NCBI RefSeq assembly: GCF_004006295.1
Contig: NZ_CP026095.1
Location: forward strand, 446,001-510,000
DNA length: 64,000 nt
Origin: Peribacillus asahii
Lineage (GTDB): Bacteria; Bacillota; Bacilli; Bacillales; DSM-1321
Direction: 5' to 3'
Shown: in pieces, positions 1 to 64,000 of the stretch
Layout: the number at the start of each line of letters is the position of its first letter
How positions within the stretch are numbered: the first letter of the stretch is position 1
The notes under the pieces: generated by a model
What the model was told of the DNA's origin: nothing
The model's database searches: none
What the model saw: only the letters and a program-made list of their open reading frames with translations
Translations under genes and position numbers: made by a program

Positions 1-177
1 TTGTTGCGGCATACAATTTGCCACCAGCTGGATTTTATAAATAATCAAAATTATTGAGAAAAAAGTTGAAAGTTGTAGAGCGAGGATTTAGCGAGGTTTG
101 TATAATCAGATGATTAAAAAGATATTAGTGTCCCTCGACTACTTCAAAAATCGAACTGTCGCTTAAAGAACTTATGT

Positions 178-369
178 TTGAATAAAAAGTTAGTTCTCAT
201 CATTAATCTTTGCTACGATAATGAATCTTACATGAATACTGGTGTTCAACGAAGCGGGACAACTCCTAAATGGTCTTGGACACAGATGACCCCACTTGGA
301 AATAATAGTAACGGTAAATCGCAAAATGGAAATAGAGGGGAAAATTTAAAGTTGTTAAAAGGGGAATAA
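178..369 (+). pseudogene. Fragment of a 2-oxoacid:ferredoxin oxidoreductase beta subunit
   Basis: The 63-codon frame carries a run ([19 protein letters not shown]) that closely resembles the thiamine-diphosphate region of PorB-type beta subunits of pyruvate/2-oxoacid:ferredoxin oxidoreductases, where CYDNEAYMNTG-IQRS-TP is typical. Those subunits are roughly 300 residues long. Here only about 45 recognisable residues remain, with no thiamine-binding GDG segment upstream and unrelated sequence after them, so it is read as gene debris. Upstream, bases 3-44 hold a 13-codon tail of an open frame that enters the window from the left and is too short to identify. The end of this fragment doubles as the ribosome-binding region (AAGGGGA) of the next gene. 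The match is from memory of the family, not from a search. Confidence 0.5.
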
Positions 370-372
370 AGA

Positions 373-1167
373 ATGCCTTTAAAAGTTAATGATACGCTGA
401 AGGATTTAATATCAAATATTGTAACCGGTGATATTGAAGTCGTTGATCTGTCTCAAGAGCTAAACGAAGAAACCCCAGTTATTGCGTTACCAGAGCCTTT
501 TAAAACTACAGGCGGCTTTAAGTATAATCGTTTATCAAAGTATGATGAAGATGGACTAGGATGGTATTGGAATGACTTCGTAGCCGGGGAACATGTTGGT
601 ACACACTTCGATGCGCCAAATCATTGGGTTTCTGGAAAAGGAAAAAATGGTGTGGATACCATGCCGGTGAAAAATATGATAGCTGAAGCTTGTGTCATCA
701 ATGTAACACAGGAAAGCTTCAATAATGCAGACTACTGCTTAACTATTGGAGATATTCTTGCCTATGAAGAAAAGTTCGGAAAAATTCAGCCACATTCATG
801 GGTCATCATGCACACTGGGTGGGGAAATTATTCAAAAGACCATGAAAAATATTTTAATGTAGGCGAGGATGGAATGTCTCATACCCCTGGTATTGGAAAA
901 GAAGCATCAATTTTCTTAGCAGAAGAACGTGATGTGCTAGGTGTAGGGGTAGAAACGGTAGGAACAGATGCCGGGATTGCAGCTACGTTTGATCCAATGT
1001 TTCCTAATCACCATTATATGCATGGAGCAAATAAATACGGATTAGCGCAGTTGGCAAACGTTGATAAACTTCCAGCAAGAGGAGCTGTTATTATTACTAA
1101 TCCTCTTAAAATCACAGGAGGAAGTGGTAGCCCCCTTAGAGTAATTGCGTTAGTACCTAAAAATTGA
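373..1167 (+). CDS. Cyclase-family metal-dependent hydrolase (kynurenine formamidase / isatin hydrolase-like)
   Basis: This 264-residue protein has the metal-binding signature of the cyclase superfamily, HVGTHFDAPNHW at residues 74-85, in which His and Asp bind Mn or Zn. Members include bacterial kynurenine formamidase (KynB) and isatin hydrolase; both reactions lead toward anthranilate, which fits the anthranilate-degradation genes downstream. The exact substrate cannot be read from the sequence. The start has an AAGGGGA ribosome-binding site. Length is slightly above KynB (about 210) and close to isatin-hydrolase-like proteins (about 260). A hairpin follows, so it is probably transcribed separately from the next gene. 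No kynureninase gene is visible, which argues against a complete kynurenine route here. Confidence 0.75.
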   Translation: MPLKVNDTLKDLISNIVTGDIEVVDLSQELNEETPVIALPEPFKTTGGFKYNRLSKYDEDGLGWYWNDFVAGEHVGTHFDAPNHWVSGKGKNGVDTMPVKNMIAEACVINVTQESFNNADYCLTIGDILAYEEKFGKIQPHSWVIMHTGWGNYSKDHEKYFNVGEDGMSHTPGIGKEASIFLAEERDVLGVGVETVGTDAGIAATFDPMFPNHHYMHGANKYGLAQLANVDKLPARGAVIITNPLKITGGSGSPLRVIALVPKN

Positions 1168-1211
1168 TTTAGTGGGTTTAGCATAGAAAAACTATGGAAA
1201 GCACAAAGTCG

Positions 1212-1255
1212 AATTAAACTTACACCCTAAAAAGAAAAGGGTTGTAAGTTTAATT
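1212..1255 (+). terminator. Hairpin, probable terminator
   Basis: AATTAAACTTACACCCT is followed after 9 bases by its reverse complement with one extra T, giving a stem of about 17 bp just after the cyclase gene. The trailing T-run is short, so it may terminate weakly. A second, smaller inverted repeat (AGTCTCTATC with GGTAGAGATT) lies at about 1305-1336. Confidence 0.5.
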
Positions 1256-1401
1256 TACTGAAAATTCTGTGTTTTAGGCGTTGTTTCATTTCATCCATAA
1301 AAGAAGTCTCTATCTTCCATAGGAAGCGGTAGAGATTTCCTTGGATGACAGATCAAAACAACGCGTGACTATAATTAATGTTAAAAATAGGGGGAATATC
1401 A

Positions 1402-2496
1402 ATGAGCAATACAATCAATACAATGTTTAAAAAAGACCGTTTCCTACTCGGCACCTTTGCTACCAATTGCTCTGGGGGCATGACAGTTACTAAGATACCG
1501 GAGCGGTGGGAAAACTCATGGGAGAACAACCTTAAGCTGGCGAAGATGCTAGATGACGCGGATATCGACTTTATGCTGCCGATTGCGCGTTGGATCGGCT
1601 ATAGAGGCGAGACCGACTTTCATAGTTCTGTACTTGAACCAATCGCTTGGGCAGCTGGTCTTTTGGCGCAAACCCGAAATATCTCGATCTTTTCGACAAT
1701 CCATACGGTCGCTAACCATCCGGTTGTAGTGGCCAAACAACTCGCTACCCTGGACCAGATCGGACAAGGACGTGCTGGTCTAAACATCGTTGCCGGTTGG
1801 AACGAGCCGGAATATCAAGCACTAGGCCTGAATTTACCTAACGATCACGAAACTCGTTACGCCTATGCACAAGAGTGGTTCAACATTGTTAATAAACTCT
1901 GGAAAGAAGAGAGCCGCTTTGACTGGAATGGCGACTATTTCAAACTCAAGCAGGTGAAGGGCGAACCACGTCCCGCCGGCGATATACCGATACTAAATGC
2001 TGCTGGGTCTAGCCAGGGGCGCGAATTCGCGGTCCGCAACGCTAACTTCTTGTTTACTCCGACAATCGACGTGTCGCGATCTAAAGACGAGGTCTCCGAT
2101 CTGAAGGCTCAGGCGACGCGCTCTGGTCATAGCGTTGATGTCCTTACCTTTTCACACGTTGTTTGTCGCCCTACTGAAGAAGAGGCGCTCAAGTTTTTGG
2201 AGCACACCGCCAAGACCAATGCTGACTGGGAAGCCGTAGATAACCTCGTCAGGCTGCAGTTCGCCCATGCTCATTCATTTCCTCATGATCTGTTAGCATT
2301 AATCCGTGATCGTTTTGCTTCTGGACACGGTGGGTTTCCGTTGGTTGGCACACCGCAGCAAGTGGCAGACGGGATTATCTCACTAGCCGAGGCCGGCTTT
2401 CGGGGAACTACGCTATCCTTTGTTGATTACAACGCTGAGTTTCCTTATTTCCGCGACACGGTATTGCCGATCCTAGCCCAACGCGGTTTGCGTTGA
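1402..2496 (+). CDS. LLM-class flavin-dependent monooxygenase (RutA-like)
   Basis: A luciferase-like (bacterial luciferase alpha/beta barrel) monooxygenase of 364 residues, resembling the pyrimidine monooxygenase RutA / dimethylsulfone monooxygenase SfnG branch. Visible landmarks are the N-terminal strand LLGTFATNCSGG, the IFSTIHTVANHPVV segment and GRAGLNIVAGWNEPEY, typical FMN-binding regions of these FMNH2-dependent enzymes. ATG at 1402 is preferred because GGGGG at 1390-1394 lies 7 bases upstream; an in-frame ATG at 1378 lacks a site. The gene is clearly richer in G+C than its neighbours and uses codons such as CGC, GCG and GTC far more, which suggests acquisition from another source. It is flanked by hairpins. 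The substrate is unknown. Confidence 0.8.
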   Translation: MSNTINTMFKKDRFLLGTFATNCSGGMTVTKIPERWENSWENNLKLAKMLDDADIDFMLPIARWIGYRGETDFHSSVLEPIAWAAGLLAQTRNISIFSTIHTVANHPVVVAKQLATLDQIGQGRAGLNIVAGWNEPEYQALGLNLPNDHETRYAYAQEWFNIVNKLWKEESRFDWNGDYFKLKQVKGEPRPAGDIPILNAAGSSQGREFAVRNANFLFTPTIDVSRSKDEVSDLKAQATRSGHSVDVLTFSHVVCRPTEEEALKFLEHTAKTNADWEAVDNLVRLQFAHAHSFPHDLLALIRDRFASGHGGFPLVGTPQQVADGIISLAEAGFRGTTLSFVDYNAEFPYFRDTVLPILAQRGLR

Positions 2497-2514
2497 GTCT
2501 AGGTTAAACCTTCC

Positions 2515-2560
2515 GGATATGTGTTGGAAAGCGGGAAGTCTTTCCTTATACCACACATCC
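2515..2560 (+). terminator. Imperfect hairpin after the LLM monooxygenase
   Basis: GGATATGTGT..GGAAAG pairs imperfectly with CTTTCC....CCACACATCC, 18 bases after the stop codon. There is no strong T-run, so its role as a terminator is an inference. Confidence 0.35.
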
Positions 2561-2679
2561 TCACAATACAAAGCGAAAATAATTATCTGTACTTTGCAGA
2601 CAGTCATTAGAAAGGCTGTTAGTAAAGTCCTCCTTTTCCTGTAAAGAATGGTACTAGCATAAAGGACAGGAGGTGAAAC

Positions 2680-2712
2680 ATGGCGATGACACGTATTCGA
2701 AGCACAAGGTAA
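2680..2712 (+). CDS. Ten-codon ORF with an ideal ribosome-binding site; leader peptide or gene stump
   Basis: AGGAGGTGAAAC directly precedes ATG, followed by MAMTRIRSTR and a stop. The translation signal is better than that of most genes in the window, yet the frame closes after ten codons. CCTCCT at about 2629-2634 could pair with the AGGAGG and hide it. It may be the 5' stump of a deleted gene or a leader peptide. Nothing in the peptide identifies it. Confidence 0.25.
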   Translation: MAMTRIRSTR

Positions 2713-2870
2713 AAAACAGCACCAATAGTCACTTGCCTCCTTTTGTTGCCTTTCTCATAAACTATCTAGCACTGTGCCGAATAGTTACGATTATATTAAC
2801 TTTGTTATGTTTTCTTACGAGGAATTACTTAGAGTTTAATAGTTTGATGAAGAATTTTCTTCAAACATAA

Positions 2871-2886
2871 TTGGGAGCGCTTTCTT
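2871..2886. promoter_or_regulatory. cre-like sequence (CcpA operator), weak
   Basis: TTGGGAGCGCTTTCTT resembles the catabolite-responsive element WTGNAARCGNWWWCAWW in its core (GCGCTTTC) but departs from it in the left half. It is listed only because it lies in a promoter region ahead of catabolic genes. Confidence 0.25.
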
Positions 2887-2955
2887 TTCGGGTGTTTGAT
2901 TAATGATCTTTTTTAAGTTAGGACTCTTTTATGGCAGCGACGAAAAAGCTTTTTT

Positions 2956-2973
2956 AATGTTAAATACTTTACA
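2956..2973 (+). promoter_or_regulatory. Repeated 18-base promoter-region motif, copy 1
   Basis: AATGTTAAATACTTTACA occurs about 110 bases ahead of the TauE-family gene. A second copy with two changes lies at 3886-3903 ahead of the monooxygenase gene. It could be a shared operator, with TTTACA as a possible -35 hexamer. No regulator gene is present in the cluster. Confidence 0.35.
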
Positions 2974-3006
2974 CTAGTTTAAGTATAAATTTATTTAAGA
3001 TTAATA

Positions 3007-3041
3007 ATAGATTCATACTTTTCTGAAAAGTATGAATCTAT
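3007..3041. promoter_or_regulatory. Perfect 16-bp-stem inverted repeat upstream of the TauE gene
   Basis: ATAGATTCATACTTTT and its exact reverse complement are separated by three bases. The structure ends only 44 bases before the preferred start codon, so it would sit in the leader of the following transcript. With AT-rich arms and no T-run it is either an operator or an mRNA 5' hairpin rather than an ordinary terminator. Confidence 0.4.
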
Positions 3042-3084
3042 TTGTGATACTATCAAAAAGTTTAAGGTGAATGGAGGGGCTCAG

Positions 3085-3825
3085 TTGGCTATTATTTTAA
3101 CGATGGTTGCATTGGGGACCTTACTTGGGTTTGTCGGTGCGGGCGGGGCTGGATTCATTATAGCTATTTTAACGTTAGTTTTTAAAGTTCCCATCTATCA
3201 AGCATTGGGGACCTCTCTAGCGGCCATGATTTTTACTAGTTTGTCAGGTGCTTATAGCCATTTTAGGGAAGGAAATGTTGTGCTCAAGGTCGGTTTGATC
3301 ACAGGTGGATTTGGGGCCTTAGGGGCTTTTATGGGATCCAAAATCGCTTTTATCTTTCCAAGTTACATTTTACCGTGGTTGACGGCAGGTATGTTATTCC
3401 TGTCATCCTTCTTGCTGTTAACTCGTTTATTCATGGTGAAAAATAGGAAGGAAAATCCAAATGGGAATTTCTCTTTCCTTTTAGGTAGGGCGGCAGTATT
3501 AGGAGGAATTTTCGGAATAGTATCCGGAACAGTTGGAATTGGTTGTGCTCCTTTTATTCAAATTGGCTTATACACGCTGCTAGGACTATCGATTCGTCAA
3601 TCAGTAGGCACTACGATGTTAGTGATTGTTCCAATTGCAATAGGGGGAGGAGTCGGGTACATCTCGGAAGGGTATTTGGATTTAATATTATTGTTTCAAG
3701 TTTTAGTAGGAACCATTTTTGGAGCCTATGTAGGAGCAAAATTTACAAACTTCGCACCCCAATCATTTTTGAAAGTGACAATGGTCGGAACTCCTGTATT
3801 AGCTGGATTTTTACTGTTAATTTAG
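3085..3825 (+). CDS. TauE/SafE-family membrane permease
   Basis: A very hydrophobic protein of about 246 residues with repeated glycine-rich membrane segments (GTLLGFVGAGGAGFI near the N terminus and GIFGIVSGTVGIGCAPFIQIG in the middle). This two-fold pattern is typical of the sulfite exporter TauE/SafE family (DUF81), with about eight membrane spans. TTG at 3085 is chosen because GGAGGGG (3073-3079) lies correctly before it; GTG at 3067 would overlap that site. Family members export sulfite, sulfoacetate or other organic anions. Inside an aromatic-acid cluster it may move a pathway acid, but this is inference. Confidence 0.8.
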   Translation: MAIILTMVALGTLLGFVGAGGAGFIIAILTLVFKVPIYQALGTSLAAMIFTSLSGAYSHFREGNVVLKVGLITGGFGALGAFMGSKIAFIFPSYILPWLTAGMLFLSSFLLLTRLFMVKNRKENPNGNFSFLLGRAAVLGGIFGIVSGTVGIGCAPFIQIGLYTLLGLSIRQSVGTTMLVIVPIAIGGGVGYISEGYLDLILLFQVLVGTIFGAYVGAKFTNFAPQSFLKVTMVGTPVLAGFLLLI

Positions 3826-3885
3826 CATGGATGCCTTTTTTAACATTTTTTTAGGAATATATAAAAAATTCAAAAAATGTTAAAT

Positions 3886-3903
3886 GGTTTACAGGGATAC
3901 AAC
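3886..3903 (+). promoter_or_regulatory. Repeated 18-base promoter-region motif, copy 2
   Basis: AATGTTAAATGGTTTACA differs from the copy at 2956-2973 in two adjacent positions. It lies about 200 bases ahead of the monooxygenase gene, in a 280-base interval without another intact gene. Both copies precede a transcription unit of the aromatic cluster. Confidence 0.35.
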
Positions 3904-4105
3904 TGATTTGGGCTTATTATCAACTAAAGAGATTGAATCAATAACGATGATATTCAAAATAACTTTGAGGGAGAGTGATAAAAAATTAAAGAAATACATG
4001 TCGATGAAGTCCATCGTGTTTTAGAAATGGGTAGATAGTGAAGATATGCTAATGAAAACCAAAAGGTATCAATGCTATTAAATACGCATATAAGGAGAAA
4101 TGATT

Positions 4106-5581
4106 ATGGGAATCCGTACAGGTGCTCAATATATAGAGGCAGTAAAGGCAAGAAAACCTGAAATTTGGATGGCGGGGAAAAAGGTTGAAAGCGTGTTAGA
4201 TGACCCAGTATTAAAACAGACAGTACTTGAAATCGCCAAGCTATATGATATGCAACATGATCCGGAATATCAAGATAAGATTACTCATATCTGTGAAGAA
4301 ACTGGAGAAAGAGTGAACAATGCGTTTTTGGTTCCAAAAAACTATGAAGACTTAACTAAGCGTAGAGCAGCGTTTGAGGCCTTCGCAAAGGCTACTTTTG
4401 GTTTAATGGGAAGATCTCCAGACTTTTTAAATGTGGTAATTACTTCTTTGTACAGTAATGCTAACTTTTTTGAAAAGTACAATCAGCAGTGGGCTGAAAA
4501 TATGCGCAATTACTATCGACATGTTCGCGATAATGATTTGTTTTTAACGCATGCCATTATCAATCCTCAAAATGACCGAAGCAAATCCTCTCATGAGCAA
4601 CAGGATATGTTTTCTCATTTAGGAGCTGTTGAAGAGACGCCTGAAGGACTTATTGTGAGAGGTGCTAAATTTTTGGCTACACTTGCTCCTATAACAGATG
4701 AGGTTATTATTTATACCTTCCCAGGATACAAACCGGGTGATGAACGTTATGCGCTATCATTTGCACTTCCAATTGATACACCAGGACTTCGAATTATTTG
4801 CCGCGAACCGATGCAAGATGGGAAGCGTCCATTATTTGACCATCCATTGGCATCACGCTTTGAAGAAATGGATGCTCTGTTAGTCTTTAAAGATGTTTTA
4901 GTTCCTTGGGATCGAGTGTTTATTTATAACAATATTGAGGCTGCAAACCTTCTTTATCCCAAAACGGGAATCGCCCTGCAACCTGCTCATCAATCAGCAG
5001 TGAGAGGGCTCTTGAAAATTCAATTTGCTACCGAAGTAGCATGCAGGTTAGCTGACTCAATCGGAGTAGATACATTTTTACATGTACAGGAAAAACTTGG
5101 TGAGTTAATCCAAGCTGTGGAATCTATTAGAGCATTAATGCTTGTTGCTGAGCATGAGTATGAGATTACACCAGAGGGTGAGGCTATTCCGAATTGGGTA
5201 CCTCTTGAAACAATTCGAGGTTTCTTGCCGACGATGTATCCCCGTGCGATTGAACTGATGCAAACAATAGGGGCTGGCGGATTATTGTTGAGTCCAACTG
5301 GTGCTGATTTTGAAGATCCAGAGCTGAGAGAAGATATGGATCGCTATTATGTAGGAAGAGCGGGAGTTTCTGCAATCGATCGTGTAAGCGTATTCAAACT
5401 TGCTTGGGATTTGTGCGGGGAAGCGTTTGGACAACGTTTACTCCAATATGAACGTTATTATACAGGTGATCCGATACGGAAGAAAGCCATTTTTTATAAT
5501 ACAATTAAACGTCAACGTACGTTTGACATGGTTGATGAAGCATTACAAGTTAGCAAGTTGGAAGAACTAATAAACAAGTAA
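4106..5581 (+). CDS. Anthranilate 3-monooxygenase-type FADH2-dependent oxygenase (HpaB family)
   Basis: A 491-residue member of the 4-hydroxyphenylacetate 3-hydroxylase (HpaB) family. It shows the N-terminal [19 protein letters not shown] segment, the central [19 protein letters not shown] region and the [14 protein letters not shown] segment typical of the acyl-CoA-dehydrogenase-like fold. HpaB relatives use free FADH2 to ortho-hydroxylate aromatic rings. An enzyme of this type in Geobacillus thermodenitrificans was characterised as anthranilate 3-monooxygenase, working with an FAD reductase and a FAD-forming enzyme. The next two genes here match those partners, and downstream genes process 3-hydroxyanthranilate. 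The ATG at 4106 has AAGGAG eight bases before it. Substrate is inferred from context; 4-hydroxyphenylacetate is the main alternative. Confidence 0.85.
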
Positions 5582-5606
5582 TACTTTGGTTTTATGTAAG
5601 GAGGAG

Positions 5607-6140
5607 GTGGAGGATATAGAAACACATGCAGAAGGAATGTTAACACTGCCAAGCTCGGTCATAGCAATTGGCGCGTTCGATGGGGTTCATCAAGGGCATC
5701 AAGCTGTGATTAGAGAAGCTGTGAAAAGAGCTAAGATTCTAGGAGTACCAAGTTTGATATATACATTTGATCCCCCTCCTCGATTTTATTTTCAAGGGGT
5801 TCGTATTTTAACTACGGTTGAAGAGAAACTGGTCTTATTAGATAAGTTAGGGGTCAATCATGTTGTGATTGCACGGTTTGATGAATTTTACACAATGCGT
5901 CCCCCTATAGATTTTATTGAAGATTTAAAGAAATTTAGTCCAGTAGAAATCATAGTAGGAAGTGACTTCCGATTTGGAGGAAATCGAGAAGGAGATATTC
6001 AACTACTTGAACAGTATTTCCAGGTTCGAGTTAATCAGCCTGTTTGTTGCTCAAAGGGTAAGGTTATTTCGTCTACCAGAATACGAAAACTGATATCAAC
6101 AGGAAACATTCAAGAATCCCTTTCTCTGTTGGGACGGTAA
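5607..6140 (+). CDS. FMN adenylyltransferase (FAD synthetase) domain protein, RibF N-terminal half only
   Basis: The protein matches the adenylyltransferase half of bifunctional RibF: the nucleotide-binding motif AIGAFDGVHQGHQ lies near the N terminus, GSDFRFGG in the middle and ISSTRIRKLISTGNI near the end. RibF is about 310 residues; here the frame stops right after the adenylyltransferase domain (LLGR), so the riboflavin kinase domain is absent. It should make FAD from FMN and ATP, feeding the neighbouring FAD-dependent oxygenase and reductase. The start is uncertain: AAGGAGGAGG at 5598-5607 overlaps the first usable codons, GTG at 5607 is adopted, and ATG at 5637 would cut into the expected N terminus. 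It begins immediately after the oxygenase gene and is probably co-transcribed. Confidence 0.8.
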   Translation: MEDIETHAEGMLTLPSSVIAIGAFDGVHQGHQAVIREAVKRAKILGVPSLIYTFDPPPRFYFQGVRILTTVEEKLVLLDKLGVNHVVIARFDEFYTMRPPIDFIEDLKKFSPVEIIVGSDFRFGGNREGDIQLLEQYFQVRVNQPVCCSKGKVISSTRIRKLISTGNIQESLSLLGR

Positions 6141-6239
6141 CGGAATGAGACGAAGGAACATTATGCTCTGTCTCCCCCCCGGATGGCGATAACAGATGGA
6201 TACCTAAGGGGAGTGTAGGGCGTTCAAGGAGGATCTCAA

Positions 6240-6776
6240 ATGAAATTATTAGGAATATCTGGAACTGTTATTGGGGCGAAAACATGCGTTGTTGTACAGA
6301 AGATTTTAGAGGAAGTTAAAAAAACACATCCGGAAGTTGACGTGGAATTGTTGGACTTGAGAAATTACTCTGTTTCCTTGTGTGATGGACGTGACCTTTC
6401 CAGTTATTCGGATGATACAAAAAAGGTTGTTGACATTGTTTCGTCTGCTGATTTCTATATTATCGGTACCCCGATATTTCAAGGCTCTCTCTCTGGGGCG
6501 CTTAAAAACTTGTTTGACTTGGTGCATCCGCAAATTCTACGCAATAAAGTAATGGGGTTTATTGCTACAGGTGGAACTTATCAACATTACTTAGTGATTG
6601 AAAATCAATTAAAACCAATTGCTGGTTATTTTCGGGCCTTCGTAGCACCGGGCTCTGTTTACGCTCATACCGACCATTTCAATAAGCAGAATGAAATAGT
6701 GGATGAAGAAGTATTAAGCAGAATTTCGGATTTGGCAAAAGAAGTAGTCTTTATGCAAAAAGCATTAAAAGCCTAA
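6240..6776 (+). CDS. NAD(P)H-dependent flavin reductase, FAD-supplying component
   Basis: A 178-residue flavodoxin-fold reductase of the NADPH-dependent FMN reductase family (PF03358). It begins with the phosphate-binding strand-loop LLGISGTVIGAKT and carries GTPIFQGSLSGALKNLFD, the characteristic flavin-contact segment. It would reduce FAD with NADH and hand FADH2 to the oxygenase encoded two genes upstream. In the characterised Geobacillus anthranilate system the partner is an NADH:FAD reductase. AAGGAGG lies just before the ATG. The approximately 100-base gap to the preceding gene has no clear terminator, so one operon is likely. Confidence 0.8.
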   Translation: MKLLGISGTVIGAKTCVVVQKILEEVKKTHPEVDVELLDLRNYSVSLCDGRDLSSYSDDTKKVVDIVSSADFYIIGTPIFQGSLSGALKNLFDLVHPQILRNKVMGFIATGGTYQHYLVIENQLKPIAGYFRAFVAPGSVYAHTDHFNKQNEIVDEEVLSRISDLAKEVVFMQKALKA

Positions 6777-6865
6777 GTAATGAAACAGTATATTGGGAAA
6801 TCCTTTTCACCCGTAGTCTGGATGATAAAAATTTATTTTTATAATTCTTTATAGGGAGTACTTCA

Positions 6866-7057
6866 ATGCCTATCGTTGAAATGAAAATTATAGAGGGTCG
6901 AGATCAAGAAATAAAAAACCGCTTGATTGAAAATGTAACACAAACGGTATCTGAAACGTTAGGGGTATCCCCCGAAAGTATTAGGATTTTAATTCATGAA
7001 ATTCCATCAATACATTGGGCCATTGGGGGAGAAACGGTTCAAAAAAGAAGAGGGTAA
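6866..7057 (+). CDS. 4-oxalocrotonate tautomerase
   Basis: A 63-residue protein of the 4-OT superfamily, exactly the usual size. Pro follows the initiator Met and becomes the catalytic N-terminal proline. The Arg in IIEGRD and the Arg in ESIRILIHE correspond to Arg11 and Arg39 of the Pseudomonas enzyme, and HWAIGGE matches HFGIGGE, with Trp in place of the usual Phe50. It interconverts 2-hydroxymuconate and 4-oxalocrotonate, which arises here from deamination of 2-aminomuconate. GGGAG lies a little before the ATG. Confidence 0.9.
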   Translation: MPIVEMKIIEGRDQEIKNRLIENVTQTVSETLGVSPESIRILIHEIPSIHWAIGGETVQKRRG

Positions 7058-7151
7058 TGGTGACAAATTTAAATAAGGCGATATGGATCTTAAGCTCTCA
7101 CAAAAATCAAACAATGAAACAATAAAAAACATATATGGAGTGATTAAAACT

Positions 7152-7700
7152 ATGAGTACTTTGAATAAAACTTTTAATACCATTAATTTATGGAAATTTA
7201 TTGAGGAAAATAAAGATCAACTTAAACCTCCAGTGAATAATAAAGTGATTTGGAAAGATGCAGAATTGATGGTTCAAGTTATTGGGGGCCCGAATAAACG
7301 ACGTGAATTCCATGTAGACCCATCAGAAGAAATTTTCTATCAGCTAAAGGGGGATTGTTATGTAGAAATCATCAATGAAGAAGGGAAGAGGGAGGTAATA
7401 ACTGTAAAGGAAGGAGAGTTATTTTGGCTTCCTCCAAATGTTCCCCATTCTCCGCATAGGGTTGCTGATACTATTGGTATTGTAATAGAACGTAACAGGG
7501 CAAAAGGAGAGAGTGAGGACTTTGTCTGGTTCTGCGATAAGTGTGATCATGAGATGCATCGAGTAAATGTTCAGCTAACCAATATTGAAACGCAAGTGAA
7601 AGAAGCAATTAATGGATTTAACAGTAGCCTTGAACTCCGGACATGTAAAAATTGTGGACATGTTATGTCGACGGAAGCAGGGGAATGGAAATGCGAGTAG
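7152..7700 (+). CDS. nbaC: 3-hydroxyanthranilate 3,4-dioxygenase
   Basis: A 182-residue cupin dioxygenase. Likely ferrous-iron ligands His54, Glu60 and His99 occur in EFHVDPSEEIFYQ and PNVPHSPHR. The C-terminal tail has two CxxC pairs (C128/C131 and C165/C168), the rubredoxin-like second metal site of bacterial 3-hydroxyanthranilate dioxygenases. It opens the ring of 3-hydroxyanthranilate to 2-amino-3-carboxymuconate semialdehyde. ATG at 7152 is chosen over an upstream ATG at 7083 because the protein then begins where the family does and GGAGTG lies about 10 bases ahead. The gene overlaps the start of the decarboxylase gene by ten bases. Confidence 0.92.
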   Translation: MSTLNKTFNTINLWKFIEENKDQLKPPVNNKVIWKDAELMVQVIGGPNKRREFHVDPSEEIFYQLKGDCYVEIINEEGKREVITVKEGELFWLPPNVPHSPHRVADTIGIVIERNRAKGESEDFVWFCDKCDHEMHRVNVQLTNIETQVKEAINGFNSSLELRTCKNCGHVMSTEAGEWKCE

Positions 7701-8695
7701 ATTTTCATACACATATTATTCCAGAGAGTATTCCAGATTTCTTAAAAAAATTTCAAGGAGATCGATGGCCTGTCCTACAACGAACTTGTTCCTGTGGAGC
7801 CAATATTATGGTTGCGGGAAAAGTTTTTCGAGAAGTGACAGATCAAGTTTGGAGCCCTGAAAAGCGAATTCAAGACATGGAACGAGAAAAGGTGGATATG
7901 CAGGTTTTATCCCCTATTCCTGTAACATTTTCTTATTGGGCGCCTGCTGAAGAAGCGGAAATTATGGCCCGTATTCAAAATGACTTTATCGCAGAAACAG
8001 TAAATCAGTATCCAACAAAATTTATTGGACTAGGTACGGTCCCATTGCAAAATGCAACTCTTGCTATTCGAGAGATGGATCGCTGTATTCACGAGTTGGG
8101 CTTAAAGGGGATTGAAATTGGAACTAATGTAAATGGAAAAAATCTAGATGATCCTTCATTAGTTGAATTTTTTGAAATGTGTGAGAAGTGGGAGGTTCCT
8201 CTATTTGTTCACCCATGGGAGACGTTAGGAGGAGAAAGAATGCCCCGTCACAATTTAATGTACACGGTCGGCATGCCTAGTGAAACGGCCCTAGCAGCAG
8301 CTAGTTTAATATTGGGCGGTGTGATGGAGAAGTTTCCTAGGTTAAAAATTTGCTTTTCTCACGGCGGAGGATCTTTCCCATTCATTCTTCCTCGATTAGA
8401 TAAAGGGTGGCAAGTATGGCCGCATTTACGACTAATCGACAAACCTCCAAGTTATTATGCCAAGAAGTTTTATTTTGATTCGATTGTAAATGATCCAGTG
8501 AATATCAAATATCTCGTTGAAAATTTTGGACATGATCGAGTGATTATGGGGTCGGATTACCCATTCTTACTTCGAGAAGTTCCACCGGGCCAGGTTATTG
8601 ACGATGCCATGGCACTCACTTCAGAACAAAAGCTAGCTATGCTTGGAGAGAATGCTCTTAAATTTTTAAATATGGAAAAAGCGGTGATTAAATAA
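7691..8695 (+). CDS. 2-amino-3-carboxymuconate-6-semialdehyde decarboxylase (ACMSD)
   Basis: A 334-residue amidohydrolase-superfamily protein matching ACMSD. Zinc ligands are visible as His6 and His8 (DFHTH), His174 (FVHPWE) and Asp289 (MGSDYPF), with catalytic His224 in FSHGGGSFPF. It decarboxylates the unstable ring-opened product of the preceding dioxygenase to 2-aminomuconate semialdehyde and so diverts it from quinolinate. ATG at 7691 overlaps the previous stop, preceded by an AGGGG site. Its stop overlaps the next ATG (TAATG), indicating coupled translation within one operon. Confidence 0.92.
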   Translation: MRVDFHTHIIPESIPDFLKKFQGDRWPVLQRTCSCGANIMVAGKVFREVTDQVWSPEKRIQDMEREKVDMQVLSPIPVTFSYWAPAEEAEIMARIQNDFIAETVNQYPTKFIGLGTVPLQNATLAIREMDRCIHELGLKGIEIGTNVNGKNLDDPSLVEFFEMCEKWEVPLFVHPWETLGGERMPRHNLMYTVGMPSETALAAASLILGGVMEKFPRLKICFSHGGGSFPFILPRLDKGWQVWPHLRLIDKPPSYYAKKFYFDSIVNDPVNIKYLVENFGHDRVIMGSDYPFLLREVPPGQVIDDAMALTSEQKLAMLGENALKFLNMEKAVIK

Positions 8696-9156
8696 TGAAA
8701 AACCAAACGATGACACCTGAAGAAAGATTGGAAGAACTAGGATTAGTACTACCTGCACCGCGTCAAGCGGCTGGGAACTATGTCAGCTGTGTACGGACAG
8801 GAAACTTGATTTTTACGTCTGGACAAGGTACCGATGAGTATCGCGGCAAGCTCGGTAAGGATGTAACGATTGAAGTTGGATATGATGCTGCTAAGCAGTG
8901 CATGATGAATCTCTTGACAGTCGTAAAACAAGAGATCGGGGAACTAAGTAAAGTAAAACGCATTGTTAAAATATTAGGGTTTGTGAATAGTACTCCTGAT
9001 TTTACTAATCAGCCCCAAGTAATGAATGGTGCTTCAGATTTGTTGGTAGAAGTATTCGGCGAGAAAGGGAAACATGGAAGATCGGCTGTTGGAATGGGCC
9101 AACTCCCACATAATAATGCGGTCGAAGTGGAAATGATCTTAGAGATAGAGGAATAG
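8695..9156 (+). CDS. RidA-family 2-aminomuconate deaminase
   Basis: A 153-residue YjgF/YER057c/UK114 (RidA) family protein. The C-terminal GRSAVGMGQLPHNNAVEVEM corresponds to the conserved active-site region with its Arg. Aminomuconate deaminases of nitrobenzene and 3-hydroxyanthranilate pathways belong to this family. Its place between the ACMS decarboxylase and the semialdehyde dehydrogenase supports conversion of 2-aminomuconate to 4-oxalocrotonate plus ammonia. The start overlaps the previous stop. A general enamine deaminase role is the alternative. Confidence 0.85.
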   Translation: MKNQTMTPEERLEELGLVLPAPRQAAGNYVSCVRTGNLIFTSGQGTDEYRGKLGKDVTIEVGYDAAKQCMMNLLTVVKQEIGELSKVKRIVKILGFVNSTPDFTNQPQVMNGASDLLVEVFGEKGKHGRSAVGMGQLPHNNAVEVEMILEIEE

Positions 9157-9166
9157 GAGGATACAA

Positions 9167-10633
9167 ATGAGCTCTTTACAGGGAAATCAAATGAAAGTGA
9201 AAGACGCAAAACTTTTTATCAACGGTGAATATATTAATGCGATATCAGGTGAGACATTCGATACGATTGATCCTTCAACAAACCGGAAACTTGCTTCAGT
9301 GGCAAATGCTGGTGAGCAAGATGTTAAGTATGCGATTGAGGTCGCACAACGTACGTTCGAAAGTGGTATTTGGAGTGAAATGCCGGTTGAGGAAAGATCG
9401 AAAATTCTTTGTAGAATGTCTGATTTAGTTATGGAACGAGTAAATGAGTTGGCTCTTATTGAAACGCTAGATGTTGGAAAGCCAATTAAAGAGAGTCGAG
9501 AATTTGATATTCCTAGGGCGGCATCTAATTTACGTTTCTTTGCTGAAATGGCTAAATATGTCCACCAAGAGAATTATCAACAATCTAAACATATGTCCTA
9601 TACAAAGTATGCAGCAGCAGGTGTGACTAGCTTGATCATTCCATGGAATCTTCCTTTTATGCAAATGACATGGAAGGTATCTGCAGCATTGGCTGCCGGA
9701 AATACAGTCGTTGTGAAGCCGGCCTCTTATACACCACTCAGTGCGGTTATGTTAGGGGAAATTGCTAATGAAGCAGGACTTCCCCCAGGTGTCTTAAATA
9801 TTATTACTGGACCGGGTGGAACCGTCGGTACTGCAATGTCCACAAACCCATATGTACGCCGTATTTCTTTTGTTGGGGAAACGACGACCGGTCAAACGGT
9901 TATGAAAAACGCTGCTTCCCAATTAATCCCTGTATCGCTTGAATTGGGCGGGAAGTCAGCCAATATCGTTTTTGAAGATGCAGATCTAGATGAGGCGGTA
10001 AAAGGTTCGATTGAAGCTATTTTTAGAAATCAAGGGGAAATCTGCTTGGCCGGTTCTCGCTTGTTAGTACAAGAAAGCATTTATGATAAATTTTTAGACA
10101 AGTTTGTTAATGCTGTCAAGAAGATTAAGGTTGGAGATCCGTTGGATGAAACTACCGATATGGGAGCTCTAGTTTCCCGCAGTCATTTAGAAACAGTAGA
10201 TCATCATGTTCAATCCGGAATGTCTGAAGGGGCAAAACTAGCAATTGGTGGTAAGCGAATTGTGGGATTAGGTGAAGGAAACTTCTATGAGCCTACTGTT
10301 CTTTACGATGTAGATAACAAAATGAGAGTAGCCCAAGATGAAATATTTGGTCCTGTACTTGTTGTGATTCCTTTTAAAACAGAAGAAGAGGCAGTGAGCA
10401 TTGCCAATGACTCGATTTACGGTCTTGCGGGTGTGGTCTGGACGAATGATCTACAGCGAGCTCACAGAGTTGCCTCCCGAGTCAATTCTGGCTTGTTCTG
10501 GATCAATTGCTGGTATTACAGAGATTTGAGAACTCCTTTTGGAGGGTCAAAGGCGAGCGGAATCGGTCGAGAAGGTGGACGTCATAGTTTTGAATTCTAC
10601 ACGGAAGCAAAAACTATTACGATGAAATTATAG
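9167..10633 (+). CDS. 2-aminomuconate 6-semialdehyde dehydrogenase
   Basis: A 488-residue NAD(P)-dependent aldehyde dehydrogenase with all family landmarks: PWNLPF at 159-164, catalytic Glu259 in LELGGKSANI, nucleophile Cys293 in NQGEICLAGSR, and EIFGPVLVV in the C-terminal part. Hydroxymuconate and aminomuconate semialdehyde dehydrogenases are closely similar; the neighbouring ACMSD and deaminase favour 2-aminomuconate semialdehyde as substrate. AGGAGG lies eight bases before the ATG at 9167. It is separated by ten bases from the deaminase gene and belongs to the same operon. Confidence 0.9.
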   Translation: MSSLQGNQMKVKDAKLFINGEYINAISGETFDTIDPSTNRKLASVANAGEQDVKYAIEVAQRTFESGIWSEMPVEERSKILCRMSDLVMERVNELALIETLDVGKPIKESREFDIPRAASNLRFFAEMAKYVHQENYQQSKHMSYTKYAAAGVTSLIIPWNLPFMQMTWKVSAALAAGNTVVVKPASYTPLSAVMLGEIANEAGLPPGVLNIITGPGGTVGTAMSTNPYVRRISFVGETTTGQTVMKNAASQLIPVSLELGGKSANIVFEDADLDEAVKGSIEAIFRNQGEICLAGSRLLVQESIYDKFLDKFVNAVKKIKVGDPLDETTDMGALVSRSHLETVDHHVQSGMSEGAKLAIGGKRIVGLGEGNFYEPTVLYDVDNKMRVAQDEIFGPVLVVIPFKTEEEAVSIANDSIYGLAGVVWTNDLQRAHRVASRVNSGLFWINCWYYRDLRTPFGGSKASGIGREGGRHSFEFYTEAKTITMKL

Positions 10634-10696
10634 AAGCAAAATATAAAGAGTGGCTAAGCGTCACTCTTTATATTATCAGAAAGGGAGGGGATTCTC

Positions 10697-11476
10697 TTGA
10701 GTTTATTATTAGAAGCATTAGCAGATAAATTGATAGAAGCAGAGCAAAGTAAGCATCCACTAGATCCACTTACACAGCAATATCCTGAATTGAGTGTGAC
10801 GGACGCTTACCAAATTCAGCTAAAAGTCATGGAGAAAAAGAGAACAGAAGGACATCGGGTTATTGGCAAGAAAGTAGGGCTTACAAGTGTGGCAATGCAG
10901 AAAATGCTAGGAGTCAATGAACCGGATTATGGCCATTTGTTGGATGATATGCAGGTTAAAGATGGGGAGAAAGTCAAAATTAGCGATATGATTAGTCCGA
11001 AAGTAGAGGCGGAAATTGGTTTTATCCTTGGGCAAGATCTAGTTGGTCCGAACGTCACTTATCTGGATGTATTAATGGCCACTAAGCATGTGGTACCCAC
11101 GATTGAGATTATTGATAGTCGTATTACTGATTGGAAGATTCAATTAATAGATACTGTCGCTGATAATGGTTCTTCAGCCAAAGTAGTGGTTGGGGACAAG
11201 AAGAGTACGATAGACGGTTTAGATTTACGCAGTGTTGGTATGGCTCTTTATAATAATGAAGATCTCGTAGCAACAGGTTCTGGGGCTGCTGTGCTTGGGC
11301 ATCCTGCACAGGCGATCGCATGGTTGGCGAATAAATTGCACGAGTTTGGTATTCAGCTTAAAGCAGGTGAGTTAATTCTGCCTGGAGCACTTTCTGGGGC
11401 ATTGACTGTTAAGCGAGGAGATACCATTTCAGCTCATTTTGGTCCGCTTGGTTCGGTTTCTGTAGCTTTTGAGTAA
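10697..11476 (+). CDS. 2-oxopent-4-enoate hydratase (DmpE/MhpD type)
   Basis: A 259-residue member of the fumarylacetoacetase-like hydratase/decarboxylase family. KVGLTSVAMQKMLGV near residue 60, metal-binding SPKVEAEIGFIL near residue 100 and the GAAVLGHPAQAIAWLANKL segment are typical. It would hydrate 2-hydroxypenta-2,4-dienoate to 4-hydroxy-2-oxovalerate. It is paralogous to the decarboxylase 200 bases downstream; assignment of hydratase here follows the usual dmpE-F-G-H order. The start is TTG with GGGAGGGG ahead. A 63-base interval after the dehydrogenase contains a short hairpin (AGAGTG...CACTCT) that may tune downstream expression. Confidence 0.85.
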   Translation: MSLLLEALADKLIEAEQSKHPLDPLTQQYPELSVTDAYQIQLKVMEKKRTEGHRVIGKKVGLTSVAMQKMLGVNEPDYGHLLDDMQVKDGEKVKISDMISPKVEAEIGFILGQDLVGPNVTYLDVLMATKHVVPTIEIIDSRITDWKIQLIDTVADNGSSAKVVVGDKKSTIDGLDLRSVGMALYNNEDLVATGSGAAVLGHPAQAIAWLANKLHEFGIQLKAGELILPGALSGALTVKRGDTISAHFGPLGSVSVAFE

Positions 11477-11491
11477 ATGGGGGGAGTTTAT

Positions 11492-11671
11492 GTGAGTAAA
11501 GTTAAAGCAGTGATTATCGGTTCAGGTAAGATCGGTACCGATCTTATGTATAAGTTGGAAAGAAGTGAAGTGATGGAACTTGGAAAGAGAAACGTGGTTG
11601 GGGGTCAAGAAGATATGATTCTTGACATGGCTGCTGAATTGGCTAAATCCCAAAAATCGGGGGTGCAATAA
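11492..11671 (+). pseudogene. In-frame deletion scar fusing the start of acetaldehyde dehydrogenase to the end of 4-hydroxy-2-oxovalerate aldolase
   Basis: The 59-codon frame starts at GTG 11492 (GGGGGGAG site just upstream). Its first half, [20 protein letters not shown], is the NAD-binding N terminus of acylating acetaldehyde dehydrogenase (DmpF/MhpF, about 300 residues). Its second half, [17 protein letters not shown], matches the C-terminal end of 4-hydroxy-2-oxovalerate aldolase (DmpG/MhpE, about 340 residues). In dmp/xyl/mhp operons these genes lie in exactly this order between hydratase and decarboxylase. An in-frame deletion of roughly 1.7 kb, with a junction near 11572-11585, explains the fusion. 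The product can have neither activity. An assembly collapse is the main alternative. Confidence 0.85.
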
Positions 11672-12459
11672 TGGCAATTACTCAAGGAGCAGATTTAGAA
11701 ATCGTTGAATATCTTTTATCAGCGGAAAAGGAACGCCGGGAAGTTACAAAAATCACAGATAAATATCCAAACTTGACTTTCGAAGAAGCGTATATCTTAC
11801 AGGAGAAATTGATTCAACAAAAAGAACAAGAAGGTGCTCGGCGAATTGGATTAAAACTTGGTTTAACAAGTAAGGCCAAACAGGAGATGATGGGGGTTCA
11901 CGAAGCCATTTACGGCTATTTGACAGATGATATGCTTGCTTTCGAATGGGCTCCTCTTGAGTTTAATCAACTCATCCATCCGAAGGCCGAACCGGAAATC
12001 GCTTTCTTTATTGGAGAAGATCTTCAGGGAACCAATGTTACTGCAGCTGATGTATTAAGTGTAACCCAATATGTTGCTCCGGCACTTGAAATTATCGACA
12101 GCCGATATTTAGATTTTAAATTCACCCTTGTGGATGTTATTGCGGATAATTGCTCTTCGGCTCGCTTTGTAATAGGGGATAAATGGATATCGCCTGCTAA
12201 TCTCAATTTGGCGGAATTAGGAATGTTTATGTCTAAAAACGGAGAAGTAGCTACGGTAGGAGCAGGTGCCGCTGTTTTGGGGCACCCTGCCACATCCGTT
12301 GCTTGGGCAGTTAATAAAATGGGGGAAATCGGAAAGGGCTTAAGGAAAGGGGACATTGTGCTAAGCGGTGCCATATCCGAAGCCATCGCCTTCCAACCTG
12401 GAGATTCTATCCTCGCTCAATTTGCAGAATTAGGGAGTGTATCATTCACTTGTAAATAG
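11671..12459 (+). CDS. 4-oxalocrotonate decarboxylase (DmpH type)
   Basis: A 262-residue paralogue of the hydratase upstream, sharing KLGLTSKAKQEMMGV, metal-site HPKAEPEIAFFIG and GAAVLGHPATSVAWAVNKM. In known meta-cleavage operons the decarboxylase (dmpH/xylI) follows the aldolase gene and works in complex with the hydratase to give 2-hydroxypenta-2,4-dienoate. The ATG overlaps the last base of the scar frame. It is the last gene of the operon, followed by a hairpin terminator. Confidence 0.87.
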   Translation: MAITQGADLEIVEYLLSAEKERREVTKITDKYPNLTFEEAYILQEKLIQQKEQEGARRIGLKLGLTSKAKQEMMGVHEAIYGYLTDDMLAFEWAPLEFNQLIHPKAEPEIAFFIGEDLQGTNVTAADVLSVTQYVAPALEIIDSRYLDFKFTLVDVIADNCSSARFVIGDKWISPANLNLAELGMFMSKNGEVATVGAGAAVLGHPATSVAWAVNKMGEIGKGLRKGDIVLSGAISEAIAFQPGDSILAQFAELGSVSFTCK

Positions 12460-12465
12460 TGAGCA

Positions 12466-12506
12466 AACCTTAATGTTTTTATAGAATCTATGAAAACATT
12501 AAGGTT
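12466..12506 (+). terminator. Terminator after the meta-cleavage operon
   Basis: AACCTTAATGTTTT and its exact reverse complement form a 14-bp stem with a 13-base loop, a few bases after the decarboxylase stop. T-rich sequence follows. Confidence 0.7.
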
Positions 12507-12638
12507 CTTAGTAGTTTCTACTTTGCGCTGTTCCAATATTTTATTCATACATGTTAGTTTTTCAATCTGATAGCTCATTATAACGATGAAGTATATTTTA
12601 TATAGGAAAACTAACCAAATTATAATGGTTTGTAGGTG

Positions 12639-13403
12639 ATGAACATCGAAATAATAAAATATTTGAATCGTATTCAAGCTGTTAAGAAAGATATGCTAGA
12701 TTTTGAGTATTTGGTCCATTTACAAAAACAACATGTTCTTAACGTACACTTTGAGAACCTAGACATCCTTAATAAAAAGCCCCTCTCTTTAAATACAGAA
12801 GATCTCTATAAGAAAATTGTGCTCTTTCAACGTGGAGGGGTCTGTTATGAATTGAACGGATTGTTTTATCACCTGTTAACACAGCTCGGTTTCAATCCTT
12901 ATCTAATGGCAGGAACCGTACATGTTAGAGATGAAATTTGGGCAATCGAAAACGCACATCTTTTCATGGTCGTCCCTGTAGATAACAAGGAATATCTAGT
13001 GGATGTAGGGCTTGGAGGTAAGTGCCCTCGAATTCCAGTACCTATGAGTGGAGAAGAAGTTATAGATTCTGATGGAAATTACAGGGTGAAAAAAGATGAA
13101 GAGAAATTGTTGTTCTACTTGCAAAAAGAAACTAGTACTGGATGGGAAATTTTGTATCGATTTGAAGCTCCTCTAAATAAATGGACTATAGACAGTATCT
13201 ACCCGATATGTGTTCTGACCGAAACATCTCCCCAATCTATATTTAATAAGGATTATTTCCTTTCTAGAGTGACAGAAGAGGGGCGTATCACCTTGCTAGG
13301 GAACACATTAATCATAGTCAAAGGAAAAGAAATTATAAAAGAAAAATTAGCAAATCACAAGATTGTTGAAGAAGCCCAGCGTTATTTTCAATTAAATATC
13401 TGA
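12639..13403 (+). CDS. Arylamine N-acetyltransferase
   Basis: A 254-residue NAT-family enzyme with the complete catalytic triad at canonical spacing: Cys69 in RGGVCYELN, His107 in NAHLFM and Asp122 in VDVGLGG. NATs transfer acetyl (or other acyl) groups from CoA to aromatic amines. Anthranilate and 3-hydroxyanthranilate are aromatic amines, so a detoxifying or side-branch role in this cluster is plausible, though not shown. AGGTG precedes the ATG at 12639. It lies beyond a terminator, so it has its own promoter or forms a unit with the permease gene downstream. Confidence 0.9.
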   Translation: MNIEIIKYLNRIQAVKKDMLDFEYLVHLQKQHVLNVHFENLDILNKKPLSLNTEDLYKKIVLFQRGGVCYELNGLFYHLLTQLGFNPYLMAGTVHVRDEIWAIENAHLFMVVPVDNKEYLVDVGLGGKCPRIPVPMSGEEVIDSDGNYRVKKDEEKLLFYLQKETSTGWEILYRFEAPLNKWTIDSIYPICVLTETSPQSIFNKDYFLSRVTEEGRITLLGNTLIIVKGKEIIKEKLANHKIVEEAQRYFQLNI

Positions 13404-13559
13404 CCAACCTTCTAGACGGTTTCATTTTTAAATAGCAAGATACAAGTAATTGAATCCCCTAGAAATGTAAGATGGTTGAGGATTAGAAACATCTACGACA
13501 GATAACGGGAACAATTTAATGATAATAATGAGCAATAATTATCAAAAGGAGCTGTTTAA

Positions 13560-14927
13560 ATGGGCCGAAATTCACATTCAGTAGATTCCTCTTATTCGAA
13601 GAACGAAACAAATTCTCAACAAGAATTGAATAACTTAGAAAGGAAATCAATTTCTGGTATTACTTATCTTGTTGTAGCCATTTGTTGGTTTTGCATGCTT
13701 GCAGAAGGTTTTGATTTAGCTATCTACGGTGCTGTACTTCCAACGTTAATGGAATATCCAGCATGGTCATTATCTGCAGCGCAGGCGGGTTCTATTGGAA
13801 GCTATGCCCTTATTGGGATGTTAATAGGAGCAGTATGTGTGGGAACTCTTACGGATATTTTTGGACGTAAAAAGATCCTGGTTTTTTCTTTAACTCTATT
13901 TTCTATCATGATGGCTCTTTCAGCGATGGCACCTTCTCCTGAAATGTTCGGATTATATCGCTTTATTGGGGGGATTGGATGCGGTGGTATCATTCCTACA
14001 GTTTCTGCCCTAACTATTGAATATTCCCCTATTAAACGCAGGTCAATGATGTATGCAATCATGTATACGGGATATGCATTGGGAGGTGTATTTTCGGCTC
14101 TAGTTGCAATGTTTTTCATGGGTGAATATGGTTGGCGCTTAATGTTTTGGGTTGGTGCGGTACCGATTCTCGTTGTTCCTTTCATTCTCAAATATTTGCC
14201 TGAATCACTCGATTTTCTCGTAGCTAAAAATAGATACACAGAGGCAGAGCGTATTGCCAATCGCTATAATATTTCTATCGAGTCCATAAAAGAAAATCAG
14301 CCTTCGAATAAAGGACAGAAAGGGAAAAGTAAACCCAACACGGTAGCGACACTTTTCTCGAAACAGAACATTCGGGCAACTTTATTTTTCTGGGCTACCT
14401 TTTTTATGGGGTTATTTATGATTTACGGATTGACAACGTGGTTACCTAAAATGATGAGAGAAGCTGGTTACCCGCTTGGTTCAAGTCTAGGACTTCTATT
14501 GATGCTTAACCTTTCAGCAGCCGCGGGTGCTCTTTTAGCTGGTGTAGCAGCAGATCGCTGGGGCTCAAAAAAAGTGATCAGTATTTCATATTTCCTGGCG
14601 GGAATTTCAATTGCTTTATTAAGCTTAAAATCATCGATGCTAATTGTTTATAGCCTTGTAGGAATCGCAGGTTTTGGAACCATCGGAACAACGTTAATCT
14701 TAAATGCATATATTTCCAAATATTTTGATGCGGAAAATCGTGCTACAGCTTTAGGGTGGGCACTTGGATTTGGTAGGATAGGAGCTATTTTAGGTCCTAT
14801 TTTGGTTGGCTTGTTTATGTCTTGGAAATTCGATCTTGTGATGAACTTCTATGTTTTTGCTTTTGCGGGGATCATAGCTTCATTATCTGTGTTATTTATA
14901 CCGAAAAATAACTATGGTAAAATTTAG
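13560..14927 (+). CDS. MFS permease of the aromatic acid:H+ symporter type
   Basis: A 455-residue, twelve-span major facilitator. The first span carries WFCMLAEGFDLAIYGAVLP, the D-containing signature of the aromatic acid:H+ symporter (AAHS) family (PcaK, BenK). The loop-2/3 motif GTLTDIFGRKK and its repeat AADRWGSKK are present. It has a hydrophilic N-terminal extension of about 35 residues rich in Ser and Asn. Given its place, uptake of anthranilate or a related aromatic acid is the most likely role. AAAAGGAG lies before the ATG and a strong terminator follows. Confidence 0.87.
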   Translation: MGRNSHSVDSSYSKNETNSQQELNNLERKSISGITYLVVAICWFCMLAEGFDLAIYGAVLPTLMEYPAWSLSAAQAGSIGSYALIGMLIGAVCVGTLTDIFGRKKILVFSLTLFSIMMALSAMAPSPEMFGLYRFIGGIGCGGIIPTVSALTIEYSPIKRRSMMYAIMYTGYALGGVFSALVAMFFMGEYGWRLMFWVGAVPILVVPFILKYLPESLDFLVAKNRYTEAERIANRYNISIESIKENQPSNKGQKGKSKPNTVATLFSKQNIRATLFFWATFFMGLFMIYGLTTWLPKMMREAGYPLGSSLGLLLMLNLSAAAGALLAGVAADRWGSKKVISISYFLAGISIALLSLKSSMLIVYSLVGIAGFGTIGTTLILNAYISKYFDAENRATALGWALGFGRIGAILGPILVGLFMSWKFDLVMNFYVFAFAGIIASLSVLFIPKNNYGKI

Positions 14928-14933
14928 ATATTA

Positions 14934-14985
14934 AAAGGACTAAACTATAAGTATGCTTATACTTACAGTTTAGTCCTTTCTTTCG
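14934..14985 (+). terminator. Terminator after the MFS permease
   Basis: AAAGGACTAAACT and its reverse complement AGTTTAGTCCTTT form the outer stem, extended inward by ATAAGTAT/ATACTTA, and TCTTTCGTTTT follows. Confidence 0.85.
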
Positions 14986-15280
14986 TTTTGGTTACACTTG
15001 ATGGTGATATGGTAGAACCCCTTTTATAATATTCTTATCCACAACTTATCCACAACTTATCCACAACTTATCCACAACTAGAAATGTCACTGTGACGCGT
15101 TTTATCCTTTTTGATATAATTTAGTCATCTGGAATGGGGTTGTATTTGTGCTGTCCATAGCTTCTGAAAATGGACGGTCAAGTTAAATTCTAAACAAAAT
15201 ATGTATAAAATGAGGAGTAAATCAAAGGTGAGTTCCTTCAAAAGTACACTTAAGAATAAAAAAGAGAGTGAAGATAGAGG
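14986..15280. other. Intergenic interval upstream of citS
   Basis: Apart from the DnaA-box cluster, this stretch is AT-rich and holds no gene. TTGATATAATTTA near 15110-15123 gives a TATAAT-type -10 that may serve citST. GATAGAGG directly precedes the citS ATG. Confidence 0.4.
15035..15096. promoter_or_regulatory. Four tandem DnaA boxes plus an 11-bp palindrome
   Basis: TTATCCACAAC is repeated four times head to tail (15035-15078), so four perfect DnaA boxes (TTATCCACA) lie one helical turn apart. Nine bases after the last box is the palindrome GTCACTGTGAC (15086-15096). The same arrangement with degenerate boxes occurs at 26063-26114. No dnaA or dnaN gene is near, so this is a DnaA-box cluster rather than the replication origin. 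It lies between the permease terminator and citS. Confidence 0.75.
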
Positions 15281-16882
15281 ATGAAAATGTGGAAAGTATC
15301 GCTTCAAACCAAAATTCTTGGATTAGTATTATCATTAAGCTTATTTCTAATCCTCCTATTAACGACTTTCTTTACTTACATGGAAGGAAGGCAAATAGTA
15401 GAAGATAAAGGCCGCTTAGCCTTAGAGCTATCGAAAACTATTTCTTTTATGCCGACCATCATCGAGGCCATTGAATCAAAGAATCCATCCGAGAAGATCC
15501 AACCTATTGTAGAAAAAATCCGTCATGAAACGGGTGCCGAATTTATCGTCGTAGGAAATGCAGATGGAATACGTTATTCCCATCCGCTAGCATCAGAAAT
15601 AGGAAAACATATGATAGGTGGAGATAATGAACGAGCCATTCAAAAAGGTGAGTATTATATTTCAGAAGCAAGAGGTTCCCTTGGACTTTCTATGCGTGGA
15701 AAATCACCAATCTTTAATCAGAACGGCGAGATAATCGGAATTGTTTCAGTCGGATTTTTAGTGGAAGATGTTCGTGAACAAATCTTTGAAGATGTGTCTA
15801 AAGAAATTGTTGTATCAGTCATAGCGCTTCTTTTATCTATAATCGGCAGTTATATGCTTGCCAGAAGTATACGTAAAGATACATTAGGATTAGAGCCAAT
15901 GGAAATTGCTAACCTATATAAAGAAAAAAATGCTGTACTCCATTCTGTGAAAGAGGGAATCTTAGCCATTGATCGAAATGGAGTAATTACATCTATGAAC
16001 CAACCAGCTAAAAAACTGTTAGATATAAAAGGTTCTGTCCGCGATTTGAAAGTGGATGGTTATTTTCCTTCTACTTATTTGTACGAAGTGTTGAAATCAG
16101 CAGAGCCACAAATCGATAAAGAAATGACGTGGAAGCATAAAACGGTTATTGTCAATTGCACCCCCATTTTTGATGGTGAACATGTAAGTGGTGTAGTTGC
16201 TTCGTTTCGTGATAAAACAGAAATAGAGCAAATGGTTAATACATTATCAGAAGTTAAAGTATATTCAGAGGATTTAAGGGCGCAGACACATGAGTTTACT
16301 AATAAATTATATGTGCTATCTGGATTAATACAATTAGGGGAATATAAAGAGGCTATAGATATGATACAAAGTGAGACGTCCGAACTTCAATCTTTAAACC
16401 GAATTGTATTCGAACAGATAAAAGATACAAAGGTTCAGGCTATTTTATTAGGAAAGTTAGGTAAAGCATCGGAAAAGAAAGTTACTTTTGAAATCGATAC
16501 GCAAAGTTATTTAGAGGCATTGCCGACTCATATAACATTATCCGAGCTTACTTTAATCCTTAGTAACATCATAGATAATGCCTTTGAGGCTGTTTTTGGC
16601 ATTGAGGAACCGATTGTAACATTTTTTGCCACTGATATCGGAGAGGATATTATTTTTGAAATTAGTGACAATGGAAAGGGAATAGACGTAGAAGATATCT
16701 CGCTTCTCTTTGAAAGGGGATTCACTTCGAAAACGGGTAAGTTTCCAAGGGGTTATGGACTTTCAAACGTTGACCATGCAGTAAAAGAGCTAGGTGGTAT
16801 TATCGAGGTACAAAGCGAAAAAGAAAATACCATATTTACAGTTTATCTTCCTAAGAACAGAGAGGTGAAGAAAAATGGTTAA
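15281..16882 (+). CDS. citS: Sensor histidine kinase CitS (citrate sensor, CitA/DcuS family)
   Basis: A 533-residue kinase: a first membrane span at about residues 10-30, a periplasmic-type PAS/sCache domain (30-175), a second span (VVSVIALLLSIIGSYML), a cytoplasmic PAS domain, the HEFTNKLYVLSGLIQLGEY segment holding the phospho-accepting His, and a C-terminal ATPase with DNAFEAV, DNGKGI and GYGLSNV. The HxxxN dimerisation motif places it with the CitA/DcuS/MalK group. The downstream regulator and citrate-type transporter match the CitS-CitT-CitM arrangement known in Bacillus subtilis (542, 226 and 433 residues there). MalK is the main alternative. Confidence 0.82.
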   Translation: MKMWKVSLQTKILGLVLSLSLFLILLLTTFFTYMEGRQIVEDKGRLALELSKTISFMPTIIEAIESKNPSEKIQPIVEKIRHETGAEFIVVGNADGIRYSHPLASEIGKHMIGGDNERAIQKGEYYISEARGSLGLSMRGKSPIFNQNGEIIGIVSVGFLVEDVREQIFEDVSKEIVVSVIALLLSIIGSYMLARSIRKDTLGLEPMEIANLYKEKNAVLHSVKEGILAIDRNGVITSMNQPAKKLLDIKGSVRDLKVDGYFPSTYLYEVLKSAEPQIDKEMTWKHKTVIVNCTPIFDGEHVSGVVASFRDKTEIEQMVNTLSEVKVYSEDLRAQTHEFTNKLYVLSGLIQLGEYKEAIDMIQSETSELQSLNRIVFEQIKDTKVQAILLGKLGKASEKKVTFEIDTQSYLEALPTHITLSELTLILSNIIDNAFEAVFGIEEPIVTFFATDIGEDIIFEISDNGKGIDVEDISLLFERGFTSKTGKFPRGYGLSNVDHAVKELGGIIEVQSEKENTIFTVYLPKNREVKKNG

Positions 16883-17561
16883 AATAAGAGCGGTCATCGC
16901 AGAAGATGATTTTCGGGTAGCAGATATTCATGAGAAGTTTCTTGATAGGTTCGAAGAAATAGAAGTGGTTGGTAAAGCTTTGAATGCAGAACAGACTATT
17001 GAAATTTTGGAGCAAAAGAAACCTAATCTCCTTCTTCTTGATGTATATATGCCAGACCAACTTGGCTCTGATTTGCTTCCGATTATTCGGCAAAAATACA
17101 AGCATATCGATATTATTATGATTACAGCAGCAACCGATAAAGAAATACTGGAAAAGGCACTTCGCTATGGTGTGGAGTATTACTTGATAAAACCAGTAAA
17201 GATAGAGCATTTTCAGCAAATTATTGAAGAATATCTTAATAAATACCATCTTATGCAAACTGACCAAGAAATTAATCAGGAATTTATTGATCGTATTTTT
17301 AAAAAAGGCACGCCTCCAAGCGCGGTAAATAAGGAGACTTCTTTACCAAAGGGAGTCGATGATATTACTTTATCGAAAGTAAGAATAGTACTTGAGAAAA
17401 GCTCTATTGGATTATCAGCAGAACAAGTGAGCAGACAGATTGGTGCTTCAAGAACGACAGCAAGGCGCTATTTGGAATATTTGATTTCTGTGCAGGAATG
17501 TAAAGCGGAAGTTGTATACGGTGTAGTAGGCAGGCCTGAGCGTAGATATTATAAGATTTGA
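16875..17561 (+). CDS. citT: Response regulator CitT
   Basis: A 228-residue regulator with an N-terminal receiver domain (acidic EDD at 10-12, phospho-acceptor Asp56 in LLLLDVYMP, conserved Lys in LIKPVK) and a C-terminal helix-turn-helix (LSAEQVSRQIGASRTTARRYLEYL), the layout of the CitB/DcuR family. The ATG overlaps the end of citS by eight bases, with GAGGTGAAG ahead, so the two are co-translated. In B. subtilis CitT activates citM when citrate is present; the transporter gene follows here after a terminator and its own control region. Confidence 0.85.
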   Translation: MVKIRAVIAEDDFRVADIHEKFLDRFEEIEVVGKALNAEQTIEILEQKKPNLLLLDVYMPDQLGSDLLPIIRQKYKHIDIIMITAATDKEILEKALRYGVEYYLIKPVKIEHFQQIIEEYLNKYHLMQTDQEINQEFIDRIFKKGTPPSAVNKETSLPKGVDDITLSKVRIVLEKSSIGLSAEQVSRQIGASRTTARRYLEYLISVQECKAEVVYGVVGRPERRYYKI

Positions 17562-17570
17562 TGAAAGAAT

Positions 17571-17614
17571 GGCTAAGCAGTCCTTCATGAAGGACTGCTG
17601 GCTGTTCTTTTTTA
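17571..17614 (+). terminator. Terminator after citST
   Basis: AGCAGTCCTTCATGAAGGACTGCT is a perfect self-complementary stem with a minimal loop, followed by GGCTGTTCTTTTTTA. Confidence 0.85.
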
Positions 17615-17717
17615 TGAAATGAGCTCAAAAACTAAACATTGCCTTATGATGGTACTGTTAAAGTTTTCCGTGAACATAATGAACAAAATTAACGTAATAG
17701 TTTTAATAAACAGTAAA

Positions 17718-17734
17718 TTGCAAACGCTTACAAA
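17718..17734. promoter_or_regulatory. cre site (CcpA operator) upstream of citM
   Basis: TTGCAAACGCTTACAAA matches the catabolite-responsive-element consensus WTGNAARCGNWWWCAWW at every position. It lies 54 bases before the citM start, where bound CcpA would block transcription. Glucose repression of citM through CcpA is established in B. subtilis. Confidence 0.85.
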
Positions 17735-17787
17735 CGGAGTCTCATAGATTACAATTTATCTAAATTAGTAGATAAGGAGTGATCAAA

Positions 17788-19080
17788 ATGCTCGCTTTAT
17801 TAGGGTACTTAATGATTTTAGTATTTATGATTTTAATTATGACAGGGCGACTTTCGGCTATGATTGCTTTAATTGTCGTACCAATTGTCTTTGCTCTTAT
17901 AGGTGGATTTGGCAGCGAAATGGGTCCTATGGCGCTAGAAGGGATTAAAAGCGTTGCCCCAACAGGTATTATGATTTTATTTGCTATTCTTTTCTTTGGT
18001 ATTTTGATTGATGCTGGAGTTTTTGATCCAATTATAAGGACAATCCTTAAGCTTGTAAAAGGTGATCCTGTAAAAATTGCTATCGGAACAGCGGTTTTGG
18101 CTCTTCTTATTTCGTTAGATGGGGACGGAACGACGACTTACATGATTACGATTTCTGCTATGCTTCCTCTTTATAAAAGAATTGGCATGAAACCACTTAT
18201 TCTAGCAGGGATTGCTGTTTCAGCCTCAGGAGTCATGAATCTCCTTCCTTGGGGAGGACCGACAGCACGAGTGATGACAGCTTTGAATCTTGAAATGTCT
18301 GATGTTTTTACACCTGTTATTCCTGCTATGATTGGCGGTATTTTATTTGTTCTCTTCATGGCTTTTGTTCTTGGTAGAAAGGAAAGAAAGAGAATTGGTG
18401 TAATAGAGTTTGACTACAAGATTGCGGCTCAACATGCTGCTGCAGTAGAGGATGCGCATCTTAAACGTCCTAAATTAATCGTTTTTAACTATGTATTAAC
18501 AGTAGTTCTTTTGGTAGCGCTCATTATGGAGTTATTACCGTCAGCTGTATTGTTCATGATTGGTTTTGCGATTGCCATTACAATTAATTATCCAAAAATG
18601 AGTGATCAAAAGGAACGTGTAGCGAATTATGCAGATAATGCTTTATCAGTTATTTCGATGATTTTTGCAGCTGGAATTTTCACTGGAATTCTTGCAGGGA
18701 CTGAAATGGTAGATGCCATGGCAAACTCGTTGATTAAGCATATCCCGGACGCAATGGGGTCGCATTTTGCTGTAATCACTGCGATTATTAGTGCACCATT
18801 TACTTTCTTTATGTCCAATGACGCTTTTTATTATGGTGTTCTGCCGCTGCTTGCCAAGGCGGGAGCTGCATATGGGATTGATCCTGCTTTAATTGGGAGA
18901 GCTTCTCTTTTTGGTTTACCGGTTCATCTATTAAGTCCTCTTGTTCCGTCCACCTATTTATTAGTTGGGATGGTAGGGGAGGATTTTGGTAAACTTCAAG
19001 GTTCTTTCTTAAAATGGGCGTGCGGATCAACCATTGTCATGATGGTGGTTGCAGTCGTATTAGGGATAATTCCTTTATAA
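17788..19080 (+). CDS. citM: CitMHS-family citrate:metal transporter CitM
   Basis: A 430-residue membrane protein of the CitMHS family, the size of B. subtilis CitM. It starts LALLGYLMILVFMILIMTGRLSA and carries LLISLDGDGTTTYMITISAML and the LPWGGPTARV loop, conserved in transporters that import citrate complexed with Mg or other divalent metals. ATG at 17788 has AAGGAG eight bases before it; the GTG at 17779 overlaps that site. Control by CitST and a perfect cre site indicates citrate induction and glucose repression. The metal preference (CitM versus CitH type) cannot be decided by eye. Confidence 0.87.
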   Translation: MLALLGYLMILVFMILIMTGRLSAMIALIVVPIVFALIGGFGSEMGPMALEGIKSVAPTGIMILFAILFFGILIDAGVFDPIIRTILKLVKGDPVKIAIGTAVLALLISLDGDGTTTYMITISAMLPLYKRIGMKPLILAGIAVSASGVMNLLPWGGPTARVMTALNLEMSDVFTPVIPAMIGGILFVLFMAFVLGRKERKRIGVIEFDYKIAAQHAAAVEDAHLKRPKLIVFNYVLTVVLLVALIMELLPSAVLFMIGFAIAITINYPKMSDQKERVANYADNALSVISMIFAAGIFTGILAGTEMVDAMANSLIKHIPDAMGSHFAVITAIISAPFTFFMSNDAFYYGVLPLLAKAGAAYGIDPALIGRASLFGLPVHLLSPLVPSTYLLVGMVGEDFGKLQGSFLKWACGSTIVMMVVAVVLGIIPL

Positions 19081-19110
19081 AATAGTCGATGAAGAAGGTC
19101 AATCGAGTAA

Positions 19111-19140
19111 AAGCAAGCGGTGACAATCGCTTGCTTCTTT
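19111..19140 (+). terminator. Terminator after citM
   Basis: AAGCAAGCG pairs with CGCTTGCTT across an eight-base loop, followed by CTTTGCTTT. Confidence 0.75.
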
Positions 19141-19240
19141 GCTTTCATTGCAACATAAGAAAAATAACTCGTTGATTCGGTCGTTTATAACAAAAAACGG
19201 TTTAGTATTCTATTATATGTTTTAGAAAAAGGTGAGCGGA

Positions 19241-20164
19241 GTGGGAATTTTTTATCAGATTTTATTACATATTATTTTTCCATTATTCGCGTTGATTGGG
19301 GTAGGGATATGTCTGCATCGTTTATTGAAACTCAGCTTATCTACATTATCAACGTTAACGATTTATGTTTTGCTCCCAGCTGTATGCTTTGTTAATATTT
19401 ACAAAAGTGATATATCTGGAAATTTAATTGGTCAAACGCTTTTATTTTTATTGTTTTTTAATTTACTTCTTATAATGATTAGCAGTCTGCTTGCTAAAGT
19501 AAATCGATTCGATCGCCAGTTGTCATCTACTTTTAAAAATAGTTTTGTTTTAAGCAATTCAGGAAACTATGGTCTACCAGTAAGTGAACTTGTTTTTTCT
19601 TCTAATCCGGCCGGTATGGCAATCCAAATCATCGTTTCTATATTTCAAAATTTACTTACCTTTACATATGGGTTTTATAATTCAGTTTCCGCTCAAAGCA
19701 GCGGGAAGGATATTGTCTGGAAAATTCTCAAGTTACCAGTTATTTATGCCTTGTTACTTGCTGTTTTACTGCGCTGGATGCATGTTGATATTCCTGATTA
19801 TTTATGGAAACCAATTGAAAATACGTCTAATGCTTTTTCGGCCATTGCTCTTATCACACTGGGGGCCCAAGTAGCTTATTTAAAAATTACCCGTATTTCT
19901 CGACCAATTGTGTGGATAGTCATTGGCCGTCTTGTTCTTTCTCCTTGTATTGCATGGTTAGTTATTTTTGGACTTGGTTTATCTGGTACAATTGCGCAGG
20001 CACTTTTTATTGCTAGTGCCTTTCCGACGTCAAGAAACAGTGCACTGCTAGCACTTGAATATGATAATTATCCAAATGTCGCTTCGCAGGCTGTCCTGCT
20101 TACAACTATCCTTAGTAGTATTACTGTAGCGATTGTTATCTATTTAGCCAAAATCCTTTTTTAG
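19241..20164 (+). CDS. AEC-family (auxin efflux carrier-like) transporter
   Basis: A membrane protein of about 307 residues with roughly ten spans, typical of the bacterial AEC family: N-terminal IIFPLFALIGVGI, VLLPAVCFVNIYKSDI in span two, NSGNYGLPVSELVF around residue 110, and ALFIASAFPTSRNSALLA near the end. Family members such as MleP and MdcF move malate, malonate or other organic acids. Position after citM is compatible with organic-acid transport, but the substrate is not known. GTG at 19241 has AAAGGTGA upstream; GTG at 19232 is nine bases earlier. Confidence 0.8.
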   Translation: MGIFYQILLHIIFPLFALIGVGICLHRLLKLSLSTLSTLTIYVLLPAVCFVNIYKSDISGNLIGQTLLFLLFFNLLLIMISSLLAKVNRFDRQLSSTFKNSFVLSNSGNYGLPVSELVFSSNPAGMAIQIIVSIFQNLLTFTYGFYNSVSAQSSGKDIVWKILKLPVIYALLLAVLLRWMHVDIPDYLWKPIENTSNAFSAIALITLGAQVAYLKITRISRPIVWIVIGRLVLSPCIAWLVIFGLGLSGTIAQALFIASAFPTSRNSALLALEYDNYPNVASQAVLLTTILSSITVAIVIYLAKILF

Positions 20165-20472
20165 AGCGCGTTTTTTATCACTTTACTAGTTTCAGAATTT
20201 GATAAAACGGATATGAAGAATAAGAGAAGGGTAGATAATCGTGAATGATATTAGCGATTATCTATCCTTTTTTCGTATAAACTTTTGGCTAGGTTAATGA
20301 ATATTGTTGATATTTTCGATTTTAACGAATGTATGGGAAGGGTTCATATGTTTCGTTAACTAATTGATTTTAATTCACTTTCTAATCATTTCTTAACATT
20401 TCTCTAAATTTCTATTAGCTTTTTGGCCATATCTTATAAAGTAATGAAAGGTTTTTAGGGGAGGAATGTTGA
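20165..20472. other. Intergenic interval between the AEC gene and glycerate kinase
   Basis: No gene. It contains a hairpin terminator (GGTAGATAATCG with CGATTATCTACC-like arms at 20229-20267, followed by TTTTTTC) and an AT-rich stretch that must hold the promoter for the glycerate kinase/transporter unit. TTGGCC-17-TATAAAG-like spacing near 20422-20441 is a possible sigma-A promoter. Confidence 0.5.
20229..20273 (+). terminator. Terminator after the AEC transporter
   Basis: GGGTAGATAATCG and CGATTATCTATCC form a 13-pair stem containing one G-T wobble, followed immediately by TTTTTTC. Confidence 0.8.
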
Positions 20473-21652
20473 GTGAGAATTGTAATGGTTCCGTCAGGAT
20501 TTAAAGAATGTTTGGATGCGGAGGAAGTGGCGTTAGCGATGGAGCGAGGGGCAAGAAAATTTAATCAAACGTTTGATTTAGAAGTTGTTCCGATGATTGA
20601 TGGAGGAGAAGGGTTTGCCAAAACAATTGTGAATTTAAAAGATGGAGAGCTTATTTATAGAGAAGTGACGGGTCCGGTAGGAGAGAAGATTATCAGTTAC
20701 TTTGGAATCTTTGTGGAGGGTGATAGACGAACAGCTGTGATTGAAATGGCTGCTGTTGCAGGGTTAAAGTTGGTGCCGCGCAATCAAAGGAATCCGTTAA
20801 AAAACGACAACATATGGTGTAGGAGAGTTGATTCGTTCTGCCCTCGATTTTGGTGTCGACCATATTCTCATCGGTTGCGGTGACTCAGGTACATCCGATG
20901 GAGGAGCAGGATTAGCTCAAGCATTAGGTGTTCGATTTTTAGATAAGGACAAACAAATAATCGAAGTCCATGGTGGAGAGGATTTGATAAAGGTCGATTC
21001 GATTGACACAACACAGCTAGATCAACGGCTAGGGAATGTGACCGTCGATGTTGCTTGTAATTGGCAGAACGTGTTATGCGGAGAGAAAGGGGTCGCACGT
21101 GTTTTCGGTCCTCAAAAAGGAGCAACATCCCAACAAGTAGAGCAATTATCATCAGCGTTAGAGCATTATGCTTCTTTAATTCAAGAAGAGTTAGGGATGG
21201 ATGTCCGATTACTTCCAGGGGGCGGAGCATCGGGTGGGCTAGGAGCAGGACTGATTGCTTTTACAGGTGCTGTATTGCACCCTCGCTTTGATATTATTAT
21301 GGACTACATTCGTATAGAAGAAAAAATTGCGACGGCAGATGTGGTCATGACAGCGGAAGGAAGTTTAGATTTTCAAACGCCAAATGGAAAGATTCCGTCA
21401 GAGGTTGCACGAATTGCTAAAAAACATAACATCCCGGTCATTGCTATTACCGGTACGATTGGTGAAGGAGCCGCTTTAAACTATCAGGCAGGTATCGATG
21501 CTTATTTAAGCATTATTCAAAAGCCGACATCTTTAGAAAAAGCGATGATAAAAGCACCGAAATGGATTGAAGAAAGTACAGAATCTGTGTTAAGACAAAT
21601 CGTCATTGGCTTAGAAATGGCCGAGAAGAAGCTGATTAGAGAAAGGATTTAG
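20473..21652 (+). pseudogene. glxK: Glycerate kinase, interrupted by a single-base frameshift
   Basis: The frame at 20473 begins like GlxK/GarK glycerate kinases (VMVPSGFKECLDAEEVA, MIDGGEGF) and reads correctly through NPLK. The continuation, TTYGVGELIRSALDFGVDH then CGDSGTSDGGAG and LLPGGGASGGLGAG, lies in the +1 frame and runs to 21652. The change of frame falls at six A bases at 20799-20804; five A would restore one frame of about 392 codons, close to the usual 380 residues. All motifs remain on either side, so the mutation is recent, a sequencing slip in a homopolymer, or corrected by slippage. The start has GGGGAGGAATG upstream. A transporter gene follows after four bases. Confidence 0.88.
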
Positions 21653-21656
21653 TCAT

Positions 21657-23108
21657 ATGATTACGAGAATGGACAAATACGTACCAAAACAAAAGCGAAT
21701 CTATACGTGGCTCAATCAAGTATCTATCAAGCTTTTAGCTATACTAAGTGTGCATGTTTTTTTCTTAGTGCTTATTATGCTGATTGATGAGCTGGATTAC
21801 CGTGCCAAAGTATCCTTATTTGCTTTCTTATCAGCAATGACCTTGTGGATTGTGACGAAGTTTCCTGCTGGTTTTGTAGCCATTGTGCTTATTTTATTCA
21901 TTATCCTATTAAAGGCAGGAAATCCGGAATTATTATATAATGCGCTCGCGGAGGAAGTAGTGTGGTTAATGATTGGCTCGTTTATTATTGGGGAGGCAGT
22001 GAAACAGTCGGGATTAGCTGAACGATATAGCCAGTACTTACTGAGCCGTTCCAAACAAAAAAGTTATGCACTGTTTGGTATCACCTCGATTTTGTTCGGA
22101 TCCGCTTTTTTTATTCCGTCTACTTCAGGAAGAGCAGCTTTATCGATGCCTATTATCAAACAGCTTCATTCGAAATTTTCTCCGAAAGAACAAAGTGTGT
22201 TGGCGATTATGGCACCCGTTATTATATTAATGAGTACATCGGCTACTTTAATTGGTGCAGGATCTCATATTATTGGAATTAGTTTGCTTGAAAATACGGT
22301 CGGTGAATCGATTTCATATATACAATGGTTGATATGGGGTAGTCCATTCGCTCTATTTATTACACTTATTTCATTTACTATAATAAAATGGATGTTGTGG
22401 CCGAAAGATGGGTCAAAGGATATGGAAGACGTAAAGATACAGGAAATTCCTGTATTGAGACAGCCTTTGAATAAAAGTGAAAGAAAGACTGTGATGTTAA
22501 TCGCGTTTTTAATTATAGGCTGGGTGACAGAAAGTCTTCATGGGTATGGTATCGCATTGATTACCATGATTGGTGCCGTTCTATTTATGTTGCCGAATTA
22601 TGGTGTCGTTAGTTGGAAACAAGGGATGAAATCAGTCTCTTGGAACTTGATTATATTTGTCGCTGCCGCAACTGCACTTGGAAAAGTATTAGTAGATACA
22701 GGGGTCGTTCATTGGATTGAACAAAAGATGTTTCATATATTACATTTGTTGGTGGGGGCACCAGAATGGTTAATTGTGTTTGTTATTTTACTTGTAACCG
22801 TCACAAGTCATTTGTACATTACTTCTCATACAACGCGTGCTGTCGTTTTTATTCCGAGTTTAATAGTTTTTAGTGAAACAATCGGAGTGAATGCTGCGAC
22901 AGTTGTTTTTTTAGGCTTAATAGGTATGAATTATTGTGTAACGTTTCCTGTTAGTTCGAAAGCGTTATTACTGTTTTATGAAGAAGGGGACATTTCGTAT
23001 GATACGAGATATTTAGTTAAAGTGAGTGCGGTTCTAATGCCCCTTTATATTTTAATTACAATGATGTTTTACTTTTCTTATTGGCAGTGGGCGGGGATGG
23101 ATTTATAA
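21657..23108 (+). CDS. SLC13/DASS-family anion permease
   Basis: A 483-residue membrane protein with about twelve spans resembling divalent anion:sodium symporters. IPSTSGRAALSMPI near residue 155 corresponds to the first SNT-type substrate/sodium motif, and the C-terminal half has TSHLYITSHTTRAVVFIPS in the matching position. Direct coupling to glycerate kinase (four bases apart) suggests import of glycerate or a related carboxylate for phosphorylation. The start ATG at 21657 has AAAGGA about ten bases upstream; an in-frame ATG at 21669 is an alternative. Confidence 0.8.
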   Translation: MITRMDKYVPKQKRIYTWLNQVSIKLLAILSVHVFFLVLIMLIDELDYRAKVSLFAFLSAMTLWIVTKFPAGFVAIVLILFIILLKAGNPELLYNALAEEVVWLMIGSFIIGEAVKQSGLAERYSQYLLSRSKQKSYALFGITSILFGSAFFIPSTSGRAALSMPIIKQLHSKFSPKEQSVLAIMAPVIILMSTSATLIGAGSHIIGISLLENTVGESISYIQWLIWGSPFALFITLISFTIIKWMLWPKDGSKDMEDVKIQEIPVLRQPLNKSERKTVMLIAFLIIGWVTESLHGYGIALITMIGAVLFMLPNYGVVSWKQGMKSVSWNLIIFVAAATALGKVLVDTGVVHWIEQKMFHILHLLVGAPEWLIVFVILLVTVTSHLYITSHTTRAVVFIPSLIVFSETIGVNAATVVFLGLIGMNYCVTFPVSSKALLLFYEEGDISYDTRYLVKVSAVLMPLYILITMMFYFSYWQWAGMDL

Positions 23109-23119
23109 GAGGTGAAGGA

Positions 23120-23809
23120 ATGAACCATCATATATTAATCATTGAAGATGATGAAAAAATTGCACGAGTGATTCAGTTAGAATTAGAGTACGAAGGATAT
23201 GAAGTAAGTGTGGCCCATACAGGGCGAGAAGGGCTGTCTATTGTCGAGCAGAAAGAGATTGACTTAGTCATTTTAGATGTGATGATTCCTGAGTTAAATG
23301 GCATGGAAGTATTAAGACGAATTCGTCATATGAGCAATGAAATCGTTGTGATTATGTTGACGGCACGCAGTTCTGTCTACGATAAGGTGAACGGACTTGA
23401 CTTGGGCGCGAATGATTATATGACAAAACCATTTGAAATTGAAGAATTGCTTGCTAGAATTCGGGTTAATCTACGTTTTAAGCATAAAAGTGAACTTTCC
23501 CAATCAGAGTTGAATATCCTTCATTGTCATTCTATTACTATTCATACAAATACGAGAGAAGTATATAAAGGTGAAAGAAATATAGAATTAACGCCACGGG
23601 AATATGATCTTCTGCTTTATTTAGTGGCAAACAAAAATAGAGCGCTTGAAAGAGAACAAATTTTAAATCAAGTATGGGGATTTGACTACTATGGAGATAC
23701 AAATGTAGTGGATGTATATATTCGTTATTTAAGAAAAAAATTAACGGACTCGAAGGAAGAACAGTTGATTCATACTGTTCGGGGTGTCGGTTATATGATT
23801 AAGGATTAG
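23120..23809 (+). CDS. OmpR-family response regulator (YkoG-like)
   Basis: A 229-residue regulator with a receiver domain (EDDE at 9-12, phospho-acceptor Asp53 in LVILDVMIPELNG, Lys in MTKPFEIEEL) and a C-terminal winged helix (ELTPREYDLLLYLVANKNRALEREQIL, VVDVYIRYLRKKL, VRGVGYM). ATG at 23120 is preceded by GAGGTGAAGG. It overlaps neither neighbour; the kinase gene starts three bases after its stop. The set regulator-kinase-PepSY protein resembles ykoG-ykoH-ykoI of B. subtilis. Confidence 0.88.
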   Translation: MNHHILIIEDDEKIARVIQLELEYEGYEVSVAHTGREGLSIVEQKEIDLVILDVMIPELNGMEVLRRIRHMSNEIVVIMLTARSSVYDKVNGLDLGANDYMTKPFEIEELLARIRVNLRFKHKSELSQSELNILHCHSITIHTNTREVYKGERNIELTPREYDLLLYLVANKNRALEREQILNQVWGFDYYGDTNVVDVYIRYLRKKLTDSKEEQLIHTVRGVGYMIKD

Positions 23810-23812
23810 TGT

Positions 23813-25153
23813 ATGAAATTACGAACTCGTATACAGTTATCAACAACTGTTGTATTAATTGTTTTACTTATTATAGCGAATACGTCGATTTATTTGATTT
23901 TTCAAAATAGGGCAATTACGTCGGAGCACAATCGTTTAGTAAATACCTCCCATAATATTATAGAAGAGTTAAATACAAATAAAGATGCCTCTATGCAACA
24001 AGTATTAGAGGCGTATTTAATAAGCGATGGTATTATCCGTACCGTCGATAGAAAGGGTCATCCGATTAGACAAGTGACAACGGATGATGATTATTTGGAT
24101 ATAAAGAGTATGTATAATGATGATCAAATTGAAGATGTTTTTTCCTATGAAGAATCTATGTTTGTAGGTGTCTCCATTCCTACAATCGATGAAAATGGAG
24201 AAGTTATTAATTTACAAATAGTCGAAAATGTTGATTTTCTGTTTGATACGATTCATGAGTTGAAATGGGTATTAGTATTCGCAACAATTATTGTCATTAT
24301 TATATTATTTGTAACAAGTGGGTTTTTAGGTCGGGTGATTTCGTTACCGATTCAACGTCTTACGCAAACGATGAAAACCATTGAAGAAGAAGGATCGTTT
24401 GAACAAATTACAATCACTAACCGTACAAAAGATGAATTAACGGAAATGGCTATGACATTCAATCGAATGATTAGTAAGTTAGAAGAAAGCTATACAAAGC
24501 AAGAACAATTTGTATCAGATGCTTCACACGAACTTAAGACTCCTTTAACGGTTATTGATAGCTATGTGAAATTATTGAAACGCTGGGGGAAAGAGCGTCC
24601 TGATGTATTGGAAGAAGCGATTGAGTCGATTGGATCGGAAGCGAATCGAATGAAGTATTTAACTGAGCAATTATTACAATTAGCGAAATCCGAAGAAGTT
24701 ATTGAAAATGAAAAAGAAGTAATGAACATCGTACCAATCGTCGAAACAACGATTCAACGATTGCAGCAAGCTTTTGCGCATGACATTTATATAAGGAATG
24801 AACAATCGAGCATTCAAATGAAAATACATGAACAAAGCTTTATTCAATTACTAGTTATTTTATTAGATAATGCGAAGAAATATAGCGATAATCATATTAC
24901 TGTGGAATTGAAAGACAGGAAAGACAGTGTAAACATTAGTGTGACGGATAAGGGCGTGGGAATTCCGTTAGAAGCTCAAGCGCATGTTTTCGATCGATTA
25001 TACCGTGTAGATAAAGCGAGAAGTCGTAAAACGGGAGGGTCTGGTTTAGGGTTATCGATTGCGATACGTATTGTTGAACAGCATGGTGGGCATATCACCT
25101 TAGAAAGTGTCGAAGGAAAAGGGTCGACCTTTACGATTATCTTGCCCAAATAG
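23813..25153 (+). CDS. Sensor histidine kinase (YkoH-like)
   Basis: A 446-residue kinase with a membrane span at about 12-30, an extracytoplasmic domain of some 110 residues, a second span (VFATIIVIIILFVTSGFLG), a HAMP linker, the H box SDASHELKTPLTVIDSYV, the N box LLDNAKKYS, and G boxes DKGVGIP and GGSGLGLSI. It pairs with the OmpR-type regulator just upstream. The signal is unknown. The PepSY protein downstream may modulate it, as has been proposed for similar gene sets. Confidence 0.88.
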   Translation: MKLRTRIQLSTTVVLIVLLIIANTSIYLIFQNRAITSEHNRLVNTSHNIIEELNTNKDASMQQVLEAYLISDGIIRTVDRKGHPIRQVTTDDDYLDIKSMYNDDQIEDVFSYEESMFVGVSIPTIDENGEVINLQIVENVDFLFDTIHELKWVLVFATIIVIIILFVTSGFLGRVISLPIQRLTQTMKTIEEEGSFEQITITNRTKDELTEMAMTFNRMISKLEESYTKQEQFVSDASHELKTPLTVIDSYVKLLKRWGKERPDVLEEAIESIGSEANRMKYLTEQLLQLAKSEEVIENEKEVMNIVPIVETTIQRLQQAFAHDIYIRNEQSSIQMKIHEQSFIQLLVILLDNAKKYSDNHITVELKDRKDSVNISVTDKGVGIPLEAQAHVFDRLYRVDKARSRKTGGSGLGLSIAIRIVEQHGGHITLESVEGKGSTFTIILPK

Positions 25154-25165
25154 GAGGTGTGGATA

Positions 25166-26044
25166 ATGAAAGTGAAGATTGTACTAATTGTGTTTATTGT
25201 TTTAGGGTTGTCATTCACTTTATTTCAAGTTTTTATAAAAGATTCTCCTAAGATGATTTCTCAACAAGATGCTGAACAAATTGCAACGAAACTATACGGT
25301 GGAAAGGTGTTAAATACAACAGTACATGCTGAAAAGGACAATTATCAAATTTCGCTTGAAAACGATCAAGGAATCTATAATTTGTATGTAAATGGGCAAA
25401 CGGAGAAAGTTAGCAATGTCCGACTTGTTGAGAAGAAAGAAATCGCATTAACTGTTGATGAGGCGAAAAAGAATATAGAAAATGAACTAAACGGCCGCGT
25501 ACAGGAGATTAAACAAATGGATAAGGAGGGTCGACCTTTTGTAGAAGCTATTGTAGAGAAAGATCAAAAATACTATCAGATTGAGTATGATTTAAATGAA
25601 AAAAAGATAGTAGCCAATCATGAAGTGAAGGATCAAGTGGAAACACCTGTTATTTCAAAACAAGAAGCAAAAGATATCGCATTGAAACAATTTAAAGGTG
25701 AAGTTACGAAGATATCTACAGTAGAAACTTCAACAGGTACACACTATAAAGTAACCATTGATGGTCAAACGGCAGATGCTAATATCTATGTGCAGGGACA
25801 TACAGGAGTTGTATCCTCTATCTCTGTTAATTCTAAGCAAGATGATGACGACGAAGCCGATGATGACGAAAATAACAATAACAACAATAACAACAATAAC
25901 AACAATAACAACAATAACAACAATAACAACAATAACAACAATAACAATAGTAATAACGATAACGACAATGACCATGACGATAACGACGAAGCCGATGATG
26001 ACGACGATGAGGATGAAGCCGATGACGATAATGATGACGATTAA
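25166..26044 (+). CDS. Membrane-anchored PepSY-domain protein with poly-Asn/Asp tail
   Basis: A 292-residue protein: one N-terminal hydrophobic anchor (VKIVLIVFIVLGLSFTLF), then extracytoplasmic PepSY-like repeats, seen as recurring ISQQDAEQIATKLYGGKV, VDEAKKNIENEL and ISKQEAKDIALKQFKGEV units each followed by a lysine-bearing strand. The last 75 or so residues are almost only Asp and Asn with a run of about 27 Asn. Such an acidic tail could bind Ca or other cations. ATG at 25166 has AGGAGG upstream; the gene is twelve bases from the kinase gene. It resembles YkoI in position. Confidence 0.8.
   Translation: MKVKIVLIVFIVLGLSFTLFQVFIKDSPKMISQQDAEQIATKLYGGKVLNTTVHAEKDNYQISLENDQGIYNLYVNGQTEKVSNVRLVEKKEIALTVDEAKKNIENELNGRVQEIKQMDKEGRPFVEAIVEKDQKYYQIEYDLNEKKIVANHEVKDQVETPVISKQEAKDIALKQFKGEVTKISTVETSTGTHYKVTIDGQTADANIYVQGHTGVVSSISVNSKQDDDDEADDDENNNNNNNNNNNNNNNNNNNNNNNNNNSNNDNDNDHDDNDEADDDDDEDEADDDNDDD
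25871..25949 (+). repeat. In-frame 9-bp tandem repeat coding for poly-Asn
   Basis: AATAACAAC is repeated about seven to eight times without interruption and encodes the Asn run of the PepSY protein. Being a multiple of three, copy-number change would lengthen or shorten the tail without a frameshift. Confidence 0.9.
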
Positions 26045-26062
26045 ATTTAAATAAAAATAGAA

Positions 26063-26114
26063 TTATTCACAAAACTATCCACAGATTACCCACATTTTAA
26101 AAAGTCACTGTGAC
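26063..26114. promoter_or_regulatory. DnaA-box-like cluster plus the same 11-bp palindrome
   Basis: TTATTCACA (26063, matching TTATNCACA), CTATCCACA (26075, one mismatch) and TTACCCACA (26086, one mismatch) lie 12 and 11 bases apart. Nine bases after the last is GTCACTGTGAC (26104-26114), identical in sequence and distance to the element at 15035-15096. It lies downstream of the PepSY gene and before its terminator. Confidence 0.6.
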
Positions 26115-26119
26115 ACTTA

Positions 26120-26158
26120 AGCCTGAGTTCTAAATTTAGAACTCAGGCTGTTTTATTT
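26120..26158 (+). terminator. Terminator after the PepSY gene
   Basis: AGCCTGAGTTCT and AGAACTCAGGCT form a perfect 12-bp stem with a six-base loop, followed by GTTTTATTTTG. Confidence 0.85.
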
Positions 26159-26194
26159 TGGCCAAAATGATAGGGCTAGCTATCGTATATTTCG

Positions 26195-26211
26195 TGTGAG
26201 AAAACATGACA
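26195..26211. promoter_or_regulatory. TnrA box upstream of nasB
   Basis: TGTGAGAAAACATGACA fits the TnrA/GlnR box TGTNAN7TNACA exactly. It lies about 90-107 bases before the nasB start, the position expected of an activator site. TnrA activates nas genes during nitrogen limitation in B. subtilis. Confidence 0.85.
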
Positions 26212-26301
26212 TATTTAATTTTTAAAATTGTATTTTGTGGTAGGCTAAGAAAAATATCTGTTGGTTGGTTGGTATCATCTTTTTTTACTGGAGGTTTTAG
26301 A

Positions 26302-28659
26302 ATGCATAAACAGAAGCTGATGTTGATTGGGAACGGAATGGCGGGCGTACGCTGTGTTGAAGAAATTATAAAAAATGCCCCCGATACTTATGATATTACG
26401 GTTTTTGGAAGCGAACCGCATGTTAATTATAATCGAATTTTATTGTCGACTGTATTACAGGGCAGTACGTCATTTACAGATATTGCAATAAACGACCGCG
26501 ATTGGTATGAAGAGCATAACATTCAGCTGTTTACCGGAGAAACAGTTGTACAGATTGATATAGAGAAAAAAATGATAAAAACGGATAAAGAAAGAGAAGT
26601 AGATTATGACAAGCTTATTATGGGAACTGGTTCTGTTCCATTTCTTATCCCTATCCCAGGCGCAGATAAAGAAGGAGTTATGACATTTCGTACAATTGAA
26701 GATTGCCAAAAAATGATGGAAGGATCGAAGCGCTATAAGAAAGCTGTTGTAATTGGCGGAGGGTTATTAGGGTTAGAAGCGGCAAGAGGATTATTGAACC
26801 TTGGGATGGAAGTGAGTGTTGTTCATATTGCGAGTCATTTAATGGAGAGACAGCTTGATTCAACAGCGGCCAATATGCTGAAGAAGGAATTGGAAGCTCA
26901 AGGGATGAACTTTCTGTTAGAAAAAGAGACTCAAGAGATTTTTGGTAACGGCCGTGTAGAAGGTTTACGTTTTAAAGATGGAACGGAAGTAGAAGCTAAC
27001 TTAGTTGTGATGGCTGTGGGCGTTCGTCCGAATATTCAGTTAGCGAAGGAAAGTGGAATCGAAACAAATCGTGCAATCGTCGTCAATGATTATTTAGAGA
27101 CGAATATACCTGATATTTACGCTGTCGGTGAGTGTGTGGAACATCGAGGGATGGTTTACGGTCTTGTAAAACCTCTTTATGAGCAGGGTAAAGTACTAGC
27201 AAAGCAGATTTGCGGTATACAATGTGATGGGTATCAAGGCTCTGTACTCTCTACACAGCTAAAAATATCAGGTGTGGATGTATTTTCGGTTGGTCAATTT
27301 ACTGATGGTGAAACGACGAAATCTATTACAGTTTTTGATGAGTTAGATGGAGTATATAAGAAGATTGTCCTTCAAGATAATAAAATGATTGGGGCCGTCT
27401 TGTTTGGTGATACAAGTGATGGACCAAGGCTGCTAGATATGATTCTTGAACAAAGAGATGTATCTGAGATGGAAAAAGTCGCTCTGTTTCAATCATCTGA
27501 AGGATGTGAAAGTCAAGTTGCTTCTATGGCTCATGGCGATATGATTTGTCAATGTAATGGTGTGTCAAAAGGAGCGATTATTGAAGCGGTTCAAAAGGAA
27601 GGATTAACAACCGTTGAACAAGTGAAAGTATGTACAAAAGCTTCGGGTTCTTGTGGAGGCTGTAAACCGTTAGTAGCAGAATTGCTGGCGTATATTCAAA
27701 GTGATTCCTTTGATGAAGTGATCGAACAAAAGACTATGTGTGCTTGTACATCATTAACAGAAGATGAAGTGGTGCAGGAAATACAGCAGAGAAATTTTAC
27801 ATCTATACAAGAAGTAACCGATGGATTGAATTGGGAGCATTCAGCAGGATGTGCTATATGCCGTGCCGCATTACATTATTATTTAGGCATGATTTATCCG
27901 GAATATGAGCGTAAACAAGAAGCTCTGTTTATAGCAGATCATATGAATGCTACTTTGCGACAAGACGGTACGTACTCTGTTACTCCGCAAATGTATGGGG
28001 GGATGACAACCGCAGAGGAATTAAGAAAAATTGCAGACATCGTAGAGAAGTATCAAATACCAAACGTTGCTGTAACAAGTGAACAAAGAATTCATTTAAC
28101 TGGAATAACAAAGGAGCAGCTGCCGTATGTCTGTGCAGAATTGAATATGTCGTTACGTTCTATTGATCAACATGCAGTCCAAAATGTAAAAGTAGAGTTA
28201 GGCGAGGGTACGTGTCAATGTAATCAACATCCAGCTTTTCAATTGGCTATTGATGTAGACAAGAGATTAGAATTTCTAAAAACGCCTAATCAGGTGAGGT
28301 TGAGTATCGCTTCTTGCCTGCATAACGGTGAAGAAGTGTTAACAAAAGATATAGGATTTATTCCTATTCATAGAGGATGGGAAATGTATGTTGGTGGAAA
28401 TAGCGGGCGTAATGGGCGTGTTGGCGAATTATTATATGTTGCCGAGACAAGCGAGGAAGCACAAGAGATGATTAGTGCCTTTGTTCAATATTATCGTGAA
28501 ACGGCTAATTATTTAGAATATATAGGACAGTGGGTTGATCGAATTGGTTTAATACACATACGTGAAGTGTTGTTTGCAAGAGAGTTTCGCAATCAACTCT
28601 GTCAGCGATTAGAATTTGATATTTCTCAACGTAAACCCAATTTAGTAAGGAGTCATTGA
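26302..28659 (+). CDS. nasB: Assimilatory nitrate reductase electron-transfer subunit NasB
   Basis: A 785-residue flavoprotein closely related to NasD encoded downstream. Order: FAD-binding GNGMAGVRC at the N terminus, NAD-binding GGGLLGLEAARGLL near 155, GECVEHRG, then two cysteine-rich BFD-type segments (CQCNGVSKGA...CGGCK and CACTSL...CAICRA), then a C-terminal sirohaem-reductase-like part. In that part only Cys638 and Cys672 remain of the four iron-sulfur/sirohaem Cys present in NasD, so it should not reduce nitrite. This suits NasB, which passes electrons from NADH to NasC. ATG at 26302 has GGAGG upstream. Length is near the 770 residues of B. subtilis NasB. Confidence 0.87.
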   Translation: MHKQKLMLIGNGMAGVRCVEEIIKNAPDTYDITVFGSEPHVNYNRILLSTVLQGSTSFTDIAINDRDWYEEHNIQLFTGETVVQIDIEKKMIKTDKEREVDYDKLIMGTGSVPFLIPIPGADKEGVMTFRTIEDCQKMMEGSKRYKKAVVIGGGLLGLEAARGLLNLGMEVSVVHIASHLMERQLDSTAANMLKKELEAQGMNFLLEKETQEIFGNGRVEGLRFKDGTEVEANLVVMAVGVRPNIQLAKESGIETNRAIVVNDYLETNIPDIYAVGECVEHRGMVYGLVKPLYEQGKVLAKQICGIQCDGYQGSVLSTQLKISGVDVFSVGQFTDGETTKSITVFDELDGVYKKIVLQDNKMIGAVLFGDTSDGPRLLDMILEQRDVSEMEKVALFQSSEGCESQVASMAHGDMICQCNGVSKGAIIEAVQKEGLTTVEQVKVCTKASGSCGGCKPLVAELLAYIQSDSFDEVIEQKTMCACTSLTEDEVVQEIQQRNFTSIQEVTDGLNWEHSAGCAICRAALHYYLGMIYPEYERKQEALFIADHMNATLRQDGTYSVTPQMYGGMTTAEELRKIADIVEKYQIPNVAVTSEQRIHLTGITKEQLPYVCAELNMSLRSIDQHAVQNVKVELGEGTCQCNQHPAFQLAIDVDKRLEFLKTPNQVRLSIASCLHNGEEVLTKDIGFIPIHRGWEMYVGGNSGRNGRVGELLYVAETSEEAQEMISAFVQYYRETANYLEYIGQWVDRIGLIHIREVLFAREFRNQLCQRLEFDISQRKPNLVRSH

Positions 28660-28665
28660 GGAGCG

Positions 28666-28713
28666 ATGGATTTTACATTAGAAAGAGCAATCATGTCAGT
28701 AAAAAGTGATTAA
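28666..28713 (+). CDS. Fifteen-residue ORF between nasB and nasC
   Basis: GAGGAG followed by ATG opens a frame encoding MDFTLERAIMSVKSD, seven bases after the nasB stop. It could couple translation, or be the stump of a lost gene. No family is recognised and it may be chance. Confidence 0.2.
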   Translation: MDFTLERAIMSVKSD

Positions 28714-28739
28714 CCTAAGTAAAAAAAGGAGCAGACGCT

Positions 28740-30875
28740 ATGACTGAAATGTTATTAAAATACTTTCGCAATCAACAAAAACAGGTGCAGTCGGAAAAGC
28801 TATATGATACTCAATGTCCATACTGTAGTATGCAATGTAAAATGCAATTTATCGAACAAACGATTGTCACAGGAAAAAAGTATATGACTATTGGAAAAGA
28901 CAATCCGACTTCTCAAGGACGCTTATGCATAAAAGGAATGAATGCTCATCAGCACGCTTTGCATCACGAGCGAATTAAATATCCTTTATTAAAAGTAAAT
29001 GGAGAATTTACTCGCATTTCTTGGGAGGAAGCTTTAAATCATATTAAAGAAAATTTCACGAAAATTCAGTCTGAAGATGGGATGAATGCACTAAGTGTAT
29101 ATGGCAGCGCGTCGATTACAAATGAGGAAGCTTACTTATTAGGGAAGTTTGCACGCGTAGCGTTAAAGACCAAATATATTGATTATAATGGGCGCTTATG
29201 TATGTCGGCCGCAGCTTCTGCCGCTAGTCAAACCTTTGGGATGGACAGAGGATTAACGAACAGTTTAGCGGAAATTCCATCTGTACAGTGTATCATTTTA
29301 GCGGGGACAAATATTGCTGAATGTCAACCGACTATCATGCCTTACTTTGAAAAAGCGAAAGAAAATGGCGCGTTTATTATTGCGATTGATCCGCGAGAAA
29401 CGGCGACAACGAAAATAGCAGACTTACACTTGAAGGTTAAACCAGGAAAGGATGCTGCTTTAGCCAATGGCTTATTAAAAGTGATTATTGATGAAAATTA
29501 TGTGGATGAAACATTCGTTCAAGAAAGAGCCAAAGGTTTTACGGAAGTAAAGGAGCATGTTTCTTCTTTTACCTTGGAGGAGATTTCAGAATTGACGGGA
29601 GTTCCTGCAGCCGACATCCGTAAGGCTGCTACGATGTTTGGGAAAAAAGAAACGGGCATGATTTTTACAGCAAGAGGGGTTGAACAACAAACGGATGGAT
29701 CTATTGCTGTTCGTAATTTCTTAAATATTCTAATTGCTACAGGTAAACTTGGAAAATGGGGCTGCGGCTATGGAGCGATTACTGGACAGAGCAACGGTCA
29801 GGGAGCAAGAGAACATGGTCAAAAAGCAGACCAACTTCCAGGATATCGTTCCATTGAGAACGAGGAACATCGAGCCTATATTGCGAGTGTGTGGGGAATT
29901 CATCAAGATGAGATACCTAGAAAAGGTGTATCCGCTTATGAAATGATGGAGAAAATTCATGATGGCGAGATTACAGGAATGTTTTTAATGTGTTCAAATC
30001 CGATTGTTTCCAATCCTAATGCTAACTTCGTGAAAAAAGCATTAAATAAGTTAAAGTTTCTTGTAGTAGCAGATATGTTTATTTCAGAAACTGCTAGATT
30101 GGCAGATTTAATTTTACCTACTTCGTCTTATTTAGAAGATGAGGGGACGATGACAAATGTAGAGGGGCGAGTTACATTGCGAGAAGCAAGCTGGCCGACT
30201 CCCGAAGAAGTAAAGCATGACTGGCAAATTATTTGTGAGATTGCCCGTGTGCTTGGAAAAGGGGAGTATTTTTCGTTTTCATCTGCTGAGGAAGTTTTTA
30301 ATGAATTAAGAGCAGCGAGTCGGGGAGGAATAGCAGATTATTATGGAATAACTTATGAGCGTTTGAGGAAGGAGGGCGGCCTTTTATGGCCATGTCCAAC
30401 ACTTGATCATAAAGGAACAGAGCGGTTATTTGAACAATCATTTGCCCATCCTGACGGTTTAGCATCTATGGTGTCTGTACCAAATAGCCCTCAAGTTCCA
30501 AAAGAACAGTTAACTGAGGAGTTTCCATTGTACTTAACAACAGGACGGGTGATGTCTCATTATTTAACAGGTGTACAAACGAGAAAAAGCTCTTCGCTTT
30601 CAGCTAGGAATTTCGAATCTTATATGGAAATCCATCCAAATACCGCAAGGAAGTATGATATTCAAGATCAATCTTTAGTGAAGATTGAATCTAAGCAAGG
30701 AAGCATTATTGTTAGAAGTAAATGGTCAGACACAATTCGGCCTGATACCGTTTTTGTACCATTTCATTGGGCTGATTCGCAAAATGTGAATTGTCTTGTT
30801 TCGGAGAAATTAGATCCTACATGCAGGATGCCAGGCTTTAAAGTGAGTGCAGTAAAGATAGCTCCAGTTGTGTAA
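28740..30875 (+). CDS. nasC: Assimilatory nitrate reductase catalytic subunit NasC
   Basis: A 711-residue molybdopterin oxidoreductase, nearly the length of B. subtilis NasC (710). The N-terminal 4Fe-4S site is CPYCSMQCKM with the fourth Cys in GRLCIKGM. Next come the molybdopterin-binding core (YGSASITNEEAYLLGKFAR, LAGTNIAECQPTIMPYFE, IDPRETATTKIADLHL) and the C-terminal dinucleotide-binding domain (TGRVMSHYLTGVQTRKSS). It reduces nitrate to nitrite in the cytoplasm with electrons from NasB. AAAGGAG lies before the ATG, and the gene is probably co-transcribed with nasB from the TnrA-controlled promoter. Confidence 0.92.
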   Translation: MTEMLLKYFRNQQKQVQSEKLYDTQCPYCSMQCKMQFIEQTIVTGKKYMTIGKDNPTSQGRLCIKGMNAHQHALHHERIKYPLLKVNGEFTRISWEEALNHIKENFTKIQSEDGMNALSVYGSASITNEEAYLLGKFARVALKTKYIDYNGRLCMSAAASAASQTFGMDRGLTNSLAEIPSVQCIILAGTNIAECQPTIMPYFEKAKENGAFIIAIDPRETATTKIADLHLKVKPGKDAALANGLLKVIIDENYVDETFVQERAKGFTEVKEHVSSFTLEEISELTGVPAADIRKAATMFGKKETGMIFTARGVEQQTDGSIAVRNFLNILIATGKLGKWGCGYGAITGQSNGQGAREHGQKADQLPGYRSIENEEHRAYIASVWGIHQDEIPRKGVSAYEMMEKIHDGEITGMFLMCSNPIVSNPNANFVKKALNKLKFLVVADMFISETARLADLILPTSSYLEDEGTMTNVEGRVTLREASWPTPEEVKHDWQIICEIARVLGKGEYFSFSSAEEVFNELRAASRGGIADYYGITYERLRKEGGLLWPCPTLDHKGTERLFEQSFAHPDGLASMVSVPNSPQVPKEQLTEEFPLYLTTGRVMSHYLTGVQTRKSSSLSARNFESYMEIHPNTARKYDIQDQSLVKIESKQGSIIVRSKWSDTIRPDTVFVPFHWADSQNVNCLVSEKLDPTCRMPGFKVSAVKIAPVV

Positions 30876-31474
30876 ATAGAAGCTAAAATGAAAAAGGACC
30901 ATGAGGAAAGAAGATGGAGGCTGATAGCCGAAGTCTTCTTTTTTTATGGAATCGTATTAATAAATGGGGCTTGTGAACTTTATTCCGCCTGTGGGTAGGA
31001 GATGAGGATAGAAAAACTATTTTTAAAGAGCGTGGGATTACACTGGTAAGTTATAAAGAGGCTAAAAAAGAAATGGGTGAACAACTGAGTATAGAATAGG
31101 AGTTAGAGCCTATAGAGTGGGGGCTTTGGAGAAGGGGTGAAGCGTTATTAATATAAAGACAGCGAAAGTGATGTCGGTTTTATTACCTCCACCTCTAAGC
31201 CATTTTGTTCTTCCTGTACACGCGCACGTTTATCTTCAAATGGATTTAATTTAAAAAGTTTAATTGGAAGTGAAGCAGGAGTTATTAGATGCTATTTGTA
31301 ACGTATGGAATGTATGTGCAGATCCGCGCATCACTATTCTGACGAAGGAACCGAGCAAACCGCCATAAATTGCAAAGAATAGAGACGTCTTATATTAGGG
31401 GATGGGACGAATAAGAGAAAATCCTGACTTACTTGTTTGTTTTCTAGTTGGATAAGTTAAAAATCAATAGAATG
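30876..31474. other. Gene-poor interval with possible coding debris
   Basis: About 600 bases after nasC hold no intact gene. Two open stretches of about 40 codons have protein-like composition: plus strand about 30971-31099, ending GITLVSYKEAKKEMGEQLSIE, and minus strand about 31155-31290, including LNPFEDKRARVQEEQNG. Neither has a proper start and no family was recognised. They look like remains of decayed genes. Confidence 0.4.
30908..30946 (+). terminator. Terminator after nasBC
   Basis: AAGAAGA with inner GGCT pairs with AGCC and TCTTCTT, followed by a run of T. Confidence 0.8.
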
Positions 31475-31523
31475 AAATAAGGTAACTTATGGAGGTGCAA
31501 GCCTCTTATAAGTTACCTTATTT
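31475..31523. terminator. Terminator 3' of nasA
   Basis: AAATAAGGTAACTTAT and its exact complement form a 16-bp stem with a loop containing a smaller GAGG/CCTC pairing. It follows the minus-strand nasA stop and faces the nasC side, so it may work in both directions. Confidence 0.75.
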
Positions 31524-31542
31524 GTTTTGCCTTTCTCTATAA

Positions 31543-32742
31543 TTAAGCCGTTTTTTCTTTTAGAGCTAACGTTTTTTTCCATGAAATTTGTGCAACTGTT
31601 AACAGAATAAGAGCTGCGATTCCGATGCAAGCATAAACAGCGAATCCAGTTGCATATGTGCCGGTGATTTGCTTTAGTGAGCCGAGTAGATTTGGAATGA
31701 AGAATCCGCCTACGCCTCCTGCTGCCCCGACAATACCGGTAATAACGCCAATCTCTTTTTGAAAGCGCTGAGGCACTATTTGGAAAACTGCTCCATTTCC
31801 CATTCCGAGACACATCATGCCTAAAAATAATAACATCGTAACAATCGTAAGAGATGGAAGTGTGCTGATTCCAAACATACATAAAGCAAGAATGATAAAT
31901 AAGAAGTTCAATAGCTTCGCCCCGCCAATTTTATCAGAAATAAAACCACCAATCGGACGGACAAAGCTACCGGCGATTACGCATAATGTAACAAAATCTC
32001 CTGCTTGAATTTTTGATAAATCGTATTGATCGACAAAAAAGATGCTTAAAAAGCTAGTTAATCCAACGAATCCACCAAATGTTACACTGTAGAGAAGACA
32101 GAAATACCAAGTGTCTTTTAATTTGAAAACAGTTAAATAATTTTTGAGTGGCTGTGGCTCAGGTTGTGTAGGTGGATTTTTCGCAATGAATACATAAGTG
32201 ATTAAAACGAGTGTGAGTGGAATTAAGGCAACCCCCATTACTCCGTTCCAGCCAAAGTGTTCTGCTAGGCGTGGACCAAATAACGTTGCGAGAACGGTTC
32301 CGCTATTCCCTGCCCCAGCAATCCCCATTGCTAATCCTTGTAAGTGAGGAGGGTACCAGCGGCTTGCCATTGGAAGTGCTACCGAGAAGCTTGCTCCAGC
32401 AACACCGAGTAATATTCCGATAAAGTAAAGTTCTGACATGGAGTTTCCGAATAACCATCCCCATAATAGAGGAATCATAGTGACAAGCATTCCGCCAATT
32501 GCTGTTTGTCGTGGGCCGATTCGATCTGTTAAGACACCGAGTATTAATCGAAAGAAAGAACCAGCAAGAATAGGAATTGCTACAATCATTCCCTTTTCAG
32601 CGGGAGATAAATTAAAATCTTCGGTGATATACACACCGAGTGCACCGAGTAACACCCAAATCATAAAACTAACGTCGAAATACAAAAATGAAGCGAGCAA
32701 GGAAGGTGCGTGACCATTTTTTGTTAAATTGGATAATTTCAT
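31543..32742 (-). CDS. nasA: Nitrate transporter NasA (NarK/NasA MFS family)
   Basis: A 399-residue, twelve-span major facilitator of the nitrate/nitrite porter family; B. subtilis NasA has about 400 residues. The signature [21 protein letters not shown] (first nitrate motif) lies near residue 140 and [20 protein letters not shown], the second, near residue 350. Arg residues in the corresponding spans bind nitrate in NarK. It supplies nitrate to NasBC. A TnrA-like box and a hairpin lie in its upstream region (32776-32830). It is transcribed opposite to nasBC and nasDE. Confidence 0.9.
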
Positions 32743-32775
32743 GTGTTAGTCTCTCCTTTTCAAATAATGATTAAT

Positions 32776-32814
32776 GCAAGTATATAGTTTGGTATAAGGG
32801 TCTGCTATACTTGC
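32776..32814 (-). promoter_or_regulatory. Inverted repeat in the nasA leader/promoter region
   Basis: GCAAGTATA and TATACTTGC are separated by 21 bases, 34-72 bases upstream of the nasA start. It may be an operator or an mRNA hairpin; the function is not evident. Confidence 0.35.
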
Positions 32815-32830
32815 GTAAGGAAATCTAACA
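32814..32830. promoter_or_regulatory. TnrA-like box upstream of nasA
   Basis: CGTAAGGAAATCTAACA fits TGTNAN7TNACA except for the first base. It is 72-88 bases upstream of nasA, similar to the distance of the perfect box ahead of nasD. Confidence 0.55.
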
Positions 32831-33152
32831 TCTTTTTTGAAGGTACATCTCTTGCTCTTTCTGTACTGGCTATATTTATGAATAGTGTCGATTTATACGA
32901 TATTTGGTTTATGTGTGTTGAAAGGTTATGAGGCTAAGAATTAAACATTACATGATTATTGAACAGATTCTTGCATGAAAATAAGCCAGTAAAGGTACCG
33001 GGTTCGTTATTTGGGTTACAAGGAGAAACATGCTGCAACTTTAGAATAAGTAAATAGATGAAAAGTTTCAATTTTTCGATAAATTAAAATGTATAGTGGT
33101 AATCGTGATGTCGATATATAAGGAGATTGTTTGTTTCATATAGATAGAGCCT
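32831..33152. other. Intergenic interval between nasA and tnrA
   Basis: About 320 AT-rich bases with no credible gene on either strand. They contain whatever promoter elements of nasA lie beyond the TnrA-like box and the 3' end of the tnrA transcript. No clear terminator hairpin was seen for tnrA. Confidence 0.4.
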
Positions 33153-33482
33153 TCATTTATAGTTTCTAATACCAAATTGTGCGTTTAATTGCCCTTGTAA
33201 CATTTTCTTGCGAACAGCTTGTTGTTCTTCTCTTTTCTTTTCTTTTGCTATTTCTTGTCGGATTTCAAATGTTTGGACACCGTCCTCGATTTTATTGGCT
33301 ATTTCCATTAATAGCTCCACATCTGAAAAAGAATACTTACGGTTCCCGCCGCTGGATCTTTCAGGAAAAATAAGCTTTCTTTCCTCGTAATAACGAATTT
33401 GTCTTTCTGACAGACCTGTTAATTCACGCATAACTCCGATAGAAATAACCTTTTTATCTTTATAGGATATATCTTTATCCAT
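33153..33482 (-). CDS. tnrA: Nitrogen regulator TnrA (MerR family)
   Basis: A 109-residue MerR-type regulator almost certainly TnrA. The N-terminal [20 protein letters not shown] and [20 protein letters not shown] are the conserved wing-helix of TnrA/GlnR. The C-terminal [15 protein letters not shown] matches the TnrA-specific tail that feedback-inhibited glutamine synthetase captures. B. subtilis TnrA has 110 residues. ATG at 33482 has GAGGTG at proper spacing; ATG at 33488 is too close to it. TnrA activates nitrogen-scavenging genes under limitation; its placement among nas genes, with TnrA boxes around it, is self-consistent. A near-perfect box lies upstream of its own start. Confidence 0.93.
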
Positions 33483-33576
33483 CTTCATTCACCTCGAAAA
33501 GAATAATTATTTAATTCTTCAAACTTATTCAACTTTTCAGATTTAAATAAATTATACACTATTTATGACGGAATTG

Positions 33577-33593
33577 TGTCACTAAATATAACG
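33577..33593. promoter_or_regulatory. TnrA-like box upstream of tnrA
   Basis: TGTCACTAAATATAACG fits TGTNAN7TNACA except the last base. The minus-strand -10 TATAAT (complement of 33551-33556) follows it, so autoregulation of tnrA, known in B. subtilis, is likely. Confidence 0.6.
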
Positions 33594-33730
33594 TAATGAG
33601 AAATTTGGTACATTGTTCATAAAAAATACCTAATTTATATAGAAGGGAGTTTATATTTAGAAATCTCTGTGGGGAACCAACTTGTTTAACGTAAGCGGTA
33701 CTCTGTAAAGAGAGTACTTTTAAAAAATGA

Positions 33731-33747
33731 TGTTAGATTTACTGACA
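33731..33747. promoter_or_regulatory. TnrA box upstream of nasD
   Basis: TGTTAGATTTACTGACA matches TGTNAN7TNACA exactly. Its centre is about 40 bases upstream of the -10 hexamer TATAAT at 33777-33782, the geometry of TnrA-activated promoters. The region between tnrA and nasD (33483-33823) also holds a small hairpin at 33699-33718 and no gene. Confidence 0.88.
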
Positions 33748-33776
33748 ATACTGTGGAACATTCTTGTTGAGCTGTT

Positions 33777-33782
33777 TATAAT
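33777..33782 (+). promoter_or_regulatory. -10 element of the nasD promoter
   Basis: A perfect TATAAT lies 41 bases before the nasD start with no good -35 hexamer, as expected for a promoter depending on TnrA bound just upstream. Confidence 0.6.
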
Positions 33783-33823
33783 TTGGACTATATTCATTTC
33801 CTAAATTGATTGGGGGACCTTAC

Positions 33824-36238
33824 ATGTTAAAGCAAAAAATCGTATTAATCGGGAATGGTATGGCCGGAGTTCGATGTATCGAAGAAATGTTGAAAATTCA
33901 ACCAAACCATTTTGAAATAACCATTTTCGGAAGTGAGCCTCATCCGAATTATAATAGAATCCTATTATCAAAAGTATTACAAGGTGATACGACGATTGAT
34001 GATATTACTTTAAATGATTGGAATTGGTATGAGGAGAACGGTATTCAATTATATACGGGTGAAACAGTGACACATATTGATACTGCGAAGCAAGTCGTTT
34101 ATTCCGATAAAAATCGCGAAGTTCGCTATGATCAATTAATTTTGGCTACAGGGTCGCTTCCTTTTATTCTCCCAATTCCGGGAGTGGATAAAGAAGGCGT
34201 AACTGGTTTTCGGGATATTCAAGATTGCGAAAAGATGATGGAATATTCTAATAAATATAAAAAAGCAGCTGTAATTGGTGGGGGATTGTTAGGTCTTGAA
34301 GCGGCGAGAGGTCTGTTGGATTTAGGGATGGAGGTTGACGTAGTTCATCTTTCTGATTATTTAATGGATCGACAGTTGGATCCAGCAGCTAGTAAATTAT
34401 TGCAAAAGGAATTAGAAGGTCAAGGCATGAACTTTTTACTTGGAAAAAATACGCAAGAAGTCATTGGTAACACACATGTTGAGGGGCTTCGTTTTAGTGA
34501 TGGGGAAGAAATTAAAGCTGACTTAGTAGTAATGGCGGTTGGAATTAAGCCGCATATTCAACTTGCTATAGATAGTGAGATTCCAGTTAATCGAGGAATC
34601 ATCGTCAATGATTACATGGAAACAAACATCCCGAATGTTTACGCAGTGGGCGAATGTGCGGAACATCGTGGTGTAGTGTATGGATTAGTTGCTCCGCTTT
34701 ATGAACAAGGGAAGGTATTAGCGAAAAGAATTTGTGGAATAGAAGGAGATCCATATGAAGGAACAGTGCTTTCTACACAATTAAAGGTTTCAGGTGTGGA
34801 TGTCTTTTCGGCGGGGGAAATTTTTGAAAATGAACAGACGAAAACAATTAAATCTTTTAATGATTGGGAGGGAACATATAAAAACGTCCTTATTCAAGAT
34901 GGGAAAATAATAGGGGCCGTCTTGTTCGGCGATACAAAGGAAGGCAATAAATTACTAAGTTTCATTAATAAACGTGCAGATGTTACAGAATATTTGGAAG
35001 CGGAAAAAGGGGAAGAAGCAGGTGCTAGTCTTGTTGCTACAATGCCTAATGAGGAAATCATCTGTGGATGTAATGGTGTTACAAAAGGAGATATTGTTCA
35101 AGCGATCGAGTCTCAAGGGTTAACGAGTGTTGAAGAGGTCAAAGGCTGTACGAGTGCTTCGAGGTCATGCGGGGGCTGTAAATCGTTAGTTGCGGATCTT
35201 TTGGAATGTACGTTAGGGGATGCATTTAGTAAATCAAATCAAAAGGAACCAATTTGTAGCTGTACAACATTATCTAGAGATGACGTTATAGCTGAAATTC
35301 GCGAAAAGAATTTGACTCATACTCGTGAAGTGATGAGTGTTCTAGGATGGACGACGAGTGAAGGGTGTTCTAAATGTAGACCAGCTTTGAATTATTATTT
35401 AGGTATGGTTAATCCACTAGAATATAAGGATGAAAGAGAATCTCGCTATGTAAATGAGCGTCTTCATGCCAATATTCAAAAGGATGGTACATTCTCTGTT
35501 GTACCAAGAATGTATGGAGGCGTTACAAATTCAGATCAATTACGGAAAATCGCAGATGTTGCGGATAAGTACAATGTTCCATTATTAAAAGTGACCGGTG
35601 GACAGCGAATTGATATGTTTGGTGTGAAGAAGGAAGACCTTCCAAAGGTTTGGGCAGATCTTGATATGCCATCTGGTTATGCTTATGGAAAAACACTTCG
35701 AACAGTGAAAACTTGCGTTGGGGAAAGCTTCTGTCGCTTTGGTACACAAGATTCTATGGGCTTAGGTATTGCTTTAGAAAAGAAATTCGAGCGTGTAGGC
35801 ACACCGCATAAGTTTAAAATGGCTGTTTCCGCTTGTCCGCGTAACTGTGCAGAATCAGGAATTAAAGATCTTGGTGTTGTTGGTGTAGATGGTGCATGGG
35901 AAATTTATGTGGGAGGAAACGGTGGTACGCATTTAAGGGCAGCAGATCTATTATGTAAAGTAAAAACAAGTGATGAAGTAATTGAAATAACAGGTGCCTA
36001 TTTCCAATACTACCGTGAGACGGCTGTCTATTTAGAAAGAACTTCTGTATGGGTAGAGCGAATGGGTCTTGATTCTATCAGAGCCGTTATTGAAGATAAA
36101 CAAAACCGAATCGAGTTAAACCAACGGTTAAATGAAGCATTATCTGTATTACAAGATCCATGGAAAGAAGCGCTTAACAGCGATAGAATCTTAAAAGATT
36201 TATATCAAAGTGTAAAAGTGCCTGCGGGAGTCAAATGA
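33824..36238 (+). CDS. nasD: NADH-dependent nitrite reductase large subunit NasD
   Basis: An 804-residue NirB-type enzyme (B. subtilis NasD: 805). FAD-binding GNGMAGVRC, NAD-binding GGGLLGLEAARGLLDLG, GECAEHRG, two BFD-like cysteine segments (CGCNGVTKGD...CGGCK; CSCTTLS...CSKCRP) and the sirohaem/4Fe-4S half-domain are all present. In the last, Cys631, Cys637, Cys671 and Cys675 (CVGESFC and CPRNC) are intact. It reduces nitrite to ammonium with NADH. ATG at 33824 has GGGGG upstream. It is followed directly by nasE, and preceded by a perfect TnrA box. Confidence 0.93.
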   Translation: MLKQKIVLIGNGMAGVRCIEEMLKIQPNHFEITIFGSEPHPNYNRILLSKVLQGDTTIDDITLNDWNWYEENGIQLYTGETVTHIDTAKQVVYSDKNREVRYDQLILATGSLPFILPIPGVDKEGVTGFRDIQDCEKMMEYSNKYKKAAVIGGGLLGLEAARGLLDLGMEVDVVHLSDYLMDRQLDPAASKLLQKELEGQGMNFLLGKNTQEVIGNTHVEGLRFSDGEEIKADLVVMAVGIKPHIQLAIDSEIPVNRGIIVNDYMETNIPNVYAVGECAEHRGVVYGLVAPLYEQGKVLAKRICGIEGDPYEGTVLSTQLKVSGVDVFSAGEIFENEQTKTIKSFNDWEGTYKNVLIQDGKIIGAVLFGDTKEGNKLLSFINKRADVTEYLEAEKGEEAGASLVATMPNEEIICGCNGVTKGDIVQAIESQGLTSVEEVKGCTSASRSCGGCKSLVADLLECTLGDAFSKSNQKEPICSCTTLSRDDVIAEIREKNLTHTREVMSVLGWTTSEGCSKCRPALNYYLGMVNPLEYKDERESRYVNERLHANIQKDGTFSVVPRMYGGVTNSDQLRKIADVADKYNVPLLKVTGGQRIDMFGVKKEDLPKVWADLDMPSGYAYGKTLRTVKTCVGESFCRFGTQDSMGLGIALEKKFERVGTPHKFKMAVSACPRNCAESGIKDLGVVGVDGAWEIYVGGNGGTHLRAADLLCKVKTSDEVIEITGAYFQYYRETAVYLERTSVWVERMGLDSIRAVIEDKQNRIELNQRLNEALSVLQDPWKEALNSDRILKDLYQSVKVPAGVK

Positions 36239-36258
36239 AAAACGAGGAGGAAATGACT

Positions 36259-36582
36259 ATGGAAAAAACCCTTCAGCGAATCAAGGTTGCAACAGTGAGT
36301 GAATTACCAAAAGATCTTGGGAAGACGGTACGTGTCGGTTCTCACGAAATTGCGCTCTTTCATTTAGCAAATGGTAAAATTCGAGCGATTGAAAATCGTT
36401 GTCCTCATAAAGGGGGCGTGCTTGCGGAAGGAATGGTAAGCGGAGAGCATGTTTTTTGCCCGATGCATGATTGGAAAATCAATGTTTGCGATGGGGAAGT
36501 TCAAAAACCGGATAGAGGATGTGTAAATACATTTAAGGTTGAAATAGAAAATGAAGATGTTTATATTGTTCTAGATAAATAG
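36259..36582 (+). CDS. nasE: Nitrite reductase small subunit NasE (Rieske-like)
   Basis: A 107-residue NirD-type protein (B. subtilis NasE: 106). The Rieske 2Fe-2S ligands appear as NRCPHKGG and CPMHDWKI. It forms the nitrite reductase holoenzyme with NasD. AGGAGG at 36245-36250 lies eight bases before ATG 36259, which is preferred over the ATG at 36253. Confidence 0.92.
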   Translation: MEKTLQRIKVATVSELPKDLGKTVRVGSHEIALFHLANGKIRAIENRCPHKGGVLAEGMVSGEHVFCPMHDWKINVCDGEVQKPDRGCVNTFKVEIENEDVYIVLDK

Positions 36583-36624
36583 TAATATAGACAGATAGGA
36601 ATATAGGAAAGAGGGAAGTCCACG

Positions 36625-37473
36625 ATGACGTACGTACAGCCAGAACAAGTTGTGAAAAATATGGTTCAAGCAGGAGCTGCTAAGTCAAAGCTTCCCGTTC
36701 GAGACCTTGTAATAAGAGGGGCATTAGCCGGGGCACTTCTCGGCTTTGGCACCACTCTAGCCTTTACTGCAGAAACACAAACACAAATGGGGATTGTAGG
36801 TGCACTGCTTTTCCCCGCTTGTTTTGTAATTATTATTCTGCTTGGACTAGAATTGGTTACAGGGAATTTTGCTTTAATTCCTTTAGCTGTTTTAGAAAAG
36901 AAGGCAACGTGGCAAGAAATGCTGACCAACTGGTTCTGGGTAATCGTTGGCCATGTTATTGGCGGTTCTTTTTATGCGATGTTATATGTGATTGCCGCTA
37001 CTCATTTGGGGCATGTGACGGACCATGCTGTAGCCCAAAAGATTATTCAGGTTGCTGAAGCAAAAACGCTAGGCTATTCAGCGTTAGGGACTGCAGGATT
37101 GCTTATTGTCTTTGTAAAGGGAATTCTTTGTAACTGGATGGTGGCGTTAGGAGCTGTTATGGCCATGACATCACAAGCAACTCTTGGAAAAATCGTTGCG
37201 ATGTGGCTGCCTATTTTACTGTTTTTTGCTCAAGGATTTGAACATGCGGTCGTCAATATGTTCGTTATACCCGCTGGAATGATGTTAGGCGCGGATATTA
37301 CGCTGTCTCATTGGTGGATATGGAACCAAACCCCAGTGTTACTTGGGAACCTTGTTGGTGGTTTGTTATTTACTGGACTTGCTTTATACGTCACATACCG
37401 AAGCAGAGAAGTGAACAAAGGGAAAGAACAGGTGAAGAACGATAAAGGCAAGCGAGAGAGAATGGTAAGCTAA
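36625..37473 (+). CDS. Formate/nitrite transporter family channel (NirC-like)
   Basis: A 282-residue FNT-family membrane protein with six spans. LLGLELVTGNFALIPLAVLEKKA near residue 75 and VKGILCNWMVALGAVMA near residue 170 are the two FNT signature loops. Situated between nitrite reductase and sirohaem genes, it probably carries nitrite across the membrane, either as supply or as safety valve when NasC outpaces NasD. AAAGAGGG precedes the ATG. Confidence 0.88.
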   Translation: MTYVQPEQVVKNMVQAGAAKSKLPVRDLVIRGALAGALLGFGTTLAFTAETQTQMGIVGALLFPACFVIIILLGLELVTGNFALIPLAVLEKKATWQEMLTNWFWVIVGHVIGGSFYAMLYVIAATHLGHVTDHAVAQKIIQVAEAKTLGYSALGTAGLLIVFVKGILCNWMVALGAVMAMTSQATLGKIVAMWLPILLFFAQGFEHAVVNMFVIPAGMMLGADITLSHWWIWNQTPVLLGNLVGGLLFTGLALYVTYRSREVNKGKEQVKNDKGKRERMVS

Positions 37474-37486
37474 GGAGGGACAGCAG

Positions 37487-38272
37487 ATGGGAAAAGTATA
37501 CTTAGTTGGAGCGGGTCCTGGAGATCCTGACTTAATTACGATTAAAGCATTAAAGTGTATTCGAGAAGCGGATATTATTTTATATGATCGTCTAGTTAAT
37601 AAATGTTTATTAGAGGAAGCGAAACCGGATGCCACACTTATTTATTGTGGTAAACTTCCGAATAATCATACGATGAAACAAGAAGCGATTAATGCTCTAT
37701 TAGTTCAATGCGGAAAACAAGATAAAGTTATCACCCGTTTAAAAGGTGGTGACCCTTTTGTATTTGGTCGAGGGGCTGAAGAGGCCGAGGCGTTAGTGGA
37801 GAATGGTATTCCTTTTGAAATTGTTCCAGGTATTACATCAGGAATTGCAGCACCAGCTTATGCGGGAATTCCCGTTACACACCGCGAGTATGGAAATTCA
37901 TTTGCGGTTATAACGGGTCATGGTGTAAAAGGGAAGCCTACCAATATCAATTGGGAAGGGTTGGCGAAAGGGGTAGATACTCTCGTGGTTTATATGGGAG
38001 TCGGCAATCTATCATATATTTGTCAATCATTGCTTAATAATGGAAAGAGCGCTGATACGCCAATCGCGTTAGTTCATTGGGGAACAAAGGCGGAACAGCG
38101 TACGGTAACGGGTACACTTAGTACGATTGTAGAAGTTGTGAAAGAGAAAAAGATTGAAAATCCGAGTATGATTATTATTGGAGAAGTAGTGAAAGTAAGA
38201 GAGAAAATTGCTTGGTTTAAGGAAGCTAATTTAGTGGAATCTAAATGGTTTTTAGAAGGGGAAAGCGTATGA
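37487..38272 (+). CDS. cobA: Uroporphyrinogen-III C-methyltransferase (SUMT)
   Basis: A 261-residue SUMT with the family motifs VYLVGAGPGDPDLITIKA at the N terminus, YDRLV near residue 34, RLKGGDPFVFGRGAEEAEAL near residue 86 and PGITSGIAAPAYAGIPVTHR near residue 115. It makes precorrin-2 for the sirohaem of NasD. It is single-domain (B. subtilis NasF is longer). AAGGAGGG precedes the ATG and the stop overlaps the next start. Confidence 0.93.
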   Translation: MGKVYLVGAGPGDPDLITIKALKCIREADIILYDRLVNKCLLEEAKPDATLIYCGKLPNNHTMKQEAINALLVQCGKQDKVITRLKGGDPFVFGRGAEEAEALVENGIPFEIVPGITSGIAAPAYAGIPVTHREYGNSFAVITGHGVKGKPTNINWEGLAKGVDTLVVYMGVGNLSYICQSLLNNGKSADTPIALVHWGTKAEQRTVTGTLSTIVEVVKEKKIENPSMIIIGEVVKVREKIAWFKEANLVESKWFLEGESV

Positions 38273-39027
38273 AGGCGGTCTTATATGTATGCCATGGCAG
38301 TCGAGTACAGGAAGGATGTCAGCAAGCCATTGAATTTGTTCAAAAAACGCAACAATTAGTGTCAGTGCCGATTCAAGAAATTAGTTTTCTAGAATTGGCT
38401 CATCCGACAATAGAAGAAGGCTTTACCCGGTGTATTGAACAAGGAGCAACAGAAATAGCGGTTATTCCTGTTCTGTTATTAGCGGCGGGACATGTTAAAA
38501 AGGATATACCAGAGGAACTAGAAGTTCTACAAGCTCGTTATCCCCATGTGAAAATTTCTTTTGGCAAGCCTTTTGGCGTTCATGAAAGAATTGTGGACAT
38601 TTTATTAGAAAGAATTCAAGAAAAGACAACCGTTATAGATGAGAATACAGCAATTCTATTGGTGGGACGCGGAAGTAGTGATGCAGATACAATTCGAAAT
38701 TTTGAAGAAATTATTCACCTTTTCCACAATAAAACTAACTTCTCTTATGTGGCTCCATGTTTTTTAGCCGCAGCAAAGCCTCGTTTTGAAGACTTGTTAG
38801 AAGAAACCCTTGCAAGAGATGTAGATTCCATTATAGTCATTCCATATTTACTATTTACAGGTCTGCTAATTAAAGGTATAGAAAAAACAATTGATATGGT
38901 ACAATCAGATAAGGATATTACTCTATGTGATTACTTGGGATTCCATCCATACCTTAGAGAAATTTTGGCAGACCGGGTGAATGAAGCGTTACAAGAGGAA
39001 GGAATGGTTTTAGCCCAGTATGCTTAA
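38269..39027 (+). CDS. CbiX/SirB-type sirohydrochlorin chelatase
   Basis: A 252-residue chelatase with two repeated CbiX-like halves: CHGSRVQEGCQQAI with the metal-binding His at residue 9 and PVLLLAAGHVKKDIPEEL in the first, then VGRGSSDADTIRN and PYLLFTGLLIKGIEKT in the second. It would insert iron into sirohydrochlorin. ATGA overlap with the methyltransferase gene shows translational coupling. A precorrin-2 dehydrogenase (SirC) gene is not seen in this cluster and must lie elsewhere. Confidence 0.88.
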   Translation: MKAVLYVCHGSRVQEGCQQAIEFVQKTQQLVSVPIQEISFLELAHPTIEEGFTRCIEQGATEIAVIPVLLLAAGHVKKDIPEELEVLQARYPHVKISFGKPFGVHERIVDILLERIQEKTTVIDENTAILLVGRGSSDADTIRNFEEIIHLFHNKTNFSYVAPCFLAAAKPRFEDLLEETLARDVDSIIVIPYLLFTGLLIKGIEKTIDMVQSDKDITLCDYLGFHPYLREILADRVNEALQEEGMVLAQYA

Positions 39028-39074
39028 TTATATACAGAGTGATGAATATGTTTAAGTTAAGAGGGTGAAATACA

Positions 39075-40127
39075 TTGCAACAATGGATCAAAGAAGTAGC
39101 CAGAGGCAAGCGTGGTGCAAAAGATCTTTCCTATGAACAAACGAGAGAGCTTGCGCGTTTCATCGTAGAAGGAAAAGCAACAGATGCTCAAATTGCAGCT
39201 TATTTTATTGCAGAGCGTATTAAGATGGAGTCTCCAGAAGAGTTACTGGCATTTGTTCAGACTTTTCAAGAGAATACGGACAAGCTAACTATAAAAGAGT
39301 CTATCCGTGATTGTATAGTCGATTTTGCTGGAGCGTATACAGGCAGAAATTTATTTGCTGCGACAGTACCAGCCTCTATTTTATTAGCTGAAAGTGGTCT
39401 TCCAGCTTTTTTGCATAGTAGTGAATCATTACCGCCAAGGTATGGAACGTCTATTAAGGAAATTGTGGAAGAACTAGGGGTAAACACAAATCGAGATGTC
39501 CAATCTCTTTCTGAAACCATCGATTCTGCTAACATTGGATTTGCTTGGGCAGATCGATTTTGTCCGTCTTTAGCACAATTGCGCTCCATTCGTGAAGAGT
39601 TGGGTGTTCGTACTTTAATGAACACAGTGGAGAAGCTTTTGAATATATCCAATGCAAAATCGTTGATGATGGGGGCATTTCATCGAACAGCAATTGTCAA
39701 GATTGCCCCGATTTTTGCTAGCCTACCTTATGAAAATGTTTATATTGTTCAAGGGGTAGAGGGTTCTGAAGATTTGCCCGTTCATCGCAACAGTTTTATT
39801 TATACATTAAAGAATAATGAGTTGGATTCCTTCATTGTCAAGCCTGATGAGTATGGTCTGTTTGAGGAAGAAAAGAAGGAAAAGCTGACTCGTAAAGAAC
39901 AAGCTGATATTATTCTCGCTTTATTAAGCGGCGAGACATCGGAACAATTGAATTATTATTACAAGCAAGTTCTCTTTAATACAGGTATTCGCTATTATCT
40001 TTTTGGTGCTGCCCCGACGATTGAAGAGGGAATTGCGCTGGCCAAAGAGCAGCTGCGTTCTCAAAGGGGAATGAAGCAATTGCAAAAGTGGAAAGACTCT
40101 TGTGTGTCACAATCTCATTTAGCGTAA
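39075..40127 (+). CDS. Anthranilate phosphoribosyltransferase-like protein (TrpD2/YbiB type)
   Basis: A 350-residue protein with the TrpD-like fold: the small helical N-terminal domain (LSYEQTRELARFIVEGKATDAQIAAYFIAERIK) followed by an alpha/beta domain. The phosphoribosyl-diphosphate loop GTGGD of true TrpD is replaced by FAGAYTGRN, and the KHGNR motif is replaced by LHSSESLPPRYGTS. It is therefore unlikely to be a tryptophan-synthesis enzyme; related TrpD2 proteins bind nucleic acid. It starts with TTG preceded by GAGGGTGA and closes the nasDE-sirohaem operon before a terminator. Its role in nitrite assimilation is unknown. Confidence 0.8.
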   Translation: MQQWIKEVARGKRGAKDLSYEQTRELARFIVEGKATDAQIAAYFIAERIKMESPEELLAFVQTFQENTDKLTIKESIRDCIVDFAGAYTGRNLFAATVPASILLAESGLPAFLHSSESLPPRYGTSIKEIVEELGVNTNRDVQSLSETIDSANIGFAWADRFCPSLAQLRSIREELGVRTLMNTVEKLLNISNAKSLMMGAFHRTAIVKIAPIFASLPYENVYIVQGVEGSEDLPVHRNSFIYTLKNNELDSFIVKPDEYGLFEEEKKEKLTRKEQADIILALLSGETSEQLNYYYKQVLFNTGIRYYLFGAAPTIEEGIALAKEQLRSQRGMKQLQKWKDSCVSQSHLA

Positions 40128-40135
40128 AGGAATAT

Positions 40136-40171
40136 AAAAAAAGCAGCAGGTTTGGAGCTCGCTGCTTTTTT
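40136..40171 (+). terminator. Terminator of the nasDE operon
   Basis: AAAAAAGCAGC pairs with GCTGCTTTTTT across a 13-base loop, a few bases after the last gene. Confidence 0.85.
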
Positions 40172-40403
40172 ATATTCGTATTTAACATAATTAAAAACGG
40201 CATTCATCTTCTCATTCTTGGAAAGAGACTAATATCCATAAGGGAATATGTTTCTTATTTCCTTATATTTCTACAAAATATCCTAAATTTAGAGGGGATT
40301 ATCAGTTATTCTTGTGGTTTTAAAAGGATAATTTGTATAAATATAGAAACTATATACAAGTTAGTTTTTTAATATGGAATATGTTTCGGAGAGGGAGAAG
40401 GTA

Positions 40404-41513
40404 ATGACACTATTATCCAATTTAAAAGTATTAGACTTTTCAACATTGCTGCCGGGGCCATTTGCTACGCTTCTGTTAGCTGATTTGGGAGCTGATGTAA
40501 TTCGGGTTGAAAGGCCTTCTGGTGTAGAAGCATGGGCAATGGATCCATACTTAAATCGTTCTAAGCAGTCTATTACGTTAGATTTAAAAAAGCAAGAATC
40601 GATTGAAGCAGTTAAAAAATTAGTGGAAGAATATGATATTATACTAGAACAATTTCGCCCAGGTGTGATGGAGCGTTTAGGACTAGGATATGAAACTTTG
40701 AAACAAATCAATCCGCGTCTAATTTACTGCTCAATTACAGGGTTTGGACAAACAGGTCCTTATAAAAATCGCCCAGGTCATGATATTAACTATGTGTCCA
40801 TGGCTGGTTTATCGAGCTATTCTGGCACGAAAAAAGAAGGACCAGCGAAGAATGGCACCCAAATTGCTGATATCGCAGGCGGTTCAATGCATGCAGTAGC
40901 GGGCATTTTAGCGGCCGCTTTATATAGGGAGCAAACGGGAGAAGGTCAATATATTGATATTAGTATGACAGACTGCAGCTTTACATTAAACGCATTATCT
41001 GCACCCACGTATTTAAATGATGGAATCGATTTGGAGCCAGAGGACATGCTGTTAAATGGCGGTACATTCTATGATTTTTATGAAACCAAAGATGGTCGAT
41101 ATGTTTCCGTAGGCAGTTTAGAGCCTGTATTTCGGAAACGATTGTGCGAAGGCATCGAGCGTCCTGAACTATTTGAGATGAGTATGAGTCAGGAACCGGA
41201 ACAGATTCGAGAGTTTAAAGCAATTGTTCGAGAGGCTTTCCTAACAAAGACGTTTGCCGAGTGGCATGATATTTTTACAGAAATTGAAGCATGTGTCGAG
41301 CCCGTTTTAACCTTTGCAGAAGCTTGTGAGCATCCGCATATGAAAGCGCGCGGCATGCTTGTCGATGTTCCGAATGTCCATGGAGGAAATGAAAGGCAGA
41401 TAGCTTGCCCGATTAAATTCTCAAGCTTTACGCCGAATTATAAATATGTTGGGCTGAGTTCAGGAGCAAGTAATGAGAAGATCTTAGGAGAACAGTGGAA
41501 GAGTAAAGCGTAA
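40404..41513 (+). CDS. Class III (CaiB/BaiF) CoA-transferase
   Basis: A 369-residue family III CoA-transferase/racemase. The N terminus LKVLDFSTLLPGPFATLLLADLGADVIRVERP is the CoA-binding signature and GTQIADIAGGSMHAVAGILAA holds the conserved catalytic Asp. It resembles alpha-methylacyl-CoA racemases, with formyl/succinyl-CoA transferases as alternatives. ATG at 40404 has GAGGGAGAAGG upstream. It is monocistronic, flanked by terminators, so neighbours give no hint of substrate. Confidence 0.85.
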   Translation: MTLLSNLKVLDFSTLLPGPFATLLLADLGADVIRVERPSGVEAWAMDPYLNRSKQSITLDLKKQESIEAVKKLVEEYDIILEQFRPGVMERLGLGYETLKQINPRLIYCSITGFGQTGPYKNRPGHDINYVSMAGLSSYSGTKKEGPAKNGTQIADIAGGSMHAVAGILAAALYREQTGEGQYIDISMTDCSFTLNALSAPTYLNDGIDLEPEDMLLNGGTFYDFYETKDGRYVSVGSLEPVFRKRLCEGIERPELFEMSMSQEPEQIREFKAIVREAFLTKTFAEWHDIFTEIEACVEPVLTFAEACEHPHMKARGMLVDVPNVHGGNERQIACPIKFSSFTPNYKYVGLSSGASNEKILGEQWKSKA

Positions 41514-41522
41514 GAACAAGAG

Positions 41523-41556
41523 CCAGGTGACTGCATAAAGCAGCACCTGGTTTTTA
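41523..41556 (+). terminator. Terminator after the CoA-transferase
   Basis: CCAGGTG pairs with CACCTGG, with an inner CTGC/GCAG pairing, followed by TTTTTATT. Confidence 0.85.
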
Positions 41557-41609
41557 TTCGTTTTTTATAAAAGGGTTTGCAAAAAGATTATGTATGTTGT
41601 ATTATTTGA

Positions 41610-41632
41610 TTAACGATTAGTTAAACATTAAT
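41610..41632. promoter_or_regulatory. Operator candidate upstream of the Nudix-HTH gene
   Basis: The 23-base sequence begins TTAACGATTAGTTAA, an inverted repeat TTAAC-N5-GTTAA, and continues ACATTAAT. It differs in two positions from 42536-42558 ahead of pncA. Both fit a self-regulating NAD-metabolism repressor encoded between them. Confidence 0.6.
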
Positions 41633-41683
41633 AAATGAAACGGATGTATAAAAAGTTTGAATGTTTGTTATGAGGTGAAAGGT

Positions 41684-42481
41684 ATGTCAGAGGAGTTCGT
41701 AAAACCTGAGGAAGCACTTAAAGAATATAAGGTAAGTCAATATAAGACGCCTGATGGCTATACGAGTGATAACGTAATTTTTACAATTGTTCAAGATGAA
41801 GAGGCGGTATATGGAAGGACGTTAAAGGTGATGTTAATCAAACGTTCTTTAAAAAATAGTGAAGGGCAACCGAATATTGAAGGAGGGAAATGGGCCTTAC
41901 CTGGCGGCTTTATTGATAGTACAGAAACGGCATATGAAGCTGCTCGGCGAGAGCTTGAAGAAGAAACAGGTGTGACTAATATTCACGTAAAACATTTTGG
42001 GGTATATGATAAGGAAGGAAGAGATCCCAGAGGTTGGATTATTACGAATTCTCATTATGCAGTCGTGCCAGAGTATTTATTATCTATGCGCAAAGCAGGA
42101 GATGATGCCGCCGAAGTGGAATTGTTTACTATAGAAGAAGTCTTTACCTTACCTTTGGCTTTTGATCATCAAAAGATTATAAAAGATGCCTTGACTATCA
42201 TTCAATTAGATATGGTTCAAACAACGTTGGCCAGGGAGTTCTTACCTGAAGAATTTACATTGTCAGAGCTGCGAAGCGTTATTTTATCTGTCGCAGAAGA
42301 TATAGTGGATGAAGTAGTAAAATCGGAACCATTCTTTTGGAGAAAAGCACCCAAATTACCGTTTATTGAATTAGTGTGTGATAAAGAAGGAAATCCAAAA
42401 ACAACTCAAAGAAATTCAAAGTTTAAAACAAAGCTTTATCGGTTTAATGATCAAAAACCTGTGAAGAGTATTTATAAATAA
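41684..42481 (+). CDS. Nudix hydrolase-HTH regulator, NrtR-like
   Basis: A 265-residue protein with an N-terminal Nudix domain and C-terminal winged helix. The Nudix box runs from GGFIDSTE to RELEEETGV with all conserved G, E, REL, EE and G positions, so hydrolysis may be retained. The C-terminal LAREFLPEEFTLSELRSVI and KLYRF segments match the DNA-binding tail of NrtR repressors, which sense ADP-ribose and control NAD synthesis. The NAD-salvage genes follow at once. ATG at 41684 has GAGGTGAAAGG upstream. A plain ADP-ribose pyrophosphatase is the alternative. Confidence 0.8.
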   Translation: MSEEFVKPEEALKEYKVSQYKTPDGYTSDNVIFTIVQDEEAVYGRTLKVMLIKRSLKNSEGQPNIEGGKWALPGGFIDSTETAYEAARRELEEETGVTNIHVKHFGVYDKEGRDPRGWIITNSHYAVVPEYLLSMRKAGDDAAEVELFTIEEVFTLPLAFDHQKIIKDALTIIQLDMVQTTLAREFLPEEFTLSELRSVILSVAEDIVDEVVKSEPFFWRKAPKLPFIELVCDKEGNPKTTQRNSKFKTKLYRFNDQKPVKSIYK

Positions 42482-42489
42482 GCTTCCGA

Positions 42490-42526
42490 AAAAGAGAAGA
42501 TGTGCCGAGTTGTTTCTCTTTTTTTT
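42490..42526 (+). terminator. Terminator after the Nudix-HTH gene
   Basis: AAAGAGAA and TTCTCTTT pair across a 14-base loop, followed by T residues. Confidence 0.75.
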
Positions 42527-42535
42527 AAAAAATAA

Positions 42536-42558
42536 TTAACGTTTAGTTAATCATTAAT
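42536..42558. promoter_or_regulatory. Operator candidate upstream of pncA
   Basis: A 23-base sequence starting TTAACGTTTAGTTAA and continuing TCATTAAT differs in two positions from the element ahead of the Nudix-HTH gene. It lies 27 bases before the pncA ATG, where a bound repressor would block transcription of pncA-pncB-nadD. Confidence 0.6.
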
Positions 42559-42584
42559 ATAAAATACAAGAGGAGAGGGTATAA

Positions 42585-43136
42585 ATGAATAAAAGAGCAT
42601 TGATTAATATTGATTACACCAATGATTTTGTTAATGGAGCTTTGCCGGTAGGAGAGCCAGCAGAAAAGATTGAAGAAACGATTGTTAGTCTAACAAAAGA
42701 GTTTATAGAACAAGGTGATTTTGTCGTTTTTGCGATTGATGCCCATGAGAAAGAGGATCCTTTTCACCCGGAAACAAGTTTATTTCCACCTCATAATATC
42801 AAAGGAACATCGGGCAGATTATTATACGGACATTTGCAATCGTTATACGAACAGTATCAACATGAGGCCCATGTATATTGGATGGACAAAACAAGATATT
42901 CCGCTTTTGCAGGAACGGATTTGAATCTTAAGCTTCGTGAAAGAGGAATAACAGAAGTTCATTTAGTTGGTGTTTGTACAGACATTTGTCTGCTGCATAC
43001 AGCAGTAGATTCTTATAATCTTGGATATCATATCGTCGTACATGAAAAAGCAGTAGCTAGTTTTAACGAAGAGGGACATAAATGGGCATTAACGCACTTT
43101 GTAAATAGTTTAGGTGCTGAAATTCGATCAAATTGA
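42585..43136 (+). CDS. pncA: Nicotinamidase PncA
   Basis: A 183-residue isochorismatase-fold amidase. The triad is seen as Asp10 (LINIDYTNDF), Lys in MDKTRYSAFAGT and Cys in VGVCTDICLLHTA; IDAHEKEDPFHPE supplies the metal-site residues. It converts nicotinamide to nicotinate, the first salvage step. AGGAGAGGG precedes the ATG, and pncB follows after 19 bases. Confidence 0.93.
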   Translation: MNKRALINIDYTNDFVNGALPVGEPAEKIEETIVSLTKEFIEQGDFVVFAIDAHEKEDPFHPETSLFPPHNIKGTSGRLLYGHLQSLYEQYQHEAHVYWMDKTRYSAFAGTDLNLKLRERGITEVHLVGVCTDICLLHTAVDSYNLGYHIVVHEKAVASFNEEGHKWALTHFVNSLGAEIRSN

Positions 43137-43155
43137 ATAAGTAAAAGGAGAGAAG

Positions 43156-44628
43156 ATGATGAAAAGATCATATAGAGATGATGGTTTAGCTCTTCATACC
43201 GATTTATATCAAATTAATATGGCACAAGCTTATTGGAGTGATGGCATCCATCAAAGGAAGGCTGTATTCGAACTGTACTTTAGAAAACTTCCCTTTGGAA
43301 ATGGCTATGCTGTTTTTGCGGGATTAGAAAAAGTAATTGAGTATATTAATCAGTTTGCCTTTAGTGATAGTGATATTGAATATTTACGCGATGAATTAGG
43401 ATATAATGAAGAGTTTTTAACATATTTACGCAGCGTAAAGTTTACGGGAACCATTCAGGGAATGAAGGAGGGGGAATTAGTTTTTGGGAATGAGCCTATT
43501 ATGCGTATTGAAGCACCGTTGGCAGAAGCACAGCTCATTGAAACAGCCTTGCTCAATATCGTCAATTACCAAACATTAATCGCAACGAAAGCTTCTAGAA
43601 TCAAACAAGTTGTAGGCGATGAAATAGCTATGGAATTTGGAACTAGAAGAGCTCAAGAGATGGAAGCCTCAATCTGGGGCACAAGAGCCGCTTTCATAGG
43701 GGGATTTGACGCGACAAGTAATGTTCGAGCGGGGAAATTATTTGGAATCCCTGTTTCAGGTACTCACGCTCATGCAATGATTCAAGCGTATGGAGATGAA
43801 TATGTAGCCTTCCATAAATATGCAAGCTGTCATAAAGATTGTGTATTTTTAGTCGACACCTTTGATACGTTAAAGTCAGGGGTTCCAACTGCTATTCGAG
43901 TAGCAAAAGAGCTAGGCGATAAAATCAATTTTATCGGTATTCGGCTAGATAGCGGTGACCTGGCTTATCTTTCTAAGCAAGCTAGACAAATGTTGGATGA
44001 TGCTGGTTTTACAGAGGCGAAGATTATTGCTTCTAATGATTTAGATGAATATACGATTATGAACTTAAAATCTCAAGGGGCAAAAATTGATAGTTGGGGA
44101 ATCGGCACAAAGCTTATTACAGCGTATGATCAGCCGGCGCTTGGAGCTGTGTATAAATTAGTTTCAATTGAAGAGGAATCTGGAAACATGGTAGATACGA
44201 TTAAAATTTCTGCTAATCCTGAAAAAGTTACAACACCCGGACTGAAAAAAGTGTACCGAATTATTAATCAAGCTAATAAACGCTCTGAGGGAGATTATAT
44301 TGCTTTAGAAGAAGAACAGGTTCAAGAAGAAGAAAAATTAAAAATGTTCCATCCAGTCCATCCTTATATTAGTAAGTTTGTTACGAATTTTGAAGCAAGA
44401 AACTTGCATCATGACATATTTGTGAATGGAACATTAGTATATGAATTACCTGATATTTATGACATTCAACAATATACAAAAGACAGCTTAAAGTTATTAT
44501 GGGACGAATATAAACGCATTTTGCATCCAGAAGAATATCCGGTAGATCTTAGTACAAAGTGTTGGGAAAATAAAATGCAGCATATTGCTACTGTGCAAGA
44601 AAAAGTAGCTAAGTTGAAAGAAACATAA
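43156..44628 (+). CDS. pncB: Nicotinate phosphoribosyltransferase PncB
   Basis: A 490-residue NAPRTase with LHTDLYQINMAQAYW at the N terminus, EFGTRRAQ near residue 160, GTHAHAMIQAYGDE near residue 205, and RLDSGDLAYLSKQAR near residue 275, all active-site segments of the family. It joins nicotinate and phosphoribosyl diphosphate to nicotinate mononucleotide. AAGGAGAG precedes ATG 43156 (ATG 43159 is equally possible). Confidence 0.94.
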   Translation: MMKRSYRDDGLALHTDLYQINMAQAYWSDGIHQRKAVFELYFRKLPFGNGYAVFAGLEKVIEYINQFAFSDSDIEYLRDELGYNEEFLTYLRSVKFTGTIQGMKEGELVFGNEPIMRIEAPLAEAQLIETALLNIVNYQTLIATKASRIKQVVGDEIAMEFGTRRAQEMEASIWGTRAAFIGGFDATSNVRAGKLFGIPVSGTHAHAMIQAYGDEYVAFHKYASCHKDCVFLVDTFDTLKSGVPTAIRVAKELGDKINFIGIRLDSGDLAYLSKQARQMLDDAGFTEAKIIASNDLDEYTIMNLKSQGAKIDSWGIGTKLITAYDQPALGAVYKLVSIEEESGNMVDTIKISANPEKVTTPGLKKVYRIINQANKRSEGDYIALEEEQVQEEEKLKMFHPVHPYISKFVTNFEARNLHHDIFVNGTLVYELPDIYDIQQYTKDSLKLLWDEYKRILHPEEYPVDLSTKCWENKMQHIATVQEKVAKLKET

Positions 44629-44647
44629 AGGATAAGGAGGGGGAAGG

Positions 44648-45346
44648 ATGAGTCCGGCAGCAACTAAATTATACTTTGAAAATTTAAATCCAGGTAAGGA
44701 TGTCGATGCGTTATTTAAAGAGGGAGCACGAATTGGCGTGTATGGTTCATCCTTTGATCCGATTACGAATGTGCATCTATGGACCGCGAATACAGTTCGT
44801 CATCGTAAAAAGTTAGATTTTGTCATCTTTTTGCCTTCCTCTCATAAACGAGTAGATAAGAAATTGCAAACATCTGATCAACATCGAGAAGAAATGGTCC
44901 GTTTAGCTATTAAGAATAAACAGACCTTTCTCTTAGATACGTATGAATTACATGTTTTACCTGGGAAGCAATATACGTACTATACGATGGAATATTTCAA
45001 AAAAACCTTTCCTAAAGCAGAACTTTTTTTCATTATGGGGGCGGATCTTTTAGTCGATATTGCTGAGGGGAAATGGAGGATGGATGAACAATTAATTGCC
45101 AATAATCAATTTATTGTAATGGCTAGAAATGGAATTGATATATTGAAAACGATTAGTTCTTCAGCTTTGCTAAGAAATTATGATGATGGAAGATTTCAAT
45201 TTTTAGATAAAGGCCTTGCAATGGAAATTAGCTCTACGTATATCCGAGAAGAACTAGCGAGAAATGGTGATCCAGAGTTTTTACTTCCAGATGAGTGTTA
45301 TTCCTATATAAAGGAGCATGATTTATACCGTAAAATTTCGAGATAA
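44648..45346 (+). CDS. nadD: Nicotinate-nucleotide adenylyltransferase (NadD-like)
   Basis: A 232-residue nucleotidyltransferase that would turn nicotinate mononucleotide into deamido-NAD and complete the salvage path of pncA-pncB. The N-terminal motif reads GSSFDPITNVHL; in most NadD it is G-G-x-FDP-x-HxGH, so the usual HxGH is T40-N-V-H43. FFIMGADLL in the middle and EISSTYIREEL near the end (the ISSTxIR motif) are standard. It carries about 28 extra N-terminal residues. AAGGAGGGGG precedes the ATG. Confidence 0.87.
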   Translation: MSPAATKLYFENLNPGKDVDALFKEGARIGVYGSSFDPITNVHLWTANTVRHRKKLDFVIFLPSSHKRVDKKLQTSDQHREEMVRLAIKNKQTFLLDTYELHVLPGKQYTYYTMEYFKKTFPKAELFFIMGADLLVDIAEGKWRMDEQLIANNQFIVMARNGIDILKTISSSALLRNYDDGRFQFLDKGLAMEISSTYIREELARNGDPEFLLPDECYSYIKEHDLYRKISR

Positions 45347-45362
45347 ATGAATGCGATAAATA

Positions 45363-45402
45363 AAAAAGTACCAGATTACCTTTTGGGTTTCTGGTATTTT
45401 TT
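45363..45402 (+). terminator. Terminator of the NAD-salvage operon
   Basis: TACCAGA and TCTGGTA pair across a 14-base loop, flanked by A-run and T-run so it could act in both directions. Confidence 0.8.
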
Positions 45403-45590
45403 TATTTATTGGGTAGGGTAAAGTGCTAGGATTAATTCATATAAACTGAATGTTTTTTATGGTATGATATCAAAATAAAGGTATTTATTATATATTTTAG
45501 GTGATATATGTTTAAGAATAAATCTACTTTACTAAAATCAGCACCTTGTATAACTACTCTGTTATTAAATTTAAAAAGAGCGTGGTACTA

Positions 45591-47141
45591 TTGTTGAAGA
45601 AATTTAGATGGAAATTATTAATGATGATGACTCTCTTTTCAGTCCTTCTTATTTTGTTATTATCATTGGTTGATATGAATAGAATGAGCCAGAAATTAAT
45701 AGAGGATCATGAGACCAAAATCGAATTGGTAGAAATGAATATTGTTCAGGTTTTAAAAGATGTAGATCAAGCCTATGTAATATTTGATAATAGCATTGCA
45801 AAGGTTATGGAAAAAAACTCAATGGAGTTATTAGAACAATATGAGAAGAATAGCAACTTTAATGAGTGGAATTTCAAGGCCTTAAAAAATGAATTAGGTA
45901 TGGATGTATATATTATTAATAATGAAAATACCATTATTCATAGTAGCTTTCAAAAGGATATCGGTATTAATTTTAGTCAGTGTTGCAAAGAATTTTCAGA
46001 ATTATTGGACGATAGGAGAATAAACGGAGGGTTTACACATGATGGAGTGGATATTCAGCAAAAAACAGGAGAGCTGAAAAAATTTAGTTATCTGCCGACA
46101 AAAGATCATCAATATATCATTGAATTAGGGTACGATTTACAAAATGATGAAATTTTTAATAAGTTTAATTTTCTAAAAACAATTGAAGAGTTGAAAGAGA
46201 AGTACGAATTTATTGAGAACATAGCGATTTATAACAATGATGGATATTTAATAGGAGAATCTTCACCAGAAGGCAATCGATTAGGTGTGGATCGTAGAAA
46301 ATATTTAGAGTGGCTAGAAGATGATGAAGATACGTTACTATTTAGCGATACATATAAGGGTAAAGATGTTGTCTATAAATATGTAAAATATCATTCGGCT
46401 GAGAGCAGAGGTCATTCCACAACTCGTTTAGTAGAGATTGTATACAATGAAGATGCCGTACAAGAGGAATTGTCAAAAAATAAGTTGGCATTTATCTTTC
46501 AGTTTGTAGGGACCTTAATCTTAGCCATTATCTTAGCCTTTTTAATAACAAAAATGGTGGCAAAACCGATGTATTTAGCTTTTCATGATGGACTCACGGG
46601 TTTAAAAAATCGAGCGGCATTTGAAAGTGAAGTCAATGAAGTTTTAATGAAGCATAAAAAGAAATTTGGAATGTTGTTATTAGATTTGGATAATTTTAAA
46701 GTAGTTAATGATGCACTGGGGCATGATAAAGGAGATATTTTATTAAAGTACGTGGCTGCGTATATGAAACAGACTTTGCCGGAAGGTACTTTTATTGCTA
46801 GGTTTGGTGGAGATGAGTTTGCTATAGTCATTGAAAATATAAGTGATCAGGAAGAACTTCAAAAAATAGCCTGTTTTATTATAGACGCCTTAAATAGACC
46901 ATGGATTAATGATTGTGATAGCACATCAGAGTTACTTTCACAAGGGAATAAAATCCTTCATAGCAAGAACGTTACGGTTAGTGTGGGCGGTGTGTTATAT
47001 CCAAATGATGGAACAGATTTAGAAGCACTTTATAAGCATGCTGATGATGCGTTGTACTATTCTAAATCATTGGGTAAAAATATGTATATGTATTACGGCG
47101 CGTTAGAGGAAAAGGAAAGAAGCCAACAATCATTGTCATAA
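45591..47141 (+). CDS. Membrane-bound diguanylate cyclase (GGDEF protein)
   Basis: About 516 residues: a first membrane span (MMTLFSVLLILLLSLV), a sensory domain of some 290 residues outside the membrane, a second span (FIFQFVGTLILAIILAFLI), then a GGDEF domain. The catalytic signature is intact (ARFGGDEFAIV), and DGLTGLKNRAAF and LDLDNFKVVNDALGHDKGD mark substrate and metal sites. The inhibitory RxxD site that normally precedes the catalytic motif is absent (LPEG in its place). No EAL domain. Start is uncertain; TTG 45591 is chosen, GTG 45582 and TTG 45546 are alternatives. Confidence 0.85.
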   Translation: MLKKFRWKLLMMMTLFSVLLILLLSLVDMNRMSQKLIEDHETKIELVEMNIVQVLKDVDQAYVIFDNSIAKVMEKNSMELLEQYEKNSNFNEWNFKALKNELGMDVYIINNENTIIHSSFQKDIGINFSQCCKEFSELLDDRRINGGFTHDGVDIQQKTGELKKFSYLPTKDHQYIIELGYDLQNDEIFNKFNFLKTIEELKEKYEFIENIAIYNNDGYLIGESSPEGNRLGVDRRKYLEWLEDDEDTLLFSDTYKGKDVVYKYVKYHSAESRGHSTTRLVEIVYNEDAVQEELSKNKLAFIFQFVGTLILAIILAFLITKMVAKPMYLAFHDGLTGLKNRAAFESEVNEVLMKHKKKFGMLLLDLDNFKVVNDALGHDKGDILLKYVAAYMKQTLPEGTFIARFGGDEFAIVIENISDQEELQKIACFIIDALNRPWINDCDSTSELLSQGNKILHSKNVTVSVGGVLYPNDGTDLEALYKHADDALYYSKSLGKNMYMYYGALEEKERSQQSLS

Positions 47142-47149
47142 CATGAAAA

Positions 47150-47196
47150 GATGCCAGTGTGCCTTATCTTATGAAAAGGCATCTGGCACTTTTTTA
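47150..47196. terminator. Convergent terminator between the GGDEF gene and pepT
   Basis: Self-complementary TGCCTT/AAGGCA and AGATGCC/GGCATCT elements followed by TTTTTT lie between two genes whose 3' ends face each other. Confidence 0.7.
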
Positions 47197-48432
47197 TTAT
47201 TCTCCTGCTTCTTCAAATAGCTTTGCAATCTCAATAATGACATAGGTTGCTTTTATCATATTATCGACGGAAATGAATTCATATTTTCCGTGGAAGTTCT
47301 CGCCGCCTGTGAATATATTTGGTGTAGGCAGTCCCATATAAGATAATTGAGAACCATCTGTACCGCCGCGAATAGGTGAAATTTTTGGCTCGATGTTTAA
47401 ATTTTTCATAGCTTGAGAGGCGATGTCGACAATTTCTTTAACGGGTTCGATTTTTTCTTTCATATTATAATATTGATCATTTAACTCAAGAAGAATACGA
47501 TCTTGGCCGTATTTTTCACGCAACTCATCTACAATCTGTTTAATGAACTGTTTTCGCTCGTTAAATTGATTTCGATCAAAATCGCGAATAATGTAGGATA
47601 ATTTTGTTTCTTCCACACCTCCGTTGAAAGAGAGAAGATGATAGAAACCTTCATATCCTTCTGTATATTCAGGTGCCTCGGCTATAGGCAGTTTGCTATG
47701 CAGCTCCATCGCAATTTTGGAAGAGTGGACCATTTTTCCTTTCGCTGTTCCAGGGTGGATATTCGTCCCTTTAATCGTAATCTTAGCACCAGCTGCGTTA
47801 AAGCTTTCGTATTCTAATTCACCGAGAGGACCGCCATCAACTGTGTAGGCAAATTTGGCGTTAAAGGCATCTACGTCGAATTTATGAGGGCCTCGACCAA
47901 TTTCTTCATCAGGTGTAAAAGCTACACGTATTTTTCCATGTTTAATTTCCGGATGTTTTATTAAATAGTCCATAGCAGTCATAATTTCAGCAATCCCGGA
48001 TTTATTATCGGCTCCAAGAAGTGTTGTTCCATCCGTTGTTATGAGTGTATGTCCGATATACTGAGAGAGTGAAGGGAACTCTTTCGGAGATAAAATGACA
48101 GAGAGTTCTTTATTTAAGTTAATCTCCTTGCCGTCGTAGTTTTCCACAATTTTCGGTTTTACATCTTTCCCTGTAAAATCAGTGGCTGTGTCCACGTGGG
48201 CTAAAAATCCAATCGTTGGTACTTGTTTCGTTGTATTAGAAGGCAGTGTGGCCATCACATATCCGTTTGTATCAATAGTCACGTCTTCCATGCCAATCGT
48301 TTTTAGCTCTTCCACTAATTGATTTGCAAGGATTAATTGTCCTGGAGTAGATGGACATGCTGCGTTTGCTTCATTGGATTGAGTGTCTATTTTTACATAG
48401 GAAGTGAATCGTTCGATTATTTCAGCTTTCAA
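47197..48432 (-). CDS. pepT: Peptidase T (tripeptide aminopeptidase)
   Basis: A 411-residue M20 metallopeptidase, the usual PepT length. Zinc-site motifs are [32 protein letters not shown] and [28 protein letters not shown] is in the lid domain and [21 protein letters not shown] near the end. The start is taken as TTG at 48432 because AAGGAGG lies just upstream; the frame is open further to an ATG at 48456 that would precede the ribosome-binding site. It cleaves N-terminal residues from tripeptides. Confidence 0.93.
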
Positions 48433-48597
48433 ATTATTTCCTCCTTTTTCCTTCATGTGTTTATAGTACCACGTTTGGTGATAGATTATAAGCGATGGGG
48501 AGCAGTACGGTGAAGATGGGAGCAAGTGGATTCCGTAATGTAGATCTTAGAGAATATTTATCTAATACATGGAACTCATTAACGGTATTGTTTAATG

Positions 48598-48638
48598 AAA
48601 AAATCCGAGGAGAAATTTACATTCTCTTCGGATTTTTT
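48598..48638. terminator. Terminator downstream of the autolysin gene
   Basis: AAAAAATCCGA and TCGGATTTTTT pair with an inner AGAA/TTCT, just beyond the 3' end of the minus-strand autolysin gene. It is symmetrical and can act on both strands. Confidence 0.8.
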
Positions 48639-48651
48639 TGCCTGTCTATCA

Positions 48652-50913
48652 TTAATTTAATTCTTTTGCAATATACGAAGAATGCACCCATCCAATTGTG
48701 CCATCCGTCAATTCGACTTTATACCATTTCTTTGAGCTGTCCATCGTTAAAGTTCCATTTTCATTAAGCACTAAGTGGACATACGTATTCATATCTAGTG
48801 CAGTAATGACATCAGTTGAAGTGCTTGCACCTTCTCTGACTTTTAGATCATTTGCCGTTGTTCTACCTAAGTTTTGAACAGAGATATACTTTTTATACTC
48901 TACAAAGTTAATATCTTTGGTCCAGTAAATCTTATCTTCTACCATAACTTTCACCCAATAGTCATTTGCTTTTTCAAGTAAAGTAAAAGTAGAGCCTTTC
49001 TTTAGTGTTAATGCACGATCATTAGCCCCTTTACTGTTAGAAAGGACTAAATCTTGATTGGCTTTTGCTTGGATGTTGTCCGGGAAAATATCACTGCCAA
49101 TCGGAGTGGGTGGTGATGTTTGAATCTCTTTATTAGCTGCTGCTTTGCTGTAATAGGATTTATCATATGGCAAAATTGCTTGCATATGTCTTGCGATTCC
49201 TTTTCCCCAGTTTGGATCACTTGCATAATAGAAGTTCATTCCCTCACTATTAGCATCTAACCGTTTATTATTCAAATCCTTGGTACTGAAGCCGAGATAA
49301 GCCCCTTTATAGCGGAAGCCTCCAGACACTTCATTCAAGTACGTAGCTTTCATTTGTTGTGCAATGTACATAATATTCTCATCGATGGAAGGGAAGCGAT
49401 ATGATGCGATATATGGACTGGCATCATATGAACCAAAACCAAATAAATTATTTTTGCCTAACGAAATTTGAGAGGTACCAAAAGCACTTTCATGGATTGC
49501 ATGAGCGGCTAGGTAAAGAGCGTTCACGCCATATTTATTTCCTGCCTCAATGAATACTTGACCTTTTCCTGTTAACACGCTGACTTGTCCATGAGATTTA
49601 TAATTCTTTTCAATATAGTCATCAATTTGTTTGGCTGTAACGAGCGATTGTGTACGTAAATCTATGAATTGATAACCTTCTCTATCGTTCATTGGATCAC
49701 CCGTTCTCACTTGTTTTAATATATCGCTAGAAACATAACCTATATTTCCTGCGTTGTTTACTTGATACCATCCATTAGATGTTTTTTTTGTTGCGACAAT
49801 GATTGTGTCTTTCGATATCGTATTTACAATAGATGAAGCTGCGTCGGGCTTTTGATGTAAGTTTACATCTATTGTTGTGACAAATGTAGTTTCTGGGATT
49901 ATTTCTTCTGTTATGTCTATGTCAGAAGAGGAATCGGTACGTACATCTTGGCTGTTGATATATACATCTTGATTATTATACGAAATACGATACCATGTTT
50001 CGCCAAGACTATTCTCTACCTTCTGCGTAGAAGCAAATCTATTATTAGCAGCAATAGTAGCTATTTTCTCCTTTGTAGAGTCGGCAGCGGCATATAGATT
50101 AGCTTCTTTTGTTGTTATGTAGAAAGTTTCGCTAGTGTCCGTATACGTATAGGTGATTTCATCAGCGTACTCAGAAAATTCCCCAATATAAACATATCCT
50201 GTTTTTCCAGCATATCTTACACTATACCAATCTCCAATTCTCTTACTAGAGGAAAGAATGGCATCCTTAGGGACTTGAACTAGTTTTTTATGGGCATTTC
50301 CATAAAATTCATACAAAAATGTGTCTTTTTTTGCCTTATATTTTTTTTCTGAAAAAGAGGTGAAGGTGTTTTTCTTCACATCGCTGCTATTTACGTACAT
50401 GGTTTTTCCTTTATAGGCAATACGATACCATGTTTGACCCGTACTATTAATGATCTTTTGTTGCGAATAAAAGCCATTATTACTTGAAACGGTTATCACT
50501 TGTTTTTTCTTTGTGTCAGGTGTGGAGTATAGGCTTGTTCGTTTTTGAGTGAAAAAATAGGCTGCTTTGATCGTTGAATATTGATAATGTTCTTTTAAAT
50601 ACTTATTGCTGACCCAGCCTGTCTTCGTTATATTTTTTCCTTTCGATTTGTATGTATAAGATACTTTAGACCATGTCCCTTTCTTTTCAGTAGACGTGAC
50701 GATTTTTCCTTTTGGAATCGTAAGGATGAGTTTCGTTTTTGTGCTGGCCCCAGCTCGTAAATTTAAGTTAGCTGTTGTTTGATAGGAGGTTTTACTAATC
50801 TTTTCAGTAGAACTCGCTTCAACGGTAGTTATTCCTAGTGGCATCATAGAGACGGTTGGTACGCCTATCAAAATACTTGTTGATAAAATGAGTGTTTTTC
50901 CTAGTTTTTTCAT
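48652..50913 (-). CDS. Secreted multi-SH3b N-acetylglucosaminidase (autolysin)
   Basis: A 753-residue exported protein. A signal peptide (KKLGKTLILSTSILIGVPTVSMM) ends near VEASS. Five SH3b-type cell-wall-binding repeats follow, each with an LNLRAG- or NLYAAAD-like strand and a W-x-x-V/I-x-Y segment. The glucosaminidase domain comes next (EAGNKYGVNALYLAAHAIHESAFGTS with catalytic Glu, then LFGFGSYDASPY), and two more SH3b repeats form the C terminus. It should cut glycan strands between GlcNAc and MurNAc. ATG at 50913 has AAGGTGA upstream. Family relatives include LytD and LytG; seven SH3b repeats is a large number. Confidence 0.88.
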   Translation of the reverse strand: MKKLGKTLILSTSILIGVPTVSMMPLGITTVEASSTEKISKTSYQTTANLNLRAGASTKTKLILTIPKGKIVTSTEKKGTWSKVSYTYKSKGKNITKTGWVSNKYLKEHYQYSTIKAAYFFTQKRTSLYSTPDTKKKQVITVSSNNGFYSQQKIINSTGQTWYRIAYKGKTMYVNSSDVKKNTFTSFSEKKYKAKKDTFLYEFYGNAHKKLVQVPKDAILSSSKRIGDWYSVRYAGKTGYVYIGEFSEYADEITYTYTDTSETFYITTKEANLYAAADSTKEKIATIAANNRFASTQKVENSLGETWYRISYNNQDVYINSQDVRTDSSSDIDITEEIIPETTFVTTIDVNLHQKPDAASSIVNTISKDTIIVATKKTSNGWYQVNNAGNIGYVSSDILKQVRTGDPMNDREGYQFIDLRTQSLVTAKQIDDYIEKNYKSHGQVSVLTGKGQVFIEAGNKYGVNALYLAAHAIHESAFGTSQISLGKNNLFGFGSYDASPYIASYRFPSIDENIMYIAQQMKATYLNEVSGGFRYKGAYLGFSTKDLNNKRLDANSEGMNFYYASDPNWGKGIARHMQAILPYDKSYYSKAAANKEIQTSPPTPIGSDIFPDNIQAKANQDLVLSNSKGANDRALTLKKGSTFTLLEKANDYWVKVMVEDKIYWTKDINFVEYKKYISVQNLGRTTANDLKVREGASTSTDVITALDMNTYVHLVLNENGTLTMDSSKKWYKVELTDGTIGWVHSSYIAKELN

Positions 50914-51182
50914 TCTTTTCACCTTGCTTTCATATTAATCTTGCTTCAGTCATAATGATTAAAAAATATAGCGTATATATAATACTTCGGACTTATTATT
51001 GAAAGTTATATAGATAGTAGGACCTATCTTATAGCAATATAGAAGACAAAGAGCAGTTATGGTTTCGATTAAATTCATTCCTTCTATTAAGTTACCAAAC
51101 TTTGGTTTATGTTACTAGTTTTATGGAGTATTTTACTGATTTTTAATAATGAGGGGAGGTGAATGAATAGGGGCAAGACAAA
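50914..51182. other. Promoter region of the autolysin gene
   Basis: About 270 AT-rich bases without a gene. The minus-strand promoter for the autolysin must lie here; the TA-rich block near 50970-50985 contains TATATATAATAC-like -10 candidates, none decisive. Confidence 0.35.
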
Positions 51183-51220
51183 GAGGGTAAATCAAAAGTA
51201 TCTACATTTGATTTACCCTC
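51183..51220. terminator. Terminator downstream of the GDYXXLXY gene
   Basis: GAGGGTAAATCAAA and its exact complement form a 14-bp stem with a ten-base loop, followed on the plus strand by a run of eight T. On the minus strand it lies 20 bases beyond the gene. Confidence 0.8.
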
Positions 51221-51240
51221 TTTTTTTTATAATGGCTTTG

Positions 51241-51783
51241 TTACGGAACAATAATATCCATTAAAATAGCACGGCCGTTTTTTACTTTGACAATCGCTAA
51301 TGCTGGTTTAGTGGAGGTCACAGCTTCGATTTCTTCCGCATCTTTTTTGGGAGCGTAGTAATTATCCAGATTGTATTGAATATGAAATGATTCTGGAGGC
51401 GTGACTTGTATTTCATATGGAATATTTAAGGTGCCTTTTAGATAAACGCCACTTGACGGTTTTTTGTTTGTAACCTTTTTGACGTTGTAAATATCGTCGC
51501 TTCCTTTTTCTAATTGAACAAACACAGGAAGTATATCGCCTTCTGATTTACGCTCCATTTCTTTAACAACAGAGTCAGATAGTTGTTCCGATGTCACTTG
51601 TTCAATTTCATAATACAAAGTAACATAACTGCCGCGAAATAAATCGGTCGGATCGATAGGCTCGGTTTTTAATCGAATTTCTTCTCCTGTTAAAGAGGTC
51701 CATGTAGGTGGAATTGCTAATCCAATTAAGAGTAAAACAGGAATCGAAAAGACTAGTATTCGCATGAAAAGGTTATTCTTCAT
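51241..51783 (-). CDS. GDYXXLXY-family membrane-anchored protein
   Basis: A 180-residue protein with one N-terminal span (MRILVFSIPVLLLIGLAIPP) and an external domain that contains DLFRGSYVTLYYE, the signature for which the GDYXXLXY family is named. Proteins of this family are usually encoded next to DUF2157/DUF4401 membrane proteins, as here. Function is unknown. ATG at 51783 has AAAGGAG upstream and overlaps the end of the DUF2157 gene by eleven bases. Confidence 0.8.
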   Translation of the reverse strand: MKNNLFMRILVFSIPVLLLIGLAIPPTWTSLTGEEIRLKTEPIDPTDLFRGSYVTLYYEIEQVTSEQLSDSVVKEMERKSEGDILPVFVQLEKGSDDIYNVKKVTNKKPSSGVYLKGTLNIPYEIQVTPPESFHIQYNLDNYYAPKKDAEEIEAVTSTKPALAIVKVKNGRAILMDIIVP

Positions 51784-52837
51784 GATTCGTTTCTCCTTTC
51801 TTTCGTTGATGCTCAAAGAAGAAGCCAAAACCGATTAAAATGATGCCTGCGATGATAAAAACAAGCGATTTTGGTAAGAAATCAAAGGAGAAATCCATGT
51901 AATAGCGTAAGATTAGTGCACAAATAATAGCAATGCTAATTAAGCTTCCTTTATTCACGAGATATAGAAGGAAAATAAGATAGGCAATTGCAAAGATAAT
52001 CGAATAATGATACGTAAGAAACAGCGCTGTTATGCCATGTAACAGATGACCTTGTAAGTGGGTAATCTTTTGTACTTGTTCTGGAACCGGCAGATAGGCT
52101 AGGGCTAATCCGAGTACGAATAAAATTGAAAGAACAATTTCTTCCTCATAAGCATCGATTATTTTCGGCACGAATTCGAATAACAATAAGATAATTGTAT
52201 TAATCGCTAGTGCATTTAAAGAGAAGGTGAAACGTTTTGGGAAACGGAACTCTTTTAACATCCAGTAAAGAGCCGGTAAAAAAATCAGAATGGCAAATGG
52301 ATAAGCTGTTTCGTCTAAAAACATACTGCCGTTTATATAAATGAATAGTAAAAGTGTTGTAAAAAGTAAAATGAGTACATCTTTTAAATAATAACCAATA
52401 AGTATGGTTCCAAGTGCCCATAGGAGAAAGGAGTTATTAAAATTAATGCTAAGATTAAACATTTGTTCTACAAGGAAAATGCCCGCTCCAAAAATTAATA
52501 GTCCAATATAATGGAGGCTTCGAGCTGTTTTGGGATAGGTTGCTTCAAGACGAAGCCCAGCTTGTTGAAACCCAATGATACCAGCAATAATTAAGAAAAA
52601 TTTAATTCCTTTATGGAGATACATCCAATTGCTTGCAACGAAACTTAAAACCCCGATTCCTAGAAGTAAGGCCCCGATTGTTAATACAATCTGAATAAAA
52701 CTTGATCCCGGTTTTATTTCATACGTGTTTAAGATTTTCTCTTTTTCTTCAGATGAAATCACTCCTGCTGTTTCAAGGTAGTGCATTTCATGTGATAGAA
52801 ATTCATAGTCCTTCTTTTTTACAGCTTTTTTGACCAC
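51773..52837 (-). CDS. DUF2157 multi-span membrane protein
   Basis: About 354 residues. A cytoplasmic helical N-terminal region (SHEMHYLETAGVISSEEKEKILNTYE) is typical of DUF2157, followed by about ten membrane spans and a lysine-rich end. GTG at 52837 is preferred because AAAGGAG lies before it; the frame is open to an ATG at 52855 that precedes that site. It forms an operon with the GDYXXLXY gene. No biochemical role is known to me. Confidence 0.8.
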   Translation of the reverse strand: MVKKAVKKKDYEFLSHEMHYLETAGVISSEEKEKILNTYEIKPGSSFIQIVLTIGALLLGIGVLSFVASNWMYLHKGIKFFLIIAGIIGFQQAGLRLEATYPKTARSLHYIGLLIFGAGIFLVEQMFNLSINFNNSFLLWALGTILIGYYLKDVLILLFTTLLLFIYINGSMFLDETAYPFAILIFLPALYWMLKEFRFPKRFTFSLNALAINTIILLLFEFVPKIIDAYEEEIVLSILFVLGLALAYLPVPEQVQKITHLQGHLLHGITALFLTYHYSIIFAIAYLIFLLYLVNKGSLISIAIICALILRYYMDFSFDFLPKSLVFIIAGIILIGFGFFFEHQRKKGETNHEE

Positions 52838-53027
52838 ATCATTCACTCCTTTCATCTTTAATTAGTATATCGGTTCTTTTGTAAAAATAGTTCATTTTTG
52901 GAAAAATATAAAACAATACCTTGTAATGAACAGTAGCATATGATACATTAAAATCAATGTATAAGATGCTGATAGGTACTATACAATGAATAGTACTAAA
53001 GGGTTTAAAGAAAGAGGTGGTGAGATT

Positions 53028-53351
53028 GTGAACGTTCAGTTTAAAAAAGGGGTCTTAGAACTATGTGTCCTTGTTTTAGTGGATAAAAAAGATTGCTATG
53101 GTTATGAGCTGGTGCAAAAGATTTCCGATCAAATCGAAATTTCCGAAGGGTCGGTATATCCATTGTTAAGACGATTAACAAAAGAAGAATATTTCACAAC
53201 GTATTTAAAGGAATCGACAGAAGGTCCGCCGCGTAAATATTATGCGTTAACCGACAAAGGCAGGAATTATCTTCATGAACTTTTGGCAGAATGGGTTCAA
53301 TTTTCAAACGGTGTGAATCAATTAATAAAAGAAGGTGTAAATCATGAATAA
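53028..53351 (+). CDS. PadR-family transcriptional regulator
   Basis: A 107-residue winged-helix repressor: [28 protein letters not shown] and [19 protein letters not shown] are the PadR helix-turn-helix, and [16 protein letters not shown] the wing. GTG at 53028 has GAGGTGG upstream. It overlaps the DUF1700 gene by eight bases. Together with DUF1700 and DUF4097 genes it forms a common Firmicute module in which PadR represses its own operon, probably in response to envelope stress. Confidence 0.9.
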
Positions 53352-53898
53352 AGAACAGTTTTTACATCAATTACAGTTATCTTTAAGCAATATATCGGTA
53401 GAGGAACGTCAAGAGATTCTGCAAGATTATGAGGAATATTTTGCAATTGGTTTAGAGGAAGGAAAGACTGAAGAGGAAATTTCAAAGGCACTTGGTTCTC
53501 CTAAGCAAATCGCGAAAGAGCTAGTAGCTTCTGCGCGCATTGAAAAAGTGGAGCATTCAGCATCTGCCGGAAATATTATGCGTGCTGTTTGGGCGGTGAT
53601 CGGGTTAGGCTTTTTTAACCTTGTGATTGTATTGGGTCCATTTATTGGGTTATTAGCTCTTCTTTTTGCTGGCTGGGTTGTTTCTTTATCGTTCATTCTT
53701 TCTCCATTAGGTGTGCTGTTTAATATTATAATGGGTGACTTTTGGTTGTTTGATGTATTTAGCGCTATCGGATTATGTGGAATCGGTATTTTTGTTGGAA
53801 TTGGAATGTTATTCGCAACAAAGGCGTTAACCAAAGGGTTTATTCGCTATTTGCAATTTAATGTATCGCTTGTAAAAGGAGGGCTGAAGCATGATTAA
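53344..53898 (+). CDS. DUF1700 (HAAS-domain) membrane protein
   Basis: A 184-residue protein with a cytoplasmic N-terminal HAAS/DUF1700 segment ([39 protein letters not shown]) and three or four membrane spans after residue 75. It overlaps both neighbours by eight bases, so the three genes are translationally coupled. Function is unknown; the family is thought to act as a membrane partner of the downstream DUF4097 protein. Confidence 0.88.
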
Positions 53899-54691
53899 TA
53901 TAAAAAAATTATCGATTATCGCTCTTATTTTGTTAGCAATTGGTGTTGTCGGAGGTCTTTTCACTTATCCTTCAACGATTGAAGCGGATGCAACGATGGA
54001 AGAAAAAGTTATTAAAGAGGAATTTACGGCCTTGAAGGTAGATAGTGACAATGCGAGAGTAGAAATTATTCCTACAAAAGATTCTGCAGCTAAGATAGAA
54101 CTCGTGACGAAAGGATACAAAGGGAGCGAATCAACTTTTACAACAGAAGTAGAAGGAGACATCCTTTCCGTTTCATTTAAATTAAAAGAAAAATGGTTGT
54201 TTCGTTTTGGGTTTCATACCCAATCACAGCATTTAAAAATCTTTTTACCGGAAAAACAATATGAAGATTTTACCATTAAGAACGGGAATGGTGAAGTTCA
54301 AATCGAACAAATGAGGGTAAATAATCTACAAGTGAAAATAGCAAACGGAGAGATAGAATTAGATACGATTATGGCTAAGCGTGTGAACGTTGAGTCGGCG
54401 AACGGTGAAATTTACTTACAAGGTGTAGAAGGAGATATTATTGGATCTACAACGAATGGTGAAATTTTAGTTGAAACGAAAGACTTGGATCGCATGATGC
54501 AATTGACAACTGCAAACGGAGAAATTATCGTTCGAACAGAAAAGGAACCGACCAACACAACCTTTGATGTGGAAGTTGCTAATGGAGACATTAGTATTCT
54601 CGATAAATATGAAGGATCTACGGTAATTGGAAAAGGGAAATATGTTGTAAAATTAAGGACTATCAATGGTGAAATTACAGTTGCAAAATGA
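53891..54691 (+). CDS. DUF4097 family (putative adhesin) beta-helix protein
   Basis: A 266-residue protein with one N-terminal span (LSIIALILLAIGVVGGLF) and an external beta-solenoid. About seven imperfect repeats of roughly 20 residues centre on NGE or NGD turns (KNGNGEVQIEQM, ANGEIELDTI, ANGEIYLQGV, TNGEILVETK, ANGEIIVRTE, ANGDISILDK, INGEITVAK). This is the DUF4097/DUF4098 pattern seen in YvlB- and LiaG-like proteins. It is the last gene of the PadR-DUF1700 module and a terminator follows. Confidence 0.88.
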   Translation: MINIKKLSIIALILLAIGVVGGLFTYPSTIEADATMEEKVIKEEFTALKVDSDNARVEIIPTKDSAAKIELVTKGYKGSESTFTTEVEGDILSVSFKLKEKWLFRFGFHTQSQHLKIFLPEKQYEDFTIKNGNGEVQIEQMRVNNLQVKIANGEIELDTIMAKRVNVESANGEIYLQGVEGDIIGSTTNGEILVETKDLDRMMQLTTANGEIIVRTEKEPTNTTFDVEVANGDISILDKYEGSTVIGKGKYVVKLRTINGEITVAK

Positions 54692-54713
54692 GATAGGTAA
54701 TCATTTTAAGACG

Positions 54714-54743
54714 AAAAAACCGACCGATGAAGGTCGGTTTTTT
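54714..54743. terminator. Convergent terminator
   Basis: AAAAAACCGACC and GGTCGGTTTTTT form a perfect 12-bp stem between the facing 3' ends of the DUF4097 and BASS genes, usable from both sides. Confidence 0.9.
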
Positions 54744-54745
54744 CA

Positions 54746-55705
54746 TTATGCGGCTTTTTGTTTCGCGGAATTATGATAATAACGGTTAAGCCATGCTCCG
54801 TAAAAGGATGCTAAAACTTGTTGGAATAGAGTACCAAGAATAACAGGCACAGCGACAGCAGCTGGGAAATAGGCAACAGCTAGAACAGCTCCTGCTGCGA
54901 TATTTCGCATGCCGCCTGTATACATAACGCTGACAATTTCTTCCTTATCGCATTTTAAGAACTTGGCAATCATCCAAGATAGAAGATAACCTGAAAAGGC
55001 AATAAGAAAGACCATGATGGCCATTTTGATAAGCTTGGCATCGACTTTACTTAAATAAGGAGCTACTTTTGCGCTGTTTAACGTCACACAAACACCGATA
55101 GCCATTTTTGAAAAAGGGGCTAGCTTTGGACCGAGTATTGGTTTGCTTTTCCCTTTGGTGACTTGGTTGAGCAGCATGGCAATCACAGAAGGAATAACGA
55201 CCATGCCAATCAGCCCTTTCATTAAGGCCATTGTATTCATCTCAACTGTTGTACCACTGAAGAAAGCAACACTATATGGAACGATAATTGGTGATAATAA
55301 AGTGTCAATTAATACAATCGTAAGCGCTAAAACTGCATTTCCTTTGTAGATGGTGACCCAAAGTAAGCTAGTTACCCCAGTTGGAATGACAACACCTAGC
55401 ACTAATCCTGTAACTGTCAAGGAATCTCCAGGAAACACTAAATGTCCAAGTGTCCATGCCCAAACAGGCATAATGACGTGAAGAATTCCGAGCACAACAA
55501 GAATCGGCATTGGATTAGTTGCAATATTCTTTAATGATTTGAAATTAGAACCTAGACTTCCCGTGAATGTAATAAAGGCAAAAATCCAAGGAACGAGGAA
55601 GACATAGGACTCTAAATAATAAGCGAAGATTACACCGAGTACAACACTAGCTGGCGTAATAATAGGCATCGCTTTTTCAAGAAAATGATTTAAATTCTGT
55701 AACAA
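54746..55705 (-). CDS. BASS-family (bile acid:sodium symporter-like) transporter
   Basis: A 319-residue, ten-span membrane protein of the bile acid:sodium symporter superfamily: FITFTGSLGSNFKSL near residue 45, GVVIPTGVTSLLWVTIYKGN around residue 110 and the crossover segment MYTGGMRNIAAGAVLAVAYFP near residue 260. Bacterial members move pantoate, pyruvate or other organic acids with sodium. It is divergent from the acetoin operon. The start is TTG at 55705 with GGGGTGGG upstream. Confidence 0.82.
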   Translation of the reverse strand: MLQNLNHFLEKAMPIITPASVVLGVIFAYYLESYVFLVPWIFAFITFTGSLGSNFKSLKNIATNPMPILVVLGILHVIMPVWAWTLGHLVFPGDSLTVTGLVLGVVIPTGVTSLLWVTIYKGNAVLALTIVLIDTLLSPIIVPYSVAFFSGTTVEMNTMALMKGLIGMVVIPSVIAMLLNQVTKGKSKPILGPKLAPFSKMAIGVCVTLNSAKVAPYLSKVDAKLIKMAIMVFLIAFSGYLLSWMIAKFLKCDKEEIVSVMYTGGMRNIAAGAVLAVAYFPAAVAVPVILGTLFQQVLASFYGAWLNRYYHNSAKQKAA

Positions 55706-55911
55706 GCGAGTCCCACCCCTGACAGTATATATAAAGAAAAAAGGAAGTTGCCTTCGTGAAATATTTCTTCTTTCAGACCAAGTTTACCATACCCATCTTA
55801 TAATGCTAGGTCAGAATAGTAGATAGTGAGAGTGGAATTATTTCCTGTTTGTTATTTTTGAAGTCCTGTCTCTAGAGAATGTTTGAAAAATCAAAGGAAT
55901 AGCAAAAAGGG

Positions 55912-55963
55912 AAACAAAGTGAGACAAAACGAGACAACTGTCCCGTTTTGTCTCACTTTGTTT
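55912..55963. promoter_or_regulatory. Long inverted repeat, candidate AcoR enhancer site
   Basis: AAACAAAGTGAGACAAAACG and its exact reverse complement (20-bp arms, 12-base centre AGACAACTGTCC) lie with the centre about 95-100 bases upstream of the predicted acoA transcription start. That is a usual place for binding of a sigma-54 activator. No upstream gene is transcribed toward it on the plus strand, since the preceding plus-strand unit already ends in its own terminator. This makes a terminator role less likely despite the T-rich right arm. Confidence 0.6.
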
Positions 55964-56008
55964 TTATTAAAAAACTACATTTCTCTTTGATTTCAAGTTT
56001 TTTCACTT

Positions 56009-56024
56009 TGGCATATTACTTGCA
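56009..56024 (+). promoter_or_regulatory. Sigma-54 (SigL) -24/-12 promoter of the acetoin operon
   Basis: TGGCATATTACTTGCA matches the -24/-12 consensus TGGCAC-N5-TTGCW with the invariant GG and GC at correct spacing; only the sixth base differs. It lies 38 bases before acoA. Acetoin operons in Bacillus depend on SigL and AcoR, whose gene closes this cluster. Confidence 0.9.
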
Positions 56025-56061
56025 TTAATCTTTAATGAATTAACATTAAGGAGGCTGGAAA

Positions 56062-57054
56062 ATGGAAACGATCCAAAATAAAGAAGTGAAGTTATCTCAG
56101 GAAAAAGCGTATTGGATGTATAAAAAAATGCTAGAAATCCGTCAATTTGAAGATAAAGTTCATGAGCAATTTGCAAAAGGGATTTTACCAGGCTTCGTTC
56201 ACTTATATGCGGGAGAGGAAGCTGTAGCTGTTGGTGTTTGTGCCCACCTTAATGAAAAAGATAGTATTACAAGCACTCACCGTGGTCATGGCCACTGTAT
56301 TGCAAAAGAATGTGATTTAAATGGGATGATGGCTGAAATTTACGGCAAAGTAACTGGGCTGTGCAAAGGAAAAGGCGGCTCAATGCATATTGCTGATTTA
56401 GATAAAGGAATGTTAGGGGCGAATGGCATTGTTGGAGGAGGTTTTCCTCTTGCTTGTGGTGCAGCATTAACGGCTAAATATAAAAAGACTGACAATGTAA
56501 GCGTTTGCTTCTTTGGTGATGGTGCCAATAACCACGGGACTTTCCATGAGGGGATTAATCTTGCGGCGATTTGGAAACTACCTGTTATCTTTATTGCGGA
56601 AAACAATGGCTATGGAGAAGCCACTCCATTTAGTTATGCGTCTAGTTGTAAAACGATAGCTGACCGGGCGATTGGCTATAATATCCCTGGTGTTCGCGTG
56701 GATGGAAAAGATGTCATGGCTGTTTACAAGGCGGCTGAAGAGGCTGTTCAAAGAGCGCGAAGAGGAGAAGGGCCTACATTAATTGAATGCGTAACCTATA
56801 GAAATTATGGGCATTTTGAAGGAGATGCTCAGAAATATAAAGTGGACCAAGAAAAGAAAGAACATAAGCAAGAGAAAGATGCCATTGTACAATTTAGAAA
56901 CTATTTATTGGATCAGCAGCTCTTATCTGAAAAAGAATTGATTTCTCTTGAAAGTTCAGTAGAAAAAGCAATTGAACAAGCGGTGAAGTTCAGTGAGGAA
57001 AGTCCTTATCCGGAGGCAGACGATTTACTAAAAGATGTATATGTATCCTATTAA
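56062..57054 (+). CDS. acoA: Acetoin dehydrogenase E1 alpha subunit AcoA
   Basis: A 330-residue thiamine-diphosphate-dependent E1 alpha subunit. GDGANNHGTFHEGINLAAIWKLPVIFIAENN spans the thiamine motif, here cited by its ends GDG and NN (residues about 153-183); THRGHGHCIAKE and GMLGANGIVGGG are also conserved. It cleaves acetoin to acetaldehyde with hydroxyethyl transfer to AcoC. AAGGAGG precedes the ATG; it is the first gene of acoABCL under the sigma-54 promoter. Distinction from pyruvate dehydrogenase rests on length and operon context (acoR). Confidence 0.92.
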   Translation: METIQNKEVKLSQEKAYWMYKKMLEIRQFEDKVHEQFAKGILPGFVHLYAGEEAVAVGVCAHLNEKDSITSTHRGHGHCIAKECDLNGMMAEIYGKVTGLCKGKGGSMHIADLDKGMLGANGIVGGGFPLACGAALTAKYKKTDNVSVCFFGDGANNHGTFHEGINLAAIWKLPVIFIAENNGYGEATPFSYASSCKTIADRAIGYNIPGVRVDGKDVMAVYKAAEEAVQRARRGEGPTLIECVTYRNYGHFEGDAQKYKVDQEKKEHKQEKDAIVQFRNYLLDQQLLSEKELISLESSVEKAIEQAVKFSEESPYPEADDLLKDVYVSY

Positions 57055-57077
57055 ACATTGAAAGGGAGGAATGGGGA

Positions 57078-58112
57078 ATGAGTAGAAAAATTAGTATGTC
57101 TCAAGCAATTAATGAAGCGATGGCGATTGCGATGAGAAGGGATGAAGATGTCATTCTTATGGGAGAGGATGTAGCTGGGGGTGCAGAAGTCGATCATCTG
57201 CAGGATGATGAAGCATGGGGCGGTGTATTAGGAGTTACAAAAGGGTTAGTGCAAGAATTTGGTCGAGAGCGGATTTTAGATACACCGATCGCGGAGGCTG
57301 GTTATATGGGAGCGGCGATGGCTGCTGCTTCAACTGGATTACGTCCGATTGCAGAGCTTATGTTTAATGATTTTATTGGGAGCTGTTTGGATGAAGTCTT
57401 AAACCAGGGCGCCAAGTTCCGTTATATGTTCGGAGGGAAAGCGCAGGTACCGGTTACAGTCCGTACGATGCACGGTGCCGGGTTTAGAGCCGCTGCTCAA
57501 CATTCACAAAGCTTATATGCATTGTTTACGAGTATACCAGGATTGAAAGTAGTTGTACCATCTACACCTTATGATGCGAAAGGGTTGTTACTTGCAGCAA
57601 TTGAGGATAATGATCCTGTCATCTTTTTTGAAGATAAGACGCTTTATAATGCAGTAGGTGAAGTACCAGAGGGTTATTACACAATTCCGCTTGGAAAAGC
57701 AGAGGTCAAGAGAGCAGGCTCAGATTTGACTATCGTTGCAATTGGAAAGCAAGTTCAAACGGCTCAGCAGGCTGCAGAACAGCTTGCTAAGAGAGGGGTC
57801 GAAGTGGAAATCGTCGATCCACGCAGTTTATCACCTTTAGATGAAGATACGATTCTATCTTCTGTTGCAAAGACAAATCGATTGATTGTGATAGACGAGG
57901 CGAACCCAAGGTGCAGTATAGCTACTGATATTGCAGCATTAGTTGCGGATAAAGGCTTTGATACGCTCGATGCTCCAATCAAACGAATTACTGCACCACA
58001 TACGCCGGTACCATTTTCTCCACCGCTAGAGGATATTTATTTACCAACACCAGAAAAAGTGATCAAGGTTGTATCAGAGTTATTAGGAGAACCATCAATT
58101 CTTGGAGTCTAA
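57078..58112 (+). CDS. acoB: Acetoin dehydrogenase E1 beta subunit AcoB
   Basis: A 344-residue transketolase-like E1 beta subunit. VILMGEDVAGG near the N terminus, DTPIAEAGYMGAAMAAASTGLRPIAELMFNDF in the thiamine-facing region, and VEIVDPRSLSPLDEDTI in the C-terminal domain are typical. It pairs with AcoA to form the E1 heterotetramer. GGGAGGAATGG precedes the ATG. About 200 bases separate it from acoC, occupied by a palindromic repeat. Confidence 0.92.
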   Translation: MSRKISMSQAINEAMAIAMRRDEDVILMGEDVAGGAEVDHLQDDEAWGGVLGVTKGLVQEFGRERILDTPIAEAGYMGAAMAAASTGLRPIAELMFNDFIGSCLDEVLNQGAKFRYMFGGKAQVPVTVRTMHGAGFRAAAQHSQSLYALFTSIPGLKVVVPSTPYDAKGLLLAAIEDNDPVIFFEDKTLYNAVGEVPEGYYTIPLGKAEVKRAGSDLTIVAIGKQVQTAQQAAEQLAKRGVEVEIVDPRSLSPLDEDTILSSVAKTNRLIVIDEANPRCSIATDIAALVADKGFDTLDAPIKRITAPHTPVPFSPPLEDIYLPTPEKVIKVVSELLGEPSILGV

Positions 58113-58121
58113 GAAAAACAT

Positions 58122-58292
58122 AAGGCTGTCCCCAAAGTCATGAAGGACAACATCCAGGAATCCAGACAGGAAAATGTCCTTCATCGGAGTCGTGAAGGAC
58201 AATATTCAGAAATCCAGTAAAGGAATGGGGCTGTCCATTGGCTTTTCGTTGATGCTTTTTATTTTAGGACATTTTAGACAGCCCCATGACTA
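58122..58292. repeat. Palindromic intergenic repeat (MITE/REP-like) inside the aco operon
   Basis: The element begins GGCTGTCCCC and ends GACAGCCCC, with a further GGGGCTGTCC inside. It includes two direct copies of a 25-base unit starting TGAAGGACAA (58141 and about 58193) with a few differences and an inverted TGTCCTTCA. Such ends and hairpin potential are typical of non-autonomous repeats in Bacillus intergenic regions. It has no coding capacity. Confidence 0.65.
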
Positions 58293-58312
58293 AGTAAAGG
58301 GAGGAATGCAGT

Positions 58313-59542
58313 ATGGCAGTAGAAGTAGTAATGCCCAAATTAGGTATGGCTATGAAAGAGGGCGTCGTTTCCGAGTGGAATAAGGGAGTGGGAGATTCTG
58401 TTGAAAAGGGTGAATTAATTGCTAGTATTAATTCCGAAAAAATAGAAATGGACATTGAATCCCCGGCAGAAGGAACATTACTAAATATTGCTGTACCAGA
58501 AGGGCAAGGTGTTCCGCCTGGGACGGTAATTTGTTATATCGGCAATACAAATGAAAAAATAGTGACGAAGGAGTCCGATATTCAAATAAACAAAGTAGAA
58601 AAGGAACAGACTGAAATATCCAACACTTCAGAGCCATCAAGTCTTCCGATTAGTAAAACGAATGATCGCGTGAAGATTTCCCCGGTTGCACGGAAAATTG
58701 CACAGGCCGCTAATCTTGATATTAGTAAGATTCAAGGTACTGGACCAGGAGGACGAATTACGAAAGAAGATGTACAGGAAGCCATCAAGAAACTAGAATC
58801 CGAGCCCCTAATTAAACAAGAAAGAACGATTTCTCCTCAAGCATCTGTAGAGAAGAGAAAAGAAATGTCTGTTACCGGCATGCGTAAAGTCATTGCTGCA
58901 CGTATGAAGGATAGCTTACAAAATAGTGCTCAATTAACGATTACGCTAAAAGCTGATGTAACAGATTTAATTCAATTACAGAAGCAATCTGCAAAAATCA
59001 TCCAAACTGATGATGAAAATAAAATTACTATCACAGACTTTATTGCTAAAGCAGTTGTACTTTCATTACAAGAGCATCCGCAAATGAACAGCGCTTATAT
59101 AGATGAAACAATTCATTTGTTTGAGTCTGTTCATCTTGGTATAGCTGTTGCTTTAGAAAAAGGGTTAGTTGTTCCAGTGATAAGAAATGCGGAAGCTTGT
59201 ACAGTTCGACAGCTAGCGAAAAAAGGGAAGGAACTTGCTAAGCGTGCTCGTGAAGGGCAGCTTCCTAGCGAAGAAATGACTGGTTCTACTTTTACGATTA
59301 GCAATCTTGGTTCATACGGTGTTGAGCACTTTACTCCAATTTTGAATACACCTGAAACAGGAATTCTAGGTGTAGGAGCTGCTTATGATGCTCCTGTTTA
59401 TATCGGAGAAGAATTGAAGCGAAGAACTCTTTTGCCGCTTAGCTTAACGTTCGATCATCGCGTACTGGATGGAGCGCCTGCTTCAGCCTTTTTCCGAACA
59501 GTGAAACGATACTTAGAACAGCCATTGACGATGCTTTTATAG
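58313..59542 (+). CDS. acoC: Acetoin dehydrogenase E2 (dihydrolipoyl acetyltransferase) AcoC
   Basis: A 409-residue 2-oxoacid-dehydrogenase-type E2: an N-terminal lipoyl domain with the lipoylated Lys in NSEKIEMDIESPAEG (about residue 43), a linker, the E1/E3-binding domain (ISPVARKIAQAANLDI, GTGPGGRITKEDV; about 120-160) and the catalytic domain ending with LTFDHRVLDGAPASAFF, which holds the active-site His and Asp. It transfers the acetyl group from acetoin cleavage to CoA. GGGAGG precedes the ATG. Confidence 0.93.
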   Translation: MAVEVVMPKLGMAMKEGVVSEWNKGVGDSVEKGELIASINSEKIEMDIESPAEGTLLNIAVPEGQGVPPGTVICYIGNTNEKIVTKESDIQINKVEKEQTEISNTSEPSSLPISKTNDRVKISPVARKIAQAANLDISKIQGTGPGGRITKEDVQEAIKKLESEPLIKQERTISPQASVEKRKEMSVTGMRKVIAARMKDSLQNSAQLTITLKADVTDLIQLQKQSAKIIQTDDENKITITDFIAKAVVLSLQEHPQMNSAYIDETIHLFESVHLGIAVALEKGLVVPVIRNAEACTVRQLAKKGKELAKRAREGQLPSEEMTGSTFTISNLGSYGVEHFTPILNTPETGILGVGAAYDAPVYIGEELKRRTLLPLSLTFDHRVLDGAPASAFFRTVKRYLEQPLTMLL

Positions 59543-59560
59543 AAAGGGGGAAGCAATTCT

Positions 59561-60940
59561 GTGAAACCAATAGCCGTTATAGGAGGGGGACCTGCTGGGT
59601 ATGTAGCAGCAATTACTGCTGCCCAGCAGGGACAAAATGTACTGTTAATAACAGAGGGGCCGCTAGGGGGAACTTGTTTAAATGAGGGGTGTATGCCCAC
59701 TAAAGCTTTATTGGAAAGTGCCGATACGTATGAATTGGTCAAAAATGCAGAGAATTTAGGAATTCGTCTTTCTTCGTCCGTTGAGATAGAGTGGAGTGTC
59801 GTACAACAAAGGAAAGAAGAAATTGTTACAACGCTTGTTCAAGGCATTCAATATTTAATGAAAAAGAATAAAATTCGCGTTATTCAAGGAAGCGCATCTT
59901 TCATAACGAATCAACGATTAAGGATTGACAATAATGAACAACAAGAAGAAATCGAAGTAAGTAAAGTCATTGTTGCTTCCGGGTCAGAACCAATCTCTTT
60001 ACCGTTTGCGCCATTTGATGGAGAGTGGGTGATTCATAGTGGTCAGGCGATGTCGCTTCCATCGATTCCTTCCTCTCTTTTGATTATTGGAGGAGGTGTA
60101 ATTGGCTGCGAGTTTGCTAGTATTTATAGCAGGATGGGAACGAAGGTTACGATAGTTGAAATGGGAAAACAACTCTTACCGAGTGAAGATCGAGATATTG
60201 CTGAAATATTACATAGGAAATTGGCGGATGAAGGTGTTACTGTTCATACCTCCACCTCTGTAACGGATTTGAACGTGGATAAAAAGCAAGTCCTTATACA
60301 GCTTCAGGATGGTATTATTCAAGAGTTGCAGGCAGATTATGTACTTGTTGCAATTGGAAGGAAACCAAGAGTACACGGCTTAGGTTTAGAGGAAATTGGA
60401 GTGGATTTCTCTAAGCAAGGAATAGCTGTTGATGAATATATGCAAACTAACATTCCTTCTATTTATGCCTGCGGTGATGTGATCGGTGGAATTCAGCTTG
60501 CACATATCGCTTTTCACGAAGGTAGAGTGGCCGCTCTGAATGCCTGCGGTCAAGCTGAAATAGTAAATTATCGCGCGGTTCCGCGCTGTATTTATACCTC
60601 TCCTGAGCTTGCTAGTGTAGGTTTGACGGAAGAACAGGCGAAACATCAATATGGAGATATTAAAATAGGAGAATTTCCGTTTTCCGTAAATGGAAAAGCA
60701 CGAATTTCTAATGAAACGATTGGAAAAGTAAAGGTTTTAGTAGAACCTCAATACAATGAGATACTTGGCATTTCTATTGTAGGTCCTCATGCAACGGAAT
60801 TAATTGGCCAAGGAACGGTTATGTTACATGCCGAGATCACGACAGATGTGCTGGAAAACCTTATAATGGCTCATCCTACATTGTCCGAATCGATTCACGA
60901 AGCATTGCTTAGTACGAGCGGGCATGCTGTACATGTTTGA
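59561..60940 (+). CDS. acoL: Dihydrolipoamide dehydrogenase AcoL (E3)
   Basis: A 459-residue flavoprotein disulfide reductase. FAD-binding IGGGPAGYVAAI, the redox-active pair in GGTCLNEGCMPTK (CxxxxC), NAD-binding IIGGGVIGCEFASIYSRMG, the second FAD contact IYACGDV, and the C-terminal AHPTLSESIHEAL with the catalytic His-Glu pair are all present. It reoxidises the lipoyl group of AcoC. The start is GTG at 59561 with AAAGGGGG upstream, 18 bases after acoC. Confidence 0.94.
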   Translation: MKPIAVIGGGPAGYVAAITAAQQGQNVLLITEGPLGGTCLNEGCMPTKALLESADTYELVKNAENLGIRLSSSVEIEWSVVQQRKEEIVTTLVQGIQYLMKKNKIRVIQGSASFITNQRLRIDNNEQQEEIEVSKVIVASGSEPISLPFAPFDGEWVIHSGQAMSLPSIPSSLLIIGGGVIGCEFASIYSRMGTKVTIVEMGKQLLPSEDRDIAEILHRKLADEGVTVHTSTSVTDLNVDKKQVLIQLQDGIIQELQADYVLVAIGRKPRVHGLGLEEIGVDFSKQGIAVDEYMQTNIPSIYACGDVIGGIQLAHIAFHEGRVAALNACGQAEIVNYRAVPRCIYTSPELASVGLTEEQAKHQYGDIKIGEFPFSVNGKARISNETIGKVKVLVEPQYNEILGISIVGPHATELIGQGTVMLHAEITTDVLENLIMAHPTLSESIHEALLSTSGHAVHV

Positions 60941-60971
60941 TTGATAATCATTATTTTAAGGGGGAATTTAT

Positions 60972-61748
60972 ATGGTTACTAGTCAAAGAATCGCAATTGT
61001 GACTGGCTCAGGTCGTGGGATTGGTCGTGCTATTGCGTTACGTCTAGCTCAGGATGGATTAAATGTGGTAATCAACGATGTTAATTTAGACAACGCTGAA
61101 TCTGTAGTAAGTGAAATCAAGGAACTTGGCCGTGAAAGCTTCGCTGTTCAAGCTGATGTTAGTAATAGAAATGAAGTTTTTCATATGGTTAATCAAGTTG
61201 TTGAGCGTTTTGGACAATTGGATGTTATGGTTTCAAATGCAGGAATTGCCCAAATCAAACCTTTACTTGAGGTAACGGAAGAGGATTTGAATCAAATATT
61301 TAATATAAATGTGAACGGTGTTCTATATTGTCTTCAAGCTGCTGCAGAACAGATGAAAAAACAAAAAGGCGGAAAGATCATTAATGCAGCTAGTATTGCG
61401 AGCTATAAAGGATTCAGCCTGTTAGGTACTTACTCGGCTACTAAATTTGCTGTTAGAGGTCTTACGCAGGCTGCAGCACAAGAGTTGGCACAGTTTGGGA
61501 TTACAGTGAATGCCTATTGTCCGGGAATTGTCGGCACACAAATGTGGGATTTAATCGATGAGAAAATGGGACATTATATGGGTCTAGAAAGAGGAGAGGC
61601 ATTTAAAAAGTTTTCTGAATCGATTACACTTGGGCGACCTGAGACACCTGAAGATGTTGCGAAGTTTGTGTCTTATCTTGCTTCAACAGACTCGGATTAC
61701 ATGACAGGGCAAGCTGTTATGATTGATGGCGGAGTCATTTTTTCATAG
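60972..61748 (+). CDS. Acetoin (diacetyl) reductase / 2,3-butanediol dehydrogenase, SDR family
   Basis: A 258-residue short-chain dehydrogenase. NAD-binding [10 protein letters not shown] at 12-21, NAG in SNAGIAQ, catalytic Ser in [10 protein letters not shown] and YSATK (Tyr and Lys) are in place, followed by the [10 protein letters not shown] and [10 protein letters not shown] tail of acetoin reductases. It interconverts diacetyl, acetoin and 2,3-butanediol, so the cluster could also use butanediol. GGGGGAA precedes the ATG and it probably belongs to the aco operon; a terminator follows. Confidence 0.88.
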
Positions 61749-61796
61749 AAAAATAAGAATAGTATAAATTAAAATCAAACTTGTATTTTCATAGAG

Positions 61797-61830
61797 AGCT
61801 TCGCGTTTAATTTTTTACGTGAAGCTTTTT
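61797..61830 (+). terminator. Terminator of the aco operon
   Basis: AGCTTCGCGT and ACGTGAAGCT pair (one mismatch) across a nine-base loop, followed by TTTTTATT. Confidence 0.75.
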
Positions 61831-62005
61831 ATTATGAACTTCTTTTGAATTAAATTGGTAAAATATTGTAGGTGTGTACATAATTTCATATAATATTAGA
61901 ATAAGCCTCTATAACAAATACTCATGTTATACTTCATATTTTTGCATTAAATAATACCACTCAATTCGTATTGCGAACGTTTATCAAATGATTAGAGGAG
62001 GATAT

Positions 62006-63880
62006 ATGCTAGCATCTACTTCTACTTTTAATAATTTGAGTACATGGAAACGTTTCATTAGTGAAGGGGTTCTCGATTCGGCACGTTTAAATAAGCAAAT
62101 TGAGGAATCCTGGTACCGCTGCAGACAAGAACAAGTGAATCCATATTTAAGGGAAGGTAACTATGTTTTAACAAATGAGTTACTAACCGTACAAAGAGAA
62201 AAAAACGCATTGCTTATGGAAATAGCGTTACCTCATTTGGCAAGAATGAGCCCGTTGATTAAGGAATCTGGAATGATAGCATTATTAGTTGATTCAGATG
62301 GATATGTTTTATCTCTTTCAGGAAATGAAAAAACATTGGATGATGCGAGAAAAATCAATTTTGTAGAAGGGGTACGCTGGACAGAGGAAGAAGTAGGAAC
62401 CAATGCAATTGGAACAGCCTTGCAAACAGGAGAAGCAGTGATGATCAATGGGATGGAACATTATGCTATTGCCTCTCATAAATGGAGTTGTTCAGCTATG
62501 CCCATTTATAATGAAAGGGGCATCATGATGGGGGTTATCAATTTTTCGTGCCCTATTACTCATTCCCACCCGTATATGCTAGGGACGGTTGCATCTATGG
62601 CGTACACAATTGAACAGGAAATTAAAATACGCTCCTATAGAAATGAATTAGCTTTTATCCAGCACGCTATCAAATTGGCAGATTATTATTGTAATCGTCA
62701 TTTTATTGTTTGTGATCAAAACGAAATCATTGTTTCTGCTAGCAAACTAGTTCGACAAAAGATTCCTAAATCCATTGGAATGAGACTAAAAGAATTCTTA
62801 CAATATGGATACCAAATCGAGTTGGAGAGTGCTTCGCTTCTCACAGAAGGTATAGAAGTATCAGGAAAATCCTTGTTTTTAATAGAGAAAGAGGCAAGTG
62901 CTTCAAATAGGCTGTTTTCTGCTAAAACATTTCATTTTGAAGGGGAGATGGGAATTAGTGAAACCTTTCAACATACAATCAAACAAGTAAAACAAGTGGC
63001 ATCGACAGAAGCTAGCGTTTATTTATACGGAGAAACAGGTGTGGGCAAAGAGCTTGTTGCTAGAGCAATTCATGAGAATAGTTCACGTAAAAATGGGCCG
63101 TTTATCGCGTTAAATTGTGGAGCTATTCCAAAGGATTTAATGGAAAGTGAACTGTTTGGCTACGTGGAAGGGGCTTTTACAGGTGCGAAGCGTCAAGGAT
63201 ATAAAGGGAAGTTTGAACAGGCGAATGAAGGGACTCTGTTCCTTGATGAAATTGGTGAAATTCCGCCAGCTATGCAGGTGGCGTTATTACGCGTGTTGCA
63301 GGAAAGAAAGGTAGTTCCGCTTGGAGGGAATAAAGAAATCCCTTTAAATATTCGTATTATTACCGCAACACATCGTAACCTAAATGAGTTGGTTAATGAA
63401 GGGACCTTCCGCCAAGATTTATATTATCGTTTAAATGTCTATCCTATATATATTCCTTCTTTGCGGGAAAGAAGGGAGGATCTGCCTCTTCTCGCTTCTT
63501 ATATTTGTCAACAAAATAACTGGAACCTTCCATTAACAGAAGAATTATTAGATAAATTGCGAAATTATCATTGGCCAGGGAATATAAGGGAGCTGCAGAA
63601 TGTTCTGCAACGGTTATCTATTTTACTTTTAGATGAAGGGATTGATTATTGGGAATTAATACATTCTATGTATTCACTTGGTATCCTGCAACAAGTAGAG
63701 GAACAAGTCTCGATGGAGTTTATGGATTTAGAAAATCAACTAACCATTCGGGAGAGAATCCAAAGAGACTTAATGCTTGAAGCATTGCAAAGAACTAAAG
63801 GAAATGTTACAGCAGCGGCAAAATTAATAGATATTCCAAGAAGTACATTTTATAAACGACTCCAGAAATATGGTCTGTAG
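62006..63880 (+). CDS. acoR: Sigma-54-dependent activator AcoR
   Basis: A 624-residue enhancer-binding protein: an N-terminal GAF-type sensory region (about 60-210), the AAA+ domain (about 320-550) with Walker A GETGVGKE, the sigma-54 contact loop GAFTGA, Walker B LFLDEIGE and the arginine-finger region, and a C-terminal Fis-type helix-turn-helix (GNVTAAAKLIDIPRSTFYKRLQKYGL). Family members at acetoin operons activate acoABCL when acetoin is present. ATG at 62006 has AGAGGAGG upstream; the ATG at 61988 precedes that site. It has its own promoter region after the aco terminator. Confidence 0.92.
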   Translation: MLASTSTFNNLSTWKRFISEGVLDSARLNKQIEESWYRCRQEQVNPYLREGNYVLTNELLTVQREKNALLMEIALPHLARMSPLIKESGMIALLVDSDGYVLSLSGNEKTLDDARKINFVEGVRWTEEEVGTNAIGTALQTGEAVMINGMEHYAIASHKWSCSAMPIYNERGIMMGVINFSCPITHSHPYMLGTVASMAYTIEQEIKIRSYRNELAFIQHAIKLADYYCNRHFIVCDQNEIIVSASKLVRQKIPKSIGMRLKEFLQYGYQIELESASLLTEGIEVSGKSLFLIEKEASASNRLFSAKTFHFEGEMGISETFQHTIKQVKQVASTEASVYLYGETGVGKELVARAIHENSSRKNGPFIALNCGAIPKDLMESELFGYVEGAFTGAKRQGYKGKFEQANEGTLFLDEIGEIPPAMQVALLRVLQERKVVPLGGNKEIPLNIRIITATHRNLNELVNEGTFRQDLYYRLNVYPIYIPSLRERREDLPLLASYICQQNNWNLPLTEELLDKLRNYHWPGNIRELQNVLQRLSILLLDEGIDYWELIHSMYSLGILQQVEEQVSMEFMDLENQLTIRERIQRDLMLEALQRTKGNVTAAAKLIDIPRSTFYKRLQKYGL

Positions 63881-63894
63881 AATAATGGAAGAGT

Positions 63895-63930
63895 AAAAAG
63901 CCGTAATGAACTTTATTACGGCTTTTTAAC
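63895..63930 (+). terminator. Terminator after acoR
   Basis: AAAAAGCCGTAAT and ATTACGGCTTTTT form a perfect 13-bp stem with a seven-base loop. The remaining 70 bases to the window end show no gene. Confidence 0.88.
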
Positions 63931-64000
63931 ATTGTGTAATTGTAAGTGACGGTTAGATTTTTAGCGTGTACAATAAAGTGAAACTTCCATCAGTGGGGGA

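Follow-up and report, generated by a model that had tools for sequence, protein, structure and literature searches.

Geobacillus thermodenitrificans NG80-2 is described, in the available part of its account, with an FAD-dependent anthranilate hydroxylase, a riboflavin kinase/FMN adenylyltransferase, an FAD reductase and meta-cleavage of 3-hydroxyanthranilate (PMC4539516). The phe operon of Geobacillus stearothermophilus has the order pheD-pheF-pheE-pheC, which corresponds to hydratase-DmpF-DmpG-decarboxylase, and Pseudomonas pseudoalcaligenes C70 carries two redundant catechol meta pathways, of which both operons are expressed and are useful together (PMC2590616 and PMC5336314, both in the parts available). 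Within the genus of the present strain, Peribacillus simplex RUG2-6 (L105) has the order nbaC-D-F-E-hydratase-DmpF-DmpG-decarboxylase.

The DNA analysed here, called the window, is the whole stretch of 64,000 nucleotides from Peribacillus asahii, and it carries the same gene order as P. simplex but for dmpFG. As in the available description of NG80-2, a hydroxylase and flavin enzymes are followed by genes for meta-cleavage of 3-hydroxyanthranilate (PMC4539516). In place of dmpF and dmpG there is a short frame, and with a probability of roughly 0.8 we regard it as what a genuine in-frame deletion of about 1.7–1.8 kb left behind, a loss tolerated because of an IclR-dmpF-dmpG unit that would act in trans from elsewhere in the genome.

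The operon and its truncated frame

The genes of the operon are the following, with positions in the window.

4100..5581, plus strand: HpaB-type flavin monooxygenase, probable anthranilate 3-hydroxylase (TIGR02309, E 1.8e-139, slightly below cut-off)
5586..6140, plus strand: riboflavin kinase/FAD synthetase N-terminal-like protein (NF004160, E 1.6e-39, below cut-off)
6240..6776, plus strand: FMN reductase, probably of the hydroxylase system (TIGR03566, below cut-off)
7083..7700, plus strand: 3-hydroxyanthranilate 3,4-dioxygenase, NbaC (TIGR03037 and NF009763, above cut-off)
7652..8695, plus strand: amidohydrolase, probable aminocarboxymuconate semialdehyde decarboxylase (PF04909, no NCBIfam match; putative NbaD role)
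8695..9156, plus strand: Rid-family protein, probable 2-aminomuconate deaminase (TIGR00004, below cut-off; putative NbaF role)
9167..10633, plus strand: aldehyde dehydrogenase in the place of the 2-aminomuconic semialdehyde dehydrogenase (putative NbaE/AmnC role)
10697..11476, plus strand: 2-oxopent-4-dienoate hydratase, DmpE/MhpD type (TIGR03220, E 4.1e-89, best NCBIfam model, below cut-off)
11492..11671, plus strand: deletion stub DmpF-DmpG (profile matches, reading frame, alignment with the genome's own copies)
11671..12459, plus strand: 4-oxalocrotonate decarboxylase, DmpH type (TIGR03218, E 3.6e-86, best NCBIfam model, below cut-off; synteny)

NbaC scores 252.3 bits with NF009763 (cut-off 220) and 239.7 bits with TIGR03037 (cut-off 145.95). 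Judged by its gene content the operon is of the 3-hydroxyanthranilate (nba-type) meta-cleavage kind, the roles other than NbaC being assigned from matches below cut-off and from synteny, and the monooxygenase at 4100..5581 is a probable anthranilate 3-hydroxylase by analogy with Geobacillus NG80-2. The nba names, among them NbaE/AmnC, NbaF and NbaD, are those that we take to apply to these genes. The order nbaC-D-F-E-hydratase-dmpF-dmpG-decarboxylase is followed in the window except for dmpF-dmpG, which is cut to the stub. That this is the canonical place of the two genes, as the first-pass annotation had it, is confirmed by the relatives with intact genes: the order hydratase-DmpF-DmpG-decarboxylase is found in a locus of the same genus (L060) and in 55 of 74 Bacillota nbaC loci (from the best 80 of at least 203 matches).

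The stub is bordered by the hydratase and the decarboxylase and consists of one open frame of 59 codons with a GTG start, preceded by a purine-rich stretch, and a TAA stop that overlaps the start of the decarboxylase (TAATG). The peptide begins with DmpF residues 1–30 and continues in frame with the C-terminal ~29 residues of DmpG. The frame had been read as the N terminus of an acetaldehyde dehydrogenase joined to the C terminus of an aldolase, and both halves do match these families. Of the NCBIfam models, acetaldehyde dehydrogenase NF006157 matches stub residues 2–39 (E 4.1e-9, profile positions 4–39 of 303), TIGR03215 matches with E 3.4e-8 (profile positions 1–35 of 285), and the 4-hydroxy-2-oxovalerate aldolase model TIGR03217 matches residues 20–53 (E 3.3e-8, profile positions 299–333 of 334), while the last 26 positions of Pfam DmpG_comm match residues 27–52 (E 6.2e-10). 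The first half alone was matched by no DmpF model in Pfam, only by a Rossmann-like model with E 0.17. Against the full copies of the same genome the stub aligns with DmpF 1–30 at 73% and with DmpG 306–338 at 64% identity. Its scores are far below the equivalog cut-offs, 33.1 against 282.25 bits for TIGR03215 and 33.1 against 286 bits for TIGR03217, and it is thus neither a whole acylating acetaldehyde dehydrogenase nor a whole 4-hydroxy-2-oxovalerate aldolase. An RNA structure across the stub was rejected (z-score -0.29).

The distance from the start of DmpF to the aligned end of DmpG was measured in nine operon relatives, where it is 1884–1940 bp; in the separate unit of the same genome it is 1929 bp. 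About 1.7–1.8 kb is thus missing at the stub, in agreement with the in-frame loss of about 1.7 kb first proposed.

Two other apparently broken genes were noticed. Just upstream of the window there is a fragment in two frames (L201 6190-6433), kin of residues 1–82 of the cyclase at 373-1167 of the window, which is followed by an aldehyde dehydrogenase-like stretch. At 20473-21652 in the window two overlapping frames of 136 and 274 aa look like one gene split by a frame change, presumably a glycerate kinase gene.

A separate IclR-dmpF-dmpG unit

One of the possibilities raised earlier was that other copies exist in the genome, and a homologue search found them. There is one PF09290 match (DmpF), and one full PF07836 match (DmpG) in addition to the stub; a protein search also gave one DmpG. 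The intact pair is located at about 4.381–4.383 Mb on contig C1 of the same genome (G000), ~3.9 Mb from the window along the contig; on a circular contig the distance in the opposite direction would be 0.9 Mb. The features of this region are given with their positions in locus L004.

11231-12037, minus strand: IclR (IclR_C and HTH_IclR over cut-off)
10316-11200, minus strand: DmpF, trans copy (PF09290; TIGR03215, 462.5 against 282.25 bits)
9268-10290, minus strand: DmpG, trans copy (PF07836; TIGR03217, 538.6 against 286 bits)
1620-2417, minus strand: hydratase of an mhpB-type operon, with an in-frame stop after codon 80 (contig C1, about 4.3736–4.3744 Mb)

DmpF and DmpG are both well above the equivalog cut-offs, and the iclR gene is located directly upstream of dmpF on the same strand with 30 bp between them. 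Because one full dmpF and one full dmpG are thus present elsewhere, the pathway is probably not dead-ended, and the trans enzymes would serve the window pathway in vivo. The statement that 4-hydroxy-2-oxovalerate cannot be split is therefore right for the operon taken alone and wrong for the genome. The suggestion that the pathway now ends at a different product finds no support, with DmpFG present in trans; an alternative aldolase of the HpcH/HpaI family was rejected since a search for that family gave no match in the genome.

Upstream regions of iclR were aligned for 12 of the 13 units known from this and related genomes (L185 was left out). All 12 have TTGAC in common (TTGACA in 11), a promoter-like element, and all 12 carry a 28-bp motif with CGAAC-type half-sites. 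L185 itself has two motif matches, a moderate one between iclR and dmpF (score 22.7) and a weak one ahead of iclR (16.3); a match scoring 18.2 in L104 indicates the level of background. From its conservation it is predicted that IclR binds the 28-bp motif and controls dmpFG. Several pathways could be served by one unit if it responds to a signal of its own, which may be a late intermediate that they share. A common motif linking the window operon to this IclR was sought and rejected: no match with up to 3 mismatches was found in the window, where the best matrix score is 7.9, compared with 3.0–7.1 for column-permuted matrices and 35.7–45.1 for the training sites. Outside the solo units, strong matches (29–42) were found only in Brevibacillus L086, L094 and L200 among the 25 + 24 sources scanned. 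They precede iclR genes ahead of operons with intact dmpFG, and this position suggests that the solo unit may be a cut-down relative of such an IclR-preceded, Brevibacillus-type operon. In the genome of L094 the match to IclR is interrupted by two stops. In L200, from an uncultured Brevibacillus, a five-gene unit IclR-hydratase-DmpF-DmpG-decarboxylase with a strong copy of the motif is located at 15382-19843, ~9 kb from nbaC-D-F-E.

Directly beyond the IclR-dmpF-dmpG unit follows a second meta-cleavage operon with an MhpB-type (LigB) dioxygenase, an enzyme found in 4 of the 53 genomes searched, this one included. The corresponding operons in L206 and L207 lack dmpFG, with the hydratase open at 263 and 274 residues, and L194 has dmpFG inside the mhpB-type operon. 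The own-genome search detected no intact hydratase other than that of the window; its third match was the window decarboxylase. As the hydratase of the mhpB-type operon is interrupted by a stop, the two loci may depend on each other: from the gene content, the mhpB-type operon, if it is used, would borrow the hydratase of the window, and the window operon would borrow dmpFG.

Loss of dmpFG in related operons

A scan of named genomes for nbaC gave at least 203 confirmed matches, of which the best 80 were kept and six of Bacteroidota type (L142-L147) were set aside. The 74 remaining Bacillota loci comprise 55 with intact dmpFG, 11 without dmpFG, 7 incomplete ones (L074, L078, L079, L082, L096, L097 and L123) and the fragmented L117; the last eight were dropped from the counts. 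L117 has DmpF, with DmpG, nbaD and nbaE in pieces; it comes from one assembly of Peribacillus frigoritolerans, and the gene pieces could be sequencing errors. The genome search of the dropped loci, which left out L074, L079 and L097, found the solo unit in G067 (L082) and G074 (L096), dmpFG inside multi-gene operons in G073 (L078) and G075 (L123), and only the broken DmpG in G108 (L117).

Each of the 11 genomes with a dmpFG-less operon has one DmpF and one unbroken DmpG elsewhere (11/11, from the best 80 of at least 203 nbaC matches), and an iclR gene adjoins the pair in ten of them. The exception is G071, where the pair comes after the decarboxylase with no iclR alongside. In N. thermocopriae the unit is found ~5 kb downstream of the operon (L181). 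The 55 intact loci belong to 54 genomes (L105 and L136 share one), of which 51 were searched for DmpG (L120, L133 and L139 were left out; for the IclR search, G033 and G025 were used in place of G096 and G105). No solo unit was seen in these 51 genomes, again within the best 80 of at least 203 nbaC matches. A second DmpG is present in five of them (G080, G081, G084, G091 and G096), each time inside another multi-gene operon. Every DmpG of the 51 is located in a multi-gene catabolic operon, if a further, distant match in G076 (32%), not recognised by PF07836, is set aside.

Remains of lost copies were found in two relatives. Cytobacillus horneckiae has a degenerate DmpG between hydratase and decarboxylase (L102 14364-14802), and Neobacillus novalis, whose genome has the solo unit, has a second DmpG interrupted by one TGA and one TAG codon (L195 7253-8247, minus strand), located on another contig in another gene neighbourhood and followed by a hydratase/decarboxylase-like gene. 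Both would fit the same course of loss.

In a tree of DmpF-DmpG, 12 of the 13 solo rows and the pair of G071 form one group (SH-aLRT 96). The thirteenth row, L185 (G070, Sporosarcina sp. ACRSM), belongs to the nba-operon type and therefore seems to have become an IclR unit independently. Mapped on a tree of 67 operons, the lost state requires 5 changes, of which no fewer than 4 fall on starred branches. The hypothesis that all 12 losses share one origin is rejected (p-AU 3.5e-68, for a group chosen by its trait). The operons of L068 (Anoxybacillus sediminis) and L069 (Brevibacillus thermoruber) are very close in spite of the family border between them, with end branches of about 0.01, which reflects either a recent transfer or a misnamed record.

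In this sample the association between the solo unit and the loss of dmpFG is complete but for G071, and it rests on few independent events. Four independent contrasts are supported (5 in all), and the solo unit goes the same way in 3.8 of 4 independent pairs on average and never the opposite way; the sign test gives p 0.125, at least six contrasts being needed to reach 0.05. With only 4–5 events the cause and the order remain matters of interpretation, and we infer that the unit was gained before dmpFG was lost.

As to timing, one older deletion might be common to the window and five Neobacillus-type operons, the stub having since been erased in the others. This is compatible with the main reading, and we consider it a tentative minority view. 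IQ-TREE groups the window with the dmpFG-less L073, L075, L077, L080 and L083 (SH-aLRT 82), whereas FastTree groups it with the intact L072 of Aneurinibacillus thermoaerophilus (0.68), which is also the nearest row by tree path, 84% identical over the concatenated proteins. At E 1e-3, tblastn with the stub as query detected no remnant in any of the five loci, and a less strict comparison of DmpF and DmpG with the gaps of three of these loci turned up no convincing match; since the gaps measure 23–49 bp, such traces could be gone. The rejected single origin for all 12 losses says nothing on the window and these five operons.

The pattern looks like gene loss made permissible by a copy in trans, and it recurs in the sample. 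It is best taken as ordinary loss of this kind, set apart by its recurrence, by the self-regulated unit and by the opposite lesions in one genome.

The proposed deletion, remaining alternatives and comparison with known systems

The proposed course is that an in-frame deletion would have removed the adjacent dmpF and dmpG from an nba-type meta-cleavage operon and left the stub, after gain of a free-standing IclR-dmpF-dmpG unit that would supply the aldolase/dehydrogenase pair in trans. The stub would keep translation running into the overlapping start of the decarboxylase, and probably does nothing beyond this.

That the whole operon is decaying and the pathway out of use, as had also been suggested, is improbable. 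Decay is evident in the stub itself, and the two-frame cyclase-like fragment just upstream of the window and the hydratase stop in the second operon point the same way, but it is not evident elsewhere in the operon: the seven genes with counterparts in L072 are open and 80–89% identical to them, and an intact pair is present in trans.

An assembly artefact, with intact dmpFG at this place in the genome and ~1.7 kb dropped by the assembler, is somewhat less probable still. The cleanly in-frame junction would speak for it, but the assembly has 2 contigs and a completeness of 100, and the flanking genes have no same-strand 14-mer in common. Nor would the lost stretch be expected to form a repeat, since the trans pair shares only 66–69% (DmpF) and 72–74% (DmpG) identity with the pairs inside the operons of L072, L090, L070 and L071. 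Substitutions in the stub also argue for a real deletion, and for one that is not brand-new. A K replaces the N of GSGNIG, which is invariant in 80 of 80 intact DmpFs (near-duplicate loci included), and with this one there are four residues in 51 positions that are absent from all 66 unique intact rows; when each intact row was left out in turn, one also had four unseen residues and one had three. Over 55 codons compared with L072, 32 are identical, 15 synonymous and 8 nonsynonymous. With L072 the nonsynonymous to synonymous ratio is 7:15; the eight intact pairs compared gave lower values, from 3:30 to 9:22, but the top of this range is close, so the signal of relaxed constraint is modest. On this sequence evidence a real deletion appears likelier than an assembly gap.

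Similarity in register at the breakpoint is weak, with a median of 7 of 15 over 78 rows. In six of 7 single rows, 6–17% of registers did as well or better, and in the seventh 0.6% did. On this ground we set aside a strong direct repeat as the trigger of the deletion; a short homology is possible.

An independent function of the 59-residue peptide, such as binding the trans DmpG/DmpF through its tail, which is the end of the DmpG communication domain, is very improbable, for although the frame is open with a start, a purine-rich stretch and a stop, it carries the substitution at the invariant site and three other unseen residues, and a search of 5.8 billion proteins gave three candidates, namely itself and two DmpG C-terminal pieces (its cluster holds 2 member sequences from one contig).

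On a wider view, the IclR-dmpF-dmpG unit of Bacilli might be a self-regulated common last step for several aromatic pathways, whose presence would permit repeated loss of dmpFG inside operons and, in this genome, losses in both directions; we would give this even odds. In the window and 11 other operons both dmpFG are gone as working genes and a separate copy, mostly with its own regulator, could serve. This suggests a route by which a linear catabolic operon may be dismantled, and for annotators it means that an incomplete operon need not be a dead pathway. Genomes that have the solo unit and genomes that lack it form natural pairs in which to test whether a shared last module causes local loss. 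Among the matches listed from open-licence PMC papers, no title or start of an abstract concerned this loss or an IclR-dmpFG unit.

Compared with known structures, the trans DmpG aligns with PDB 1nvm over residues 4–335 and the trans DmpF over 3–260. We take 1nvm to be the DmpFG aldolase-dehydrogenase complex of Pseudomonas; here the pair is encoded as an IclR-dmpF-dmpG unit apart from the ring-cleavage genes. In P. simplex RUG2-6 both nba operons retain intact dmpFG, and the search revealed no solo unit, whereas the window has the stub. The last two enzymes are missing from the window operon; NG80-2 lies outside the best 80 loci, and the comparison with it covers the enzymes named in the available description (PMC4539516). 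The phe operon has pheF and pheE, with the regulator PheR inside the operon, while the window is without an intact pair; a free-standing IclR-dmpFG unit is not described in the available part of that account (PMC2590616). P. pseudoalcaligenes C70 is alike in having two meta operons in one genome, but according to the available part of its account both are useful, whereas here each operon is without a working gene that is held at the other locus (PMC5336314).
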